This document shows, one piece after another, positions 1 through 64,000 of a stretch of 64,000 bases of DNA. Source of the stretch: Methylocaldum szegediense (GTDB lineage: Bacteria > Pseudomonadota > Gammaproteobacteria > Methylococcales > Methylococcaceae); contig NZ_OX458333.1 in the NCBI RefSeq assembly GCF_949769195.1, positions 1 through 64,000 on the forward strand, given 5' to 3'. The notes beneath the pieces were generated by a model that had not been told where the DNA came from, ran no database searches, and worked only from the letters and a program-made list of their open reading frames with translations. Each line of letters opens with the position of its first letter. Within the stretch, counting starts at the first letter, position 1. Both the position numbers and the translations under genes were made by a program.

Positions 1-1
1 C

Positions 2-298
2 TCGTGGATAGAAACCGATAGAATTGTTCTGGATGTGCCGGACTTGGCCGAGAACGGGGCGATCGTGCCGATTTCAGTCGAAAGCCGACTGCCGAATACT
101 TCGCGTCTGTTGATATTCGTGGAAAAGAATCCCAAGCCCTTGGCGGCTCGGATCCATTTCCCGCCCGGAACCGACGGGTTCGTGTCCCTGCGCCTAAAAA
201 TGAACGAAACAAGCCCGATATTGGTTATCGCGGAGTCGGAAGGGCAGTTTTTCGGAACGCAAAGGATTGTGCGAGTTATGATCGGCGGCTGCGGGTGA
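2..298 (+). CDS. soxY: SoxY, sulfur carrier of the Sox thiosulfate oxidation system (3' part)
   Basis: The reading frame is open to the left edge, so only the C-terminal ~98 residues are seen. SoxY carries sulfur intermediates on a C-terminal cysteine during periplasmic thiosulfate oxidation, paired with SoxZ. The fragment contains AENGAIVPISV, typical of the SoxY core, a later RLKMNETSPILVIAE stretch, and ends in IGGCG followed by the stop, the flexible GGCG(G) swinging arm that carries the active cysteine. A GTG at 35 could be misread as a start, but the frame upstream (IETDRIVLDVPDL) matches the family. No soxZ follows; the next gene is convergent. SoxZ may lie upstream outside the window. 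Confidence 0.85.
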   Translation, partial: SWIETDRIVLDVPDLAENGAIVPISVESRLPNTSRLLIFVEKNPKPLAARIHFPPGTDGFVSLRLKMNETSPILVIAESEGQFFGTQRIVRVMIGGCG

Positions 299-310
299 GC
301 CGCCGCTGTG

Positions 311-1048
311 TCATGCCTGAACGAAATGCCTCAAGATTGAGGTCAAGTCGGCCATGGCGACCGCCAGGTTCGCTTCGATTTCCGTCATGGTGATCTCGGT
401 TGTCGTTTTGCCCGCTGCCCAATTGGCGATCACGGCGCAGCAGGCGTAATCGATGCCGAGTTCGCGCGCCAGGGCGGCTTCCGGCATACCGGTCATACCG
501 ACGAGATCGCAGCCGTCACGCTCCATACGGCTGATTTCCGCCGCAGTTTCCAGTCGTGGCCCTTGCGTGCAGCCATAGACGCCGCCGTCGATAACGTTGA
601 TACCGGCGACTTGAGCGGCCGTCAATACCTTTTCTCGCAGCCATGGGCTGTAGGGGTGGGTGAAATCGACATGGGTTACCACTTCGAGATCCGTCTCGAA
701 GAATGTGTGCGCCCGCCCGTAGGTGTAGTCGATAATTTGATGTGGAACGGCGATTTTTCCCGGGACCATTTGGGCGCCAATTCCGCCAACCGCCGCGACC
801 GCCAAGATGCTGGCAACGCCGACTTCTTTCAGCGCCCAGATGTTGGCGCGGTAGTTGATTTTGTGTGGCGGAATGATATGTGGATTGCCGTGGCGCGCCA
901 AGAACACCAGCTCTTGCTGATGGAAACGGCCGAAAATCAACTCCGAAGACGGATCTCCGTACGGAGTGGCGATTCGTTCACGTCGGACGACGGTGAGTTC
1001 GGGGAGTCTAGTGAGGCCGGTTCCCCCGATAATGGCCATTAGAGTCAT
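311..1048 (-). CDS. S-methyl-5'-thioinosine (methylthioadenosine) phosphorylase
   Basis: Purine nucleoside phosphorylase family 2. It cleaves methylthioinosine or methylthioadenosine with phosphate, recycling the by-product of polyamine synthesis. Visible signatures are the N-terminal IIGGTGL phosphate loop, FLARHGNPHIIPPHKINYRAN, GVYGCTQGPRLETAAEI and GMTGMPEAALARELGIDYA. The GMTGMPEA form recalls the Pseudomonas methylthioinosine-specific enzyme, which is why that substrate is preferred here; the two activities cannot be separated by eye. The start is the ATG at 1048 (MTLMAIIGG), 14 bases after the hpt stop, rather than a longer frame that would overlap hpt. It is the last gene of a nagZ-hpt-phosphorylase operon, a salvage theme. 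Confidence 0.88.
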   Translation of the reverse strand: MTLMAIIGGTGLTRLPELTVVRRERIATPYGDPSSELIFGRFHQQELVFLARHGNPHIIPPHKINYRANIWALKEVGVASILAVAAVGGIGAQMVPGKIAVPHQIIDYTYGRAHTFFETDLEVVTHVDFTHPYSPWLREKVLTAAQVAGINVIDGGVYGCTQGPRLETAAEISRMERDGCDLVGMTGMPEAALARELGIDYACCAVIANWAAGKTTTEITMTEIEANLAVAMADLTSILRHFVQA

Positions 1049-1062
1049 GACAGCTCTCTTTG

Positions 1063-1614
1063 TCAGTAAACGTGTTTGCAGGCGTAAATGCCCGGCCAAT
1101 TGCGAAGATAGCTTTTGTAATCCATGCCGAACCCGAACAGATACCGATCATCGGCCTCCAATCCGACAAAATCAGCGTGGCACGGCTTTTCTTTCTCCAA
1201 TTTCTTGTCGACGATGACTGCCGTGTACACAGCTTCGGCACCTTCCTCGATACAATATTTTCGAATTTCCGCAAGCGTAATACCTTCATCCAAGACATCG
1301 TCGATGATGAGCACCGTCCGACGGCGGAGGGGAATGGTCGGTTTCAAGAGCCAGCGGATTTCATTGCCGCGGGTTTCTCCCTGATAGCGCCCAGCTTTGA
1401 TGGAATCGATTTCCAGGGGGAACCGAAGCCGTAGGGCGAGCTCGGCGGTGGGAATGATGCCGCCGTTGAGGACTGAGAGCAGCAAAGGATTTTTGTTGCC
1501 GATCAGCGCCGTAATTTCGGCCGCCATCCGGTCGAGAGCCGCTTTGACCTCGTCTCTTGTAAAAAGGCAAGCGGCTTCGGCGATGACCCGTTCGATTTCT
1601 TCCAATTTATTCAT
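1063..1614 (-). CDS. hpt: Hypoxanthine-guanine phosphoribosyltransferase
   Basis: Type I phosphoribosyltransferase, converting hypoxanthine/guanine and PRPP to IMP/GMP in the cytoplasm. The PRPP-binding motif VLIIDDVLDEGITL is clear, with SVLNGGIIPTAELALRL before it and the VDKKLEKEK flexible-loop region after it. The 183-residue length is normal. The ATG at 1614 overlaps the nagZ stop as ATGA, so translation is probably coupled; a longer in-frame start inside nagZ is not needed. With the downstream methylthioinosine phosphorylase, which releases hypoxanthine from methylthioinosine, this pair makes a complete short salvage route to IMP. Confidence 0.9.
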   Translation of the reverse strand: MNKLEEIERVIAEAACLFTRDEVKAALDRMAAEITALIGNKNPLLLSVLNGGIIPTAELALRLRFPLEIDSIKAGRYQGETRGNEIRWLLKPTIPLRRRTVLIIDDVLDEGITLAEIRKYCIEEGAEAVYTAVIVDKKLEKEKPCHADFVGLEADDRYLFGFGMDYKSYLRNWPGIYACKHVY

Positions 1615-2657
1615 GCGTATCCCGGTTGTTCGTTGATGGAAGCGATCAGTTCGACGGCTCGCCCCCAATCCTCGCTAGACAACAATGCGTTACGATCCAA
1701 GGGAAAACGGCCCCGCATCCGCCGAAGACGGGATTCGCTTTCCGTATTGGCATGATTCTCCAGGGATTCGAGTACCTCCTCGGCGGCGTCCGGCATATTG
1801 CAGACGAGGACCATATCGCAGCCTGCTTCTAGCGCGAGCCGTGCGCGATCGACGTGATTCCCAGCAAAAGCTGCGCCGGCCATGGACAAGTCGTCGCTGA
1901 ATACGGCTCCGTCAAATCCGAGCCGATGGCGGAGAACGTCGCGAATCCAAAACGGCGAGAAACCGGCCGGACGTTTGTCGACATTCTCAAAAACCACGTG
2001 AGCCGGCATGACGCCTTCCAACCCGAATTCGATCAGGATTCGGAACGGCTGTAAATCGCGGGCTTCAATTTCCGCCAAAGGGCGCCGGTCGATTGGCAGA
2101 GCGAGGTGGGAGTCCTCCGCTACGCCGCCGTGGCCGGGAAAGTGCTTGCCCACCGCCGCCATGCCGGCCCGGCGCATGCCTCTTGCAAAAGCGCGGGCGA
2201 GTGTCGCGGCTTCTAACGGATCGCGAGAAAACGAACGATTGCCGATGATATCGCTGATGCCACAATCGACGTCCAAGACAGGCGCGAAGCTGAAATCGAT
2301 ATCGGCTGCTCGAAGTTCTGCGGCCATGAGCCAGCCTGCGGTTTCCGCCATGGTTTCGGCGGTTTCCAGTTGTCCGTTCGATCGTTCGCGATAACGTGAC
2401 GCAGGCGGCAATCGGGTAAATCCTTCCCGGAAGCGCTGCACGCGGCCGCCTTCATGATCCACCGCGATCAGGATGTCTGGACGCAGCGCGCGAATTTCCG
2501 CCACCAAGTTCATGAGTTGGTCTGGCGATTCGTAATTCCGGCTGAACAAAATGAGTCCACCCGTGGCCGGGTGAGTCAACTTGTCCTTCTCGTCGGGGCT
2601 CAAGGAAGGGCCCCGCAAATCGAGCATCACAGGCCCGAGTGGCTTCACTGATTTCAT
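1611..2657 (-). CDS. nagZ: Beta-N-acetylhexosaminidase NagZ (GH3)
   Basis: Cytoplasmic glycoside hydrolase family 3 enzyme that removes N-acetylglucosamine from anhydromuropeptides during peptidoglycan recycling. Diagnostic motifs are GGLILFSRNYESPDQL, VDHEGGRVQRFREGFTRLP, the catalytic-loop KHFPGHGGVAEDSH and VFSDDLSMAGA with the nucleophile aspartate. Length (about 348 residues) is normal. I chose the ATG at 2657; a GTG at 2687 would add ten residues (NPQYFRPTP) without family support. A TATAGT -10-like hexamer lies near 2697-2702 on this strand, just before the longer start, which also argues for the inner ATG. Head of the three-gene operon; its stop overlaps hpt. Confidence 0.92.
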   Translation of the reverse strand: MKSVKPLGPVMLDLRGPSLSPDEKDKLTHPATGGLILFSRNYESPDQLMNLVAEIRALRPDILIAVDHEGGRVQRFREGFTRLPPASRYRERSNGQLETAETMAETAGWLMAAELRAADIDFSFAPVLDVDCGISDIIGNRSFSRDPLEAATLARAFARGMRRAGMAAVGKHFPGHGGVAEDSHLALPIDRRPLAEIEARDLQPFRILIEFGLEGVMPAHVVFENVDKRPAGFSPFWIRDVLRHRLGFDGAVFSDDLSMAGAAFAGNHVDRARLALEAGCDMVLVCNMPDAAEEVLESLENHANTESESRLRRMRGRFPLDRNALLSSEDWGRAVELIASINEQPGYA

Positions 2658-2748
2658 GGGCGTCGGCCGGAAATACTGAGGGTTCACGATTTTAAACTAT
2701 AATCGAGCCAACGCGACGAAATGCCAACCAGGGCTATTGGAGAGCCTC

Positions 2749-3138
2749 GTGGGAAGATCGAAAATTCTGGCTTTGTTTCTGGTTTTGTTTAGTCCGCTTG
2801 GTTGCGGGACGAGCGGCGAGGAAGACAATGGAGTCGAATATTTGCCACTGCAGTCCCTGCTGGTGAATCTGGAAGGGAAGCGTCATTACCTTAGGGCGGA
2901 CATTCAACTGTTGATCGATAACAAGATACATGCGGAAAAAATCAAGGCACACATGCCCCTTATTCGGCATACCTTGATCATGCTTCTTTCTAACCGAAAT
3001 CCTGAACAGCTTGCCGCTGCCGAAGAGCGGGAGAAGCTTCGTCAAGCGGCCTTGCAAGATGTTACGAACGCCCTGCAGAAATATGGCGCGAGTGAAGGAT
3101 TAAAGGATTTGTTTTTTACCGATTTTCTTATCCAGTAA
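2749..3138 (+). CDS. FliL-family small exported protein
   Basis: A 129-residue protein with an N-terminal hydrophobic segment (KILALFLVLFSPLGCG) that could be a signal anchor or a poor lipobox with Cys near residue 19. The rest, from VEYLPLQSLLVNLEG to the FFTDFLIQ C-terminus, has the layout of the periplasmic FliL domain, including YLRADIQLLIDN and the closing VTNALQKYG...DLFFTDFLIQ. Classical FliL binds the flagellar stator, but many FliL-like proteins occur outside flagellar operons, and no flagellar gene is in the window. The GTG at 2749 has GGAGAG five bases before it; a TTG at 2737 would have no such site. Confidence 0.68.
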   Translation: MGRSKILALFLVLFSPLGCGTSGEEDNGVEYLPLQSLLVNLEGKRHYLRADIQLLIDNKIHAEKIKAHMPLIRHTLIMLLSNRNPEQLAAAEEREKLRQAALQDVTNALQKYGASEGLKDLFFTDFLIQ

Positions 3139-3150
3139 AGGAGCCGTGTC

Positions 3151-3495
3151 ATGCCTTATCTGACGATACAGACCAATCGGGCTGTTTCACCCGACCGGCG
3201 TGAGCCGCTACTGACTGCCGCTTCGCGCCTGTTGGCCAAAGAACTCGGAAAACCCGAATCCTATGTGATGGTAAGTTTGAACAGCGATGTCCCCATGCTG
3301 TTCGCGGGTACTGGAGAGCCAGCGGCCTATGCCGAACTGAAGAGCATCGGACTACCGGCCGGATCCACCAAGCCGTTATCCCGGGCAATCTGCGAGCTGC
3401 TGGAGCAGCACCTCGATATTTCCCCGGGGCGGGTGTATATCGAATTCACCGACATCAAAGGTAGCCACTGGGGCTGGAACGGAGGAACATTCTAA
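3151..3495 (+). CDS. MIF/tautomerase-superfamily protein
   Basis: A 114-residue protein of the macrophage migration inhibitory factor family. It starts MPYLTIQTN with the proline directly after Met that acts as catalytic base in the tautomerase superfamily, continues with LGKPESYVMVSLN and the IEFTDIKGSHWGWNGGTF end typical of bacterial MIF homologues. A good ribosome site (AAAGGAG) lies before the ATG, 12 bases after the preceding stop, so it probably shares the transcript with the FliL-like gene. The physiological substrate is not known; phenylpyruvate tautomerase activity is the usual laboratory assay for the family. Confidence 0.85.
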   Translation: MPYLTIQTNRAVSPDRREPLLTAASRLLAKELGKPESYVMVSLNSDVPMLFAGTGEPAAYAELKSIGLPAGSTKPLSRAICELLEQHLDISPGRVYIEFTDIKGSHWGWNGGTF

Positions 3496-3568
3496 GGAAG
3501 TGCTGATCAATTGCTTGAGCTGGTCGAAGAGCTCACCACCAGCGTAATCAATATCTTACTGTTTGTCC

Positions 3569-3635
3569 TGAGTCCTTTGACAGTGCTGGCCTGAGCGACT
3601 TCTAAGGGCTCAGGCCAGCACTGTCAAAGGACTCA
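3569..3635. repeat. 28-bp perfect inverted repeat between convergent genes
   Basis: Two 28-base arms (3569-3596 and 3608-3635) are exact reverse complements around an 11-base loop. The outer part reads TGAGTCCTTTGACAGTGCTG on the left arm. It lies between the convergent MIF and DUF1244 genes, where a bidirectional terminator would be useful, but neither side has a T-run, so an interspersed palindromic element is equally possible. Confidence 0.75.
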
Positions 3636-3681
3636 ATCAGAGTTTCCGTAAGGTTATTCGTATTGGGCGGACCCGTTCCCC

Positions 3682-3993
3682 TTAGTGTCCGGCAGCCTCG
3701 TTGCGGCGTTGAATTTCTTCCATCGCCTTGAGTTGTTCGGGCGTAGCCTCCTTTTGGTATCTAGCTTTCCACTCGGCGTAGGGCATGCCGTAAATGATTT
3801 CTTGCGCTACCGGGTAATCCAGGTCCAGACCACGTTCCTTAGCTGCGGCGCTATACCACTTGGCCAGGCAATTACGACAAAAGCCTGCCAAAATCATCAG
3901 ATCGATATTTTGTACGTCGGAACGCTCACGCAGATGCTGCAGCAGCCTTCGGAAAGCAGCCGCTTCGAGTTCGATTCGAGTTTGTTCGTCCAT
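3682..3993 (-). CDS. DUF1244 family protein
   Basis: A 103-residue cytoplasmic protein of the DUF1244 family. The recognised core is QNIDLMILAGFCRNCLAKWY, with two cysteines (CRNC), followed by YPVAQEIIYGMPYAEWKARYQ. The function of the family is unknown; the paired cysteines suggest redox or metal sensitivity, which is an inference. It stands alone, convergent with the MIF gene. Confidence 0.85.
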   Translation of the reverse strand: MDEQTRIELEAAAFRRLLQHLRERSDVQNIDLMILAGFCRNCLAKWYSAAAKERGLDLDYPVAQEIIYGMPYAEWKARYQKEATPEQLKAMEEIQRRNEAAGH

Positions 3994-4242
3994 AGCGTTC
4001 GGTATGTAGGCAAAGTTGTTTAAAGATTGGACCGAGGCGGCATGGATTGGACTCCAGCCCGGATGACGTCCGCTAATGCGGAAACATTTTCCTTTACGGA
4101 AGAAGTCCGTTTCATACCCAGGCTTTCGGTGTGTGAAGCTTCGAGGTATCGGCCCGCACGGTATTGTACGGCATAACGTTCTGTGAAATAGTATGCCTTT
4201 TCGAAAGGGATTGAGCAGCTGACACCGCTGGCGCTTTCCACC

Positions 4243-4608
4243 ATGGATATTAAAAACAACACCGCCTCTTATTCCGCATATGCATTCGCCGAGACAAAAC
4301 GGCAGCGCGAGCTAGCGATGGTTCGGGAGTCAGACGCGGTTGGCTCGGTGATAACAGCCGGAAAAGGCAAGCTCCAGATCGGGACGGATAAGCGCAATGC
4401 ACAGGCTTTGCCAGACGAACTGGAAGCCGTTCTGAGTCGCCTCAATCTAAGTACCGAAATGCGGAGGGAAATCGGGGCGCCGCACCAGACCATCCTGAGC
4501 GCAAGGACTAAGCAAGCGCTAAACGCTTATCTTGCACAAGCCGAATTGCCGCAATTCGAGGCAAGAAATGCTCTAAGCCAAATGTTGGGCGTGGACGAAT
4601 ACGCCTGA
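4243..4608 (+). CDS. Conserved hypothetical protein upstream of yciB
   Basis: A 121-residue soluble protein rich in Ala, Leu and charged residues. No catalytic motif is visible. The C-terminal part (TKQALNAYLAQAELPQFEARNALSQMLGVDEYA) is like short proteins of other Gammaproteobacteria that end in LLG(V/I)D-YA, a resemblance from memory only. It ends 28 bases before yciB on the same strand. No strong ribosome site is visible before the ATG (ttccaccATGG). Confidence 0.5.
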   Translation: MDIKNNTASYSAYAFAETKRQRELAMVRESDAVGSVITAGKGKLQIGTDKRNAQALPDELEAVLSRLNLSTEMRREIGAPHQTILSARTKQALNAYLAQAELPQFEARNALSQMLGVDEYA

Positions 4609-4636
4609 ATTTGAATCTCTTTTCGATGTCCGAACC

Positions 4637-5179
4637 ATGAAATTATTGTTCGATTTTTTTCCGATTTTTCTCTTTTTCATCGTCTACAAGGTTTCCGATA
4701 TTTACGCTGCGACATTGGCCGCCATCATAGCGACTGCCGTGCAAGTTGCCGTTACCTGGTTCAAGACGCGTAAAGTCGAACCCATGCATTTGGTCTCGCT
4801 GGCTATCATCGTTATTTTTGGCGGCGCAACCTTGTTCTTGAAGGACGAGTTATTTATCAAATGGAAGCCCACTGTACTCAATTGGCTGTTCGGTATCGCG
4901 TTTTTGGCTAGTCACCTGTTCGGCAAGCGAACCTTAATCGAGCGTATGCTGGGCGGTCAGATCGAGTTACCGGAATCCGTTTGGTGTCGATTGAATCTGA
5001 GCTGGGCCTTTTTCTTCATCTTGCTCGGGGGTATCAATCTGTTTGTCTTATACAATTTCAACACTGAGACCTGGGTCAACTTCAAACTCTTCGGCCTCTT
5101 GGGATTGACACTCTTGTTCGTCATCCTCCAGTCCATCTATCTAGCGCGTTTCTTGCCCGAGCCGAAACCGGAGGAGTAA
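4637..5179 (+). CDS. yciB: YciB/IspZ-type inner membrane protein (septation protein A)
   Basis: A 180-residue integral membrane protein with about five or six hydrophobic segments. The start [26 protein letters not shown] and the later [14 protein letters not shown] and [17 protein letters not shown] are clear YciB marks. In enterobacteria YciB takes part in envelope maintenance and cell division. It heads the yciB-yciI-bolA-PPIase operon, a common order in Proteobacteria, and its stop overlaps the next start as TAATG. Confidence 0.92.
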
Positions 5180-5478
5180 TGCTCTACGCTATTATTTGTG
5201 AGGACGCAGCAGGAAGCCTTCCGTTACGCCTGGAGACACGGCCTGCTCATCTCGAACGTTTGCGGGCGCTTCAGGCTGAGGGACGTTTGATTTTGGCCGG
5301 TCCGCACCCGGCCGTCGACTGCGAAGATCCGGGTGACGCCGGCTTTACCGGCAGTTTGATTGTCGCCGAGTTCCCCGATCTGGCAGCTGCACAGGCCTGG
5401 GCGGAGGAGGACCCTTATCGTCGGGCTGGTGTATATGAGCGTGTCACGATCAAACCTTTCAAGAAGGTGTTTCCGTAA
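5179..5478 (+). CDS. yciI: YciI family protein
   Basis: A 99-residue protein of the YciI/YCII family (dimeric alpha/beta barrel). It opens [18 protein letters not shown] and has [22 protein letters not shown] with the conserved His and the later [17 protein letters not shown]. Family members lack an agreed function, though the fold occurs in enzymes such as muconolactone isomerase-like proteins. It is translationally coupled to yciB upstream and to the BolA gene downstream, both through TAATG overlaps. Confidence 0.88.
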
Positions 5479-5765
5479 TGACGAGCCGAGTCGAAAGAAT
5501 CAGAACCCGGCTGGAAGAGGCACTCTCGCCGGTACATTTGGAAATTACCGATGACAGCATGGCGCACGCTGGTCATGCGGGCGCGATGGAAGGTGGCGGG
5601 CATTTTTCCGCGATTATCGTGTCTGACGTTTTTGAAGGAAAAAGTCCGGTTCAACGACACCAATTGGTTTATCGTGCGCTGGGCGACATGATGCAGAAAG
5701 AAATACATGCATTCAGTATAAAGGCTTTTACTCCCCTTGAATTTCAACGAAAAGGAAACCCATAG
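5478..5765 (+). CDS. BolA family protein
   Basis: A 95-residue BolA-like protein. The class II KH-like fold is indicated by RIRTRLEEALSPVHLEITDDSM, the HAGHAG segment with potential [2Fe-2S] ligand histidines, FSAIIVSDVFEGKSPVQRHQLVY and the closing EIHAFSIKAFTPLEF. BolA proteins work with CGFS glutaredoxins in Fe-S cluster handling. This copy is in the yciB operon; a second BolA lies in the nif region at 19000, so the genome has at least two. Confidence 0.88.
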   Translation: MTSRVERIRTRLEEALSPVHLEITDDSMAHAGHAGAMEGGGHFSAIIVSDVFEGKSPVQRHQLVYRALGDMMQKEIHAFSIKAFTPLEFQRKGNP

Positions 5766-6755
5766 ATGAAGAATTACATACTTGTCGCCGCCATTGCCAG
5801 CGCATTGGCTATTGCGGGATGCAACAACGTTGGCACTGAGGGGCAGAAGGGTGCGACAAGCACGGCCACGGTACCGACCGCTGAGAACGCGGTTGCCGTG
5901 GTTAATGGCAGACCGATCAGCAGGACCGCAGTCGAGATTTTATCGGCCGAAGTGGCGCAGCGTCGCGGAGACAGTGGCATTTCCGACGAACAAATCGTTG
6001 AAGAGTTGATCAAACGGGAACTCCTGAGCCAAGAAGCTGAGGCTCAGCAACTGACCAAGGATCCGAAGTACGCCGCCCGCCTGGAAAATGCGAATCGCAT
6101 GATGTTGTCGCAAATCGCGGCAGAACATTTCATCAATACCGCCGCAATTTCCGATGAAGACTTAAAGAAAGAATATGACCAGCGCGTCGGTTCGTTGAAA
6201 ATGACCGAGTACAAAGCCCGGCATATTCTTGTGGATAGCGAGCAAGCGGCGAAGGATGTAATCAAGAAACTTCAAAAAGGAGAGAAGTTCGCCGATCTTG
6301 CGAAAAAAGTTTCTAAAGACCCCGGGTCCAAAGGAAGCGGTGGAGACTTAGGTTGGTTTAACCCACAGCAGATGGTACCGCCTTTCGCGAACGCGGTTGT
6401 CTCGTTAAAGAATGGCGAATTGACTCAAACACCAGTTCAGACTCAGTTCGGCTGGCACGTAATTCTGCGCGAAGATTCGCGTGAGCAACCGCCGCCAGCT
6501 TTTGATGCGGTCAAGGATCAACTTCGATCCATGATGCAGACCCAGCGGCTGCAGCAGCATATCGGCGAGCTGAAAGCGAAAGCGAAAATAGAACAGTTCG
6601 AGAAGCCGGCTGAAAGTCCTAAAACCGATTCGCCAAAGCAGCCGGGCGCGGAACCGGAAAAGCCTTCGGAGAGCCCAGCGGCCAAGCCGTCGGATCAGGA
6701 GCAGGAAGGCGGTCCCGCGGACCAGGCCCCTGAATCGCAGGAACCAGTCGAATAA
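5766..6755 (+). CDS. Parvulin-type peptidyl-prolyl isomerase lipoprotein
   Basis: A 329-residue exported foldase. The signal peptide MKNYILVAAIASALAIAGCNN has a lipobox (IAGC, Cys19), so it should be lipid-anchored in the periplasm. Residues ~40-130 form a SurA_N-like helical part (VNGRPISRTAVEILSAEVAQ). A rotamase domain follows at ~145-240, with YKARHILVDSEQAAKDVI, GGDLGWFNPQQMVPPFANAV and QTQFGWHVIL. The C-terminal ~60 residues are Pro/Glu/Ser-rich and disordered. Similar to PrsA/EpsD-type lipoproteins. It closes the yciB operon; a hairpin 15 bases past the stop probably ends the transcript. Confidence 0.88.
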   Translation: MKNYILVAAIASALAIAGCNNVGTEGQKGATSTATVPTAENAVAVVNGRPISRTAVEILSAEVAQRRGDSGISDEQIVEELIKRELLSQEAEAQQLTKDPKYAARLENANRMMLSQIAAEHFINTAAISDEDLKKEYDQRVGSLKMTEYKARHILVDSEQAAKDVIKKLQKGEKFADLAKKVSKDPGSKGSGGDLGWFNPQQMVPPFANAVVSLKNGELTQTPVQTQFGWHVILREDSREQPPPAFDAVKDQLRSMMQTQRLQQHIGELKAKAKIEQFEKPAESPKTDSPKQPGAEPEKPSESPAAKPSDQEQEGGPADQAPESQEPVE

Positions 6756-6770
6756 TTACTTGAATTCTCG

Positions 6771-6801
6771 GTAGAGCCGGACGTTTTTTCGCCGGCTCTA
6801 C
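6771..6801. terminator. Hairpin between convergent PPIase and diguanylate cyclase genes
   Basis: Arms GTAGAGCCGG (6771-6780) and CCGGCTCTAC (6792-6801) are perfect complements around an 11-base loop that itself contains T6. It sits 16 bases after the PPIase stop. The T-run is in the loop rather than after the stem, so it is not a textbook terminator. Confidence 0.5.
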
Positions 6802-6895
6802 GAGTCTTTGCCGGCAGCTCCTAAAATCCTTCGACTTCGCACGAGTCTTCTCAGCCGGACTGTCCTGTACACGCCAAAGGTACGGGAACGGTGTT

Positions 6896-8071
6896 CTAAA
6901 AGCCGGCGACGTACTGCCGCGGCGCATCTTGTAAGCTCGCTTCGATAAAACCGTAGCTGACAACGCAATTTCGGCCGTTATTCTTTGCTTGATACAAAGC
7001 CTTATCGGCCGTCTCGATTAGCCTGGCCGCGGTAGCATCGATACTACTGACTTGTGTTGGGTCCAAAGTGGCTACGCCGATGGACACGCTTATCCTCAAT
7101 ACCTCACCCTCCCTGTCGATGAAATTGCAATCAGCGATGCGCCGACGGATGCGTTCTGCGACTTCAGCGGCAGCCTGATTGTTGGTTCCCGTCGAAAGGA
7201 GAGCTATGAATTCCTCGCCGCCATATCGGGCCAACACGTCGCTGTTGCGCAGCATGGATCGGATTGTCTGTGCGACACCGACCAGCACTTGGTCGCCGCA
7301 TTGATGCCCGTAACAGTCGTTGACAGTCTTAAAATGATCGATATCCAAGAATAAACAGGATAGACATTCGCCACGGCGCAGTGCGTGGTCAACTTCCTCA
7401 CTGATGCGTTGTTCGAAATAGCGCCGATTGTTGACGCCGGTTAGCGTGTCGATGAGACTGGTTCGCCGCAGCAGCTCAAAGTTCAAGGTATTTTCCAGAC
7501 ATACACTGAGCACGCATGCTAGATGATCCAGAAAATCCGTAGCCATTTGCTCGCAAAACCGGGCCGTGTCAGCACTCGCAAGATTTAGGCTGCCCATGAG
7601 CTTGCCTCGGCGATAGAGCGGCAGGAGCGCGACGCTGGACAGGGTACCATCAGGCAAGTGTGGGAAAAACGCGGCGCAAATATCTGGCTTATAGCGTCCT
7701 AGATAAGGCCTCAGAGTCTTGCGAAATGTTCGGTCCAGAAGTTTGCCGTTGGGCAACAATATGAGATTTGGTAATTTGTCGACGTTTAGGCCATCCTCTT
7801 CAAGGAAGCGTTTCAGCTCGCCTTTTTCATCAACCAGGGCGAAGCTGACGGCATCGAGCTCGAAGAGAATGCGCGTGTCTTCCAACGCCTGATCGACCAG
7901 TTCACGCAAAGAATTCAGTGTGAGCAGAGCCATTTCCAGTGTTTGGAAGCGATGTAGTTTGATCTGGTTCTGCCGAATGCGATCGACGAGATTATCCAGA
8001 TGGCTCTGTAGGACGCATAATTTCGTGTAAAGCTCGTCCAAGCTCGAGGTCCTTCCGCGGGTTGGGCTCAA
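6896..8071 (-). CDS. Diguanylate cyclase with N-terminal DUF484/GAF-like sensor
   Basis: A 391-residue cytoplasmic protein. Residues 1-55 form a helical start (LDELYTKLCVLQSHLDNLVDRI); ~60-200 look like a DUF484/GAF-type sensor (LFELDAVSFALVDEKGELKRF, PLYRRGKLMGSLNLAS). The GGDEF domain covers ~215-375: DTLTGVNNRRYFE, FLDIDHFKTVNDCYGHQCGD and the active-site RYGGEEF. GGEEF is catalytically competent, so it should make c-di-GMP from two GTP. No clear RxxD inhibitory site stands before it. The annotated first codon is a TTG with no strong ribosome site; an inner TTG (SSLDEL) is also possible. It stands alone. Confidence 0.9.
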   Translation of the reverse strand: MSPTRGRTSSLDELYTKLCVLQSHLDNLVDRIRQNQIKLHRFQTLEMALLTLNSLRELVDQALEDTRILFELDAVSFALVDEKGELKRFLEEDGLNVDKLPNLILLPNGKLLDRTFRKTLRPYLGRYKPDICAAFFPHLPDGTLSSVALLPLYRRGKLMGSLNLASADTARFCEQMATDFLDHLACVLSVCLENTLNFELLRRTSLIDTLTGVNNRRYFEQRISEEVDHALRRGECLSCLFLDIDHFKTVNDCYGHQCGDQVLVGVAQTIRSMLRNSDVLARYGGEEFIALLSTGTNNQAAAEVAERIRRRIADCNFIDREGEVLRISVSIGVATLDPTQVSSIDATAARLIETADKALYQAKNNGRNCVVSYGFIEASLQDAPRQYVAGF

Positions 8072-8467
8072 AACGTCAACCCCAAAAGCCTAGCATAAGT
8101 TCTTATAAGCGCTCTCTCGAGCCTGCGTGATTTTGTGCGGCAACTTTATCGGAAATATGGGGGAATCGCCCCGGCGCTTGTCGATCAATAGACACTTCTA
8201 GAAAACTCCATTCCGAGTGCTTCTTGTGGTTATCCCGTCCGTGTTACACAGCCCTTCTCAGGCTACCATGCGGGGATTCCTAAGAGCTTACTTTCGAGCG
8301 GTTGTCCTCTCAACTGAGCCCCGAACGCCATCGTGGGTTTGGGAATGGCTCAGCCGCTCATCTCGCTGCTACAGACAAGAGAGGATCTCAGGCACCTACC
8401 AGCAGTTCGAAGTGTTTCTAGATACCCACAGAACGTACGCTATGAGCCCGGGCAGTTGCAGCCAAGC
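8072..8467. other. Intergenic region without recognisable gene
   Basis: About 400 bases between the diguanylate cyclase start and the tRNA promoter. Frames of 84 and 139 codons exist on the plus strand but have no family-like sequence. I see no repeat or strong promoter for the cyclase beyond AT-rich stretches near 8090-8110. Confidence 0.4.
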
Positions 8468-8497
8468 TTGAAAGGGAGGGGATCAAAGGAGTATTGT
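8468..8497 (+). promoter_or_regulatory. Possible sigma-70 promoter of tRNA-Ala
   Basis: TTGAAA (8468-8473) and TATTGT (8492-8497) are separated by 18 bases and lie 25 bases before the mature tRNA. The -10 is not perfect and TATACG one turn later is an alternative. Confidence 0.35.
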
Positions 8498-8521
8498 ATA
8501 CGACGATTAAGACGTGTCTTC

Positions 8522-8597
8522 GGGCCGGTAGCTCAGCTGGGAGAGCGCTGCGTTCGCAATGCAGAGGTCGGGAGTTCGATCCTCCTCCGGTCCACCA
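8522..8597 (+). tRNA. tRNA-Ala (anticodon CGC)
   Basis: A complete 76-base cloverleaf. The acceptor GGGCCGG (8522-8528) pairs with CCGGTCC (8587-8593, one G-T pair), then A73 and an encoded CCA (8595-8597). The D arm has TAGCTCAGCTGGGAGAGC; the anticodon stem CTGCG/TGCAG holds loop TTCGCAA with anticodon CGC at 8555-8557, reading GCG codons. The T arm contains GTTCGATCC. It borders the accessory block to its right and so is a possible integration site. Confidence 0.97.
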
Positions 8598-8605
8598 ACA
8601 TTAGA

Positions 8606-8636
8606 GAGGCGAACCGTTCACGGTTGGCCTTTTTCT
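8606..8636 (+). terminator. Terminator of tRNA-Ala
   Basis: Just after the tRNA, GGCGAACCG-TTCA-CGGTTGGCC forms a stem with one G-G mismatch, followed by TTTTTC. A standard intrinsic terminator. Confidence 0.75.
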
Positions 8637-8754
8637 TTGTGCGCTCGCGTGGGTCCGCGGGGGCTCATGCGCGCTTCCTTCTTGAACACACGTTCATAAA
8701 AACGCGGCCGCATGGTCCACTGTCTACCATAATCCGCGGCGCAGCCGTGTAGTT

Positions 8755-8979
8755 TCAGCAGGTCAATGAGCACTCCCCCGTGAACCAGCAGGTTGCGGTG
8801 CGGCTAGAAGCGAGTGAGGAAATCGACGTTGCTCTGCGGCCTTGTGTTTGTCGCTTGATCCACTGTTCAATTTCCTGGTGCGAAAAGCGCCGTGTCCCTC
8901 CGATCTCGAAGGCGGGAATATCCTTTGCCGCCACCAGACGATAGATCGTGCGTTTGCCTACCTTGAGGTCGGCCGCCAC
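8755..8979 (-). CDS. Excisionase-family helix-turn-helix protein, start unclear
   Basis: A 74-residue frame whose first ~50 residues are a MerR/Xis-like DNA-binding domain: ADLKVGKRTIYRLVAAKDIPAF then GGTRRFSHQEIEQWIKRQ. Such small proteins act as excisionases or repressors of mobile elements. The usual N-terminal helix (EKIFSLDEVA) is encoded in frame upstream but lacks an ATG/GTG before an in-frame TGA; an ATG with a fair ribosome site (GAGAGGG) at 9019 lies one frame off. Either translation begins at the GTG at 8979, giving a shortened domain, or a one-base deletion has broken the gene. It diverges from the nurA operon, so it could regulate it. Confidence 0.6.
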   Translation of the reverse strand: MAADLKVGKRTIYRLVAAKDIPAFEIGGTRRFSHQEIEQWIKRQTQGRRATSISSLASSRTATCWFTGECSLTC

Positions 8980-9120
8980 TTCGTCGAGGCTGAATATCTT
9001 CTCCGGTGTTGTCTTTCATCGCCCTCTCATCTGGCAACACGATAGGGCCTGTGATGATGGTACGCTTGGCAAAGATACGGCAAACTTGTGCACCTTTGAT
9101 AGTCGATCGGTGGGAGGGAA

Positions 9121-10263
9121 ATGCTAGACCCAGCTAGTCAGGCCGAACTAAAGGAGGCCATCATAGATTGCATCAGCACCGATCAAGGGGAGCTGGATGC
9201 CCTGCGGGAAGAGATCCGCCCGTTGAAAAGTGCTATGCGCCGAATCCAGCCGCGTACCGCGACGTCGATCTCGCTGGTCGGTACCGATGGCGGCAACAAC
9301 CAGCTCCGATTTGATCCTTTTTTAATCCAGCTGGTTCGGGTCGTGGACAGTAGCAATAACGAATACTGTCTAGATGTGATTTCGCCGACGACACCCATCG
9401 CCAAACTTGATAGGCGCCAGTTCAACAATGATGGGAAGCCTTGCACGCTACTAGGCGAAATGATGGCGTACTTAGGCGTGATGTCCCTTCAAGACCTTTC
9501 CCCTGTCTTTCCGCGACCAGAAAAAAACAAGCCAGTGTCTCCTAGCTGGGTACAAGTCTATCGGGAGTTGGTGGAATGGGCCATTCTTTTTTCCATTCTG
9601 AAGAAAGATTTCGGAACGGACACATTGATCGTCTGTGATGGATTGTTGCGTACCAAAGTCTTTTCCGGGGACCTGTTCCAACGCCTACGCCAAGGCATGG
9701 AGGAGCGCATCGAAACACAATGGGCGAAGAATCGACGGCGTGTGTATCTCGCCGGTGTGGCCAAACACAGCAAGGTACTTTCGCGGTATCGCTTGGCCAT
9801 GGCACTGGAGGGCGTTCTCCAAACCGACTACCCCGCTTATGTAGAAGTACCGCGAGATGTCGAGGAAAAGGCCTATATCTGGTCGGAATTCGCACGAGGC
9901 GATGACCGTGCTGGCGAGGGAGGGGAGATCAACAAGTTCGTCGGCGGCAAGATGTTCCTGGTGAAGTTCGGGGCACACCGCTGCGATCCGGTGTGGCCTG
10001 TAGATATTTTTGAACCCCAGAAAGATAAAGCGCAAGAAATTCTCGGATACATGCTTGCTGACGCGATCAACGGCTTCCCAGTGCCTTACTATCCTCGGTG
10101 TTTGCAGAAGGCACATGAAAACGCGGCTCTGGTCGATTTCGATTTCGATATCCTTCAAGACTTTATTTACGAAGGTGTGCGATCGAGTCTCGGTGGCGAT
10201 GCTGGAATCTTGGACGCGTTTCAGCTTCAGGACGCGGACCCAGCGCAACATCGATACGGATAA
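9121..10263 (+). CDS. NurA-domain nuclease
   Basis: A 380-residue protein with the NurA layout: an RNase H-like nuclease fold that works with the HerA translocase to resect DNA ends (5'-3' in archaea). Visible family positions are GTDGG with Asp56, LIVCDGLLR with Asp173, GVAKHSK at 212-218, and the C-terminal PYYPRCLQKAHENA with His332. These are the places where NurA enzymes hold catalytic Mn-binding acidic residues and the conserved His. The ATG at 9121 has a strong site (GGGAGGGAA). It starts a compact operon with herA (11-base gap) and a DNA methyltransferase. NurA-HerA is general in archaea but patchy in bacteria, where HerA homologues are often found in defence loci. Confidence 0.8.
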   Translation: MLDPASQAELKEAIIDCISTDQGELDALREEIRPLKSAMRRIQPRTATSISLVGTDGGNNQLRFDPFLIQLVRVVDSSNNEYCLDVISPTTPIAKLDRRQFNNDGKPCTLLGEMMAYLGVMSLQDLSPVFPRPEKNKPVSPSWVQVYRELVEWAILFSILKKDFGTDTLIVCDGLLRTKVFSGDLFQRLRQGMEERIETQWAKNRRRVYLAGVAKHSKVLSRYRLAMALEGVLQTDYPAYVEVPRDVEEKAYIWSEFARGDDRAGEGGEINKFVGGKMFLVKFGAHRCDPVWPVDIFEPQKDKAQEILGYMLADAINGFPVPYYPRCLQKAHENAALVDFDFDILQDFIYEGVRSSLGGDAGILDAFQLQDADPAQHRYG

Positions 10264-10274
10264 GAGGCAACACC

Positions 10275-12380
10275 ATGGCAGATATCCAGCTCTTTCCAAG
10301 GGAAAAGGTCGTTGGCATCTTCCGTGGCTTCCAGCAAGGTGGCTTGGAGTTCCACGCGGATTTGGTCTTACCGTATCGGAACGAGTTCCAGAACATTCCG
10401 ATGCACGGGCAGTTTCTCCTCGTCCAATTGGAGACGCCCGATGAGGCTGTGTTAGGCCGCATAGCCTCCTTTTCGTCGGAGGGCAAGCTGTCTTTTGGCT
10501 CCGGCGAAGAATTCAATATTCGTGCAGTCCGCGAAGACCGGCCAATTCCTGAAGACCTGCGCGAGCAGTACCTCAAATACCGAGTCAACATCCGAGTGTT
10601 GGGTGTGTTGCGTAAGAATGGGAAAGGGCTGACCTTTGTCCCCTCGCATCGCCGGCTCCCCCATGTTGGTAGCAAGGTGGCTTTTCCGACTGATGATGTA
10701 TTGCGTGAGATTGCTGGTCACAATATCGACGGGGCGCCCATTGGTCATCTGGCTTTCGGCGAATACATCTATGCAGCAGGTAGCAAGTCATTCCTGGAGC
10801 AAGAATGGATGCAGGTTGTTAGCCCAGAGGTACTGGTCCGGTTCCCGATCGAGTCACTGGTGTCTCGTCGAAGCTTTATTTTTGCTCGGGCGGGCTTCGG
10901 TAAATCCAATCTTAACAAGCTGCTGTTCTCGAAGCTCTATGAGACCACGCCATTCGTCACCAAACGCGCTGGCAAGCGAGTCCCCGTGGGTACGGTGATT
11001 TTCGACCCGGATGGCGAGTATTTTTGGCCTGACGACAAAGGGCGGCCCGGGCTCTGTGACGTTCCTGCTCTGGAGGACAAGATTGTCGTCTTCACTGATA
11101 AGAAGAGTAATAGTCCGTTTTACCAGTCGTTTGTGGCCGGTGGAATCAAGCTGGATATTCGTCGCCTACGTCCAGGTGACGTAATCTCGATTGCGCTCGG
11201 GCCTGAACGTCAAGAGCAGCAGAACGTTAGAAAGTTGCGCGGGCTTCCACAAGACCGGTGGGAGTCGTTGGTTAATCTGATCGACACCAACGGCAACACC
11301 ACGCCGCTCGACGATATTTGCCGACTGCTCGATCTTGAGTACCCAAAGCAGGAGGCTGAAGCTCTAGCCGCCCGAGGAAATATGACAGCAATTGTGAGGA
11401 TGCTGCATGATAAGAGCAGCCAACTCATGGACATGCTGGTTCATGCATTGTCCGAGGGGAAGCTATGCATCATCGACGTCTCGCAAATGCGTGGTGGACA
11501 GTCGTTGGTTCTTTCCGGGCTGGTCCTGCGCCGGATTTTCGATCGCAACCAGCAGGAATTTACTGCAGCCGATCCCAAGACAATCCCCACGATTGCCGTC
11601 GTCGAGGAGGCGCAGTCGGTGCTGAACGAGAATGCCCCAGCAGCCGAGCCCTACATCGCCTGGGTAAAAGAAGGTCGTAAGTACGATCTGGGCGCGCTGT
11701 TGATTACCCAGCAGCCAGGCAGTATTCCCGTCGAGATCCTCAGTCAGGGCGACAACTGGTTTGTCTTCCATCTGCTGTCGGCTGCAGATCTCACGACCCT
11801 GAAACGGGCCAACGCGCATTTCAGTGACGACTTGTTGAGCTCTCTACTCAACGAACCCATCCCAGGCCAAGGTGTATTTTGGAGCTCAGTGGGAGGCAAG
11901 CCCTATCCAGTCAGTCTCCGCGCCCTGTCGTTCGAAAAGATGTTCTCGATGCGGGACCATGACTACAATCAACCCGCTGGCAATACCTACGCCAAAACGC
12001 TGCGCAGCATCTTTTCCGGGATGAGGCAGCTCGCGACGACAGTCCGTATTCCCGAAGCTGAGAGCGTAGGTACTTTGTTTTCTGAAGAGGCTGAAGCCGA
12101 GCCGGTGGACATCATGGCAAGCATCGAACAGCGGGCTATCGACGCATTGCGAGCTGACGCCAGCCTGATCGCGAAGATCGAATCTACCGATGGAGTCGCA
12201 TGGGGTTCGATCAAGGCGTTTTTCCTCGATCAGCTGCCGGAGCATCTGGATGACAGGGATAATTTAGCCTTTCGGCTTGTGAAGAAGGCGCTTGACCATT
12301 TCTATGGCCCACAAGGTCAAGGTTGGGAGCAATACCGTCATCCGATTCGCAACACTGCCTATGTCAGGAAGAGGAGTTAG
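10275..12380 (+). CDS. HerA-type DNA translocase/ATPase
   Basis: A 701-residue ATPase of the HerA/FtsK superfamily (DUF87). Residues ~1-100 look like the N-terminal HAS barrel (EKVVGIFRGF, GQFLLVQLETPDEAVLGRI). The Walker A is ARAGFGKSN with Lys210; Walker B with the catalytic acid is TIAVVEEAQSVL (Glu444/Glu445). A late GALLITQQPGSIPVEILSQ and DNWFVFHLLSAADL match the HerA sensor/arginine-finger region. HerA forms a hexameric ring that drives DNA into NurA. Length is above the ~500 residues of archaeal HerA; the C-terminal ~150 residues are extra and unknown. The stop is three bases before the methyltransferase GTG. Confidence 0.86.
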   Translation: MADIQLFPREKVVGIFRGFQQGGLEFHADLVLPYRNEFQNIPMHGQFLLVQLETPDEAVLGRIASFSSEGKLSFGSGEEFNIRAVREDRPIPEDLREQYLKYRVNIRVLGVLRKNGKGLTFVPSHRRLPHVGSKVAFPTDDVLREIAGHNIDGAPIGHLAFGEYIYAAGSKSFLEQEWMQVVSPEVLVRFPIESLVSRRSFIFARAGFGKSNLNKLLFSKLYETTPFVTKRAGKRVPVGTVIFDPDGEYFWPDDKGRPGLCDVPALEDKIVVFTDKKSNSPFYQSFVAGGIKLDIRRLRPGDVISIALGPERQEQQNVRKLRGLPQDRWESLVNLIDTNGNTTPLDDICRLLDLEYPKQEAEALAARGNMTAIVRMLHDKSSQLMDMLVHALSEGKLCIIDVSQMRGGQSLVLSGLVLRRIFDRNQQEFTAADPKTIPTIAVVEEAQSVLNENAPAAEPYIAWVKEGRKYDLGALLITQQPGSIPVEILSQGDNWFVFHLLSAADLTTLKRANAHFSDDLLSSLLNEPIPGQGVFWSSVGGKPYPVSLRALSFEKMFSMRDHDYNQPAGNTYAKTLRSIFSGMRQLATTVRIPEAESVGTLFSEEAEAEPVDIMASIEQRAIDALRADASLIAKIESTDGVAWGSIKAFFLDQLPEHLDDRDNLAFRLVKKALDHFYGPQGQGWEQYRHPIRNTAYVRKRS

Positions 12381-12383
12381 GTA

Positions 12384-13475
12384 GTGTCCAGCGCACAAAC
12401 GGCACTGAATGGAATCTGCCCGTATTTCACGATGTTCCCACTCGATTTTCCGCTCAACATTCTGAAGCGAAGAGCACGGGCAGGTGACGTCGTGCTTGAT
12501 CCGTTCTGTGGCCGGGGCACCACCAATTTCGCCGCACGACTTGTCGGCCTCCGTTCCCTTGGGGTCGATTCCAGCCCGGTTGCCGCAGCCATTACCGCTT
12601 CGAAACTGGTGACCACAACCGTCGGTGCTGTCCTCGACGAGGCGCGCAGGATTCTGACGGAACGTGAGGCGCGCCATATCCCGACCGGCGAATTCTGGCA
12701 ACTGGCGTTTCATCCGACCGTGCTGGATGCGTTGTGTCGATTTCGGGAGGCATTCCTGGAGGACTGCACGACGGACGCCCGTATTGCGCTTCGCGGCATC
12801 GTCTTGGGTGCACTACACGGGCCGAAACAGAAGACGTTTCCCAGCTACTTCTCCAACCAATGCCCCCGTACTTACGCTCCCAAGCCCGCCTACGCGACCC
12901 GATTCTGGCGGAAGCATGGGCTTGCGCCTGAACCTGTCGACGTCTTGGCTGTGATCGAACGTCGGGCGAAGCGTTACTATGGGATGTGTCCCAATATTAC
13001 AGGCACCGTGCGACTGGCGGACAGCCGTGAGGCTGAGGCACTCCAGCCAGAAACACCGGAAGCTCGATTCAACTGGGTGATCACCTCCCCCCCGTACTAC
13101 GGTATGCGGACCTACATCCCCGACCAGTGGCTCCGCAACTGGTTCGTGGGTGGTCCGGACGCTGTCGATTACAGCAACCGCAATCAGGTCGTTCATTCCA
13201 GTCCCGAGGACTTCGCGGCCGATTTGCGTCAGGTATGGCGCAACGCGAGCAACGTATGCGCCGAAGAAGCCAGAATGGTTATTCGCTTTGGCGGTATAAC
13301 GGATAGGCGCGCCAATCCCCTAGACCTCATCAAGAGCTCCCTAGGTGACAGTGGCTGGCGTATCACTACTATCAGGGGGGCGGGGTCAGCCACCGAAGGC
13401 AAGCGTCAGGCGGATGCCTTTCTGCGTACAAAATCCAAGCCGATGATCGAGTACGATGTTTGGGCGACCAGATAG
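12384..13475 (+). CDS. DNA methyltransferase (N6-adenine or N4-cytosine type) linked to NurA-HerA
   Basis: A 363-residue AdoMet-dependent DNA methylase. The AdoMet motif I VVLDPFCGRGT is at residues ~36-46 and the catalytic motif IV TSPPYYG at 234-240 (SPPY with Ser235). The ~190 residues between probably hold the target recognition part. Motif I before motif IV is the reverse of the usual beta class, although the motif wording (DPFxGxGT plus TSPPY) is beta-like. The start is a GTG three bases after the herA stop, with GAGGAG inside the end of herA, so it is co-translated with the nuclease module. By context it may mark host DNA. Confidence 0.85.
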   Translation: MSSAQTALNGICPYFTMFPLDFPLNILKRRARAGDVVLDPFCGRGTTNFAARLVGLRSLGVDSSPVAAAITASKLVTTTVGAVLDEARRILTEREARHIPTGEFWQLAFHPTVLDALCRFREAFLEDCTTDARIALRGIVLGALHGPKQKTFPSYFSNQCPRTYAPKPAYATRFWRKHGLAPEPVDVLAVIERRAKRYYGMCPNITGTVRLADSREAEALQPETPEARFNWVITSPPYYGMRTYIPDQWLRNWFVGGPDAVDYSNRNQVVHSSPEDFAADLRQVWRNASNVCAEEARMVIRFGGITDRRANPLDLIKSSLGDSGWRITTIRGAGSATEGKRQADAFLRTKSKPMIEYDVWATR

Positions 13476-13841
13476 TAGCCTGGTGTGTCGGTTAGATCGT
13501 TAGGCACTGCCGCCCGACCTGGGGGCGGGTTCAATTCCGAATTTGGAATCGAACTGGCGCCAGATTTGAGGCGCTTGGCGAGTTTCTGCTCTGGTAGGAA
13601 CGGTTAGGAATAGTGGTAACAAGGACTGCGATGTCACTCTTTTCCGCCGGCGTTTGCCTGAATTTCTACTACCATTTGATGCTGGCTGCTCCGCCACGAG
13701 CTACAAAGGGGCAACCGAAATTTTGCGGAATTGAAAAGCATGGTACGAGTCGCAGATCTGCACCGGGATCTTCCCCGGTGCTAGCCGGCAGAGAGCGAAG
13801 TCCATTTGGACCGACGGCTTTATCATCTCTAAGTGTCCGCT
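13476..13841. other. Intergenic region with a hairpin, no gene seen
   Basis: About 365 bases between the methyltransferase and higA, which are convergent. Plus-strand frames here show no family-like sequence. GCACCGGG (13760-13767) and CCCGGTGC (13774-13781) form an 8-bp hairpin with loop ATCTTC, without a T-run. I find no copy of the tRNA-Ala 3' end that would mark an attachment site. Confidence 0.45.
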
Positions 13842-14135
13842 TTATGCCGCGTACGGCTGCACTTCCCGCTCGATGGTATCGAGAAGGGTGGCGGCGGCGA
13901 TTTTCAAATCATAGTCCTGCTGGAGATTCAGCCAGAATTCCGGCGTGGTGCCGAAGTAGCGTGCAAGGCGAAGGGCTGTGTCCGGCGTGATTGCCCGGCG
14001 CTCGCGGACAATATCGTTGATGCGCGGCGCGGGCACTCTCAAGGCCTGCGCCAGCGCATGGGCGGTCATGCCATAAGGAATCAGAAATTCCTCCCGCAAA
14101 ATCTCTCCGGGATGAATAGGACGCATACCATTCAT
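13842..14135 (-). CDS. higA: HigA-family antitoxin
   Basis: A 97-residue XRE-type helix-turn-helix antitoxin. The start MRPIHPGEILREEFLIPYGM is the HigA hallmark; the HTH follows (TAHALAQALRVPAPRINDIV) and then RRAITPDTALRLARYFGTTPEFWLNLQQDYDL. The ATG at 14135 has GGAGG seven bases before it, better than the ATG ten codons upstream. It lies 85 bases after higB in the toxin-first order typical of hig operons, and should bind HigB and repress the operon through the palindrome at 14526-14544. Confidence 0.92.
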   Translation of the reverse strand: MNGMRPIHPGEILREEFLIPYGMTAHALAQALRVPAPRINDIVRERRAITPDTALRLARYFGTTPEFWLNLQQDYDLKIAAATLLDTIEREVQPYAA

Positions 14136-14220
14136 CTCAATACCTCCACGGCCATTGCCGTTCAAATCCGAACCTGCCTCTTAAGGACAGGCAAGCACAC
14201 ATTGGAAATTTTCATCAACC

Positions 14221-14499
14221 TTAGTGGTAATCCACGATTTCCACGTCCGAGGCGTTTTTTCCGTCGAACCGGGAGCAGATACGCCATTGGTCATTGATCC
14301 GAACGCTCCACTGCCCCGTGCGATCGCCCTGTAGCGCCTCCAGCCGGTTACCCGGCGGGCTCCGGAGATCCTGAAGGGCCGCCGCCTTATCCAGCATTTG
14401 CAGTTTACGCTCGGCCTGAGACCGAATCGCCAGAAACCGGCGCGGGCAGTCGCCCTTAAATAGCGCCTCGGTATCCTTGCAGCGGAACGATTCAATCAT
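14221..14499 (-). CDS. higB: HigB/RelE-family toxin
   Basis: A 92-residue RelE-superfamily ribosome-dependent mRNA nuclease. Motifs are MIESFRCKDTEALFKGDCPRR at the start, RKLQMLDKAAALQDLRSPPGNRLEALQGDR in the middle, and GQWSVRINDQWRICSRF, which contains the conserved Arg/Trp of the active surface, then VEIVDYH at the end. Full length. Cotranscribed with higA. It closes the accessory block that starts at tRNA-Ala, and could stabilise it. Confidence 0.92.
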   Translation of the reverse strand: MIESFRCKDTEALFKGDCPRRFLAIRSQAERKLQMLDKAAALQDLRSPPGNRLEALQGDRTGQWSVRINDQWRICSRFDGKNASDVEIVDYH

Positions 14500-14507
14500 A
14501 AATAGAC

Positions 14508-14544
14508 AAAATATGTCGCGCCGCGTTTAACGTCAACCGTTAAA
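14508..14544 (-). promoter_or_regulatory. higBA promoter with overlapping operator palindrome
   Basis: On the minus strand TTGACG (14531-14536) and TATTTT (14508-14513) stand 17 bases apart just before higB. The -35 is inside an inverted repeat, TTTAACG-GTTGA-CGTTAAA (14526-14544). A palindrome over the -35 is what an autorepressing HigA would need. Confidence 0.65.
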
Positions 14545-14879
14545 TTCTTTGTGTACGTCCGACATGGGTATGAGTTGATTGGGTGAGAGTTCTTTGTAGG
14601 AAGAATACCGGTTCCGGACTGTGCTGACGGCCTCCGGGCGCCGCCCAGGGTGTTCACTCATTGCCCGCTTTCGGTCCGCCGACTGACTCTGCCTCGCCTG
14701 AGTCCGGGTTTATCGTGCTGCCTCCGGCTGCAGCGTCTTGGCAGAAATCGAGGGAAGAATGTCATTGCGAAAAAACACCTGGGACAACAAGATGAAGCCG
14801 TGAACCGAGGTGACGGCAGCAACTGCCGCAACCCCTGGCGAGGATTACTGCGAGTGCGGACCGATAGGAGGAATTCACG
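14545..14879. other. Intergenic region, no gene recognised
   Basis: About 335 bases between the higBA promoter and the GlxA-type gene. Frames on both strands are short and Arg/Pro/Cys-rich as expected from GC-rich noncoding DNA. An AGGAGG site at its end (14866-14871) serves the next gene. Confidence 0.4.
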
Positions 14880-15974
14880 ATGACCCAGTCTTTTGTTCGC
14901 CATACGCAAGCTAGTGAAGCAAGGGTAAGACCGATCGGGATCCTCGCCTTTGATGGGGTGGAGATCATTGATCTTACCGGGCCGCTGGAGGTGTTTGCGT
15001 TAGCCGACCTTGGTTTCCAACGCGCCGGCATTATCGACAAACCGCTCTACCCGATCCGCCTGTTCGCGAAGAAGCCAGGCCTGGTCAAGGCGTCTTGCGG
15101 GCTTCAGATCCATGTCGATAGTGCGTATGGGGAGCTCATAGATGACATTGACACTCTGCTGATTCCGGGGTCGCCCGATGTGGGCGCAGTGTTGGCTGAT
15201 CCCGCGCTGCAGGAATGGGTGCTTGCGATGTCGACACGCGTTCGCCGCGTCGTCTCGGTCTGCACTGGCGCCTTTCTGCTGGCGAAAATCGGACTCTTGG
15301 ACGGACGGCGCGCGACCACGCATTGGGCCTATTGCGAGCGCCTCGCCGCCGACTATCCATCGGTGATGGTCGAACCCGACCGGATTTTTTTGAGGGACGG
15401 TCCGGTTTCAACCTCGGGAGGCATTACCTCGTGCGTCGATCTGGCGTTGTCCTTGTTGGAGGAGGATTGGGGCCGGGAGATGGCTTTGCAGGTGGCGCGC
15501 TACATGGTTGTGTTCCTGAAGCGGCCGGGCGGTCAATCACAGTTCAGCGGCTATCTGGTGAGCGAAGCGACGGACCATCCGAACTTGCGCTCATTGATGT
15601 CGTGGATCATGGATCATCCCGCGGAAGACCTCACCGTCGAGAAGCTCGCGGAACGTGTGGCCATGAGTCCCCGCAATTTTGCGCGAGTCTTCCAGGAGGA
15701 AACCGGAATGACCCCCGCCAAGTTTGTCGAAAAGGCCCGTATCGACGCCGCTCGCCACTTTTTGGGTGAGAGTGATCACCGCATTGAAGCCGTCGCCGTT
15801 ATATCGGGTTTCGGTGATGCCGAGCGCATGCGGCGCGCCTTCATCCGCCATCTGGGCATCAGCCCTCAAAGTTATCGGGAGCGATTCACCCGGCAGGGGC
15901 CAAAACCGGCACCGTCAGGGACAACGACCAAGCAAGCGAATGCGGCCATCGTCGCCTCATTGAACGATTTCTGA
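14880..15974 (+). CDS. GlxA-family transcription regulator (DJ-1/PfpI plus AraC HTH)
   Basis: A 364-residue regulator. Residues ~20-190 are a DJ-1/PfpI-like domain (IGILAFDGVEIIDLTGPLEVF, LLIPGSPDVGAVL, VVSVCTGAFLLAKIGLLDG, RATTHW) with Cys in the nucleophile-elbow position. Residues ~235-335 hold two AraC helix-turn-helix units (EDLTVEKLAERVAMSPRNFA, then IEAVAVISGFGDAERMRRAF and LGISPQSYRERF). This architecture is that of activators of amine/amino-acid catabolism such as GbdR or ArgR of Pseudomonas. The ligand here is unknown. Strong ribosome site (AGGAGG). It stands alone, 134 bases before hypX on the same strand. Confidence 0.9.
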   Translation: MTQSFVRHTQASEARVRPIGILAFDGVEIIDLTGPLEVFALADLGFQRAGIIDKPLYPIRLFAKKPGLVKASCGLQIHVDSAYGELIDDIDTLLIPGSPDVGAVLADPALQEWVLAMSTRVRRVVSVCTGAFLLAKIGLLDGRRATTHWAYCERLAADYPSVMVEPDRIFLRDGPVSTSGGITSCVDLALSLLEEDWGREMALQVARYMVVFLKRPGGQSQFSGYLVSEATDHPNLRSLMSWIMDHPAEDLTVEKLAERVAMSPRNFARVFQEETGMTPAKFVEKARIDAARHFLGESDHRIEAVAVISGFGDAERMRRAFIRHLGISPQSYRERFTRQGPKPAPSGTTTKQANAAIVASLNDF

Positions 15975-16108
15975 TTGCGCGTCGCGGCTGCGGCGACTAG
16001 CGCACAGAGAACACGAGCACAAATTCCGTTCGCCGTTTGAGGGGACGTCACTTGCGTGAAGTCCTGTTTGAAAGCGATTTGGAATAAGGACCCAACAGAG
16101 GTGTCATC

Positions 16109-17923
16109 ATGAAAGTTCTATTGCTCTCAAGCGCTTACAATAGCCTGACTCAGCAGGTCCACGTCGAACTCAAGGCCTTAGGGTATCGTGTGGGCGTCGC
16201 GGCCGCGACGACGGGCGAGGCTATGCGCCAGGCCGTTCACCAGTTCCAGCCAGACCTGGTACTGTGTCCCATGCTTGCTCAGATCATTCCCCGCGACATT
16301 TGGGAACGATACACGTGCATTATTCTCCATCCCGGAATCGTTGGCGACCGAGGCGGCAATTCGCTCGATTGGGCGATTCTGAACGAGGAAACGCATTGGG
16401 GCGTCACTGCAGTTCAGGCCGCGGACGAGGTGGATTCAGGTGCGATTTGGGCGACCTACGAATTCAAGATGCGGGCGGCGAGCAAGAGCAGCCTATACCG
16501 CGACGAGGTGGCGCGCGCGGCTGTCAAGGCCATGCTGGTCGCGGTAAGACGCTTCGAAAGCCGCATGTTTGTACCGGCACCGCTCGACTATTCGAGGCTG
16601 GACGTCCGCGGCCGTTTTCGTCCGTTCGTTAAACCTAAGGAGCGGCAGATCGACTGGCAATGCGATTCCGTTGCGACGATTCTGAGGAAGATCCGTTCCG
16701 CCGATGGCGCCCCTGGCGTGCTGGACGAGATCGACGGGCTTCCGGTTTATCTGTATGGCGCGCATGAAGAAGGAAGCCTGGTCGGAAAGCCGGGGCAAAT
16801 CATCGCCCAGAGGCATGGCGCTATCTGTCGGGCTGCGGTGGACGGAGCGGTGTGGATTTCGCATCTGAAGCGGAAGGGCGAACATCCAAACGATTATTTC
16901 AAGCTGCCCGCGACGATGGTCCTGGGAGACCGGCTGGCGGACGTGCCGGAAGCACCCCTCGCTATCCACGCCGAGAACTGCGGTGCGACTTTCCGCGATA
17001 TCTGGTACGAAGAACGCAACGACGTCGGCTACGTCAATTTCAGATTCTATAACGGTGCTATGGGGACAGACCATTGCCGACGTCTGGAACAAGCCACGAT
17101 GTATGCGCGACAGCGCCCGACCAAAGTGATCGTGCTGTTCGGTGGGCAGGATTTTTGGTCAAACGGCATTCACCTCAACCTGATCGAGGCCGCGGCGGAT
17201 CCCGCGGAGGAGTCCTGGCGGAACATCAACGCGATGAATGATTTCGTGCTCAGCCTTCTGACCGCGACCGACCATCTCACCATCGCCGCGATGTACGGTA
17301 GCGCCGGCGCCGGCGGCGTGATGATGGCGCTGGATGCGGATCGTGTACTGGCGCGCGAAGGCATCGTGCTCAATCCGCATTACAAGGGGATGGGCGGCTT
17401 GTACGGTTCGGAGTACTGGACCTACTCTCTACCCAAGCGGGTGGGGGTCGTCCGTGCGAAGCAATTGACCGAACAGTGCCTGCCGATCAGCGTTCGGGAA
17501 GCCAAGGCCATCGGGTTGATCGATGACATTATCATTCAGGACGATCTAGGGAACGGGAGTTTCGGCCGTTTTAAGAGCCAAATCGTCCGCATCGCGGAAA
17601 ACTTCGCGCGTAGTGAACACCTTGCTGCACTCCTCGAGCGGAAGCGGGCGGAGCGCGAGGCTGATGAGAAAATCAAACCGCTGGAGCAATATCGGTTCGA
17701 AGAGCTCGCGGAAATGAATCAGAACTTCTGGGGCGAGGATCGCAGCTATCACCTGGCGCGTTCGGCATTCGTTCGGAAGCAACCGCGGCCGGGACATCTG
17801 AAATGTTTCGTAGCGCTCGAAAACGAAGTGGAAAACGAACCGTCCGACGAGATCAAGTCGATCTCCGCGAGCCGTTACGCGTTGCCCACCGGCGGCTGGG
17901 CCGAACACCAGCCGGCTGCCTGA
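16109..17923 (+). CDS. hypX: HypX/HoxX hydrogenase maturation protein
   Basis: A 604-residue two-domain protein. The N-terminal ~250 residues are a formyl-tetrahydrofolate transferase-like domain (LLSSAYNSLTQQVHVELKALG, HPGIVGDRGGNSLDWAI, WGVTAVQAADEVDSGAIWA). The second half is an enoyl-CoA hydratase/isomerase-like domain (VIVLFGGQDFWSNGIHLNLIE, MYGSAGAGGVMMALDADRV, EYWTYSLPKRVG). From work on Aquifex/Ralstonia homologues, HypX turns the formyl group of N10-formyl-THF into CO for the Fe(CN)2CO centre of NiFe hydrogenases in air. No hydrogenase structural gene is in the window. Next to a nif region, a link to an H2-uptake enzyme is plausible. Confidence 0.93.
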   Translation: MKVLLLSSAYNSLTQQVHVELKALGYRVGVAAATTGEAMRQAVHQFQPDLVLCPMLAQIIPRDIWERYTCIILHPGIVGDRGGNSLDWAILNEETHWGVTAVQAADEVDSGAIWATYEFKMRAASKSSLYRDEVARAAVKAMLVAVRRFESRMFVPAPLDYSRLDVRGRFRPFVKPKERQIDWQCDSVATILRKIRSADGAPGVLDEIDGLPVYLYGAHEEGSLVGKPGQIIAQRHGAICRAAVDGAVWISHLKRKGEHPNDYFKLPATMVLGDRLADVPEAPLAIHAENCGATFRDIWYEERNDVGYVNFRFYNGAMGTDHCRRLEQATMYARQRPTKVIVLFGGQDFWSNGIHLNLIEAAADPAEESWRNINAMNDFVLSLLTATDHLTIAAMYGSAGAGGVMMALDADRVLAREGIVLNPHYKGMGGLYGSEYWTYSLPKRVGVVRAKQLTEQCLPISVREAKAIGLIDDIIIQDDLGNGSFGRFKSQIVRIAENFARSEHLAALLERKRAEREADEKIKPLEQYRFEELAEMNQNFWGEDRSYHLARSAFVRKQPRPGHLKCFVALENEVENEPSDEIKSISASRYALPTGGWAEHQPAA

Positions 17924-17987
17924 TTGATGCGGTGAACAGCCGGCGTGGGGCGGGTTATTCCATGCCGGATTCGAATGAACATGAATC

Positions 17988-18067
17988 GTAGGGTGGGTTA
18001 GCGCAGCGTAACCCACCGATTCGAGGTCGCTCGGTGGGTTACGGCCTCGCGGCCTAACCCACCCTAC
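17988..18067. repeat. 80-bp nested palindromic repeat
   Basis: Outer arms GTAGGGTGGGTTAG (17988-18001) and its complement (18054-18067) flank an inner 13-bp hairpin, CGTAACCCACCGA (18007-18019) with its complement at 18031-18043. The GGTGGGTTA core occurs four times in alternating orientation. This is the form of a short interspersed palindromic element of the kind spread through many proteobacterial genomes. Confidence 0.8.
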
Positions 18068-18157
18068 AACTGGACGTCGCTTTCCCTCGGTTGCCTTTCA
18101 CTAAAGGTGAAAACGCTCTAACTCTCACGCCTTTTGGTGTCGCGTTACCACTGTTCT

Positions 18158-18255
18158 CGTCATTTCGGCAGGGATGCCGGAATCCAGGCCATGGACGGTA
18201 GCGGAGAAGTTGCTACACCATGGTTCCATCCTGGGTCCTGGATGCCGGCATGACG
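18158..18255. repeat. 98-bp imperfect palindromic repeat
   Basis: Ends CGTCAT and ATGACG bracket imperfect arms (CGGAATCCAGG on the left, CCTGGATGCCGG on the right). The centre has a nested palindrome, CCATGG...GTAGC-GGAGAAGTT-GCTAC-A-CCATGG. Together with the repeat at 17988 it fills the gap between hypX and the nif-linked operon. Sequences with a TCATTCCGGC...CCGGAATCCAG form are common dispersed repeats. Confidence 0.7.
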
Positions 18256-18362
18256 GTTGATACTCGACAGCATTGACGTAGATAGTCGTCTACCAGGAAA
18301 TAGCGGTTAAGTCTGTCCATACATCGCGCTACTCCGGAGGACGAACGCCTATCGACTATATC

Positions 18363-18671
18363 TCAATCGCGATTTGCGATCGCGTATCGTTGCGCTTTGC
18401 GGATTCGTTCGGAGATGACCAAGGGACTCGATTCATAGGCAGCCTTGGCTTCGTTCAGCGCGGCTTGGGCGATAGCGGCCTGTTCCGCTGTCAGTGGCAG
18501 GCGGCCAGCGACGTGCGTGGCGTTCGGTACGGCTTTCAAAATGGCCGCCCGATTAGGATGCTCGTGGACAGGAATCAGCCTATCCGCTTCCTTCCTGCCG
18601 TCGAGACAGATGGCCATGCCAATGACCTCTACCTTGCGGCCGTCTTCGGTCGTTTTGATGTAGGTACCCAT
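18363..18671 (-). CDS. Unknown 102-residue protein at the end of the isc-nif operon
   Basis: I do not recognise this family. The protein is soluble, starts MGTYIKTTEDGRKVEVIGMAI and has an Ala-rich helical middle (LTAEQAAIAQAALNEAKAAYES). It has one cysteine (ICLDGRKEADRLIPVHEHPN) and a His-containing loop. It follows the FmdB gene by 48 bases and is the last gene of the long operon that starts at iscS, so a role linked to nitrogenase or Fe-S supply is an inference from position only. Confidence 0.6.
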   Translation of the reverse strand: MGTYIKTTEDGRKVEVIGMAICLDGRKEADRLIPVHEHPNRAAILKAVPNATHVAGRLPLTAEQAAIAQAALNEAKAAYESSPLVISERIRKAQRYAIANRD

Positions 18672-18719
18672 GGCTTTTATGTCCCGAGATTCGAGTGTCG
18701 TAGTCAGAATGGGGAATCG

Positions 18720-18956
18720 TTACGGCTTGATGCGCGGGCGTTCGGAGGGGGCGTAGTTGCTGAAATGGCCTTCCCGCGCGGCTTGCGCCCGAGCTCTCGC
18801 GATCAGGCCAGCGGTTTTGCCCTGGGGCGCAGTCAGAGAGGGAAGTTTTTCCATGCCCTCGCTGCCGCACTCCGGGCAGGCCGGAACGGCTCCGATGCTG
18901 ACCAGGAGTTCGAAGGTCCGGTCGCATCGGCGGCAATGAAAATCGTAGATTGGCAT
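18720..18956 (-). CDS. FmdB-family zinc-ribbon protein
   Basis: A 78-residue protein. The N-terminal ribbon has two CxxC pairs, MPIYDFHCRRCDRTFELLV and ACPECGSEGMEKLPSL, the FmdB pattern. The C-terminal ~35 residues are basic and unstructured. FmdB-like proteins are often proposed as regulators, mainly because of a link to formamidase genes in Methylophilus; copies also occur in nif regions. It sits between bolA and the unknown gene at the operon end. Confidence 0.85.
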   Translation of the reverse strand: MPIYDFHCRRCDRTFELLVSIGAVPACPECGSEGMEKLPSLTAPQGKTAGLIARARAQAAREGHFSNYAPSERPRIKP

Positions 18957-18999
18957 ATATCGATGTCTCCTTTGTCGATCGAAAAAGCATTCAGAAGGT

Positions 19000-19275
19000 T
19001 TATTCCGCAGTCGGTGTGCCAGACTCGGTTCCTCGCGATTGTTCCCGCTGCCACTCGGAAGGCGTATACACCTTCATGCTGATGGCGTGTAAGGCGCCGG
19101 TAGACAACAGTTCTCTGACCGTCGCCAGGACTTTTTGCTGACGCTGTACCGGCGTCAGTCCCTCGAAAATCTCCCCGACCACGACGACCGAGAAGTTGCA
19201 ACCTTCGCCGTCAACCGAGAGCTGGCAGCCGGGCAGGCCGGTTTCGATCAGGCTACGGACTTCCGCGATCTCCAT
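19000..19275 (-). CDS. BolA family protein (nif-linked copy)
   Basis: A 91-residue BolA protein with IAEVRSLIETGLPGCQLSVDGEGCNFSVVVV, FEGLTPVQRQQKVLATV and LHAISMKVYTPSEW. Its middle resembles the BolA2/IbaG type (Cys/His positions differ from the copy at 5478). It lies 5 bases after the CGFS glutaredoxin gene. BolA and CGFS glutaredoxins form [2Fe-2S]-bridged heterodimers, so the two neighbours probably act as one complex for cluster storage or delivery. Confidence 0.9.
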   Translation of the reverse strand: MEIAEVRSLIETGLPGCQLSVDGEGCNFSVVVVGEIFEGLTPVQRQQKVLATVRELLSTGALHAISMKVYTPSEWQREQSRGTESGTPTAE

Positions 19276-19280
19276 GGCGA

Positions 19281-19610
19281 TCAGCTTGCTTTCTTGCTGG
19301 CAACGGCTTTTTCCAGCATGGGTTTGAGTTCGCCCTTCCTAGCGATTTCTTCAACGATATCGCTGCCACCGACAAGTTCGCCGTTCACGAACAACTGGGG
19401 AAAGGTCGGCCAGTCCGAGACGCTCGGCAGCTTTTCCCGGATCGAAGGTGCCTGGAGTACGTTGACATAGGCGAAGGGAACTCCGGTGGCTTTAATCGCC
19501 GCGACGGCTTTGGCGGAAAAACCGCACTGAGGCATGTCAGGTACCCCCTTCATGTAAAGGAGTACCGGATGGGTCGCGATCTGTTCGCGAATGGTATCTT
19601 CGATGCTCAT
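19281..19610 (-). CDS. grxD: Monothiol CGFS glutaredoxin (Grx4/GrxD)
   Basis: A 109-residue class II glutaredoxin. The active site is MPQCGFSAKAVAAI, with the CGFS that binds a glutathione-ligated [2Fe-2S] cluster; PVLLYMKGVPD before it and TFPQLFVNGELVGGSDI after it complete the fold and GSH site. It moves clusters from IscU to late targets. Its place between two ferredoxin genes and bolA in an operon with nifV and nifW suggests service to nitrogenase. Confidence 0.94.
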   Translation of the reverse strand: MSIEDTIREQIATHPVLLYMKGVPDMPQCGFSAKAVAAIKATGVPFAYVNVLQAPSIREKLPSVSDWPTFPQLFVNGELVGGSDIVEEIARKGELKPMLEKAVASKKAS

Positions 19611-19646
19611 GGCTGATCCTTGTGAGTTGATCCACCGATTTATCCT

Positions 19647-19955
19647 TTAAAGTCCGGAAGCAAATCCCAGCAATTCGACGGTAATGTCTTCTGTCCCGAG
19701 GACCTTGGCTTGGCAAGCCAGGCGGGATTTCGAGCCGACGCCTACGATGGTGTCCAGTCTTGCGTGCTCCGGAGCCGCGGTTTTCGATAGCCCTTTTTTG
19801 CCGGCTTGGACGAAGATGTGGCAGCTGCCGCACTCGGCGTTGCCGCCGCATTTGTGCATGAGCTTTTCGCCGGCGGCCAATATCGCGTCCAAAAGGCTCG
19901 TGCCTTCCTGAACTTCGATGGTTTTTCCGGATGGCAGTATGGTTACAGTCGACAT
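19647..19955 (-). CDS. [2Fe-2S] ferredoxin, adrenodoxin/plant-like fold
   Basis: A 102-residue ferredoxin. Ligands fit C-x5-C-x2-C (HKCGGNAECGSCHIFV) plus a distant Cys in SRLACQAKVLG. The opening VTILPSGKTIEVQEGTSLLDAI is typical. A second, different [2Fe-2S] ferredoxin (the isc fdx) lies at 22462 in the same operon; nif regions of Azotobacter and Rhodobacter types also hold extra ferredoxins. It may act as an electron carrier for cluster assembly or nitrogenase; which one cannot be seen. Confidence 0.9.
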   Translation of the reverse strand: MSTVTILPSGKTIEVQEGTSLLDAILAAGEKLMHKCGGNAECGSCHIFVQAGKKGLSKTAAPEHARLDTIVGVGSKSRLACQAKVLGTEDITVELLGFASGL

Positions 19956-20038
19956 GTGCTTACCTCATTGTTCTTGTTGGATGGAGAATTCGATGCCTTA
20001 CAGAAATCGCCTTCGGTCGGATCGTTCTCGATGAAGTT

Positions 20039-20503
20039 TCATAATCCCGCGGCGAGCGAACCGATTACCGAGCCGCCGACGGTGTCGGCCGTATCCAGCT
20101 CTCTCAGTTTGGCGAGTATTTCCTCGCAGCCGAGCGCGTCGCCTTGGCGCAAGCGAATGAAGGCGAGGGCCTTGAGTGAAAAGAGGTAGAAATGCTGGGG
20201 ACTGTCATATTGCGTCCAGTCCGTGGTTTCCGGGGTAAGGTTCGAATAACTTTCCGGAAAGCCGCCTTGACGCGCCGCGGTTCGTAACGCCGATCGCGCA
20301 GCCTCCTCAGCTTCGGCCAGCCGGCCTTTGTAGAAGTAGAACTTGTAGAGCGAGAAATAAACCGGCAGAGCGTCCGGCGCCTCTTGCCGCGCCTGCTGCA
20401 GCAGTGATTCGGCGCGTGCCGTGTCCCAATAGGCGCTCATGGCTTCTTCGAGAAGACCGCCGATCTTGGGCGGCACTTTGCCGGCATAAAACACTTCACG
20501 CAT
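20039..20503 (-). CDS. TPR-like protein of the nif-isc operon
   Basis: A 154-residue helical protein. ARAESLLQQARQEAPDALPVYFSLYKFYFYKGRLAEAEEAARSALR reads as two tetratricopeptide units, followed by SPQHFYLFSLKALAFIRLRQGD, a third. The C-terminal AKLRELDTADTVGGSVIGSL is not recognised. TPR proteins are scaffolds; no partner can be named. It lies between two ferredoxin genes and is probably made with nitrogenase. Confidence 0.78.
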   Translation of the reverse strand: MREVFYAGKVPPKIGGLLEEAMSAYWDTARAESLLQQARQEAPDALPVYFSLYKFYFYKGRLAEAEEAARSALRTAARQGGFPESYSNLTPETTDWTQYDSPQHFYLFSLKALAFIRLRQGDALGCEEILAKLRELDTADTVGGSVIGSLAAGL

Positions 20504-20533
20504 GGCTGTCCCGCGCTCCGCGATCGGGTTTCC

Positions 20534-20860
20534 TCAAGACCACACCGCGGCCGGTGCCAACAACCGCTCCACGGGTTCGCCTTTTTGCAAATGCTGGCTC
20601 ACGATTTCGCCGACGTCTTCCGGCTTGACCTTGGTGTACATGACCGCATCCGGGTAAACGATGACGGTAGGGCCGACATCACAGGCGCCCAAGCAGCCGG
20701 TACTGGTCAGCTGGAATTTTCCATGGAGCTGGCTGGCTTCGAATTGCTGGGCGAAGGTTTGGAACACCGCCGCGCAGCCCAGTTGCCCGCAGGACCCGCG
20801 GGGATGGCCCGGCGGCCGGGACTGGGCACAGACGAATACGTGTTTTTCGGGTTTTGCCAT
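20534..20860 (-). CDS. Thioredoxin-like [2Fe-2S] ferredoxin (Shethna protein I type)
   Basis: A 108-residue ferredoxin with the thioredoxin-like fold. HVFVCAQSRPPGHPRGSCGQLG and STGCLGACDVGPTVIVYPD supply the C-x11-C ... C-x3-C ligand set; the V(Y)P and VxxxxV-x2-H end (DVGEIVSQHL) also match. In Azotobacter vinelandii the homologue lies by the nif genes, and members of this family have been linked to nitrogenase. It follows nifW by 34 bases. Confidence 0.9.
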   Translation of the reverse strand: MAKPEKHVFVCAQSRPPGHPRGSCGQLGCAAVFQTFAQQFEASQLHGKFQLTSTGCLGACDVGPTVIVYPDAVMYTKVKPEDVGEIVSQHLQKGEPVERLLAPAAVWS

Positions 20861-20894
20861 GGTTGTTCCTCGTAGAAGGATCGAATGGATTCTT

Positions 20895-21257
20895 TTAAGC
20901 GGTGCCGGGACTCCGATTGTCCGCTTCGCGTTTGCGCGTCAAAAGGCTGGCTTTCATTGCTTCCAGTGAAATGCTCTTGCCGTCCTGATCCTGGAAGACC
21001 TTGAACACTTTCTCCTTGGCTGCGGTCGATGTGACGAAGTCGTCATGGGCGCGGGTCAGGTATTCCTTGCAGATCTTCCAGGCAGACGCTTCGTCAAGGT
21101 CGTCCGGGATCGGCGACCTGGAAAGGTATTGGTTGAAGCGTTTCAGGATGTGCAGGCGGTTGACGTTCACAACATCGACCCGGTAGGGAACCTCGAAAAA
21201 TTCGAAGAATTCCTCGGCCGCGGAAAAACTTGCGATGCGTTCGAGTAACGGATTCAT
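20895..21257 (-). CDS. nifW: Nitrogenase stabilising/protective protein NifW
   Basis: A 120-residue Nif[26 protein letters not shown] and [19 protein letters not shown] are diagnostic, followed by the [22 protein letters not shown] helix. NifW associates with the MoFe protein and supports its maturation or oxygen protection. The start overlaps the nifV stop as ATGA, giving coupled translation. Confidence 0.95.
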
Positions 21258-22459
21258 GACTGAGAATGCCTTTCAGACGGTTGATTTCGGATGATCGGAA
21301 GTTCGGGCGGTTCGGGCAGGTTCGGAATCGGCCCGGACGCGACCGTTTCCCGATAAAAACTCATCAGCTCGGCCGTGCTCGGCGCCCGCTTGGTTTGGCT
21401 CGCATGCAGCCGGATGCGTTTGAGAAGCTGAGCGGCGGCGATCTCGTTGAGCTCAATTCCGAGATCGCGGAAGCGCTGGATAACGGCATGAGTTCCGGAG
21501 TGCTTGCCCAGTACCAGCCGGTGCTCACGGCCCAGATCCTTGGGATTGACGCCCTGGTAATTGAGGACGTTCTTCAATAGTCCGTCCACGTGGATGCCGG
21601 CCTCGTGAGTAAACACGGCCTCGCCCACGATGCTCTTGTTGGGGGCTACCGGGCGTCCCGACGCCCGTGCCACCAGTTCCGAAATCGCGCCAAAGCCACG
21701 CACATCGATTCCAGTCTGCATTTGGTATAACTGGTGCAGCGCCATTACCGTCTCCTCGAGCGCGGCATTGCCCGCTCGCTCGCCTAGGCCATTGACCGTG
21801 GTGTTGACGTGGCTCGCGCCGGCCTGAATCGCGACCAGCGTATTCGCGGTGGCGAGGCCGAAGTCGTTGTGGGCGTGCATTTCGACCTCGAGATCAACGG
21901 CTGCTACGAGTCTCCGGATGCGTTCGAATGTCGAGATCGGGTCCAACAGCCCGAGCGTGTCGGCGAAGCGGATCCGCCTTGCCCCAGCACGCTGGGCGGT
22001 CTCCGCGATTTTGAGCAGAAAATCCGGTGCCGCGCGCGAGGCATCCTCGGCGCCCACGCAAACGTCCATACCGGAGTCCAGCGCGCGCCGCACCATGCGG
22101 TTCACGGTTCGAACCGCCCACTCGCGATCGCGGCGGAGTTTGTGCTGCAACTGGATGTCGGAAACCGGAATCGACAAATTGATGAGATGGGCGCCGCAGT
22201 CTTTAGCCGCCTCGAGGTCCGATTCGCGCATTCGACCCCAGACCATAAGTCGTGAAGGCAATCTCAGTGCCGCAATGGCGGCGATGATCTCGCATTCCTC
22301 CGGTCCCATCGATGGGATGCCGATTTCCATTTCGGGCACGCCGACAGCTGCGAGAGAACGCGCAATGGCGAGCTTCTCTTCCCAGTTGAAGGCGACTCCG
22401 GCGGTCTGCTCGCCATCGCGGAGCGTGGTATCGTTGATGACGACTTTTCGGGACTCCAT
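21254..22459 (-). CDS. nifV: Homocitrate synthase NifV
   Basis: A 401-residue enzyme that condenses acetyl-CoA with 2-oxoglutarate to give homocitrate, the organic ligand of FeMo-cofactor. [17 protein letters not shown] holds the metal-binding Asp and catalytic Arg; [23 protein letters not shown] the HxH-type second metal site (HAHND); [15 protein letters not shown] and [13 protein letters not shown] follow. C-terminal [14 protein letters not shown] matches. A longer frame to 22654 exists, but the ATG at 22459 ([10 protein letters not shown]) fits the family and comes two bases after the fdx stop. Confidence 0.95.
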
Positions 22460-22461
22460 GC

Positions 22462-22803
22462 TCAGGCCTTTCTTTCCTTGGCGAGATTGCGGCTGTAGCG
22501 CGGAATCTCCACGGTGAGATCTTCGCCTTTTACGAACGCCTGACAAGCCAGCCGAGAATGGGGTTCCAAGCCCCAGGCGCGGTCCAGCATGTCTTCCTCG
22601 GCTTCGTCCGGGGCATCCAAGGACGAGTAACCTTCCCGCACGATGACGTGACAAGTGGAGCAGGCGCAGGCTTGTTCGCAGGCGTGCTCGATTTCGATGC
22701 CAGCAGCGAGCAACGCCTCGCAGATGGTTTGTCCTCGACGGGCAGTGACGATCGCACCTTCCGGGCAGATTTCGGCATGAGGAAGAACGGTGATGTTCGG
22801 CAT
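22462..22803 (-). CDS. fdx: ISC-type [2Fe-2S] ferredoxin
   Basis: A 113-residue ferredoxin of the isc type. Opening MPNITVLPHAEICPEGAIV and ligand motif HACEQACACSTCHVIV (C-x5-C-x2-C, with an extra Cys inside) plus RLACQAF are nearly those of E. coli Fdx, which gives electrons to IscU/IscS for cluster assembly. LDAPDEAEEDMLDRAWG is also typical. The long frame to 23091 overlaps hscA and is a shadow; the ATG at 22803 is right. Followed after two bases by nifV, which places a housekeeping and a nif gene in one transcript. Confidence 0.93.
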   Translation of the reverse strand: MPNITVLPHAEICPEGAIVTARRGQTICEALLAAGIEIEHACEQACACSTCHVIVREGYSSLDAPDEAEEDMLDRAWGLEPHSRLACQAFVKGEDLTVEIPRYSRNLAKERKA

Positions 22804-22852
22804 GATTAGCCCCCAGTTGCTGCGAGCCGATGAAGCAGTTGCGTCTTCATGA

Positions 22853-24715
22853 TCATGCGTCCAGTTCTTCGAGCTTCTGTCCGGCCAATGCCTTTCTGAT
22901 GCTGTGGTCCATGCGTCGAGCAGCGAATTCGGTGCTCGCTTCGTTGAGCGCGTCGGCGGCCTTCTTGATGGCCTCCCAGTCGTCGCCGTCAGCCGTTTCC
23001 TTGAGAATCCGCATGCTCTCCTGAATGACCGCGAGTTCGTCCGCAGACAACAATTCGGAATCTTCGGCCAAAGCGGCTTCGGTGGCCTCAAGCAGCCGGA
23101 TTGCCTCGACTTTCTGCTCGCGCAGGCGCCTGGCCTCCATGTCGTCCCGAGCGTGCTTGTAAGAGTCCTCGATCATGCGGGTGATATCGGCATCGCTGAG
23201 GCCATAGGACGGCTTGACCTCGATCTTGGCTTCGACCCCGCTGGTCTGCTCGGCAGCCGAGACGCTCAACAGGCCGTCTGCGTCCACCTGGAACGTCACC
23301 CGGACACGGGCCGCGCCCGCCGCCATCGGAGGAATGCCGCGCAGCTCGAAGCGTGCCAGCGAGCGGCATTCGCTGACCAGTTCGCGTTCGCCCTGCACCA
23401 CATGGATGCTCATGGCGGTTTGGCCGTCTTTCCAGGTAGTGAATTCCTGGGCGCGGGCCAAGGGCAGGGTGGAGTTCCTGGGAATGATCTTTTCGGTCAG
23501 TCCGCCCATGGTTTCGATGCCCAGGGAAAGCGGAATCACGTCGAGCAACAGCCAATCGTCATCGCCCCGGTTTCCGGCCAGAGCATTGGCTTGGAGGGCG
23601 GCTCCGATGGCGACTACTTTGTCCGGGTCGAGATCGACCAGCGGCGGCTGTTGGAAGAATTCCGCAACGGCCTTGCGGATACAGGGCATGCGGGTGGCCC
23701 CGCCGACTAGAACAACGCCCTTGATGTCCTCGATCGACAGACCGGCATCGCGGAGTGCCTTTCGGACCGGCGTGATCGTGCGCTTGACGAGATCCGACGT
23801 CAGCGTGTCGAAGGTTTCCCGGGACAGTGTGCATTTCACCGCGGTGCCGTTGGATAAAGGCGTGGTGATAAGCACGGAGGTCTGATCGGAAAGGCGCTCT
23901 TTGGCCGCGCGTGCCGCACTCAGAAGCCGGCGCGCATCGCCCGCGTTCGGGGCCGAGATACCGGTCTCCCGGAGTATCCAGTCATAAACGGCGCGGTCGA
24001 AATCGTCCCCGCCCAGCGCCGGGTCGCCGTTGGTCGCCAGCACTTCGAAAACGCCGCGGGTAAGTTTGAGTATGGAAATGTCGAAGGTGCCGCCGCCCAG
24101 GTCGTAAACCGCGTAGACGCCCTCGGCGGCCTGATCGAGTCCATAGGCCACGGCGGCCGCGGTGGGCTCGTTGAGCAGACGGAACACTTCGAGGCCGGCA
24201 AGTTTTGCGGCATCCTTGGTTGCTTGACGCTGAGCATCGTCGAAATAGGCGGGTACCGTGATCACTGCGCCGGCGATGTCGTCGCCCAAGGCGCGAATTG
24301 CCCGTTCGCGCAGGGCTTTGAGAATTTCCGCCGAAACCTGGACTGGACTCACCGTTCCGACACGAGTTTCGAACTGCACCATGCCGGGTACGTCGGCAAA
24401 TCGATAGGGTGCGCTATGGCGTTCCGGCAGATCGTCGCGCCCGCGGCCCATATAGCGCTTGACGGAAACGAAGGTGTTTTCGGGATCGTCGGTTTGCCAC
24501 GCCAGAGCTTCGTAACCGACATCCACGGTGTGGTCGGTTCGGTAGTGGACGACCGAGGGCAGGAGCACGCGGCCTTGGTCGTCTTCGAGCACTTCGGGGC
24601 GCTGATCGCGCACAGTGGCGACTAGCGAATGGGTGGTGCCGAGATCGATCCCCACCGCGATACGCCGCGGTTTAGGGGCTTTGATGCCGGGTTCGGAGAT
24701 TTGCAGCAGCATCAT
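22853..24715 (-). CDS. hscA: Fe-S assembly chaperone HscA (Hsp66)
   Basis: A 620-residue Hsp70-class chaperone. [17 protein letters not shown] is the ATPase phosphate loop, [25 protein letters not shown] and [13 protein letters not shown] follow, then [17 protein letters not shown]. The substrate-binding part begins near [20 protein letters not shown]. With HscB it binds the LPPVK loop of IscU and drives cluster transfer. The HscA-type linker is seen rather than DnaK's. Start overlaps the hscB stop as ATGA. Confidence 0.96.
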
Positions 24716-25251
24716 TCCTCCAATTCGGTTTGGGCTAGCTCGATATCGCGGCGGAGTTTTTCGAAAAAGGCGAGCTGGCGTACGACATCTGCCGCCGCCG
24801 GATGACGCCTTTCCACATCGAGCAGCGTGGCGAGAGAACCCAGCAGACTGTTCATCTCCTTTCTAAGGCGCGCTGCCAGGCTGTCGAGAGCAGTAAGGCT
24901 CTTGAGGGCGACCGCAGCCAGCAACTGTTCGCGCCACTCGATCTGTTCCAGCAGAAACTCCGGCGGCATCGCCGTGTTGTCCTCCTCCCTTGTATCGATG
25001 CCATGAATCCGGAGCAGGTAGCGCGCTCTATCCAAAGGCCGTTTCAAAGTGGTGTAGGCTTCGTTGGCGATCGTTGCCCATTGCAGGAACAAACGCTTTT
25101 CGGCATCGCTCAAATGCGCTGCCTTATCGGGATGCACGCGGCCCTGAATCTCCCGGTATCGACTTTCGAGCTGGTCGAGATCGAGCTGGAACATTGGGGG
25201 CAGTTGGAATAACTCGAAGTAATTACGGGTCGCCTCCAGGGGCATCGTCAC
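24712..25251 (-). CDS. hscB: J-domain co-chaperone HscB
   Basis: A 179-residue type III J-protein. [20 protein letters not shown] opens the J domain, [10 protein letters not shown] holds the HPD that triggers HscA ATP hydrolysis, and [23 protein letters not shown] is typical. The C-terminal helical part ([15 protein letters not shown]) binds IscU. Coupled to hscA by overlap; eight bases after iscA. Confidence 0.95.
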
Positions 25252-25258
25252 GCCTTGA

Positions 25259-25582
25259 TCAAACGCTGAAACTTTCGCCGCAACCGCACTGGGCCTTAAC
25301 GTTGGGGTTGTTGAACTTGAAGCCTTCGTTCAAGCCTTCGCGTACGTAATCCAGTTCGGTTCCATCGAGGTAGACGAGGCTTTTCGGGTCGACGACCAGA
25401 GTGACGCCGAAACTCTCGAAAGTGCGATCTTCCGGCGCGGGCTCATCGACGAACTCCAGGGCATAAGCGAGGCCGGAACACCCGGAGGTCTTGACGGCCA
25501 CCCTAAGCCCCAGACCGGTGCCGCGGGCGGCGAGGTGTTTCTGCACCTGGCGCGCGGCTTTTTCGGTCAAGGTTACTGCCAT
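25259..25582 (-). CDS. iscA: IscA-type A-type carrier protein
   Basis: A 107-residue A-type carrier. [19 protein letters not shown] opens it; the three cluster-ligand cysteines are in [14 protein letters not shown] and the C-terminal AQCGCGESF (CxC). It accepts clusters from IscU and passes [4Fe-4S] units to targets. The second A-type gene next to it (25611) differs, so the operon codes for two carriers in tandem. Confidence 0.94.
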
Positions 25583-25610
25583 GATCGGAACTCCCCTTGT
25601 CGTCGAAAAT

Positions 25611-26003
25611 TTACTGGGATGAGCAGCCGGAAGCGGCGACCGAGAACGAGCTGCCGCAGCTGCACGTCGAAGCGGCGTTCGGGTTCTTTATCACGAAGCG
25701 CGATCCTTCCAATCCTTCCTGGTAGTCGATTTCGGCACCGGCCAGATATTGCAGGCTGGCTGGGTCGACCATGAGGATCACGCCGTCGGTCTCAACCGTG
25801 GTGTCGTCATCGCCGACGACCTCCTCGAAGGTGAAGCCGTACTGAAAGCCGGAACAGCCGCCGCCGGAGACGTAGACCCTGAGTTTCAAGTCCGGATTGC
25901 CTTCTTCGGCGATCAGCTCGGCGACTTTGGCAGCCGCTTTATGGGTGAACACAAGGGGAGGGGCGGGCGGGGTTAGGTCCTGAATCTCAACCACAGCACT
26001 CAT
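25611..26003 (-). CDS. ErpA-like A-type Fe-S carrier
   Basis: A 130-residue HesB/ErpA-like protein with cysteines in [16 protein letters not shown] and the C-terminal [12 protein letters not shown] (CxC). [22 protein letters not shown]-type sequence is present ([20 protein letters not shown]), matching ErpA closely. It carries an N-terminal extension ([12 protein letters not shown]) and a short Cys-containing tail (ASGCSSQ). In E. coli erpA is away from isc; here it is inside, between iscU and iscA. Confidence 0.92.
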
Positions 26004-26018
26004 GACACTCTCCTCGTT

Positions 26019-26438
26019 TCATGCGGCGGATTTGCAAACGTCGTAGCCGGCCTCGGCGGTTCGGCTCTTCGCCCGGTAATCGTTGACGGCGGCCTTAATC
26101 GCATCCTCGGCGAGAACCGAGCAATGGATTTTCACCGGCGGCAGGGCAAGAGCCTCGGCGATCTCGGTGTTCTTGATGGCCAACGCTTCCTCGACAGTCT
26201 TGCCCTTGACCCACTCGGTTACCAGTGAACTGGAGGCGATCGCCGAGCCGCAGCCGTAGGTCTTAAACTTGGCGTCTTCGATCACGCCTTGGTCATTGAC
26301 CTTGATCTGCAGTTTCATCACGTCGCCGCAGGCGGGTGCTCCGACGACGCCCGTGCCTACGCCTTTTTCATCCTTGTCGAAGGAGCCGACATTGCGGGGG
26401 TTTTCGTAGTGATCGATGACTTTTTCGTTGTACGCCAT
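26019..26438 (-). CDS. iscU: Fe-S scaffold protein IscU
   Basis: A 139-residue scaffold. Starts MAYNEKVIDHYENPRNVGS; the three cluster-binding cysteines lie in GAPACGDVMKLQI, KTYGCGSAIASSSLVTEW and PPVKIHCSVLAEDAI; LPPVK is the HscA-binding loop. This is the short ISC-type scaffold, not the three-domain NifU. The inner ATG at 26438 has a GGAGACC site before it; the ATG four codons upstream is less likely. Confidence 0.96.
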   Translation of the reverse strand: MAYNEKVIDHYENPRNVGSFDKDEKGVGTGVVGAPACGDVMKLQIKVNDQGVIEDAKFKTYGCGSAIASSSLVTEWVKGKTVEEALAIKNTEIAEALALPPVKIHCSVLAEDAIKAAVNDYRAKSRTAEAGYDVCKSAA

Positions 26439-26474
26439 GGTGGTCTCCAATTGGTGAAGTTTGACGATGTTCGC

Positions 26475-27692
26475 TCAATGCGCGGCGGCCCATTGAACCG
26501 AGTTGAGATCGATGCCTTCCTTGTACATCTCCCACAACGGAGACAGGTCGCGCAGTCGGTCGACTTTTTCCTTGATCAGGGAGATCGCGTAATCGATTTC
26601 TTCTTCGGTGGTGTAGCGCCCGATCGTGAACCGGATGGAACTGTGCGCCAGCTCGTCGCTGCGCCCCAGCGCGCGGAGAACGTAGGAAGGTTCGAGGCTG
26701 GCGGACGTACAGGCGGAACCGCTCGAAACGGCAATGTCCTTCAGCGCCATCATCAAGGATTCGCCTTCGACATAGTTGAAGCTGACGTTGAGGTTGTGGG
26801 GAATCCTCTGTTCAAGATCGCCGTTGATATAAACCTCTTCGATGTCCTTGATGGCGGCGAGCAGCTTGTCCCTGAGTTTCCGGATGCGTTTCGTTTCCTC
26901 CGCCATTTCCTCGCGGGCCAAACGGAAGGCTTCGCCCATGCCGACAATCTGGTGGGTGGCCAAGGTGCCGGAACGCAAGCCGCGCTCATGGCCACCACCG
27001 TGCATCATCGCCTTAAGCCGCACGCGCGGTTGGCGCCGCACGTAGAGGGCGCCGATGCCTTTGGGGCCGTAAGTCTTGTGAGCGGAAAACGACATCAGGT
27101 CGACCGGTAGTTTGGAGAGGTCGATTTCGACCTTACCGGTGGATTGCGCGGCATCGACATGGAAAATCACGCCTTTCTCGCGGCAGATAGCGCCGATAGC
27201 GGCGATGTCCTGAATCACGCCGATCTCGTTGTTGACGTGCATCACCGAGGCGAGAATCGTGTCAGGACGGATTGCTGCACGGAATGCATCCAGATCGAGG
27301 AGGCCGTTGGGAAGGGGATCAAGGTAGGTGACTTCGAAACCCTGGGCTTCCAGTTCCCGCATGGTGTCAAGCACCGCCTTGTGTTCGGTCTTGACGGTGA
27401 TGAGATGTCGCCCCTTGGTCTGGTAAAAATAGGCCGCGCCTTTGATCGCCAGGTTGTCCGACTCGGTCGCGCCGGAGGTCCAGACGATTTCTTTGGGATC
27501 GGCATTGACCAGGTTCGCGACCTCGGCCCGGGCTTCTTCAACGGCCTTTTCGGCAGCCCAGCCGAAGCTATGGGAGCGGCTGGCCGGATTGCCGAACACC
27601 TCGGTCAGAAAGGGAATCATTTTCTCCGCCACGCGCGGATCAACCGGGGTCGTCGCCGAATAATCGAGATAAATCGGTAGTTTCACGGACAT
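26475..27692 (-). CDS. iscS: Cysteine desulfurase IscS
   Basis: A 405-residue PLP enzyme giving sulfur from cysteine. [39 protein letters not shown] (PLP lysine) and [21 protein letters not shown] (catalytic Cys) are textbook; the end [15 protein letters not shown] is IscS-specific, not NifS. Start ATG at 27692 after a GGAGA site. First gene of the 16-gene operon. No iscR precedes it; instead a sigma-54 promoter and NifA-type site lie upstream, so nitrogen status rather than IscR seems to control it. Confidence 0.96.
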
Positions 27693-27771
27693 TGGTTTCT
27701 CCGGGTTCACTCTGGCAAAAGACGGTCCGCTCACTCCGAGCGGTCGGTCTTGTCGGCTTACCTCCGATCAA

Positions 27772-27786
27772 GCAAGGGCCGTACCA
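27772..27786 (-). promoter_or_regulatory. Sigma-54 (-24/-12) promoter of the isc-nif operon
   Basis: On the minus strand the sequence reads TTGGTACGGCCCTTGCTTG: GG (27785-27784) and GC (27773-27772) with exactly ten bases between, fitting TGGCAC-N5-TTGC with one change (T for C after GG). It lies about 80 bases before the iscS start. Confidence 0.75.
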
Positions 27787-27852
27787 ATGCGGGGTGAAGT
27801 GTGTAAGCGATTGAACGAAAAAGAAAAAAGTAGACGACGGCGAGGTACGGCT

Positions 27853-27868
27853 TTGTCAGGTTTTCTAC
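27853..27868. promoter_or_regulatory. NifA upstream activator site 1
   Basis: TGT-CAGGTTTTCT-ACA, a perfect TGT-N10-ACA, about 70-85 bases upstream of the -24 element of the iscS promoter. Spacing fits NifA activation through DNA looping. Confidence 0.75.
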
Positions 27869-28032
27869 AAACCCTCCCGCAATCGATCGATGCAAGACAC
27901 TTGCCGCGATGTTCGAGGTCCAGCTTTTTCGGTTCGTGAAAGGCGGTTCTGCCCGCTAGCCTCCGGAATCGAGGCGCCTTTTCGTTCCGGGGCCGTGGCG
28001 GTCAGCCCTTGGGAAGAGTGGCTTCTGGCTTT

Positions 28033-28048
28033 TGTCACGTTCGCTACA
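28033..28048. promoter_or_regulatory. NifA upstream activator site 2
   Basis: TGT-CACGTTCGCT-ACA, a second perfect TGT-N10-ACA, about 110-125 bases upstream of the -24 element that faces the large oxidoreductase gene. The site is symmetric and could also serve iscS. Confidence 0.75.
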
Positions 28049-28155
28049 AAAATGTTCGAGTCGCCTTAAGTTCGTAACAAAGGTAACAAGCGCCTGCGCT
28101 CGAGCGATCAGCCGAAAAGCTCGTTCGTCCGTGGTTTGGCCGGGTAAGAGGCCGA

Positions 28156-28170
28156 TGGCATGTCTCCTGC
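28156..28170 (+). promoter_or_regulatory. Sigma-54 promoter of the Nfn-like oxidoreductase gene
   Basis: TGGCATGTCTCCTGC: GG at 28157-28158 and GC at 28169-28170 with ten bases between, close to TGGCAC-N5-TTGC. The expected transcription start near 28182 makes the ATG at 28216 a better gene start than those at 28171 or 28192. Confidence 0.75.
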
Positions 28171-28215
28171 TTGATAAGGGCCAAATTCCGCATGAATCAA
28201 GGGGTAAATTCGGTC

Positions 28216-31200
28216 ATGAATCCTACGCAGCGTTGCGCCACGGTCGGCGAACCCATCGCTCAGCGAGACTTCACGCTGGGTATCCCCGGCTTCAGCTATC
28301 GGGATTTGTACGATCCGGCGAGCCTTAAGGCACTTTACGAGGTTTTCGTTCAAACTTTGGCAGAGGAAGCGCCCGAGGTTTACCAGGTCTATGACGCCTG
28401 CCGCAACGATGAGGACGGTAAGCTGGCTCCCACTGCAGTCGCCGACGCGCTGCTCAAGACGGCGCCTTATCTCGCCCGTTTCGTCGCGCGCCTTTTCAAC
28501 GTGGAAGCTGAGCGCGAGGCTCAACGGAACGCCGCGGCCCGCGAATTCGAGAGCGTTTTTGCCTACAAGAACACGGTAGTTAAGCGTGCCGCCCAGAAAT
28601 TCGACGCCCAGGCTTTGGCTACTTTCGACATCGCGGAACTCGATGCCGCCATCAATGACCTGAGGCGGACCTGCCTCGCGGAGGATGAGCGTGCTCTCGA
28701 TCCCGAGCAGGGGCTCGCCACGATAGCCGTTCGACTGGATACACTGGCGAAGCGTTATCAGGCGACAGCCAAGGGCGAAGCTGACACCAATGGCGCCGAT
28801 GCCGAGGCTGCCGAGCTGCGTCGGTTCCTCGAAGCCGACGACTCCGCCCGTATGCGTTTTGCAGCGGCTTTGGCGGAATCGGAACAGCGAGACTTCGTTG
28901 AGGCGCTAGTCGAGGTCGTGGAACGCTGGACCTATGCCGCCCTCAACCATCCGACCATCCGCGTGAAGGTCGCCGATTGGGTTTCCTTCAAGCAGCCGGA
29001 ACGCATCGATTACGAGCATCTGGTCGAATGCCGAGCGGAGCCGCGTGATGGCTACGACGTTCTGGTCGGTCCTCTCGACAAACGCCGCCGGCGCGACGGG
29101 TTCCAGTTGACCGATTCGCGCGCCTCCAGCCGCGAAGTCCATTACGAGGTGGATCGCTGCGTTATCTGTCACGAGCGCGACAACGATTACTGCTCCAAAG
29201 GGCAGCGTACCAAGGATGGCGGGTTCCGCCGCAATCCGTTGGATGTGACCCAGATCGGCTGTCCTTTGGAGGAACGCATTTCGGAAGCCTTCACCCTGAA
29301 ACGGCAGGGGGACAATATCGCCGCCCTGGCCATGATTGTGGCCGACAATCCCATGGCTCCCGGCACCGGCCACCGCATCTGCAATGAATGCATGAAGGCC
29401 TGTGTGTTCCAGCGGGTCACTGAGCCGGTCAACATCCCGCAGGTGGAGACCAATATCCTGACCGATGTGCTGTTCATGCCGTACGGCTTCGAGATCTACA
29501 GCCTCCTAACCCGGTGGAACCCGCTGAACCTGAAACGACCTTATGCCCTGCCTTACAACGGGAAGAAGGTGTTGGTGGTGGGGCTAGGACCGGCCGGTTA
29601 CACGCTGTCTCACTACCTCCTCAACGAAGGTTTCGGCGTCGCGGCCATCGACGCCCTGAAGATCGAGCCTCTGCCCGAAGAACTGACCGGAAAGGACGTC
29701 GGGCTTCCCGAGGCGGTGGACGATTTTCACATGCTGTACGAGAACCTCGACGAGCGCATCCTGATGGGCTTCGGCGGCGTCGCCGAGTACGGCATTACCG
29801 TGCGTTGGGACAAGAATTTTCTTAAGGTGATTTACCTGACCCTGGTCCGGCGCCGGAACTTCAGTCTCTACGGCGGAGTACGGCTGGGCAGCACATTGTC
29901 CATCGACGATGCTTGGGATCTGGGCTTCGATCATATCGCCATCGCCAGCGGTGCCGGCAAGCCCACGATGATCGGCCTCAAGAACAATCTCGCGCGTGGC
30001 ATCCGCAAGGCCTCGGATTTTCTCATGGCCTTGCAGCTGTCCGGGGCGGCGAAACAGTCCTCGCTCTCCAATCTCCAGGTACGACTGCCGGCCGGTGTGA
30101 TCGGGGGAGGGCTCACCGCCATCGACGCGGTAACGGAGCTCCTGGCGTATTACCCGGTTCAAGTGGAAAAAACGCTGGATCGCTACGAGCATCTCGTCAT
30201 GCGGTATGGGGAAACCAAGGTGCGCTCGCGCTTCGACGCCGAAGAGCTCGCCATCTTGGACGAATTCCTGGAGCACGGTCGAGCGATTCGTGCCGAGCGC
30301 TGGCGCGCCGAAGCTGTCGGGGAGACGCCCGATTTCGAGCCGCTCATCCGGCAATGGGGCGGCGTCACCCTGTTTTATCGCAAGGGCATGAACGATTCCC
30401 CGGCCTATCGCCAAAACCATGAAGAGATCATTAAGGCGATGGAGGAAGGATTAGCCTTCGCCGAGGGCATGAATCCGGTCGAGGCGATTACGGATGAATA
30501 CGGTCACCTAAAGGCGGTGCGTTTCGAAAAGCTCGTCAAACGCGATGACGGGCGTTGGGTTGACTCGGGCGAACAGCCGATCGTGCCTATGCGTACCCTC
30601 CTGGTCGCCGCCGGCACCGCGCCGAACACCATCTACGAAAACGAATTTCCGGGCACGTTCCAGCTTGACGGTAATTTCTTCCAACGCTTCGAACCCGTCT
30701 GGAACGAAAACGGCGAACTGCAAATGGAAGCCAGGAATGGGTGGGGCATGCCGAAAGAAATGGCTCCGGCGCCTTTCACCTCCTACGGCAAGAATGGGAA
30801 ATACATTACTTACTACGGCGACAATCACCCCGTCTACGCCGGAAACGTGGTGAAGGCTATGGCAAGCGCCAAGGACGGCTACCCTTACGTGGTCAAGTTG
30901 TTCGAGGACGAGCTTCGGCGTCTCGACGATGCGGGACAAGGCGAGCGCGACGCGGAACTTGCGGCGTTTCAGGCGAAGTTGGACCAATTGTTGACGGCCA
31001 AGGTCGTCGAGGTCAAACGGCTGACACCCTCCATCGTTGAGATCGTCATCAAGGCACCTATGGCTGCGCGCAAGTTCCGGCCGGGTCAGTTCTACCGGGT
31101 GCAGAACTTCGAGTCCTACGCACCTCGGCTGAACGGCACCTCTCTGGCAACGGAGGGTATCGCGCTTACCGGTGCTTGGGTGGACCGGGAAAAAGGTTTG

Positions 31201-31977
31201 GTCGGCGTCATCGCCTTGGAGATGGGCACTTCCTCGCGCCTCTGCGCGACCTGGAAGCCTGGCGATCCGATCGTGCTGATGGGGCCGACCGGCGCGCCTA
31301 CTGAGATTCCGAAGGGCGAAACCGTGCTCCTACTCGGGGGCGGCTTGGGCAATGCCGTGCTGTTCTCCATCGGCAAGGCGCTCCGCGAGAACGGCAACCG
31401 GGTCCTTTACTTCGCCGGCTATCGCAGCGCCCAGGATGTGTTCAAGGTTAAGGAAATCGAGGACGCTTCGGACGTGATCGTCTGGTCGGTGGACAAGGGC
31501 AGAGGTAGCACCCCGATTCCGACCACGCGCCCGCAGGACAAATCCTTTGTCGGCAATATCGTCGAGGCTATGGTCGCCTACGCTACCGGAGCCTTGGGGG
31601 AGACTCCTATCCCGCTCGATGCTGCCGACCGCATTATCGCGATCGGTTCGGACCGCATGATGGCCGCGGTCAAGGCGGCGCGGTTCGGGGTGCTGCGGCC
31701 GTATCTCAAGGAAAACCACATCGCCATAGGCTCTATCAACTCGCCCATGCAATGCATGATGAAAGGCGTATGCGCCCAGTGCATGTGCAAACAGACCGAT
31801 CCGGAGACCGGCAAGGAACGCTTTGTTTACACCTGCTTCAATCAGGACCAGGACTTGGATCAGGTGGATTTCCCGCATCTCAATGCCCGATTGCGACAGA
31901 ACATAACCCTAGAAAAAGTGTCGAATTTATGGCTCGACTACCTTTTCGAGACGCATCCGATGCCACGGGTTGAATAA
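28216..31977 (+). CDS. NfnB-NfnA-like fused flavoprotein oxidoreductase, nif-regulated
   Basis: A 1253-residue fusion. Residues ~1-300 are a helical region I do not recognise. Then come cysteines C315-x2-C318-x7-C326 and C389-x2-C392-x3-C396, possible Fe-S ligands. They precede a GltD/NfnB-like two-Rossmann flavoprotein with VGLGPAG at 455-461 (FAD) and GGGLTAID at 630-637 (pyridine nucleotide). From ~925 a PyrK/NfnA-like ferredoxin reductase domain follows: FRPGQF (954), LLGGGLGNA (~1039) and a [2Fe-2S] set C1180, C1186, C1189, C1207. NfnAB bifurcates electrons between NADPH, NAD and ferredoxin as two subunits; here both halves are in one chain. Its sigma-54/NifA promoter points to nitrogen fixation, perhaps as reductant supply. 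Bifurcation is inferred. Confidence 0.82.
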   Translation: MNPTQRCATVGEPIAQRDFTLGIPGFSYRDLYDPASLKALYEVFVQTLAEEAPEVYQVYDACRNDEDGKLAPTAVADALLKTAPYLARFVARLFNVEAEREAQRNAAAREFESVFAYKNTVVKRAAQKFDAQALATFDIAELDAAINDLRRTCLAEDERALDPEQGLATIAVRLDTLAKRYQATAKGEADTNGADAEAAELRRFLEADDSARMRFAAALAESEQRDFVEALVEVVERWTYAALNHPTIRVKVADWVSFKQPERIDYEHLVECRAEPRDGYDVLVGPLDKRRRRDGFQLTDSRASSREVHYEVDRCVICHERDNDYCSKGQRTKDGGFRRNPLDVTQIGCPLEERISEAFTLKRQGDNIAALAMIVADNPMAPGTGHRICNECMKACVFQRVTEPVNIPQVETNILTDVLFMPYGFEIYSLLTRWNPLNLKRPYALPYNGKKVLVVGLGPAGYTLSHYLLNEGFGVAAIDALKIEPLPEELTGKDVGLPEAVDDFHMLYENLDERILMGFGGVAEYGITVRWDKNFLKVIYLTLVRRRNFSLYGGVRLGSTLSIDDAWDLGFDHIAIASGAGKPTMIGLKNNLARGIRKASDFLMALQLSGAAKQSSLSNLQVRLPAGVIGGGLTAIDAVTELLAYYPVQVEKTLDRYEHLVMRYGETKVRSRFDAEELAILDEFLEHGRAIRAERWRAEAVGETPDFEPLIRQWGGVTLFYRKGMNDSPAYRQNHEEIIKAMEEGLAFAEGMNPVEAITDEYGHLKAVRFEKLVKRDDGRWVDSGEQPIVPMRTLLVAAGTAPNTIYENEFPGTFQLDGNFFQRFEPVWNENGELQMEARNGWGMPKEMAPAPFTSYGKNGKYITYYGDNHPVYAGNVVKAMASAKDGYPYVVKLFEDELRRLDDAGQGERDAELAAFQAKLDQLLTAKVVEVKRLTPSIVEIVIKAPMAARKFRPGQFYRVQNFESYAPRLNGTSLATEGIALTGAWVDREKGLVGVIALEMGTSSRLCATWKPGDPIVLMGPTGAPTEIPKGETVLLLGGGLGNAVLFSIGKALRENGNRVLYFAGYRSAQDVFKVKEIEDASDVIVWSVDKGRGSTPIPTTRPQDKSFVGNIVEAMVAYATGALGETPIPLDAADRIIAIGSDRMMAAVKAARFGVLRPYLKENHIAIGSINSPMQCMMKGVCAQCMCKQTDPETGKERFVYTCFNQDQDLDQVDFPHLNARLRQNITLEKVSNLWLDYLFETHPMPRVE

Positions 31978-31997
31978 CGGTCGTTTGAGGCATCGCT

Positions 31998-32246
31998 ATG
32001 TACATCTGCATCTGCAAGGCGGTTACCGAAAGCCAGATCTGCGAGGCAATTCGTTCGGGGGCATGCACGCGCAAAGCGATCACCGACTGCCTCAAGGTCG
32101 GCACGGCTTGCGGTAAGTGCAATCGCGAGATTCGTGATCTCTTGCGAAATGCCCAATCGACAAGCGGCGATACCCGGAGACCGAGGGCGGGCCGGGAGAT
32201 GCCTTACGGACGCTACGCGGGCGGCGGCGCGGAGGTCGGTTTGTAG
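31998..32246 (+). CDS. Bfd-like [2Fe-2S] protein
   Basis: An 82-residue protein of the bacterioferritin-associated ferredoxin (BFD) family. MYICICKAVTESQICEAIRSGACTRKAI and the later VGTACGKCNREIRDLL give the C-x-C ... C-x2-C ligand set. The C-terminal ~30 residues are an Arg/Gly-rich tail. It follows the Nfn-like gene by 20 bases and is probably cotranscribed. Related BFD domains also occur in NifU (its middle part), so a nif-linked cluster or electron carrier role is plausible besides iron release from bacterioferritin. Confidence 0.85.
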   Translation: MYICICKAVTESQICEAIRSGACTRKAITDCLKVGTACGKCNREIRDLLRNAQSTSGDTRRPRAGREMPYGRYAGGGAEVGL

Positions 32247-32359
32247 TTGACGGCTGTTTGGATTTTAACGGCGGCGCCCGCAATCAGTGATGGCGGGTCG
32301 GCAAGAGACGAAGCCGTTGTCCAATGCTGCGGAATGGTGTTGGTGTTCGCCATGTTTTG

Positions 32360-32401
32360 CCGCGAAACGGTTGTTAGGTCGCTGTTTCGCGGTCTTTTTT
32401 C
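32360..32401 (+). terminator. Terminator of the oxidoreductase-Bfd operon
   Basis: CCGCGAAAC (32360-32368) pairs perfectly with GTTTCGCGG (32384-32392), then TCTTTTTTC. It stands 114 bases after the Bfd stop. Confidence 0.75.
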
Positions 32402-32413
32402 TCGGCATAAGTT

Positions 32414-32438
32414 CGTTTCTATTGTTTCCATAGAAACG
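32414..32438. repeat. Inverted repeat before the small membrane protein gene
   Basis: CGTTTCTAT (32414-32422) and ATAGAAACG (32430-32438) flank a 7-base centre. Placed between a terminator and a gene start it could be an operator; the same CGTTTC/GAAACG words occur in the terminator next to it. Confidence 0.5.
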
Positions 32439-32550
32439 CATTATGCAAAAAGAGAAAAGCGATTATTTCCTAGGTGTTCGCAAAAATGGTGAGCACAAGC
32501 CCGAAGTTTCCGCTATGATTATTTCCGAAAGCTAAATGATGGAGGTTGAT

Positions 32551-32760
32551 ATGCATATTTTGTTGCTTCTTGGGATCATCCCGTTCGTGCTGCTGTTCCT
32601 GGCGATAGGCTTCTTCGTTTTGATGACGATGGTGTCCGCTATTGTTGAGTTTCCTGTGATCGTGCTCTTGTTGATGGTGCTGATCGGCGTGGGTCTTGTA
32701 GCCCGTAAAGTCCTGCCGAATCTCAACAAGAAGCAGCACACCTTATGCGAACAGATGTAA
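32551..32760 (+). CDS. Small membrane protein of unknown function
   Basis: A 69-residue protein with two hydrophobic segments (about 2-28, HILLLLGIIPFVLLFLAIGFF, and 30-53, IVEFPVIVLLLMVLIGVGLV) and a basic C-terminal end (RKVLPNLNKKQHTLCEQM). I know no family for it. The ATG at 32551 has GGAGG six bases before it; an ATG at 32536 also exists. It stands as a single gene between two terminators, so it has its own promoter. Confidence 0.7.
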   Translation: MHILLLLGIIPFVLLFLAIGFFVLMTMVSAIVEFPVIVLLLMVLIGVGLVARKVLPNLNKKQHTLCEQM

Positions 32761-32784
32761 GACTTCCGTATCTTTTCACGATTG

Positions 32785-32823
32785 ACAAATCCCAGCCGTA
32801 ACGACTGGGATTTGTTGTTTTTG
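32785..32823 (+). terminator. Terminator after the small membrane protein gene
   Basis: ACAAATCCCAG (32785-32795) pairs with CTGGGATTTGT (32805-32815) around a 9-base loop, followed by TGTTTTTGG. Strong intrinsic terminator 24 bases after the stop. Confidence 0.85.
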
Positions 32824-32842
32824 GCACCCCGAAAAACGCTTT

Positions 32843-32858
32843 TGTCGTCTTTCGCACA
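32843..32858. promoter_or_regulatory. NifA upstream activator site 3
   Basis: TGT-CGTCTTTCGC-ACA, a perfect TGT-N10-ACA, about 45-60 bases upstream of a sigma-54 -24 element. It shares TGTC at the left end with the two sites near iscS. Confidence 0.7.
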
Positions 32859-32900
32859 GCCGGACGGCGACCTCCACTTAATAAATCAATAAGATGAACA

Positions 32901-32915
32901 TGGCATTGCCATTGC
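32901..32915 (+). promoter_or_regulatory. Sigma-54 promoter of the unknown gene at 33047
   Basis: TGGCATTGCCATTGC: GG 32902-32903, ten bases, GC 32914-32915. Close to consensus (TGGCAT-N4-TTGCTT). The expected start of transcription is near 32927, about 120 bases before the best gene start. Confidence 0.75.
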
Positions 32916-33046
32916 TTGATTCTTATCGGATCGGGTAATGGGATTGAGCATGAGATCGAGCTAACAATGCCGGCACGATCGGCATCCGACGGTTTCCACA
33001 TTCGGCGATGAACCCTACGCTGCGACTGCAACGCTGGGAGGATGAG

Positions 33047-33424
33047 ATGGAAACGATCGAGTCGATGGTGAAAGCGTGCCAGCCTTTGGGGGACGCCATC
33101 TGTGCGCGGTTGATCAGGGAAATCCATGAATTGGGCTTTCTGCCGGAGCAGATTGCGGCAACGCCGGTTTACCGCGAGGCCCGCTTCGAAAACAGCCGTG
33201 ACCCTTTCAGCGGTCAGTATACTTTGTGTGCCTATTGGCATAGTCCGAAAGGACATCGGGTGGGCGAATTGAAATTTCACGCCGACGGCAGCTTTTTCGC
33301 CGAATATGACGTGTGTCTTCCCCATCCCAAAGACCCGCGCTGGTTCGTAGAAGCTGTGGTCGCTTGGGGACGTGGCGACGTGATCAAATCGGAACCGAAG
33401 CTTTTGCCGGCGCTCGGAGACTGA
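33047..33424 (+). CDS. Unknown protein under NifA/sigma-54 control
   Basis: A 125-residue soluble protein I cannot assign. It has a helical first half (SMVKACQPLGDAICARLIREIHELGFLPEQI) and a beta-rich second half (YTLCAYWHSPKGHRVGELKFHADGSFFAEYDVCLPHP). Two Cys and several His are possible metal ligands. The ATG at 33047 has GGGAGG five bases before it; the ATG at 33008 has no such site. Its promoter carries a sigma-54 element and NifA site, so it is probably a nitrogen fixation gene without a known function. Confidence 0.72.
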   Translation: METIESMVKACQPLGDAICARLIREIHELGFLPEQIAATPVYREARFENSRDPFSGQYTLCAYWHSPKGHRVGELKFHADGSFFAEYDVCLPHPKDPRWFVEAVVAWGRGDVIKSEPKLLPALGD

Positions 33425-33648
33425 TCGGGCATCGGCGCCTAGAGGCTAATGGATTGGGCTGTTTTCCGACGAGTCATCTCTGGGTCAAGGTTTAAGGGCA
33501 GCGTCACTCATTTGAGGAGGCGAAGCCTGATCGAAGAGCGAGCTCTGCGGGTAACTTGAGGCGCCTCCCTCCGCAAGGGATTGTGGCCCTAGCCCGTTCC
33601 GAGCCGTTAGTCCGCACCTTCGTACCTGAGCGAGCCATCAGGCAGGCT

Positions 33649-34623
33649 ATGACCAACACGTACGAAATTTACGATCTGTTGCAGGATTATGCCGTTACGC
33701 CGTCGCCGGTCCGGGAGGTGCTGATCGGACTGGTATGGACCTATTGCGAGGCCGAGACGGTTGGATTGGCGATGAGCCCCGGCATTTCCACCCGGACGCT
33801 GCCTTGGGCCGGTACCCTGCGCGGCAAGTCCGTCGCCGAACTAGCCGTCTGGGTTCGGGAATTCGATCCGTATCGGGCAACGGTGGGCATGGCCGCCGTA
33901 AACGCCGCCATCAATGGTCTTCAACTTCCGGCACCGGGCCTTTCTCTATCGCTCCAATCGGAAAGCGGCAACAATCTTGCGGTTTTCGAACATTTTCTGC
34001 CGGAGATCAAAGGGCGGCGCGTAGTCGTGATCGGCCGTTATCCGGGATTGGATCGATTCGCAGAACAGCACGGGCTAAATCTCACCGTGTTGGAACGCCA
34101 GCCAGGGCAGGGCGATCTGCCGGACACGGCTTGCGAATATCTGTTACCCGAGGCGGAATGGGTATTCATCACCGCGAGTTCCATTCCCAACAAGACTTTT
34201 CCGCGCCTGGCCGCGCTCTCCGCCAACGCCGTCAGCGTGTTGATGGGGCCGACCACGCCCTGGTTGCCGGATTTGTACCACTTCGGCATCGACTACTTGG
34301 CCGGAGTCGAGGTTTCCGATCGCGAGGCTCTGCGCCAAACCGTCGCCGAAGGGGGCGGCGTTCGAATCTTCGAGACAGGCCTGCGCTATCGCATTGCGGC
34401 GCTCACGCCCGCTACAGCCGAGGCGTGGACGCGACAGCTAATCGAATGTACGGTTCGGGAAAGAGAAAAGCTCAAACAGGATATGGCAGCTTGGTACGAC
34501 GCCGAGAATTCTGCGCGCTTTCCCGGTTACGATCGGCTCGAAGCCGCCGACATTCGGCTATCCCGCCTCGATACCTGTTTTAAACGTTTTCAAGACGCGT
34601 CTCACCGAGCGCCTGGGTCATAA
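33649..34623 (+). CDS. DUF4213/DUF364 protein (putative heavy-metal chelation domain)
   Basis: A 324-residue protein. The N-terminal ~90 residues (IYDLLQDYAVTPSPVREVLIGLVWTYCEAETVGLAMSP) look like DUF4213; the rest is the Rossmann-like DUF364 with VVVIGRYPGLDRF, DTACEYLLPEAEWVFITASSIPNKTF and VLMGPTTPWLPDLYHFGIDYLAGVEV. The family has been suggested to bind metals, and it occurs by molybdenum and siderophore genes. It follows the NifA-controlled unknown gene by 224 bases with no terminator seen between, so a part in metal supply for nitrogenase is a reasonable guess. Confidence 0.8.
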   Translation: MTNTYEIYDLLQDYAVTPSPVREVLIGLVWTYCEAETVGLAMSPGISTRTLPWAGTLRGKSVAELAVWVREFDPYRATVGMAAVNAAINGLQLPAPGLSLSLQSESGNNLAVFEHFLPEIKGRRVVVIGRYPGLDRFAEQHGLNLTVLERQPGQGDLPDTACEYLLPEAEWVFITASSIPNKTFPRLAALSANAVSVLMGPTTPWLPDLYHFGIDYLAGVEVSDREALRQTVAEGGGVRIFETGLRYRIAALTPATAEAWTRQLIECTVREREKLKQDMAAWYDAENSARFPGYDRLEAADIRLSRLDTCFKRFQDASHRAPGS

Positions 34624-35049
34624 AAAGGGCGCAGCTCGGAAATACCCGCCATCCATGGGTCGAAAAATCCCGTCTAAAAACCCCTGTCGAATACGATAAA
34701 AACGTAATTCGACAATCCTTCGCTATCGAAAATCTCGCATTTATCACAATACCTTCTTGCCGATGTGGCAATTTCGATTTATGTTCGTTACGAACAGTGA
34801 CTTACGGTAGCGGGCGGTAATGAATGGCTATCGATTCCGGCGCAATAAGTACCGGGTCGGCCTTTTGTCCGTTCGACGTTCGGGCTGTTGATTCCCTGAG
34901 CATTTGCATGGGAGCGTCGATAAGTGAACGTTTCGACGCTGTGGCGTCCGGGAAGTGACAACATAACAATAACGATGTCGGTGCCGGTAGAAATACATTA
35001 CCTCGGAAACGACATAATCGACTTATAAAAAAAATAGGAGGAGAGAATT
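34624..35049. other. Intergenic region with hairpin, no gene seen
   Basis: About 425 bases. TGTCGAAT (34685-34692) and ATTCGACA (34707-34714) form a stem soon after the DUF364 stop and may end that transcript. TGTTCG-TTA-CGAACA near 34782-34796 is another small palindrome. AT-rich sequence near 35020-35035 leads into an AGGAGGAG ribosome site for the next gene. Confidence 0.5.
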
Positions 35050-35604
35050 GTGAGCGAGTCAGAACTGAAAGATCTCTTGCTATATTTGGCGAGCGACGAA
35101 TTTCGACCGGCGTTGATGGTTATTGCGGCGATCGTCCTTTTCTTGGTCATTCTGCTGATCGTTTATTTGCTCCTTCGGAAAAAAAGAAAGCGTGCTTCCG
35201 TTGCTGATGTAGCGCTGGCTGCTGATGTAACACCGGCGAATCCATCCCAGGCCTCGCGTCGTGAGACGGTGGCAGAAACAGCGAACCCGGTGCGCAGAGA
35301 GGTGCCGGCAGATCCGCCGAACGTGCAGGCGAATACGCCGCAGGCTTACTCGCCGAGGGCATCGGTAGCCAAGCCGTCGCGTCCACTTATTCCTCAGGAT
35401 TCAGTACTCAGACGGCACTTCATAAGCCATGTCCGATACATGATCGAGACGATTACTTTTCCGCGGCCGACTGACAGCGTGCTGCGCCGCCATTACGATC
35501 AGCTGATCGCCAGCGAACTGGAGGCTTGTCTGAACGATGAGGCGCACCTGGAAAGGTTGATCTCCCGTTATGAAGAGCACCGGCGAAAAAACGCGAAAAA
35601 CTAG
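35050..35604 (+). CDS. Membrane-anchored protein with twin DSVLRRH repeats
   Basis: A 184-residue protein: one N-terminal membrane helix (ALMVIAAIVLFLVILLIVYLLL, ~20-41) followed by KKRKR as a stop-transfer, a Pro/Ala-rich linker of ~70 residues, then a C-terminal module (~115-180). The module holds QDSVLRRHFISHVRYMIE and, 30 residues on, TDSVLRRHYDQLIASELE, a clear internal repeat. The membrane topology suggests the module faces the cytoplasm. Function unknown. GTG start at 35050 after AGGAGGAG. Confidence 0.72.
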   Translation: MSESELKDLLLYLASDEFRPALMVIAAIVLFLVILLIVYLLLRKKRKRASVADVALAADVTPANPSQASRRETVAETANPVRREVPADPPNVQANTPQAYSPRASVAKPSRPLIPQDSVLRRHFISHVRYMIETITFPRPTDSVLRRHYDQLIASELEACLNDEAHLERLISRYEEHRRKNAKN

Positions 35605-35735
35605 AGCGTTTTCATCGATCTCATCCAGTAAGAATGAAGCTTGGCGGAAATCACTGCGGCCTTCAGATCGGGTGAATTGAGTCGAGCCTGATAGGTCGGC
35701 ATTTCTTTGCTGAAGAAGAACTTGACCGGGAGTCG
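35601..35735 (-). pseudogene. Possible remnant of a cytochrome c C-terminus
   Basis: Between the gene above and imuA, the minus strand reads KFFFSKEMPTYQARLNSPDL then KAAVISAKLHSYWMRSMKTL and a stop. The MPTY...LNSPDLKAAVISAK part is like the Met-ligand end of class I cytochromes c (MP-F...L-D-E-I-AVIAYI-S). No CxxCH or start is in frame upstream. This could be chance; it is offered because the region is otherwise empty downstream of imuA. Confidence 0.2.
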
Positions 35736-35854
35736 GCGTGGGGAAGGGATTCCCACGCGAAAATCTCGATTCCATTTCAAACTGGGTGTGGAATGCCTGT
35801 CCGATCATGGGGTGGGCGTACCTGTGTTTTTGATCGCGCCGTGGGGAATGGACG

Positions 35855-36556
35855 TCATCCGGCGAGCACTGACTTGGCTCGACAACCTTGAACGTCGGGT
35901 TGGGAATGCATTGCAGGGACGGCGCTATGCCGGGAACCTCCGAGCAGCACAGCGTTTGCGAGCGGTATGCCGCGAGCCTTGAGGATATGGACCCACAGCC
36001 CTTGCTCTGCCGGTTCGAGGCGAAGACGCAAGGCAGCCGGGGTGCCGACGGGCAGATCGGGAGACAGCAATGCGCCTAGGCAACAGCCTTCCGTCGCCGC
36101 CAGCTGCAAGCGGCGCAGCACCGGAAAGGGGGACGATTTGCGCGGCCAGATCAAAACCATGCCGCAAGCGGTGCTGCGCAATAGTTTTTCTGCACTCCAC
36201 CAGATGTCCTTGTCGTTCGAGATCCTGTCCAGCAGGAGCAAACGGCCTAGATCGATGCCGGCGTCCACCAAGGCCGGCGCGTAAGGCAGATAAGGCGGCG
36301 CGATCCAGGCCAGACGTTTTCCCGATCCTTGTACGTGCCGCATAGCGGGAAGCAGAAGGCGCAGTTCGCCTATACCCCAGGCTGGGACGGAAACTTCCAT
36401 CAATGCGGGAAAAGGCCAGCCGCCTTCCGGCAAGGCGTGGTCTAATTCCGGAAAACCGGTGGGAATCGCCGTGCTTTCGGTAGTTTGAGGCCGGCGTCCA
36501 CGCCACAGGAGCGGCGTCGTGCGGAGCAGTTCGTCGAGTCCGTTCCGGCTGTCCAT
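35855..36556 (-). CDS. imuA: ImuA, SOS mutasome accessory protein
   Basis: A 233-residue RecA/SulA-like protein. TGFPELDHALPEGGWPFPALMEV opens the domain, then LAWIAPPYLPYAPALVDAGIDLGRLLLLD and AEKLLRSTACGMVLIWPRK, all typical of ImuA. ImuA works with ImuB and DnaE2 in error-prone repair synthesis. It begins 10 bases after lexA, so it is in the SOS operon. Neither imuB nor dnaE2 follows here, which is the usual order. The gene looks intact. Confidence 0.88.
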   Translation of the reverse strand: MDSRNGLDELLRTTPLLWRGRRPQTTESTAIPTGFPELDHALPEGGWPFPALMEVSVPAWGIGELRLLLPAMRHVQGSGKRLAWIAPPYLPYAPALVDAGIDLGRLLLLDRISNDKDIWWSAEKLLRSTACGMVLIWPRKSSPFPVLRRLQLAATEGCCLGALLSPDLPVGTPAALRLRLEPAEQGLWVHILKARGIPLANAVLLGGSRHSAVPAMHSQPDVQGCRAKSVLAG

Positions 36557-36566
36557 TGTCTTCGAG

Positions 36567-37178
36567 TTATATCCACTCGCTGCGGATCAAGCCGACCACC
36601 ACGCCTTCGATGCATAACTCTTGTCGTTCCAAATCGATGCTTAGGGTTTCGAAATCGGGATTGGCCGGTTCCAGATAAGCCATAGAACCTTCCAGCCGCA
36701 GCCGTTTTACCGTGATTTCATCGCCAATACGAGCGATCACAATCTGGCCGCTGCGGGCCTGATTGGTGCGCTGCACCGCCAGAAGGTCACCTTCCAGAAT
36801 GCCGGCATCGCGCATGCTGAGGCCGCGCACGCGAAGCAGGTAATCCGCTTTGCCCTGGAACAATTCCGGACCGAGGCGGCAATATTTCTCGATATGCGCC
36901 TCCGTCAGCACTGGCCGGCCGGCGGCGACTCTGCCGATGACGGGCAGGGCATCGTCCAAGATACGGTGTTCCAGCAGACGAATGCCTCGAGCCAGAGAAG
37001 GCATCAGCTCGATCACGCCTTTCCGGGCCAAGGCTTGAAGATGGCCGCGTACGGCATTGGTGGATTTGATGCCCAATGCATCGGCAATTTCCGCAATGGT
37101 CGGCGGTACGCCGCTCTGACGCAGGGTTTGGCGGATATGGTCGAGTATTTCCTGTTGGCGCGGGGTTATGCTTTTCAT
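36567..37178 (-). CDS. lexA: SOS repressor LexA
   Basis: A 203-residue LexA. The HTH is PPTIAEIADALGIKSTNAVRGHLQALARKG; VAAGRPVL holds the Ala-Gly cleavage bond; GLSMRDAGILEGDLL supplies the catalytic Ser and ITVKRL the Lys. It should self-cleave with RecA filaments. LexA paired with imuA is common in bacteria outside the enterics. The start ATG lies only two bases from a perfect 27-bp palindrome, probably its own operator; no ribosome site is evident. Confidence 0.95.
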   Translation of the reverse strand: MKSITPRQQEILDHIRQTLRQSGVPPTIAEIADALGIKSTNAVRGHLQALARKGVIELMPSLARGIRLLEHRILDDALPVIGRVAAGRPVLTEAHIEKYCRLGPELFQGKADYLLRVRGLSMRDAGILEGDLLAVQRTNQARSGQIVIARIGDEITVKRLRLEGSMAYLEPANPDFETLSIDLERQELCIEGVVVGLIRSEWI

Positions 37179-37179
37179 G

Positions 37180-37206
37180 GCTTATAAAAGCAGTGCTTTT
37201 ATAAGC
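37180..37206. promoter_or_regulatory. Candidate LexA operator, perfect 27-bp palindrome
   Basis: GCTTATAAAAGCA (37180-37192), a central G, and the exact complement TGCTTTTATAAGC (37194-37206). It lies between the -10 and the lexA start, covering the expected transcription start. It differs from the enteric CTGT-N8-ACAG box. Confidence 0.7.
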
Positions 37207-37236
37207 AGTATAGTCGGGACTTCGAAATCTGCGCAA
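37207..37236 (-). promoter_or_regulatory. lexA promoter
   Basis: On the minus strand TTGCGC (37236-37231), 18 bases, TATACT (37212-37207), ending exactly where the palindrome begins. A repressor on the palindrome would block polymerase here. Confidence 0.55.
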
Positions 37237-37307
37237 GCGTCGATTACGGCGCTTTGCTTATTGTTTCTTGCGGAAGCTCCGATCACGTACGGGTAGAACT
37301 CTGAGTT

Positions 37308-37339
37308 CTTCGACGGGCTGGTCTTAAGCCACGTCGAAG
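37308..37339. repeat. Hairpin between lexA promoter and cytochrome gene
   Basis: CTTCGACG (37308-37315) and CGTCGAAG (37332-37339) pair around a 16-base loop, with further CTCTGA/TCAGAG complements outside (about 37300 and 37365). It lies past the stop of the di-haem cytochrome gene and may help end its transcript; no T-run. Confidence 0.4.
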
Positions 37340-37410
37340 AGCACGAACGGAATCGACTCGTTCAGAGCTTTCCTAAGAGTCCTACGGTGCGGCTTTTTCC
37401 AGGCGGAGCG

Positions 37411-38784
37411 TCAGAGCGTCACTAAAAAGGCAAGCAAATCCTTTTTCTCTGCCTTGGTGAGTTTTAGCCCGAGCACCAGATTGAAGAACTCCACTGTGTC
37501 TTCCAGCGTCAACAAGCGACCGTCGCGTAGATAAGGTGGCGAATCCTTGATGCCCCGCAGGGGGGGAGTCTTGATCGGACCGTTTGTCGGAGCGGCTTGG
37601 CTGGTGGTAATTCCAGGTCGATAAAACTGCTCCACTTTTAGGTCGTGGACCTGGTTGTCTGTGTAGTGAGGGGGCGTGTGGCAAGTCGCGCACCGGGCTT
37701 TGCCGAAAAAAAGCTCTTGTCCTCGGAGTGCGGCCTCATCGTCGTTTTTTTCGGGGTCCAACTTACCTGAGGCATCGAGCTTGGGAGCCGGCGGGAAATC
37801 GATGAGTTTTTGAAACTCGGCCATGAGACGCACTTCATCGGCTTGTTGGGGTATATGGGCATCCTTTCTTTTCGCCGCTTCGGCGTCGCCATCGAAATAA
37901 GCTGTTTCTAATTCGAATTCCGATCGCTCTTCGATACTTTTCATGTCGCCCTGAGAACCGAACAATCGCTGGATGTCGACGCCGCGAAGGCTGGGCGTAT
38001 CGATGCGACGGCTCGGTTCCCGCGGCCGGGTGCTCGAAGCACTCTGTATCGCGGCGCTAGTATGGCCGTTAACATGACAGTCGAAGCAGGCAACGCCGGG
38101 AGAGGGATCCTCGGTACGGCGGTCTTCGGTGGCGTTGAACTGCTGCTGCGGAAAAGGCGTGAGCAAGAGCCGCAATCCTTCCAACTGTTCGGCATTGATG
38201 ATGCCTTCGAAAAGCTCCCGGTAGTTGGACAGCGTGATCAGCCGGCTGCGGGAAACATCACCGAGATCCGGCCGTGTCTTGAGAAAAAGCGGCGGCGGGA
38301 ATTCCGGCTGGAAGCGCTCTGGAATATCGAAGCTGACGTCGAAACGTGAGAGATCCCGGCCCTCTTGCTCTTCGACGGCCTCGATGAGGGTCTTGCTAAA
38401 TACGATGCCGCCCTCGGTGGGATTGGGGTGGGGCAGGGGCATGAACCCTTTCGGAAAGAAGTCTTGTTTCCGAATCTCCTCGGGGGACATTTCTGCGAGT
38501 TCATCCCAGGTTACGACTTCGCGCAACTTGACCCGCACGCCTTCCTGAATGGGCTTCCCATGGGTCATCGTCATCGTCTTGGAGGCGTCGTCGCTCAGAT
38601 CGTAGCGATCGTCGAGAGCCTTCAAATGGCGCTCCATGGCCAACACCTTCGCATCTTTCATGCGTGTCTTGAATTCTTCGAAGCTTTCGGCGCTCGCCGC
38701 GCCGGGGCTCATCGAAAGGCCGACGAAGCTTAGACCCAGGAGTACGAATCCACCTAGAACCGTTTCGAGCGCTTTTTCTGGCAT
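37411..38784 (-). CDS. Exported di-haem cytochrome (MauG/cytochrome c peroxidase-like)
   Basis: A 457-residue secreted protein. Signal peptide: VLGGFVLLGLSFVGLSMSPGAASAESF. Haem-binding CxxCH sites are CFDCH (mid) and CATCH (C-terminal third, GKARCATCHTPPHYT). The segment RGQELFFGKARCATCH and the following TPPLRGIKDSPPYLRDGRLLTLEDTVEFFN are typical of the cytochrome c peroxidase/MauG family. The N-terminal ~200 residues are special to a subgroup often labelled cytochrome B6 by automatic annotation, which I think wrong. Start ATG at 38784 after GGGAGGA. Monocistronic. Substrate unknown. Confidence 0.84.
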   Translation of the reverse strand: MPEKALETVLGGFVLLGLSFVGLSMSPGAASAESFEEFKTRMKDAKVLAMERHLKALDDRYDLSDDASKTMTMTHGKPIQEGVRVKLREVVTWDELAEMSPEEIRKQDFFPKGFMPLPHPNPTEGGIVFSKTLIEAVEEQEGRDLSRFDVSFDIPERFQPEFPPPLFLKTRPDLGDVSRSRLITLSNYRELFEGIINAEQLEGLRLLLTPFPQQQFNATEDRRTEDPSPGVACFDCHVNGHTSAAIQSASSTRPREPSRRIDTPSLRGVDIQRLFGSQGDMKSIEERSEFELETAYFDGDAEAAKRKDAHIPQQADEVRLMAEFQKLIDFPPAPKLDASGKLDPEKNDDEAALRGQELFFGKARCATCHTPPHYTDNQVHDLKVEQFYRPGITTSQAAPTNGPIKTPPLRGIKDSPPYLRDGRLLTLEDTVEFFNLVLGLKLTKAEKKDLLAFLVTL

Positions 38785-39014
38785 CGTCCGTTCCTCCCTA
38801 TCGGCACTTTGCTGAAGGCAGCCTCGAAAGCCGCGATGGTTGAAGTCCTCAGACGAAATATCCAATTGAACGGCGGACGCTCAGGGAGAGATACCCGTAC
38901 GAATACGGATCTAATCCAACAGGGCGAACAAGGCGGCCGGAAACCGTGGGCGGCCACGGTGAGGGAGGCAAGGCGCAAATCGGGACGATCGCCCCGATTT
39001 GCCGATGACCGGGA

Positions 39015-39797
39015 TCAGATTCCGGAAAGTCCGACGATGTTATAGCCGGCGTCCACGTACAGGATTTCTCCGGTAATGCCGGAAGCCAGATCGGAGCAGA
39101 GGAACGCGGCGGCGTTGCCCACTTCCTCGATCGTGACGTTCTTGCGCAAGGGAGCCGCTTGTTCGCCTTTGGCCAGCATCTCGCGGAAATTGGCGATGCC
39201 GGAAGCGGCGAGGGTGCGTATGGGACCAGCGGAGACGGCGTTGACACGGATGCCTTCGGGGCCGAGTGATGCCGCGAGGTAACGGACATTCGCTTCAAGG
39301 CTGGCTTTGGCGACGCCCATCACGTTGTAATTCGGAATGACCCGCTCGGCGCCGAGATAACTCAGCGTCAGCAACGAACCCTTGCGGCCCGCCATCAGCT
39401 TGCGGCCGGCCTTCGCGAGCGCGGCGAAACTGTAGGAGCTGATGTCGTGGGCGATGCGGAAATTTTCGCGGGTTACCGAGTCGAGATATGAGCCTTCCAG
39501 GGCTTCGCGCGGGGCGAAGGCGACCGAATGGACGATGCTGTCGAGTCCGTCCCAATGTTTACCCAATTCGTCGAAAAGCGCGTCGATCTGCTCGTCGCTC
39601 GCCACATCGCAGGGCAGGACGATTTTCGCGCCCAATTCCTCGGCGAGTTTTTCGACGCGCTCCTTGAGCTTGTCGTTTTGATAGGTCAGCGCGATTTCGG
39701 CCCCCTCGCGCCGCATGGCCTCCGCGATGCCGTAGGCGATGGAGCGATTGCTGGCGACGCCGACGATGAGGGCGCGTTTGTCTTGCATGAAACCCAT
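39015..39797 (-). CDS. fabI: Enoyl-ACP reductase FabI
   Basis: A 260-residue short-chain dehydrogenase-type enzyme, NADH-dependent, last step of fatty acid elongation. [22 protein letters not shown] is the FabI glycine-rich cofactor site; Tyr and Lys of the active site are in [23 protein letters not shown] (Y-x6-K); [18 protein letters not shown] follows. Start ATG at 39797 (MGFMQDKRA) with GGAG before it; the longer frame to 39995 is noncoding. Stands alone. Confidence 0.95.
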
Positions 39798-39998
39798 GGT
39801 GAATCTCCGATTTCGTCTGGAAATGGCGCGAAAGTATCCGCTAGAGGCCGGGTGCTGTCTAGACTGGTCGGCATGCCGGGACGTAAAGGCCGTGGACTTT
39901 ATTGTCGCGTTTGCCGGACCGAGGAGGAGTCGGGCGTGCCTGAAGCGCCGACGAGGCATAGCAAACGGCTGGTCGGGGTTCCGGGCGGTTTTCAATCA

Positions 39999-40137
39999 GG
40001 CCCGTAAATACCCTCCTGGTATTTACGGGCCGCCGCCCAGGCCGGTACACGCCCGGCCTGGGCTCACGCGGCTTGTCGCCGCGCTAAGGAAACCCTGCCC
40101 CGGATTAACCCGGCCGATATTTATAGGCCGGGTTAAT
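39999..40137. repeat. Array of three perfect hairpins
   Basis: Three stems in 139 bases. (1) GGCCCGTAAATACC / complement, 39999-40012 and 40018-40031, 5-base loop. (2) GCCCAGGCCGG / complement, 40035-40045 and 40053-40063, 7-base loop. (3) ATTAACCCGGCC / complement, 40104-40115 and 40126-40137, 10-base loop. No T-runs follow. The arms do not match each other. They lie in the 400-base gap between fabI and the ABC transporter operon; no gene is seen in this gap. Confidence 0.8.
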
Positions 40138-40184
40138 AATTCATTCGTGGATCCCTTCGTGAAAATGGATGGTCTTTACTCGCG

Positions 40185-40190
40185 TATAAT
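40185..40190 (+). promoter_or_regulatory. Perfect -10 hexamer before the transporter operon
   Basis: TATAAT, 9 bases before the ATG of the binding-protein gene. No good -35 is seen at 16-18 bases (AAAATG). Transcription would begin almost at the ATG, giving a leaderless mRNA or a short separate RNA that ends at the terminator at 40234. Confidence 0.5.
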
Positions 40191-40198
40191 GGCCGCTC

Positions 40199-42439
40199 AT
40201 GGCGACTAGGCAAGAACCGGTACATCATTTTTTCGGCCCGCCGAATTTCGGCGGCCCGTTTTTTTGGGCAAGACGAAGCGTCCCGTATTTAGTCCGGCCG
40301 GCTTGGCTTTTTCTCCTCGCCTTTCTGCTCGCCGCCTGCGGCAGCCCTTTGAACAATCCCTATCCGGCCGAGGACAAGGGGAGGAACATCCTTTACACCT
40401 CCTTCACCGAGCGGCCCAAGCATCTGGACCCGGCGCGGGCGTATAGCTCGAATGAATACGAGATCATCGCCCAGGTTTACGAACCGTTGTTGCAATATGC
40501 CTATCTGAAGCGGCCTTATCAGCTGGAGCCGCTCACGGCGGAAGCACTGCCGGTGGTAACGTATCTCGACAAGGACCTCAATCCTTTGCCGGATGACGCG
40601 CCGGAAGATCGGATCGCGTACAGTGACTACGATATCCGTCTTCGGCCGAACATCTTGTTCCAACCGCATCCGGCATTTGCCAGAACCCCGGATGGGCGCT
40701 ATCGCTACCATGCATTGACCGAGAAAGAATTATCGAAAATCAAAACCATCACCGATTTTGCCGAAACCGACACCCGCGAGCTGACGGCCGAGGATTACGC
40801 GTATCAGATCAAGCGACTGGTACATCCTCAGCTTCATTCGCCGATCGCCGAGATGATGAAGGGCTATATCGTCGGTCTCAAAGAAACGGGCGAGCGGATG
40901 GCGAAAGATTTCGAAGCACGGCGGGATCGGTCGGAGTTCTTCGACATCCGCGGCTATACCGTGGACGGCGTCCAAGTTGTCGATGCACACCGTCTGAAAA
41001 TCCGCTTGTACGGCAAGTATCCCCAGTTTCGTTTCTGGCTGGCCATGCCTTTCTTCGCTCCCATGCCGTGGGAAGCGGATGCGTTCTACGCCCAGCGGGG
41101 GTTGATCGAAAAGAATATCACCCTTGACTGGTACCCGGTCGGCACCGGTGCCTACATGCTCACGGAGAACAATCCCAACCGTCGCATGGTGTTGCTGAAA
41201 AACCCCAATTACCACGACGAGTTCTATCCGAGTGAAGGCGAACCCCAAGACGAGGCAAAGGGTTTTCTGAAGGATGCGGGGCTAAAGCTGCCGTTCATCG
41301 AGAAGGTCGTCTTCACTTTGGAAAAGGAAACGATTCCCTATTGGAACAAGTTTTTGCAGGGCTATTACGACGCCTCGGGGATTGCTTCGGATAATTTCGA
41401 CCAGGCCGTCCAGTTCACCGGGCAAAACGATGCCGAACTGACGCCGGAGATGAAAGCCAAGGATATTCAATTGGTGACGGAAACCATGACGACCATTTTC
41501 TATATGGGCTTCAACATGTTGGATCCCACGGTGGGCGGGTTGGACGAGGCCAAGGCCAAACTCCGCCAAGCCATCAGCATCGCGGTCGATTACGAGGAAT
41601 TCATCGATATTTTCATCAATGGACGCGGTGTTCCGGCCCAGGGAGTCTTGCCGCCGGACATTTTCGGTTACGTCGAGGGTAAGGACGGGATCAACCCTTA
41701 CGTGTACGACTGGGTGGACGGGGCGCCGCGCCGCAAGAGCATAGACGAAGCGAAAAAACTCCTGGCGGAGGCCGGCTATCCGAACGGCATAGACCCCAAG
41801 ACCGGCAGGCCCTTGGTGCTTTATCTCGATACCGTGGCGCGGGGGCCCGACAGCAAATCGACTCTGAACTGGTACCGCAAGCAATTCGACAAGCTCGGCA
41901 TCCAGCTGGTGCTGCGCACCACCGATTACAACCAGTTCCAGCAAAAGATGCTGAACGGTAACGCGCAGATCTTCATGTGGGGATGGAACGCCGATTATCC
42001 CGATCCCGAGAATTTCTTCTTCCTGCTGTACGGCGAGAATGCCAAGGTGGGCAAGGGCGGCGAGAACGCAGCCAATTACAGCAATCCCGAATTCGATCGT
42101 TTGTTCGAACGTATGCGCAATATGGACGATAGCCCGGAGCGTTTCCGCATCATTCAAGCTATGCAGGAGATCCTGAGGCACGATTCGCCCTGGCTATTCG
42201 GTTATCATCCCAAGTCGTTTTCGCTGCACCACAGTTGGTATCTCAATCTCAAACCCAATCTGATGGCGAATAACGGTCTCAAATACCGGCGCATAGCCGC
42301 CGAGCAGCGGGAGCTCAAGCGGGCCGAGTGGAACCGGCCGGTTTACTGGCCGCTGGCCGCGGGCTCGGCGCTGCTGGTCGCGGCAATCGTCCCGGCCTAT
42401 TCGACCTATCGCCGCCGCATGAGGTCCACCGCGTTATGA
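40199..42439 (+). CDS. Peptide-type ABC transporter binding lipoprotein with C-terminal membrane helix
   Basis: A 746-residue family 5 (OppA/YejA-type) solute-binding protein. A lipobox LLAAC follows WLFLLAFLLA (Cys ~50). FTERPKHLDPARAYSSNEYEIIAQVYEPLLQYAY is the family N-terminal lobe; PVGTGAYML, LRQAISIAVDYEEFI and MWGWNADYPDPENFFFLLYG are typical of the later parts. Unusually the C-terminus has a hydrophobic helix, VYWPLAAGSALLVAAIVPAYS, followed by YRRRMRS. The N-terminal 25 residues before the signal are odd (HHFFGPPNFGGPFFW), and no other ATG/GTG/TTG lies before the signal core. First gene of a Yej-like A-B-E-F operon; its stop overlaps the permease start. Confidence 0.88.
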   Translation: MATRQEPVHHFFGPPNFGGPFFWARRSVPYLVRPAWLFLLAFLLAACGSPLNNPYPAEDKGRNILYTSFTERPKHLDPARAYSSNEYEIIAQVYEPLLQYAYLKRPYQLEPLTAEALPVVTYLDKDLNPLPDDAPEDRIAYSDYDIRLRPNILFQPHPAFARTPDGRYRYHALTEKELSKIKTITDFAETDTRELTAEDYAYQIKRLVHPQLHSPIAEMMKGYIVGLKETGERMAKDFEARRDRSEFFDIRGYTVDGVQVVDAHRLKIRLYGKYPQFRFWLAMPFFAPMPWEADAFYAQRGLIEKNITLDWYPVGTGAYMLTENNPNRRMVLLKNPNYHDEFYPSEGEPQDEAKGFLKDAGLKLPFIEKVVFTLEKETIPYWNKFLQGYYDASGIASDNFDQAVQFTGQNDAELTPEMKAKDIQLVTETMTTIFYMGFNMLDPTVGGLDEAKAKLRQAISIAVDYEEFIDIFINGRGVPAQGVLPPDIFGYVEGKDGINPYVYDWVDGAPRRKSIDEAKKLLAEAGYPNGIDPKTGRPLVLYLDTVARGPDSKSTLNWYRKQFDKLGIQLVLRTTDYNQFQQKMLNGNAQIFMWGWNADYPDPENFFFLLYGENAKVGKGGENAANYSNPEFDRLFERMRNMDDSPERFRIIQAMQEILRHDSPWLFGYHPKSFSLHHSWYLNLKPNLMANNGLKYRRIAAEQRELKRAEWNRPVYWPLAAGSALLVAAIVPAYSTYRRRMRSTAL
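40234..40265 (+). terminator. Terminator-like hairpin inside the first codons of the binding-protein gene
   Basis: CGG-C-CCGCCG (40234-40243), loop AATTT, CGGCGG-C-CCG (40249-40258) with one C-C mismatch, then seven T (40259-40265). It looks like an intrinsic terminator, yet falls at codons 12-23 of the frame that starts at 40199. Confidence 0.6.
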
Positions 42440-43413
42440 TCCGCTATATCATTCGTCGCGTGCTTTACGCCATCCCACTGCTGTTGGGCGTCAACATCCT
42501 GACCTTTCTGTTGTTCTTCGTGGTGAACACGCCTGACGATATGGCGCGCATGCATCTCGGAGAAAAACATGTCACCCGGGAAGCGGTGGAAGCCTGGAAA
42601 CACGAGCGCGGCTATGATTTGCCGCTGTTCTGGAACGACCAGGCGGAAGGAATAGGGAAAGCGACTCAGACGATCTTCTATCAGAAATCGGTGGGGCTGT
42701 TTATGTTTCGCTTCGGACGTTCCGATAGCGGTCGCGAGATCGGCGCCGACATTCGCCAGCGCATGTGGCCTTCGCTCGCCATCGCGGTGCCCTCGCTCAT
42801 TGTCGGGCTACTGGTGCATATCACCCTGGCTCTGCTTCTGGTGTTTTTCCGGTTGACTTATCTGGAATTCTGGGGTGTCGCTCTATGTGTGGTCATGATG
42901 TCCATATCGTTTCTTTTCTACATCATTGGCGGGCAATATGTGCTGGGCAAACTGCTGCAGCTTACGCCGATCTCGGGTTACGACTCCGGAATCAACGCCA
43001 TCCGTTTTCTGATCCTGCCCTTGGTCATCAGCGTGGTCGCCGGCATCGGTTCCGGCGTGCGCTGGTACAGGACGTTTTTCCTGGAGGAAGTGGAGAAGGA
43101 TTATGTCCGCACCGCTAGGGCGAAGGGGTTGTCCGAGCCTCAAGTGCTGTTCGGGCATGTGCTCAAGAACGCCATGATTCCCATTCTGACCGGAGTGGTC
43201 GTGGTGCTGCCCCTGCTGTTCACCGGCAGTCTGATCACCGAGTCATTTTTTGCGATTCCAGGGCTGGGCAGCTATACCATCGACGCCATCAATCAGCAGG
43301 ATTTCGCCATCGTGCGTGCCATGGTGTTTCTGGGCTCCGCACTCTACATCCTAGGCCTGTTGTTGACCGATCTCTCCTATACGCTGGTCGATCCCCGCGT
43401 GCGGCTCGGTTAA
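42436..43413 (+). CDS. ABC transporter permease, YejB/OppB type
   Basis: A 325-residue inner membrane protein with about six helices. Starts MIRYIIRRVLYAIPLLLGVNILTF. The EAA loop is VRTARAKGLSEPQVLFGHVLKNAMIPILT, where the ATPase docks. The end SLITESFFAIPGLGSYTIDAI is typical. ATGA overlap with the binding-protein gene, so coupled. Partner of the permease that follows. Confidence 0.92.
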   Translation: MIRYIIRRVLYAIPLLLGVNILTFLLFFVVNTPDDMARMHLGEKHVTREAVEAWKHERGYDLPLFWNDQAEGIGKATQTIFYQKSVGLFMFRFGRSDSGREIGADIRQRMWPSLAIAVPSLIVGLLVHITLALLLVFFRLTYLEFWGVALCVVMMSISFLFYIIGGQYVLGKLLQLTPISGYDSGINAIRFLILPLVISVVAGIGSGVRWYRTFFLEEVEKDYVRTARAKGLSEPQVLFGHVLKNAMIPILTGVVVVLPLLFTGSLITESFFAIPGLGSYTIDAINQQDFAIVRAMVFLGSALYILGLLLTDLSYTLVDPRVRLG

Positions 43414-43416
43414 GCC

Positions 43417-44805
43417 ATGTTGAAGCTGCTTTGGACCGATATTCTGTTTTTCGTCCTGCTGGCGGGGTTTACTGTGGCCATCGTCCGAGCCAGGCGGCGC
43501 GAGCATTTGCGGCGGCCCTGGCGCAAGGTAACGCGGAGCCGTAGCGCCATGGTGTCACTGGTGGTCCTGCTTGCTTACCTTTTCATTGCGATATTGGACT
43601 CGATCCACTTTCGTCCACGGATCGAAGACGAAAACGGCCGATATGAAGGTGAAGTGATCAGCGTGTTGGATAGCTGGATGACGCCGATCCGGACGCGTGT
43701 GGAAAAAACCTATTCAGCCCCTTTTTCGTGCTACGCCTATGCCAAGGAGATGATCCGCCGACCGGACGGCACCCAGGTCTGGGATTATCCCCGTCTGCGC
43801 TACGGCGGCGCGCATCTCACCGACCCGGAGCGTGAAAAGATGGGCGATATCCTGAGGATAGGCACGAAGGGACTGGCTAAGGGCGCTTCGGTTTGGGCGG
43901 TGTTGGCCTTTTTGCTGGTAGTCTGGCGCAGCCGCGAGGACCGTATCGGTTTAACAGAGAGCTTGGCGCGCATCGGCCGTGGCCAAACGGAAATTCCGTG
44001 GCGCGCTGCATTGCTGACACTGTTCCTCATCTTGGGAATCGGCGGCGCGCTCGGAGAACTTGGCCTTTACTATCACGTGCTAGGTACGGACAAGGTTGGG
44101 GAAGACGTGTTCTACCAAAGCGTCAAGAGCATCCGGACCGGACTCTTGATCGGTACGCTGACGACCTTCGCGACATTGCCGCTGGCGCTGGGATTCGGCA
44201 TTTTGGCCGGTTATTTCCGGGGCTGGGTCGATGACGCGATCCAGTATCTCTACACCACGCTCAATTCCATTCCGGGAGTTCTGCTCATCGCCGCCGCGAT
44301 GCTCATCATGCAGGTGTACATGGCCCGGCACGAGGACGATTTCGCCAGCCTGGCGCTGCGCGCCGATTTCAGACTGCTGTTTCTTTGCCTGATTCTCGGC
44401 ATGACGAGCTGGACCGGCTTGTGCCGCTTGCTGAGAGCGGAGACCCTGAAGCTTCGTGAAATGGAATACGTGCAGGCGGCGCGCGCCCTGGGCGTCAGGC
44501 AGGGCGTGATCCTGGTACGGCATATCCTGCCGAACGTATTTCATCTGGTGCTGATTTCGGTCGCCCTGGATTTCAGTTCGCTGGTGCTGGCGGAAGCCGT
44601 GCTGTCGTACGTGAATATCGGCGTCGATCCGACCATGGAAAGCTGGGGCAACATGATCAACAGCGCACGGCTCGAAATGGCGCGGGATCCGGTGGTCTGG
44701 TGGTCTCTCGCAGCCGCGTTTCTGTTCATGTTCACCCTGGTGCTCGCCGCCAATCTGTTCGCGGACGCCGTGCGCGACGCTTTCGATCCGAGGCGCGCGG
44801 AATGA
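43417..44805 (+). CDS. ABC transporter permease, YejE/OppC type, enlarged
   Basis: A 462-residue permease, longer than the usual ~300-340. Residues 1-170 hold two helices (ILFFVLLAGFTVAIV; SAMVSLVVLLAYLFIAIL) and a periplasmic stretch (SYDSIHFRPRIEDENG-type region, KTYSAPFSCYAYAKEMIRRP), then another helix (VWAVLAFLLVVW). The transport domain follows with DKVGEDVFYQSVKSIRTGLLIGTL and the EAA loop VQAARALGVRQGVILVRHILPN. Three bases after the first permease. The insertion between helices is the part to compare with other Yej proteins. Confidence 0.9.
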   Translation: MLKLLWTDILFFVLLAGFTVAIVRARRREHLRRPWRKVTRSRSAMVSLVVLLAYLFIAILDSIHFRPRIEDENGRYEGEVISVLDSWMTPIRTRVEKTYSAPFSCYAYAKEMIRRPDGTQVWDYPRLRYGGAHLTDPEREKMGDILRIGTKGLAKGASVWAVLAFLLVVWRSREDRIGLTESLARIGRGQTEIPWRAALLTLFLILGIGGALGELGLYYHVLGTDKVGEDVFYQSVKSIRTGLLIGTLTTFATLPLALGFGILAGYFRGWVDDAIQYLYTTLNSIPGVLLIAAAMLIMQVYMARHEDDFASLALRADFRLLFLCLILGMTSWTGLCRLLRAETLKLREMEYVQAARALGVRQGVILVRHILPNVFHLVLISVALDFSSLVLAEAVLSYVNIGVDPTMESWGNMINSARLEMARDPVVWWSLAAAFLFMFTLVLAANLFADAVRDAFDPRRAE

Positions 44806-44851
44806 TGGATGATCGAGTGTTCAAGGCGGCCGCAATTTTGGAGCATGAATA

Positions 44852-46528
44852 GTGAGCGTTGTCTCTGAGCGATTGGAACCCGGCGCGGAGCAGCGGGCCG
44901 CTAATGCGCTTTTGTCCGTATCCGATCTCCACGTGAGTTTCCGGCAGGGGGCGGAGTTGGTGCCCGCCGTCAGCGGGGTATCGTTTCATATCGACAAAGG
45001 CGAGACGTTCGCGCTGGTCGGCGAGTCGGGCTCTGGAAAATCGGTCACCGCGTTGTCAGTGTTGAGATTATTGCCCCACAACGCGCGAATTTTGAAAGGC
45101 CGGGTGATGCTCGGGAACACTGATTTGTTCGGTCTACCGGAGTACGCCATGGGAGCCATCCGCGGGCTAAGGGTCGGCATCATCTTTCAGGACCCGATGA
45201 GTTCGCTGAACCCGGTGATGACGGTCGGACGGCAGATCGGCGAGGTCCTGCGGCTGCAGCGCGGTCTGCAAGGCCAGGCGGCGAGGAAACGCGCTCTGGA
45301 ACTTCTGGATAACGTGGGGCTGCCGAACCCCGAGCGGCACCTGGACGAATACCCACATCAGCTTTCCGGCGGCATGCGGCAACGCGTCATGATCGCCATC
45401 GCCTTAGCCGGCGAGCCTGAGCTCCTGATCGCCGACGAGCCGACCACCGCTTTGGACGTGACGATTCAGGCGCAAATCCTCGAGCTGCTCGCGCGTTTGA
45501 AGCGTGAAACCGGTATGGCGCTCTGGTTGATCACCCACGATCTCGGCATCGTCGCAGAGCTGGCCGACCGCGTGGCGGTTATGCGTGCCGGCAAGATCGT
45601 CGAACAAAGCGCTCGCGAAGGATTTCTGGAACATCCGGAGCACCCTTACAGCCGCGAGCTGTTCACGGCCATGCCCCGCTTGGATGCTTGCCTGGCCCGG
45701 CCGGAAACGCATCATTCGGATCCGCTGCTGGTGGTCGAGGACTTCAAGGTTTATTACCCGATCAAGCGCGGCATCTTTCAGCGGACTGTGGACTATGTCC
45801 GGGCGGTGGACGGCGTATCGCTTTCGGTGGCGCAGGGCGAGACTTTGGCCCTAGTAGGCGAGTCGGGATGCGGCAAGACGACTCTAGGCAAGGGAATTCT
45901 CAACCTGATCGAACCTACCGGCGGGCGAATTCGTTTCGACGGCACCGATATCACCGGGCTTCGCGGCGAGGAAAGGCGGAAACGTTACGCCGAAATGCAA
46001 ATCGTATTTCAGGATCCGTACTCTTCGATGAACCCGCGCATGATCGTGGGCGATATTGTGGAGGAGGGATTGCGGGCTCTGCATCCGTCGATGAGTGAAA
46101 CCGAGCGCCGCGAGCGTGTGGAGGATTTGCTTCAGAACGTCGGCTTGCCGAGAGAGGCGCGATTACGTTATCCGCACGAATTTTCTGGTGGACAGCGGCA
46201 GCGCATTTGTATCGCGCGGGCTCTGGCTGTCGATCCCAAACTGATCGTGTGTGACGAACCGACCAGCGCCTTGGACGTGTCGGTTCAAGCGCAAATCCTG
46301 AAGTTATTAAAGGATCTGCGCGACCGTCGAGGTCTCAGCTATCTGTTCATCACCCATGACCTGGCGGTCGTGGCCGAACTCGCTGACCGGGTGGCGGTCA
46401 TGCACCGGGGCAAGATCGTCGAAATGGGAACGACGCGCCGAGTGCTATTCGAGCCGACCCATGCCTATACCCGCCGATTACTGCATGCAGTGCCTAAACT
46501 GAGACTGTCGAAGCACAGGGAGTTTTGA
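44852..46528 (+). CDS. Fused two-domain ABC ATPase, YejF/OppDF type
   Basis: A 558-residue protein with two complete nucleotide-binding domains. First: Walker [10 protein letters not shown], signature QLSGGMRQR, Walker [14 protein letters not shown]. Second: [31 protein letters not shown]. Each is followed by the oligopeptide-transporter C-terminal element ([24 protein letters not shown]). Drives uptake by the two permeases. GTG start at 44852 with GGAG eight bases before. Last gene of the operon. Confidence 0.94.
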
Positions 46529-46558
46529 CAAGATCTGGGATCCGGCCGCGGAGGCAAA

Positions 46559-47212
46559 TCAGCGATCGGATGCTTGATCGAGCAGAAAATCGCGGATCTC
46601 TTCCCGCGTTTCGGATGGTACTCGTTTGGATTTCGCGGCCTTTTTGAGCCCCGCGAGAATCTTCTTATATCGGCGCGAGCCGGTTTCTTCGGCGGTGGCG
46701 ATACTTTCCAGCGTGTCCAGCGCGCTTAGGCGCACCTCTTCGTTTTCATCCTCGACGGCAGCGAGTAACGCGGCAATGGTCTCATCCGTGGGACTTTCGA
46801 ATGCGGAAAGGCTTTGTGCCGCCGTGCTCCGCACTTCCGGATCGATATCGGTGATCAAGGCTTCGACCAAGAGTTTTTCTGCTTCTGCCGTTGGATAAGC
46901 GGCCAATTGCTCAGCCCCGTCGATGCGTTCCTGTACATCGATGCTTCGAAGCCACTCGCCTGCAGTCGCCACCTGTTCGTCATCGATCTGCTTGTCTTCT
47001 TCGATTTGCTCCGGCGTCAAAACTGGCGAACTGCCGAACTGCTCGGCCAGCATGCGAAGGTCTACGGGGGGAGTGACGGGTTTCTTGCGATCGCCGATGT
47101 CGACGACGTCAGTTGAAACAACGGAGGTGTCGGTTACCCAGTATGTGGCGGTGCCGAGCAGTAAGATGATGAGCAAGACAATATAGGTACTCCGATTTGA
47201 TTTCCGCGCCAT
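46559..47212 (-). CDS. HEAT-repeat protein with N-terminal membrane anchor
   Basis: A 217-residue protein. Residues ~9-25 (TYIVLLIILLLGTATYWV) are a membrane or signal helix. The later part is at least three HEAT-like units: ERIDGAEQLAAYPTAEAEKLLVEAL, DPEVRSTAAQSLSAFESPTDETI, NEEVRLSALDTLESIA. These are protein-binding scaffolds; target unknown. It follows the GlcG-type gene on the same strand, but the terminator hairpin between them ends only five bases before its ATG, and no ribosome site is seen. Confidence 0.8.
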   Translation of the reverse strand: MARKSNRSTYIVLLIILLLGTATYWVTDTSVVSTDVVDIGDRKKPVTPPVDLRMLAEQFGSSPVLTPEQIEEDKQIDDEQVATAGEWLRSIDVQERIDGAEQLAAYPTAEAEKLLVEALITDIDPEVRSTAAQSLSAFESPTDETIAALLAAVEDENEEVRLSALDTLESIATAEETGSRRYKKILAGLKKAAKSKRVPSETREEIRDFLLDQASDR

Positions 47213-47216
47213 AATG

Positions 47217-47243
47217 AAAAAAGGGGCCTAAAAGGCCCCTTGA
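47217..47243 (-). terminator. Terminator of the GlcG/HbpS-type gene
   Basis: On the minus strand AAGGGGCC-TTTTA-GGCCCCTT, 8-bp stem, followed by TTTTC. It lies 18 bases after the stop of the gene at 47261. Confidence 0.85.
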
Positions 47244-47260
47244 AGTTTCGAAATGAAGAA

Positions 47261-48013
47261 TCATTCAAGACCGCCAACGTGCGTAATCGACTCGTGCTCG
47301 ATCAGATTGAGGCAGGGCGGATGCGAGAAGTTTCCCGGAGTCGGCGTATCTTCCACGTTCAAAGTATCCGGATTCGGAGTGCCTCCGAGGTTCAAGGCCG
47401 CACGTATATTCCATGCCACGATATGGTCTGTGCAGGATGTGTCTCCCGATACGCCGATAGCCCCAACCTTTTTGCCATCCTTATACAGGGCAAGGCCGCC
47501 GCCGAAAACATTTACCCCGCCGATGCGCTTGTTTTTCAGCGGATCATTCTTGGTGCCGAAGGCGTTCGGACTACCGCCATAGGCCCGGGTAGCATCGACC
47601 GGATTGCTGTGTTGCAGGCCATAGAGGCTCCCGCCTGGATTGACTTCGCTGTACAACATCGCGGTTGAAATCGCGAAGTTGTCGGTGCTAAGCCCATTGG
47701 CCGTGTTGGCTTTTTGGGCGGAGATAACGCGGCTCAACAGCCAAGTGGAACCGGTGTTAGCGCCGTTGCCAAAGGTGTTGACGACATGCCAAATCTTGCT
47801 GTTTTCGTCAACTACCGTTACCCACATCGGAAAGTCGAGACCGCCATTAGGTGTTCCGCCCGCAGCGCCATTTCCCGGCACTATGCTTCTACCAACTGAG
47901 GATAACTGGTCATAGTTGACGTCTTTGCAGGCCGCGAAAGCGGTTCCACTTCCTAAGCCCAGTACTGCGCTCGCGAGGATTGCTTTTGAAAGAAGACGGT
48001 TGACTCTGGTCAT
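47261..48013 (-). CDS. Exported GlcG/HbpS-family protein
   Basis: A 250-residue protein with a signal peptide (KAILASAVLGLGSGTAFAAC, cut likely after AFA). The body has the GlcG/HbpS fold: FPMWVTVVDENSKIWHVVN, WLLSRVISAQKANTANGLS, GGVNVFGGGLALYKDGKKVGAIGVSGDTSCTDHIVAWNIR. HbpS is an extracellular haem-binding, redox-linked protein in Streptomyces; other members are of unknown role. Four cysteines suggest disulfides. The ATG at 48013 has AAGGA before it. Monocistronic or with the HEAT gene. Confidence 0.84.
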   Translation of the reverse strand: MTRVNRLLSKAILASAVLGLGSGTAFAACKDVNYDQLSSVGRSIVPGNGAAGGTPNGGLDFPMWVTVVDENSKIWHVVNTFGNGANTGSTWLLSRVISAQKANTANGLSTDNFAISTAMLYSEVNPGGSLYGLQHSNPVDATRAYGGSPNAFGTKNDPLKNKRIGGVNVFGGGLALYKDGKKVGAIGVSGDTSCTDHIVAWNIRAALNLGGTPNPDTLNVEDTPTPGNFSHPPCLNLIEHESITHVGGLE

Positions 48014-48223
48014 AGTTTGATCCTTTTTTACAGTTTCTGGAACGTAGATGATCGATCCCCGTAAGCCGAACCTCATGAGGTTACGGCGTGTTTACAAATG
48101 TACGAAAGGCGCTAGGTTGTCAAATTGAAATTTGAAAAGATCCAGAAATGCTTCCCTGAAGCGCGAATTTCTTGAGGAATCCAATGATTTAAAGTGCCAG
48201 TTTTTCTGGCTGAATCCAGTCGG

Positions 48224-49186
48224 TCAATGCCAGAACACCCCGTCAGGTAATATTCCGGACTTTCCCGTCAGCCGCTCCCCGCCGTATCGATGCAATAGTT
48301 CGTAGATTTCGGCGGCTGCTTTCTTTTCGGTTTCCCCCCAATTCTTGATTCTTCCGTCACAGTAATGATGCCGCAAATGATTCTGTATTCGCTCATCGGT
48401 TTCCTGTGTCAGCGGGACGATCTTGCGCCAAACGGCATCCGACTCGCAGATCGATTTCTTGGCTGTATCCGAGGCTTTCAGAAAAGCTGAAAGTGCGTCT
48501 TCGTGAGATTTGGCCCAGTCTTCCCGAAACACATAACCGAGACTCGGCACATCGTCCTCAATGCCCAAACCTTGCAGTATGCCGCGCCCATCGATGATAC
48601 GGCGATAGCCCTGAGCTTCCAGTTTGGCGGCAAAATTCCAGTAATTCAGGACAGCATCCAGCTTGCCCTGCTGTAACTGCTGATTGAGCAGGGGCGGCGC
48701 GCCGAAAACCTTTTCGGCCGATCGCTCGAGATCCAGTCCATACTCCTTTTGAGCCAGAGCGCGCAGCAGCAGCCAGTTCTTGTCCAGCCCGCCGCCCGCT
48801 ATACCCAACCGCTTGCCCTTGAGATCGCCGATATTGCGGATAGGGGAGTCCGCCGGCACGACCAGTGCCCCATGGCTAGTGGAGTAGGGCAGGAAAGTAA
48901 CATCCGCGTTTTGCCCGCGCTGATTGGCCACCCAGATCCAGTCGGACACAATCAGGTCGACGCTTCCGCCCTGCAGAGCGATTTTTCCCGCTTCGGAGCT
49001 GGCGAGCGGCATGGTTTCTACGGCGATTCCCTGAGCTTTATCGAGTCCTTCCTCCTGGATAACGGCGAGCTCCCAGTTAAGCGTGCCGAACGCGAGCATG
49101 CCGATACGGATAGTCGAGCCGGAGGGGGCAGCCTGAGCTGGACCGATTAGGATCAGAAGAACAAAAAGGCCGATAACTGATTTCAT
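48224..49186 (-). CDS. NitT/TauT-type ABC transporter substrate-binding protein
   Basis: A 320-residue periplasmic binding protein (SsuA/NMT1-like). Signal peptide MKSVIGLFVLLILIGPAQAA. IRIGMLAFGTLNWELAVIQEEGLDKAQGI opens the fold; NIGDLKGKRLGIAGGGLDKNW and QQGKLDAVLNYWNFAAKLEAQGYR are the substrate-side segments. Members bind taurine, sulfonates, nitrate or thiamin precursors; the ligand here cannot be told. No permease or ATPase is next to it, so partners are elsewhere. In methylotrophs similar proteins lie near PQQ-dependent alcohol oxidation genes, a link from memory. Confidence 0.84.
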   Translation of the reverse strand: MKSVIGLFVLLILIGPAQAAPSGSTIRIGMLAFGTLNWELAVIQEEGLDKAQGIAVETMPLASSEAGKIALQGGSVDLIVSDWIWVANQRGQNADVTFLPYSTSHGALVVPADSPIRNIGDLKGKRLGIAGGGLDKNWLLLRALAQKEYGLDLERSAEKVFGAPPLLNQQLQQGKLDAVLNYWNFAAKLEAQGYRRIIDGRGILQGLGIEDDVPSLGYVFREDWAKSHEDALSAFLKASDTAKKSICESDAVWRKIVPLTQETDERIQNHLRHHYCDGRIKNWGETEKKAAAEIYELLHRYGGERLTGKSGILPDGVFWH

Positions 49187-49383
49187 GGTTTGTCCGTAAG
49201 CGTCCGAAAATTCGGTATCTTAGCGGTTGTCCCCGGTGCGGGCGACCCTTTCTCGCCTTGCTTTTGCCGTTCGGGTCGATTTAAATGATGCGTTTTTCGC
49301 GAGTGGGTTCGCCAGCGCATGAGTATCGACTTAGTTTTCTTTACCGGTGGTATTCGCAAATACGTGGCGACCGAAACTTTTAA

Positions 49384-50919
49384 ATGAACATAGGCAAGAA
49401 TCCGAAAGCAGAAACGCTGCTGGGTGCCGTATGGTCTTCGGTATTCTGGAAAGGTCTGGATCGGCTAGCGTCTCTGGTCAAACACATTTTCATCGCTTCA
49501 GCCATAGGTCTGTCGGCGGAGCTAGATGTGTTTTACATGGCTACCGGGCTTCTAGGAGTATTGGTTTTGAGCTGGTCTGGCATTATCGATATTCTTGCCG
49601 TACCGGAACTCGTGCAATACGATCGGTCTGGGAATCAAGCAAGATTTCAAGCCCTGGCCGGCGGTTTGTTTTCGCTTTGCCTACTGTTTTCCGTGATATT
49701 GGCCCTATCTGTTTATGCTTCTTGGGATATTTGGACGCGACTGGCCTTTGGATTTACTGACGAAAGGGAAACTTTACTTAAGGAGGCCATTCCGTGGCTG
49801 TTACCCTTGCTTTTTCTATACATCCCGGTAAGGTTTCTCGGGGCTTTGCATCGAGCTAGAAGAAATTTCTCGCTGTTCTATCAGAGCGAATTCATCATCT
49901 CGCTTGTAATTCTGTTTTGCGTGATTTTCTTTACTAAGGCGCCTCGCGTTCTCCTTTGGTCCTATAGCTTGGGGATAAGCGTATCGTTTTTATTTCTGTT
50001 TCTCCCGTCCCTACGGGTTTTTAGACCCTGGGGGAATCCATTCGGCAGTGAAGTGAAAGCTCTACTTCCGTTGTTGCCGGGGCTATGGGTTTTATCGGGA
50101 ATATTCTATGTTTACGAACTCGTGCAAAAGCAATTCGTATCCCTGCTGCATGAAGGTGCTGTCGGAGCTATAGCGTATGCTTGGACTTTGGTTAGATTGC
50201 CTTCGGTGTTGATGAATGTTGGAGGGGCTTTCATCACGGTTTATGCGGAAAACCGAAGCAACCCGGAGAAAATTCGGGAAAACCTCGATAATCTGATCTC
50301 CGTAACGATCACTGTGACTATTCCGATCAGTATCATTCTGTTTTTCTTCGGCCAGGATTTCGTGGGATTGGTACTCGAAAGGGGGCTGTTTTCGCGGACG
50401 GATACCGAAACGGTTGGCGAAGCGGTGGCGTATTTCAGTTTAGCGATGGTGCCTCTGGCTCTAATCAGTCCTTTGGAGCAGGTGTTCCGCGTCGAACGGA
50501 AATTACGCCTAATCGTCCGAAGGTTATTGGCAGGTTTGATGTTGTTTGTAGTCTTTTGTCTGTATTTCGTTGTCGGACACAATATGGGAATAAAAGGGAT
50601 TGCCCTAGCGACTTCTCTGAGTTATTGGGGAATGTTGTTATCGTCTTTGCACGGCATCATCGCCTTGGGTATACAGATCAGCATCTTTCGCCATCTGAGA
50701 TGGGCTTTTATCGTCATGTCATTAGGGATACTTGCGATGATTCCAGGGTATTGGATAGGGGGCTTAGCGAATTCCTATTGGCTGTTGTTACCGCAGAGCA
50801 TAACGATACTAGGCATTACGATACTCGGCGCCTCGTTGTTTCATTGGGAAGACGGTGCTCTGATTCGCGAGCTTGTTCACCGTTCGCTCTTCCGATGGAA
50901 ACCGAAGCGTGCTTGCTGA
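49384..50919 (+). CDS. MurJ/Wzx-like polysaccharide flippase
   Basis: A 511-residue membrane protein with about 13-14 helices, of the MVF (MurJ) branch of the MOP superfamily. AVWSSVFWKGLDRLASLVKHIFIASAIGLSAELDVFYMA opens it, the MurJ pattern for helix 1-2; FGQDFVGLVLERGLFSRTDTETVGEAVAYFSLAMVP is the MurJ-like motif in the second half. Since it starts a glycosyltransferase cluster rather than a cell-wall operon, it is more likely to move an exopolysaccharide or lipid-linked unit than lipid II. Confidence 0.85.
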   Translation: MNIGKNPKAETLLGAVWSSVFWKGLDRLASLVKHIFIASAIGLSAELDVFYMATGLLGVLVLSWSGIIDILAVPELVQYDRSGNQARFQALAGGLFSLCLLFSVILALSVYASWDIWTRLAFGFTDERETLLKEAIPWLLPLLFLYIPVRFLGALHRARRNFSLFYQSEFIISLVILFCVIFFTKAPRVLLWSYSLGISVSFLFLFLPSLRVFRPWGNPFGSEVKALLPLLPGLWVLSGIFYVYELVQKQFVSLLHEGAVGAIAYAWTLVRLPSVLMNVGGAFITVYAENRSNPEKIRENLDNLISVTITVTIPISIILFFFGQDFVGLVLERGLFSRTDTETVGEAVAYFSLAMVPLALISPLEQVFRVERKLRLIVRRLLAGLMLFVVFCLYFVVGHNMGIKGIALATSLSYWGMLLSSLHGIIALGIQISIFRHLRWAFIVMSLGILAMIPGYWIGGLANSYWLLLPQSITILGITILGASLFHWEDGALIRELVHRSLFRWKPKRAC

Positions 50920-51203
50920 CGAAGATTTTCGGTGAGCTCTATATTTAGACCAATTTCCAGTCACTTGAGATCGGCTACAGCTTCGGCATCGCATTGTTTC
51001 ATCTCGTCCGAAAAGGGAGACAGCCGTAACGGAATGGAACTGTTTCCCTGTCGATCGTCTTATTTAGTCCTTAACCCTTAAACGAGAACCGTTCGCGACA
51101 GCGTTGCAGTGTGACATTGGGTTTCCGACCCTCTGTGACTTGAGGTTGAGATCACACGAACATCGTCGAGTAACTGTCCGAACGAAGTCCGATATTGTGG
51201 AAA

Positions 51204-52490
51204 ATGAACGATAAATCAATGCGTATAACCTTGATTCATGGCTGGCACGACGATAACAAAGGCGATTGTGCCATCGTCATGGCAATTCTAGAGCTGGTCC
51301 AGAGACACTGGCCGTCGGCGACCCTAAGCTTGGTGTCTAGCTTACCTACGGGAAGTGAGCCGGCGTCGACAGCGTATCGTCATATATTGCAACGTTTTCC
51401 CAACGTCAAAATTGCATTTTCGCCCGTCGTACCGTACAGGCGCGTGAAATGGGGCGGAAAGGCTATGGGAATGTTCCTATGGATCATCAGGCAACCGTTT
51501 TCCTTATTACGATTGATTTTGGGATATTCGGATTGGAATGACGATGCCTACTCCTTGATCAGAAACGCCCATCTCGTGATTAGCAAGGGCGGACATATTT
51601 TTCATTGCCGCCGAAACCATCCGATCGAGTGGTTCAACCTGTACCGCCACCTTTTTCCGCTGGTTTTGGCCTGGCGATACAGGGTTCCCTATGTGCTGCT
51701 CGGACAGTCGTTCGGACCATTTCAAGGGAAACTCGCGAAGCGGGCGATGAACTGGACGATATCCCATGCGAAAGCCGTTATTGTTCGTGAACCAATTTCC
51801 CGGGACGTTCTCGCCAGTCTTGGCGCCGACTCGTCCAGACTGAGGATAGCGCCGGACATCGCCTTCTATATGGGAGCGAATCTCACCCAGCGGCTTCGGA
51901 TTCTCCTGGAACGACACCGCTTGGCGTCGAATCGATTTTGGGTTGTTACAGTTCGTAAATGGCCCACTCGAACAGGCCTAGAGGAGCAGACCGCCCGCTT
52001 TATCCGGGAAATGGAGGTTCTGGTCCGGCGAATCCTTGAGAGAGGTCACACTGAGCGTATCGCCTTGGTTGCTCATACGCTGGGGCCCATTCCCATTGAA
52101 TGTGATATTGAGCCCACCCGGCAATTAGCGGAGAGATTGAAAGACTTGCCAGTCGTATTCATCGATGAGGACTTCTCGCCCGAAGAACTCGCGGCCTTGT
52201 ATGGGGAGGCGGAGCTTCTGATCGGCACTCGCTTCCATTCTGTGGTTCTGGCTTTGGTGGCAGGTACGCCAGCGCTTGCGGTGTCGTATTTCGGGCCCAA
52301 GGCAACCGGAATTATGAACATGCTCGGTATGAGTGACCTCTGCATGGAAATGGCGGATTTTTCCTGGCAGAACGCTCTGGCGGTCCTTGAGGAAACCGAT
52401 TGGGTATCGAGGCGAGAATGTATCCGGGAAAAAGTTGCTGCCTTCCGCGAGGAGTTGGATCGTGTCGTCGCCGATGTCCTCGCCGTCTAA
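51204..52490 (+). CDS. Polysaccharide pyruvyltransferase family protein
   Basis: A 428-residue protein. ITLIHGWHDDNKGDCAIVMAILE opens the domain; FPLVLAWRYRVPYVLLGQSFGPF, IVREPISRDVLASLGADSSRLRIAPDIAF and the C-terminal LIGTRFHSVVLALVAGTPALAVSY (with the conserved Arg and His) are typical. The family transfers pyruvyl groups from PEP to sugars, giving acidic polysaccharides. Starts at 51204 or at the inner ATG at 51219; neither has a strong ribosome site. Its end overlaps the next gene. Confidence 0.87.
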   Translation: MNDKSMRITLIHGWHDDNKGDCAIVMAILELVQRHWPSATLSLVSSLPTGSEPASTAYRHILQRFPNVKIAFSPVVPYRRVKWGGKAMGMFLWIIRQPFSLLRLILGYSDWNDDAYSLIRNAHLVISKGGHIFHCRRNHPIEWFNLYRHLFPLVLAWRYRVPYVLLGQSFGPFQGKLAKRAMNWTISHAKAVIVREPISRDVLASLGADSSRLRIAPDIAFYMGANLTQRLRILLERHRLASNRFWVVTVRKWPTRTGLEEQTARFIREMEVLVRRILERGHTERIALVAHTLGPIPIECDIEPTRQLAERLKDLPVVFIDEDFSPEELAALYGEAELLIGTRFHSVVLALVAGTPALAVSYFGPKATGIMNMLGMSDLCMEMADFSWQNALAVLEETDWVSRRECIREKVAAFREELDRVVADVLAV

Positions 52491-53589
52491 AACCGGCCGC
52501 CGACTTTGTCTGTTCCTGCCGTCTTTAGCCGGTGGCGGTGCCGAGCGAGTGATGGTTAATTTGGCCAACGGTTTCGTCAAACGAGGTTTGGGGGTCGATC
52601 TGGTTTTGGCGAAAGCGGAAGGACCGTACCGCGACCTGGTTCGGCCGGAGGTCCGCCTGGTGGATCTGGGCGCGAGGCGTGTTATCGCGTGTCTGCCGAA
52701 ATTGATTCGGTATTTAAAACGCGAGCGCCCCTACTCGCTGTTGTCAGCTTTGGATCATGCCAATGTATTGGCGTTGTGGGCAAAGCGCCTTGCGCGCGTT
52801 GAAACCAAAATAGCGATCAGCGTCCACAATACCGTTTCCCTGGCGAACCAGAATTCAATCAATCTTCGGCAACGGCTGCTGTTCAAAATACTCCCTTGGT
52901 TTTACCCGTGGGCAGACCGGGTTATCGTCGTTTCTCGAGGCGCGGCGCAGGATCTTGCTGAAGTTGCTAGCCTTCCTGGTAGGCGTATCGAGGTTATCTA
53001 TAATCCGGTGATTACCGAAAATGTCAGGGATCTCGCTGAAGAGCCGCTGGATCATCCGTGGTTTGCGCCTGGGATGCCGCCGGTGATATTAGCTGTTGGA
53101 CGTTTGACGGTGCAGAAGGACTTTCGCAATCTCATCGAAGCGTTTGCCCGATTGAGTTCTACGATACAGGCGCGTTTGTTGATCTTGGGTGAAGGGGAAG
53201 AGCGGGCGAACCTGGAGACTTTGGTTAAGCATTTAAATTTAGAATCGAATGTAGCCCTACCTGGTTTCGTGGACAATCCTTACGCCTACATGGCTCGCGC
53301 TTCCCTGTTCGTGCTGTCTTCGGCCTGGGAAGGCTTGCCGACCGTTCTCATCGAAGCGATGTATTGCGGTTGCCCGGTGGTGAGTACCGATTGCCCTAGC
53401 GGTCCGCGGGAGATCCTGAATGGCGGTGAATTCGGCCTGTTGGTGCCCCCAGGGGATCCCGATGCGTTGGCCAGCGCCATGTTGCACGCCCTGAAAACAC
53501 CGATGAATCGGGAAGCCGCCAGCGTACGCGCAAGCGACTTCTCGGTGGATACCATTTGCGATCAATACCTGAAATATCTGCTCCAATGA
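52462..53589 (+). CDS. GT4 glycosyltransferase 1
   Basis: A 375-residue retaining glycosyltransferase with GT-B fold. The donor-side opening LFLPSLAGGGAERVMVNLANGF and the C-terminal SAWEGLPTVLIEAMYCGCPV (E-x7-E) plus GPREILNGGEFGLLVPPGDP identify family GT4. GTG at 52462 has GAGGAG seven bases before; ATG 52474 also possible. It overlaps the pyruvyltransferase gene and, by ATGA, the next transferase, so the cluster is translated as a unit. Confidence 0.9.
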   Translation: MSSPMSSPSKTGRRLCLFLPSLAGGGAERVMVNLANGFVKRGLGVDLVLAKAEGPYRDLVRPEVRLVDLGARRVIACLPKLIRYLKRERPYSLLSALDHANVLALWAKRLARVETKIAISVHNTVSLANQNSINLRQRLLFKILPWFYPWADRVIVVSRGAAQDLAEVASLPGRRIEVIYNPVITENVRDLAEEPLDHPWFAPGMPPVILAVGRLTVQKDFRNLIEAFARLSSTIQARLLILGEGEERANLETLVKHLNLESNVALPGFVDNPYAYMARASLFVLSSAWEGLPTVLIEAMYCGCPVVSTDCPSGPREILNGGEFGLLVPPGDPDALASAMLHALKTPMNREAASVRASDFSVDTICDQYLKYLLQ

Positions 53590-54740
53590 AATTACATGTG
53601 AGTCACGTTATCACCGGTCTCGGTACCGGAGGGGCAGAAAGGATGCTGTGCAAACTACTCGGGGCGTTAGATCAGAAATTCTTTGATTTACGGGTTGTTT
53701 CGCTGCTTGATGAGGGCACTCAAGGAGTGCACATCCGGAGCTTAGGAATTCCTCTCGACGTATTAGAGCTTCGAAAGTACACACCTTGGCGCTTGCTGAG
53801 GTTGACGCGGCTGTTCCGTCGCCATCAACCGACGCTGGTACAGTCTTGGATGTACCATGCCAATGTGGCCGCATCGCTGACAACGATGGGGTCGGGTGTT
53901 CCGGTCGTGTGGAACATCCGTCATTCTCTGGACAATTTGAACGCGGAGAAGCCTATCACTCAAGCCGTGATCCGGTTCGGCGCGCCGTTATCGCGAACGA
54001 CCGCAGCTATCGTATACAACTCCAAGCGCAGTGCCGAACAGCATGAGCGTCTAGGGTACGAACCCGGTCGCCGGATTGTCATTCCCAACGGTTTTGATTT
54101 GGCCCAGTTCCAGCCGAGTGCTGAGGCGAAGAAACGGTTGCGAGCGTTGTTGGGAATTCCGGAAAGCGGCTTGGTCATCGGTTTGGTCGCGCGCTGCCAT
54201 CCCATGAAGGATCCACAAAATTTTCTAGCGGCAGCTCGACAAGTGCTGGATTCGAAGCGGGAAGCTCATTTCCTTATGGTTGGGACCGGTATGGAGAGGA
54301 CTAATGCGATGCTGACGCGCATGATTTCTGAAACCGGTCTCGAAGATCGGGTTCATCTATTGGGTGAGCGTGGAGACATACAGGATTTGGTACCGGGCCT
54401 GGACGTGGTCGCATTGGCCTCTTCCCACGGTGAGGGTTTCCCCAACGCGATCGGCGAGGCCATGGCCTCCGGCGTTCCGTGCGCGGTTACCGATGTGGGT
54501 GATGCAGGCTGGCTGGTGGGCGACACCGGCCGCGTTGTTCCTCCCAAAAACCCGGAAGCGCTTGCGGGTGCTCTAATCAATTTGATCGATATGGGAGATG
54601 CAGGTCGCCTAACCTTGGGTATGGCGGCGCGGCAGCGGGTGGCGGAGCGGTTTTCCTTGGATGCCGTCTCACGCGAGTATGCGGCTTTGTATGATGAGGT
54701 GGCGCGGGAGCGCGGGTTGCGGTGCCATGTCCGACATTAA
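53586..54740 (+). CDS. GT4 glycosyltransferase 2
   Basis: A 384-residue GT4 enzyme. VSHVITGLGTGGAERMLCKLL opens it; VYNSKRSAEQHERLGYEPGRRIVIPNGFD and LASSHGEGFPNAIGEAMASG with VTDVGDAGWLVGDTGRVVPP are typical of the donor domain. Coupled to the gene before (ATGA) and overlapping the one after by 14 bases. Sugar specificity cannot be read. Confidence 0.9.
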   Translation: MKLHVSHVITGLGTGGAERMLCKLLGALDQKFFDLRVVSLLDEGTQGVHIRSLGIPLDVLELRKYTPWRLLRLTRLFRRHQPTLVQSWMYHANVAASLTTMGSGVPVVWNIRHSLDNLNAEKPITQAVIRFGAPLSRTTAAIVYNSKRSAEQHERLGYEPGRRIVIPNGFDLAQFQPSAEAKKRLRALLGIPESGLVIGLVARCHPMKDPQNFLAAARQVLDSKREAHFLMVGTGMERTNAMLTRMISETGLEDRVHLLGERGDIQDLVPGLDVVALASSHGEGFPNAIGEAMASGVPCAVTDVGDAGWLVGDTGRVVPPKNPEALAGALINLIDMGDAGRLTLGMAARQRVAERFSLDAVSREYAALYDEVARERGLRCHVRH

Positions 54741-55920
54741 TGCCGTGCGTGGCAATAACACCAATCGTTGGGGAATCGATCTGAACAAGAAACTTCTATT
54801 TTTCGTAACCGAAGACTGGTTCGTCTGTTCCCATTGGTTGCCCCACATGACAGCTGCCCGCGAGGCGGGCTATGAGGTCTATGTGGTAACGCGGGTACGG
54901 CAGCATCGGTCGATCATCGAGGCGCGGGGAGTCCATGTCGTTCCGCTGGAACTCTCGCGCCGCGGGCGCAATCCGATTGCGGAACTCAAGGTGATTGCTG
55001 AACTGATCCGGATTTATCGGGAGATTCGGCCTGACCTGGTGAAGCACATTGCCATGAAGCCCATCGTGTACGGTACTATCGCCGCTTTGTTCACCCGTCC
55101 ACGCGCCGTAGTGAATTACATAGCCGGTCGCGGCTGGCTGTTCACCTCCGACAGCGTTAAGGCGCGATTGCTTCGTCCGGTGGTGAAATGGCTGTTGCGA
55201 TGGGTTTTGAACCGGGGCCACGTGATTGTGGAAAATCCTAACGATCTTCGGGAAATGCTTGGGCTAGGGCTAGTTCCCGAAAGGATTACTCGGATCCCCG
55301 GCGCGGGAGTCGATATGAAGGTTTTTCTGCCAACTGCCGAGCCTGATGGGCCGCCGCTGGTAGTCATGGCCGCGCGCATGTTGTGGGCGAAAGGAGTGGG
55401 CGAATTTGTGGCGGCGGCTGAATTGTTGAAAGCCGAGGGTGTACGTGCACGCTTCGTGCTGGTAGGAAGTCCCGACGGAGAAAATCCGTCTTCAGTATCC
55501 GTTGAGCAACTCGAGGCATGGGAAAAGAACGGTTTGGTCGAGTGGTGGGGCCGGCGGGATGATATGCCTGCGGTGTTTAAGCAGGCGCATATCGTTTGTT
55601 TGCCTACATCCTATGGAGAAGGTATTCCCAAAGTACTCATTGAAGCCGCTGCTTCGGGGCGAGCCATCATTGCCACGGAAATTCCGGGATGCCGGGAAAT
55701 TGTCCGTCATGGAGAGAACGGTTTCCTGGTGCCTATCCGAAATCCCGTGGCGCTCGCCGGGGCAATGCGCAAGCTGATAGTCAGCAAGCCTCTCCGCGAG
55801 AGGATGGGAACAAGCGGACGGAAAATCGCGCAGGCCGGATTTTCCGTGGAACACGTGATTGCACAGACGCTGGCGGTCTATCGAGGCTTATTGGACGGAG
55901 GTCCGCGATTGGAAGGGTAG
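54727..55920 (+). CDS. GT4 glycosyltransferase 3
   Basis: A 397-residue GT4 enzyme. KLLFFVTEDWFVCSHWLPHMTAAREAGYEVYVVTRV is the acceptor-domain start of the WcaI/PglA-like group; LPTSYGEGIPKVLIEAAASGR and IPGCREIVRHGENGFLVPIRNP are donor-site motifs. An N-terminal 18-residue extension (MSDINAVRGNNTNRWGID) precedes the fold; an inner start cannot be excluded. Last gene of the cluster, convergent with pmbA. Confidence 0.88.
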   Translation: MSDINAVRGNNTNRWGIDLNKKLLFFVTEDWFVCSHWLPHMTAAREAGYEVYVVTRVRQHRSIIEARGVHVVPLELSRRGRNPIAELKVIAELIRIYREIRPDLVKHIAMKPIVYGTIAALFTRPRAVVNYIAGRGWLFTSDSVKARLLRPVVKWLLRWVLNRGHVIVENPNDLREMLGLGLVPERITRIPGAGVDMKVFLPTAEPDGPPLVVMAARMLWAKGVGEFVAAAELLKAEGVRARFVLVGSPDGENPSSVSVEQLEAWEKNGLVEWWGRRDDMPAVFKQAHIVCLPTSYGEGIPKVLIEAAASGRAIIATEIPGCREIVRHGENGFLVPIRNPVALAGAMRKLIVSKPLRERMGTSGRKIAQAGFSVEHVIAQTLAVYRGLLDGGPRLEG

Positions 55921-55989
55921 ACCTCGGCCAGGGACAAATATGCTGCCTTGGACGCCAGCACCGGCTGGTCGTCCACTAGCAGCTGGTTT

Positions 55990-57342
55990 TCAATTCCCCG
56001 CGACCGTCATTTTGTCGATCAGAATCGACCCGGTCCGGGTATTGCCCCGAAGGTCGACGTCGTTTCCGATCGCCTGCAGACTCATGAACATATCCTTCAG
56101 GTTGCCCGCGATGGTGATTTCTTCCACGGGAAACTGGATTTCGCCGTTCTCCACCCAGAATCCGGATGCACCGCGTGAATAATCTCCGGTGACCAGGTTG
56201 ACGCCTTGACCCATCAGTTCGGTGACCAGTAGTCCCGTGTTCATGCGTTTCAGCAAGCCGTCCAGGTCGAGCTCGCCGGGTTCGATGACGAGATTGTGCA
56301 CGCCGCCGGCGTTACCGGTGGATTTCATGCCGAGCTTGCGGGCCGAATAGGTGCTCAGCACATAGGATTCGAGTATGCCGTCCTTGATGATGTAGTGGGG
56401 TATGGTACGAACGCCCTCGCCGTCGTAGGGCGCGCTGCCCAGGGCTTTCTTGAGATGCGGTTCCTCGCGGATCTGGACGAAGGCCGGAAATACGGGTTTG
56501 CCCAAATGGTCGAGCAAGAAGGATGATTTCCGGTAGAGATTGCCGCCGCGGATGGCGCCGATGAAATGGCCGAGCAGACTGGACGCGATATCCGCCGCGA
56601 AGATTACCGGGCATTGCCGCGTGCTCAGCGAACGGGCTCCGAGCCGTCTTACGGTGCGCTCGGCGGCTTTTCGCCCCACCGCCTCGGCCGCTTCCAGTTC
56701 TTTAGCATCGCGTGCCACGGTCCACCAGTCGTCCCGCTGCATGCTGTCGCCCCGCTGGCCGACGACCGAACAGCTCAGGCTATGGCGGCTGGACGCATAG
56801 CCGTGCAGAAATCCCAGCGTGTTACCGAGAACGCGCAAGCCCTGGAAGGTGTTAAGGCTCGCGCCTTCGGAATTTACGATTTCGGGATGAAACCCACGTG
56901 CGGCGTTCTCGCAGTTTATGGCTAGGCGGATGGCGGTTTCCGCATCCAAATCCCAGGGATGATAGATGTCCAGTTCGGGAAATTCGGTGGCCAGGGTATC
57001 CGGGTCGGGCAAGCCCGCGTATTCGTCCTCCGCTGCGTACTGAGCGATCCGGCAGGCGGCCTCCACGGTTTCCCGCATCGCCTCGGGACTGAGATCCGTC
57101 GTGCTGGCCGAGCCCTTACGCCGGCCTACGTAGACCGTAACGCCGAGTCCCCGGCTGCGATGATGTTCGACGGTTTCCACTTCTCCCATCCTGGCGGTGA
57201 CGGAAAGGCCGTGTTCCAGGCTGACGCCGGCCTCCGCTGCGGTAGCGCCTTGCCGCCGGGCCTCGGCCAGACAATCGGATACCAGGGATTTCAATTGTTC
57301 GAGTTGTTCTTGTTCACGTGCGAAAGTCGAGGGTTTCTGCAC
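55990..57342 (-). CDS. pmbA: PmbA/TldE, partner of TldD
   Basis: A 450-residue protein of the TldD/PmbA family. GVSLEHGLSVTARMGEVETVEHHRSRGLGVTVYVG, GLPDPDTLATEFPELDIYHPWD and PGNAGGVHNLVIEPG-type sequence (TGNAGGVHNLVIEPGELDLD) are standard. TldD-TldE form a heterodimeric metalloprotease that matures microcin B17 and breaks down CcdA in E. coli; PmbA lacks the zinc motif, as here. It lies past hicAB, separated from tldD by 514 bases. Confidence 0.94.
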   Translation of the reverse strand: MQKPSTFAREQEQLEQLKSLVSDCLAEARRQGATAAEAGVSLEHGLSVTARMGEVETVEHHRSRGLGVTVYVGRRKGSASTTDLSPEAMRETVEAACRIAQYAAEDEYAGLPDPDTLATEFPELDIYHPWDLDAETAIRLAINCENAARGFHPEIVNSEGASLNTFQGLRVLGNTLGFLHGYASSRHSLSCSVVGQRGDSMQRDDWWTVARDAKELEAAEAVGRKAAERTVRRLGARSLSTRQCPVIFAADIASSLLGHFIGAIRGGNLYRKSSFLLDHLGKPVFPAFVQIREEPHLKKALGSAPYDGEGVRTIPHYIIKDGILESYVLSTYSARKLGMKSTGNAGGVHNLVIEPGELDLDGLLKRMNTGLLVTELMGQGVNLVTGDYSRGASGFWVENGEIQFPVEEITIAGNLKDMFMSLQAIGNDVDLRGNTRTGSILIDKMTVAGN

Positions 57343-57408
57343 GGAGGGCTCCTTACTGTTCGTTAAATCGTTTGGATATCTGGGACGGGCATGGCGCGGT
57401 CTAGGTGT

Positions 57409-57621
57409 TCAAAGCAGTCTTAGAAATTGATCCACTGTAAGACCAGCATCCTTGACGATTCCACCCATCGTTACAGCCTTGATTGGATTGTGACGCGGGA
57501 GAGTGAGGATTCGCTCTCCATTGCTCATGACAATGTGCTTACCCTGCCGGATCACCCGAAACCCTGCGTTTTCGAGAGCGCGTACGGCTTCCAGGTGGTT
57601 GATGCCTGGAATTTTGGGCAT
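57409..57621 (-). CDS. hicA: HicA-family mRNA interferase toxin
   Basis: A 70-residue dsRBD-fold toxin. EAVRALENAGFRVIRQGKHIVMSNGERILTLPRHNPIKAVTMGGIVKDAGL has the conserved Gly-x-His (QGKHIVM), the active His of HicA. Two bases after hicB. It cleaves mRNA when free of antitoxin. The pair stands between tldD and pmbA. Confidence 0.92.
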   Translation of the reverse strand: MPKIPGINHLEAVRALENAGFRVIRQGKHIVMSNGERILTLPRHNPIKAVTMGGIVKDAGLTVDQFLRLL

Positions 57622-57623
57622 GC

Positions 57624-57821
57624 TTAAACCGCGACATCGATTTCATGCGTTTCCCGGTCGCGGTTCATTTCGGCCACCGCGGCCAGGTACTCACGAATAG
57701 CATCTTGAATGTTCGTCAGCGCCTCTTCCTCCGTATCGCCCTCGGACCAGCACCCCGGAAGTCCGGGTACCGAAACGCTGATACCTTCTTCGGTACGGTG
57801 AAAAACCACGGTGTATTTCAT
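57624..57821 (-). CDS. hicB: HicB-family antitoxin
   Basis: A 65-residue protein with the partial RNase H-like HicB fold: YTVVFHRTEEGISVSVPGLPGCWSEGDTEEEALTNIQDAIREYL. No DNA-binding extension is seen, so this is the short HicB form. It precedes hicA, the reverse of the hicA-hicB order in E. coli, but frequent in other bacteria. It follows tldD by 34 bases. Confidence 0.92.
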   Translation of the reverse strand: MKYTVVFHRTEEGISVSVPGLPGCWSEGDTEEEALTNIQDAIREYLAAVAEMNRDRETHEIDVAV

Positions 57822-57855
57822 TTCGAGCGACCTTCTGGTAGGTTCAAATCGTTTT

Positions 57856-59301
57856 TTAAACCCGCGTCCCGCCCACGGTCAGCCCATCCACCCGCAATGT
57901 CGGCTGGCCGACGCCCACGGGCACGCTTTGGCCGTCTTTTCCGCAGGTTCCGACACCGGTGTCGAGCTGCAAATCGTTGCCGACCATGCTGACACGCGTC
58001 AGCACATCGGGGCCGTTGCCGATCAAGGTTGCACCCTTGACCGGTCGGGTGATCTTCCCATCTTCGATCAAATAGGCTTCGCTGGCGGAGAACACGAATT
58101 TGCCCGAGGTGATGTCCACCTGGCCGCCACCGAAATTCTTGGCGAACAGCCCTTTTTTCACCGAAGCGATGATTTCTTGCGGATCGTGCGGTCCTGCCAG
58201 CATATAGGTGTTGGTCATGCGGGGCATGGGCAGGTGGGCATACGATTCGCGGCGGCCGTTGCCGGTGGGCGATACGCCCATGAGTCGGGCGTTGAGCTTG
58301 TCTTGCATGTAGCCTTTGAGGATGCCGTTTTCAATCAAAACCGTGCATTCCGTTGGCGTGCCTTCGTCGTCGATGGTGAGCGAACCGCGCCGGCCGGGCA
58401 GGGTGCCATCGTCGACCACGGTGCAGAGCGGCGAGGCCACGCGTTCGCCGATACGTCCGGCGAAGGCCGAGGTGCCCTTACGGTTGAAATCGCCTTCCAG
58501 TCCGTGGCCTACCGCTTCGTGCAGCAACACGCCCGGCCAGCCGGGGCCCAGAACGACGGTCATGGTTCCTGCCGGAGCCTCGACCGCTTCCAGATTCACC
58601 AGGGCCTGACGCACCGCTTCCCGGGCATATTCGATCGCCCGGTCTTCTTTCAGGAAATAGCGGTAATCGGTGCGGCCCCCGCCGCCGGCACTGCCTTGCT
58701 CACGGCGTCCGTTCTCCTGGACGATCACGGTGACGTTAAGCCGCACCAAGGGACGCACGTCGCCGTGGAGTGCACCGTCCTGTCCTATGACCAGAACGAC
58801 CTCGTGACTGCCGGCCAGGTTCACTATGACCTGCTCGACGCGTGGATCGAGCCTCCGGCATTCCTCGTCCAGACGTTTCAGGAGGGCGATCTTTTCTTCC
58901 TCGGGCAGCGACTGGAGCGGGTCGATCGGCCGATAGAGCTGTGGTGGACGAAGGATTCCGGCAATTTCCCGTTTGCCTTGCGCTCCCTCTCGTGCGATGG
59001 TCCGCGCGTTCTTGGCGGCTTCGAGTAGGGTGGGGAGCGTGATTTCGTCGCTATAGGCGAAACCGGTCTTTTCACCGGAAACAGCGCGCACTCCGGCTCC
59101 CTGTTCGATGCTATGGCTGCCTTCCTTGACGATGCCGTCTTCCAGCACCCAAGACTCGAATCTGGTGGATTGAAGATAAACGTCGGCGGCATCCACCGAC
59201 GCGCTCAGAAGCTGCCCCATGATGCGATCGATGTCGCTGTTCATGAGACCTGCCGGCTCCAACAGGGTTTGCCGGGCGATGATGAGGGGATCGTGATTCA
59301 T
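57856..59301 (-). CDS. tldD: Metalloprotease TldD
   Basis: A 481-residue protease subunit. [40 protein letters not shown], and the zinc motif [11 protein letters not shown] (HExxxH) in [14 protein letters not shown], are clear; [33 protein letters not shown] ends the domain. It forms a heterodimer with PmbA. N-terminal length agrees with E. coli TldD, supporting the ATG at 59301 although no ribosome site is visible. Follows the nitrilase-like gene on the same strand. Confidence 0.95.
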
Positions 59302-59356
59302 AATATGCGTTTGGAGTTGAACTGGTGGTGAGCGCTAACCTATTTTGTTGGAGCTT

Positions 59357-60178
59357 TCAGCGGCAACGCAGTTTACGGTGCGTCAGCGCCGGAAACGCTG
59401 TCCGGACTTTCTGCAAGCGGTCGCGATCGAACTCCGCAGTGACCACTCCTGCGCCTTGGGGAAGACAGGCGACTACCTGGCCCCAAGGGTCCACTATCAT
59501 ACTGTGGCCGAAGGTTTCGCGGCCGCTGACGTGAAAACCGCCCTGATTGGCGGCGATCGTATAGCACAGGTTTTCGACCGACCGCGCACGCACGAGAATC
59601 TCCCAGTGAGCGGCGCCGGTCTGCGCGGTAAAAGCCGACGGGACGGCGAGTATATCCATACCGCTGTCCGCCATCTGCCGGAATAGTTCGGGGAAGCGGA
59701 GGTCGTAGCAAATCGACAACCCCAGCCGGCCGAATGGCGTGTCCAGAACCAGCGCTTCATGACCGGGATCTATTGTATTGGACTCGTGATACTGCTCATC
59801 GGTGCCCGGCACGCTGACATCGAACAGATGAATCTTGTCGTAGCGGCCTACCCGCTCGCCCTTGTCGTTGTACACGAGGCAGGCAGCGTAGACCTTGCCG
59901 TGATTGGCGCGGATCGGCATGGTGCCGCCAACCAGCCAGACTTTTAGCCGTTCTGCCGTCCTGGCCAGAAAATCCTGAATAGGTCCGGAACCGTCCGTTT
60001 CGGCAACGCTTAGTTTGTCGGTTTCGGATTTACCCATGATGGCGAAATTTTCCGGCAGCACGATCAGGGTGGCACCCTGGGACGCGGCTTTCTCGATTAA
60101 CCGTCCCGCTTCAATCAGATTGCCGCTGACGTTGGGGCTGGATGCCATTTGGATCGCGGCGAGAACCGTTTTACTCAT
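59357..60178 (-). CDS. Nitrilase-superfamily amidase (NIT1/deaminated glutathione amidase type)
   Basis: A 273-residue carbon-nitrogen hydrolase. The catalytic triad can be placed: Glu in [12 protein letters not shown], Lys in [10 protein letters not shown], Cys in [51 protein letters not shown]-type sequence follows. This subgroup hydrolyses deaminated glutathione, a repair reaction (from yeast/mouse Nit1 and E. coli YbeM). ATG at 60178 overlaps the yhdP stop by eight bases. The order yhdP-nit-tldD is conserved in Gammaproteobacteria. Confidence 0.92.
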   Translation of the reverse strand: [273 protein letters not shown]

Positions 60179-63100
60179 TCGTGTTTGTCTCCGTTTCGTT
60201 GCCAAAACCCGATAAATCTTTCATGCCGTTCCAGGCGCGGTCGAGGAGGTCGAGCGGCAAGCTGCGGCTGATCTTGGTGATTTCCGGTTCATCCCAACTG
60301 CCCTTGACGGCATACTGGGTTGCAGTGATGCTGTCCACTTCCTCGCCGACCAGTTGTTGCGCCAAAAGCACGGCGGCACCGACCGCAGGCCCGCCGGCCA
60401 AAGCGCCTGCGATGGGTAGCGCAACGCTGGTGCGGGGAATGACAGTGACGATTTGATCCAAATCTCTCGCCACCAGTCCGGCACGTCCGTCGATGACGAT
60501 TTTGGCGGGAACCGCGTCGATCAGAAAGCCTTTCGTCACAGCTTGACCCCCGCCTAGCCTAAAGGTTCCCGTGACGCTGTCGTAGGCCAAGCCCTCGCCG
60601 AATAGATCGCTGAAATCAAAGGACAGTCTGCGCCACAGGGTGCTCAAGTTTAGCATACCAAGCACCCGGCCCAGCCCCGGTTCGACCTTAAGAATCGCTC
60701 CCTTGCCAAGTTTCATCCGAATCTCGCCGGTAACGCTCTCGCGCGCGAACTGCTGCGGCCCGCCCGGCCAGGACAAGGCAAAGTCGATATCCGAAGCGGT
60801 ATCCCTGACTTCCCCGGCATAACCGACCGTGCTCAATAGCTCGCCGAGATTTTCGGTGTGGAGTTTCCCTTCGAAACGAGTGGACACGGTCTGATCTGCC
60901 GATCGGGTCCAGCTGCCTTCAATGTCGAAGCGATGGTTCTTGGTTCCGCCGGATAAGGTTTTGATGATCATGCCGTGGGCCCGACGTTCGGTTCGAAAGC
61001 CGAACGGTCCCAGATCGGTGTTCTGCCAGATCAGCCGCTTCGCATTGAGCTCGAGATTCGGCACCGCGGACGGATCGATGGTTTCTCCACTCCCCGGCTC
61101 GGCTTTGACGGCTTTCAGTCTGGGGAGCTTAAGGTATTCCAAGTCGAAAGCTATTGAATCGGCCGTAGCGTTGAAGCTTCCTCTGCCGTAAGCACTGTCG
61201 ATGTAGCCCCGCCAGTCCTGGTTTTCGCGCGTCATGTCCAGGGTCAGGGAACCCAGAGGGTCGCCGCTCCAATACAGTGTTCTGATGTTCAGGTCCAGTT
61301 TTCGTAGAAGCGGAGCAGGGGACCGGTGGTCCGGGATGTCGAGCAGCAAGCGTCGCCACTCGGCGGCGTCGAGTTCATCCAATTGGGCGGCGATCGCCAG
61401 TCCGGGTTCCTGGGTCATAGCAGGTAGCAATCTCCCGATACCCACGCTGCCGCCTTCCAGGACGAAGCCGGCATCCGCCTCCGAAAACCTGAGTTTGGCG
61501 GTGACGTTGTGTCCATAATAGAGCTGAACCGGAATCTTGCTTCCGGCGCTAAGCGAGGTTTCGATGTAGAGGTTTTTCTTTGCTTTTTCGCGCTTTCCGA
61601 GCGGTGCCGGCAGGTCCAAGGCTACGCCCGTCATCGTGGAGGACAGCGATAACGCCAGTGAATCGCTTTCGCCATCGAGCGAGTTCGGGATCCGAAGACC
61701 GAACCGGTAATCGGTGGAGCCGCGCGCGAAACGCCAGAAATTTCCCGGGACTCGTTCCCGAAGATCCGGTACGCCAACGAGGCCTTTGATTTCAACTTCG
61801 GTTGATGCCCTTTCCTGCGAGACGCGGATGAAGGCGGGGTGATTGAACACCGAGGCGCGAATGGCGTCGGCGCTCAAACCGCTCTGTGTGAAATGTAGGG
61901 GGCCATTGATGTGTTGCAGCTCCACCCCAATGTTCTCTACATCAAACGTGGCGTCTTTGAATTCGACTTGACCGTCGATTTCGATCTTGCCTAGCTCCCG
62001 ATTCAGCGGAACGGCTAAATTCAGTGAAATATCCGTATTGCCGGCCGTGGTCACGAATTTGCCGAGTCCGGCGGGAATTTCGCGGAGAGGCGTTTGAGCG
62101 AGGAAATCCAGGATAGCAGGCACCGTGGCTCGGACGTTTCCGCTCAGTTTAAGCCAGGGTGAATGCTGCAGATCGTTGGCTTCGGCATGCGCCTCCACGA
62201 TCTCGCCCTGACCGATGCGGCCTTTGGTCAAGGCGAGCTCCAGACCTGGGCCGTAGAAGCGCACGGCGGCATTCGTTTGGGTTAGCGGCGGCCAATCCGG
62301 ATGAAAGCGGAATGTGAGGTCTTGCGCATCGATCGACGCCTGGAATACGCCTTCGTTCCGATGAAACGGGAAATCGGCGACAGCGCCGTGGAACAGAAGA
62401 TCGACACTGCGGACCTGTCCGCCGATGAGCGCCGTTTCCAGCTGGCGCGAGGTTTCGGGAGCGATTGCGAACGGCAGGTAATGTTTGATGGCGGCAATCG
62501 GCGTCTCGCCGAGTCGTACGCGAAGATCGACAAAAGGCGAGGAATCCGCCTTTTTAGGCAGGACGATGCTAAATCGTCCGTGCGCGGTGAAATCGGCGTT
62601 CTCGAGTGAAAACGAGCGTGACGAAATCGACCAATCGGTGTCGGCTTGCTGCCAAGACAGATCGGCTGCTGCCTTGGTGAGTTGGATCGGACTTTTCAGC
62701 CCCATTGTGGCCGGCTGGATCGTTCCGTTTTCAGTGGACACCGAAATCCGGCCAACTCCATCGGTACCGCACAGCGTTCCGCTCAGGCCAGAAACGCCCG
62801 GAAGCGATTCCCAGGCATTAGAACCAAAGCTATCGAACGTTCCACACAGGGCCAGGCGCTCGCCGAGCGGGCCATCGGGTGCGAAGTAAAAACGGACATT
62901 CCGCAGGGTGCCGCGCGGCTGAAGTTTTTTCAGAATTGCTCCCGTTTTTTCGTCGAGTAGCGGGAACATGTGTAAGACCGTGTCGACGTCGTTCAAATCC
63001 AGATACGACGCCGCGGCACGTATGGTGGAGACTGTTCCGTCGGCGCGCCGGGAGAGAGCGAGCGCCACCTGGGTTTCGGGCCAGGCGTCGGTCAATGCCG

Positions 63101-64000
63101 GCCTGAAACGGTCGATGTCCAGGCGCCAACCCTCGTTATCCCGCTGCCATCGGAACCGGCCGTCCAGGGAGGCCATGGCCAACTGGCTCTCGGTTTCGGC
63201 ACGCCCTTGCAGCGCGAAGACCGGTCTCGCCAGCTCGATTTTGCCCGCCGCCGAGTCCAGTCTACCAGCCCAGTGTCCCCAGAGCTCGAAGTTTGCCAGG
63301 CCGGACTTGATGGCGAAGTCCGATGCCGGCAGGACATCGGCGATTCGAGCCATGTCCACGCGCTTGGCTTCGAGGTAAAGCGTTCCGGACCATTCCTTGG
63401 CGTGGAAGAGATTGCCTTCCGCAACCAGGACGAGCCGAAAGGATTGGCCGAGGCTTGCTGGCAAGGCGATATCAGCGCCGAGCCGGTGTTTTCCGTTGTC
63501 GTTGACGAGTCGGATGTTTGCCTTTCCGAGAGGTAAAGGAGGAAGGTTCCGCTGCAAATCCTGCCACTCCAGCTCACAGTCCAGCAGCTCGAAGCGGCCA
63601 TCGGCTATGAGCCAGGCCGGCGGCTGATCGTGCACTTGCAGCCCCGCGATACCAAGTGTGCCGTCTTGCTCGCGTCTTATCGACAGTTTCGCGCCGACGA
63701 TCTCGAACCGGTCGAAGCTGGGCTGGCCGGTCAACAAGGTGCGTAGCGGATCAAGGTCGAGACGGACGGTTGCGAAGCTTATTGCCGATTGGCCCAGCGC
63801 GTCGAGGATGTGGAAGCCGTCGACCGACAATACGGGATGGAATCCTCGCAAGCGGGCGGACAGACCCTCGATTCGGAGAGTTTCGCCAATCAGGGAACCG
63901 ATTTGTGTTTCCAGGCTATGGCGATAGTCCGATGCCTTGGGAAATACCCAAAAGCGCAGGGCGGTAACCGTCAGTGCCAACGGAATGATGAGGCAAAGGC
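60171..64000 (-). CDS. yhdP: YhdP, AsmA-like envelope lipid transport protein (5' end beyond window)
   Basis: At least 1275 residues; the frame is open to the right edge (LCLIIPLALTVTALRFWVFP is the single membrane helix), so only a few N-terminal residues are missing. IGETLRIEGLSARLRGFHPVLSV and the later long beta-rich body, ending in FNLSTLWRRL-type sequence (GMLNLSTLWRRLSFDFSDLFGEGLAYDSVTGTF) and IPRTSVALPIAGALAGGPAVGAAVLLAQQLVG, are diagnostic of the TIGR02099/YhdP family. It spans the periplasm and helps carry phospholipids to the outer membrane with TamB and YdbH. Start codon cannot be given. Confidence 0.93.
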   Translation of the reverse strand, partial: LCLIIPLALTVTALRFWVFPKASDYRHSLETQIGSLIGETLRIEGLSARLRGFHPVLSVDGFHILDALGQSAISFATVRLDLDPLRTLLTGQPSFDRFEIVGAKLSIRREQDGTLGIAGLQVHDQPPAWLIADGRFELLDCELEWQDLQRNLPPLPLGKANIRLVNDNGKHRLGADIALPASLGQSFRLVLVAEGNLFHAKEWSGTLYLEAKRVDMARIADVLPASDFAIKSGLANFELWGHWAGRLDSAAGKIELARPVFALQGRAETESQLAMASLDGRFRWQRDNEGWRLDIDRFRPALTDAWPETQVALALSRRADGTVSTIRAAASYLDLNDVDTVLHMFPLLDEKTGAILKKLQPRGTLRNVRFYFAPDGPLGERLALCGTFDSFGSNAWESLPGVSGLSGTLCGTDGVGRISVSTENGTIQPATMGLKSPIQLTKAAADLSWQQADTDWSISSRSFSLENADFTAHGRFSIVLPKKADSSPFVDLRVRLGETPIAAIKHYLPFAIAPETSRQLETALIGGQVRSVDLLFHGAVADFPFHRNEGVFQASIDAQDLTFRFHPDWPPLTQTNAAVRFYGPGLELALTKGRIGQGEIVEAHAEANDLQHSPWLKLSGNVRATVPAILDFLAQTPLREIPAGLGKFVTTAGNTDISLNLAVPLNRELGKIEIDGQVEFKDATFDVENIGVELQHINGPLHFTQSGLSADAIRASVFNHPAFIRVSQERASTEVEIKGLVGVPDLRERVPGNFWRFARGSTDYRFGLRIPNSLDGESDSLALSLSSTMTGVALDLPAPLGKREKAKKNLYIETSLSAGSKIPVQLYYGHNVTAKLRFSEADAGFVLEGGSVGIGRLLPAMTQEPGLAIAAQLDELDAAEWRRLLLDIPDHRSPAPLLRKLDLNIRTLYWSGDPLGSLTLDMTRENQDWRGYIDSAYGRGSFNATADSIAFDLEYLKLPRLKAVKAEPGSGETIDPSAVPNLELNAKRLIWQNTDLGPFGFRTERRAHGMIIKTLSGGTKNHRFDIEGSWTRSADQTVSTRFEGKLHTENLGELLSTVGYAGEVRDTASDIDFALSWPGGPQQFARESVTGEIRMKLGKGAILKVEPGLGRVLGMLNLSTLWRRLSFDFSDLFGEGLAYDSVTGTFRLGGGQAVTKGFLIDAVPAKIVIDGRAGLVARDLDQIVTVIPRTSVALPIAGALAGGPAVGAAVLLAQQLVGEEVDSITATQYAVKGSWDEPEITKISRSLPLDLLDRAWNGMKDLSGFGNETETNTNE

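Follow-up and report, generated by a model that had tools for sequence, protein, structure and literature searches.

In the Tdp system, phosphorothioation shields host DNA from a HerA-like/nuclease machine, and three genes provide the modifier and the translocase-nuclease. HerA is also found paired with the nuclease NurA. The HerA-NurA of Deinococcus acts on DNA ends (PMC9960219), and that of T. kodakarensis cuts both strands of dsDNA, for which its authors suggested an antiviral role (PMC12977600). In the Sir2-HerA and DUF4297-HerA antiphage systems, an effector is coupled to a HerA-family ATPase (PMC11291478, PMC12977600). Here we describe a three-gene cassette within 64,000 nucleotides of Methylocaldum szegediense DNA (the window). 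Like the archaeal and Deinococcus systems, the cassette pairs a HerA translocase with a NurA-like nuclease; like Tdp, it is composed of a modifier and a translocase-nuclease. Unlike the Sir2 and DUF4297 systems, its HerA has neither of those partners and is accompanied instead by a NurA-like protein and a DNA methylase.

The cassette consists of three co-directional ORFs separated by 11 bp and then 3 bp in the ORF list, in agreement with the layout given in a preliminary description of this DNA. Together with a divergent gene upstream, the features are as follows:

8836 to 9019, minus strand: frameshifted remnant of an excisionase-type HTH_17 gene, divergent from the cassette (blastn conservation, translations, HTH_17 match)
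9121 to 10263, plus strand: NurA-like nuclease, 380 aa (weak PF09376 matches in relatives, invariant residues)
10275 to 12380, plus strand: HerA-type hexameric DNA translocase, 701 aa, extended at the C terminus past the HerA core (DUF87, PDB match to TdpA)
12384 to 13475, plus strand: DNA methyltransferase, 363 aa, GTG start (PF01555, PADLOC MTase_II, alignment, adjacency)

The window HerA matched DUF87 (E 7e-18). Its Walker A Lys210 and Walker B Glu444/445, both named in the preliminary description, were invariant in 16 relatives and were kept in homologues of 20 to 26% identity. When the PDB was searched, TdpA of TdpABC (PDB 8wet, 8wfd, 8y1k) was the best solved match (E 8e-22), well ahead of HERA in second place (4e-12). 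The nearest solved relative of this HerA is thus part of a modification-protected system, which we count in favor of a restriction-modification-like function.

The NurA-like protein was more divergent. The window protein itself had no match in Pfam, NCBIfam, PADLOC or PDB. Weak matches to PF09376 (NurA) were obtained for 10 of 20 relatives, and one homologue, 62% identical (L030), narrowly exceeded the curated cut-off (21.5 versus 21 bits). Four residues (Asp56, Asp173, Tyr324, and His332) were invariant among relatives down to 55% identity. Because of the weak Pfam matches, the homologue above the cut-off and the invariant residues, the earlier NurA label is accepted at the level of sequence. 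The best PDB match of the NurA-like profile was TdpB, which at an E value of 0.46 is only suggestive, and no match was obtained with alignment A13. Profile-profile comparison against distant NurA proteins gave a probability of only 10%, with the DG motif in the aligned part. Two AlphaFold models had mean pLDDT values of 47 and 49, the alignments being too shallow, and a Foldseek search with the second, low-pLDDT model returned no meaningful fold match. With the NurA-like protein as query, neither tblastn against plasmids and phages nor two scans of IMG/VR gave a match.

The third gene encodes a methylase matching PF01555 (E 5.5e-13) and PADLOC MTase_II (1e-19), a base methylase in place of the TdpC-type enzyme. 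Alignment A5 gave the motif order as motif I near the N terminus and, after ∼190 aa, motif IV (TSPPY); the two motifs previously noted, DPFCGRGT and TSPPY, were located at residues 39 to 46 and 234 to 238. A TSPPY motif in DNA methylases points to N4-cytosine, and the mark made by the window enzyme is on this basis probably N4-methylcytosine (m4C). No phosphorothioation gene was seen beside the NurA-HerA pair in the sister-locus gene lists examined.

The distribution of the cassette was examined next. One genome was scanned for each species, which yielded 24 relatives; whole-genome samples added G312 (the L021 locus), G408, G515, and G900, and one further locus (L094) was added from an IMG/VR contig. 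Loci were judged where both neighbors were visible, which left 25 with the window included. NurA was followed by HerA in all 25, and the methylase stood next to the pair in 19. The methylase was last in most loci and first in L021 and L030. Conservation in so many genomes excludes chance as the origin of the arrangement. The hosts of close loci belonged to the Pseudomonadota, Nitrospirota, and Thermodesulfobacteriota, and the cassette was absent from most relatives in the genome samples. More distant trios of HerA, a NurA-like protein and a methylase, found from the methylase side and only ∼20 to 32% identical to the window proteins, were present in a gammaproteobacterial genome (G487) and on two plasmids, one from Deferribacter and one from the archaeon Halorarius halobius (L047 is the archaeal locus, L045 and L046 are the other two). 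The middle protein of the archaeal trio had no Pfam NurA match and aligned with annotated NurA proteins. The three-gene composition proposed for the window thus recurs elsewhere, in close loci and in distant trios. Judged from these sequences, the cassette is mobile and moves between unrelated microbes. In Cupriavidus cauae and Pandoraea nosoerga, two loci (L014 and L026) differed at 2 positions in 19,140 bp, as if a mobile element had carried the locus across very recently; the number of independent events is therefore smaller than the number of loci counted.

Six close loci (L013, L015, L016, L018, L023, and L152) carried NurA-HerA without an adjacent methylase of the window type, and another methylase gene was nearby in four of them. 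In L015, L016, and L023, a 248-aa DUF3223 protein followed NurA-HerA where the methylase would stand; two of these loci (L016 and L023) also had a WYL regulator and two HsdM genes divergent from the pair. On cyanobacterial plasmids, an HTH-HerA-NurA arrangement occurred with no annotated methylase.

The methylase was also followed beyond the cassette. When the methylase was used to search a class-wide sample, four full-length matches were obtained, the window included, and every one adjoined HerA and NurA. In the wider methylase family, most members had no adjacent HerA, and members without HerA also occurred on IMG/VR contigs. The family was seen beside DUF262-like and other genes, in a type II-like unit and as an orphan. 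In seven loci (L042, L043, L080, L095, L102, L104, and L108), a methylase-family gene adjoined a large SF1 helicase protein with a RecB-like N terminus, about 1415 aa in full-length copies; this pair may be another restriction system, of two genes and so far undescribed. Two phage-like contigs (L096 and L097) carried methylases 62 to 63% identical to the query beside a DUF262-looking gene and a ∼350-aa gene, and these could be phage-borne protection or defense. One apparent methylase-HerA pair, in G830, was rejected, as the supposed HerA was FtsK. Because it is found with helicase-nuclease, DUF262-like and type II-like partners and as an orphan, the methylase family is probably the marking component of several systems.

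These observations bear on whether the methylase belongs to the cassette at all. HerA-NurA could be an autonomous end-dependent nuclease that degrades foreign DNA or resects ends, and the methylase a separate passenger, for example an orphan or anti-restriction enzyme, carried on the same mobile elements. The cyanobacterial pairs without a methylase, the methylases without HerA (those on IMG/VR contigs included) and the action of Deinococcus HerA-NurA on ends (PMC9960219) would fit such an arrangement. However, 19 of the 25 close loci have the methylase right next to the pair, before or after it, and the methylase recurs with trios of only 20 to 32% identity; a passenger is not expected to track the pair so closely. 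We therefore consider a passenger methylase unlikely.

Within the cassette, the methylase has been replaced, on the evidence of L021. There, NurA and HerA were 80% and 83% identical to those of the window, but the methylase was only 46% identical and stood at the opposite end of the operon. It grouped instead with the methylases adjoining the SF1 helicase-nuclease (100/98 support). Since L021 keeps NurA-HerA yet has a divergent methylase at the other end, the marking enzyme of the cassette is, to judge from this comparison, exchangeable. This exchange and the varied partners of the family support a marking role for the methylase and suggest that reading the sequence recognized by its methylase is not required of the nuclease. 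A type II restriction-modification unit likewise links a stand-alone DNA methylase to a nuclease gene, but the cassette lacks a site-specific endonuclease (no candidate was found between positions 8600 and 14900 of the window), its nuclease would be a motor-driven NurA, and a different methylase can take over with the nuclease retained.

The preliminary description had proposed a restriction-like system distinct from types I to III, BREX and DISARM. This distinction holds in that no type II endonuclease, HsdR/HsdS or BREX/DISARM core was present in the cassette; BrxC-PglZ, DrmABC, and HsdR-HsdS were all missing beside the window cassette, and such systems only neighbor some sister loci. The closest known design, Tdp, was left unnamed there. 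In addition, the methylase proved to be exchangeable and to partner other effectors as well, and NurA-HerA also to occur without it.

Blastn against sister loci delimited a conserved DNA block from about 8846 to 13480, which includes the divergent HTH_17 gene just upstream of the cassette, not mentioned in the preliminary description. At least nine sister loci had an intact copy of this gene (the one in L010 matched HTH_17 with an E value of 2e-15), and the window copy is frameshifted; it may be a regulator of the cassette or a recombination factor. The genes beyond the block differed by genome and included BREX BrxC/PglX, a DISARM-type DrmD helicase and a DUF499 ATPase, as well as MzaC/Z1 with a GHKL ATPase, type I HsdM, and UvrD-PDDEXK helicase-nucleases with methylases. 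The surroundings of sister cassettes were thus mostly other defense systems, as a defense-island setting would have it. In the window, the flanks were as first described. A tRNA-Ala gene lies beside the cassette at 8522 to 8597, and a HigA/HigB-type toxin-antitoxin pair lies just downstream on the minus strand (13842 to 14499), the only such neighbor after the window cassette. Two congeners (L150 and L151) showed no tRNA-Ala gene at the equivalent position, and the gene may have come with the island; a duplication of the tRNA end as an attachment site was sought in the window and not found.

Such a neighborhood could mean that NurA-HerA is an auxiliary effector of the adjoining ATP-dependent defense system (BREX, type I, DUF499, or DISARM-like), connected through the divergent HTH promoter region, and that the window copy is stranded. 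In six loci (L005 of Methylococcus capsulatus Texas, L008, L010, L014, L017, and L031), differing defense systems do start out divergently right at the HTH-NurA junction, and the window HTH gene carries a frameshift and adjoins no such system. However, in L021, L022, and L025, the trio, with its own methylase, stood among non-defense genes with no defense genes nearby, and because of this the cassette looks self-sufficient. The neighboring systems are also mutually unrelated, as in an ordinary defense-island hot spot. An auxiliary role is thus doubtful.

The cassette might also be an operon for DNA end resection or repair, as in archaea and Deinococcus, with which it shares protein families and HerA Walker motifs. 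The similarity to those systems is very low: the NCBIfam equivalog models for repair HerA gave the window HerA 47.7 bits against an 800-bit cut-off and 39.8 bits against a 970-bit cut-off, far below both. No mre11 or rad50 was seen beside the cassette, and its methylase partner, its absence from most relatives, its spread over phyla and mobile elements and its defense neighborhood all set it apart. Because of this mobility, patchiness and context, we regard a repair operon as very improbable.

The reading we favor, and hold to be somewhat probable, is that the cassette is a mobile restriction-modification-like defense system in which methylation would shield self DNA from a HerA-NurA translocase-nuclease. 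The design is best read, by analogy, as Tdp-like, with methylation replacing phosphorothioation. In this model, the methylase would mark host DNA, probably with N4-methylcytosine. HerA hexamers would pump dsDNA into a NurA dimer, where the DNA would be shredded. On self DNA, we infer that the methyl mark blocks either the loading or the translocation of HerA-NurA, while unmarked phage or plasmid DNA would be destroyed. Counted against this reading were the six close loci and the cyanobacterial plasmids lacking the methylase, the other partners of the methylase and the weak match to TdpB. No description of a NurA-HerA-methylase composition was found in the open literature, which is weak evidence of novelty, as many journals lay outside the search. 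More tentatively, and with less confidence than for the cassette itself, we suggest that the loci may represent a widespread, undescribed class of bacterial and archaeal restriction in which methylation gates a HerA-NurA that is blind to the sequence of its methylase, and modification enzymes are freely swapped between motor-driven effectors.

If this proves true, the Tdp logic of protection by modification and degradation by HerA would also work with ordinary base methylation, and modification enzymes and motor-nucleases would be interchangeable parts. A compact three-gene defense family would be gained, across phyla and extending to archaea, and the finding would bear on why HerA-NurA occurs outside DNA repair.
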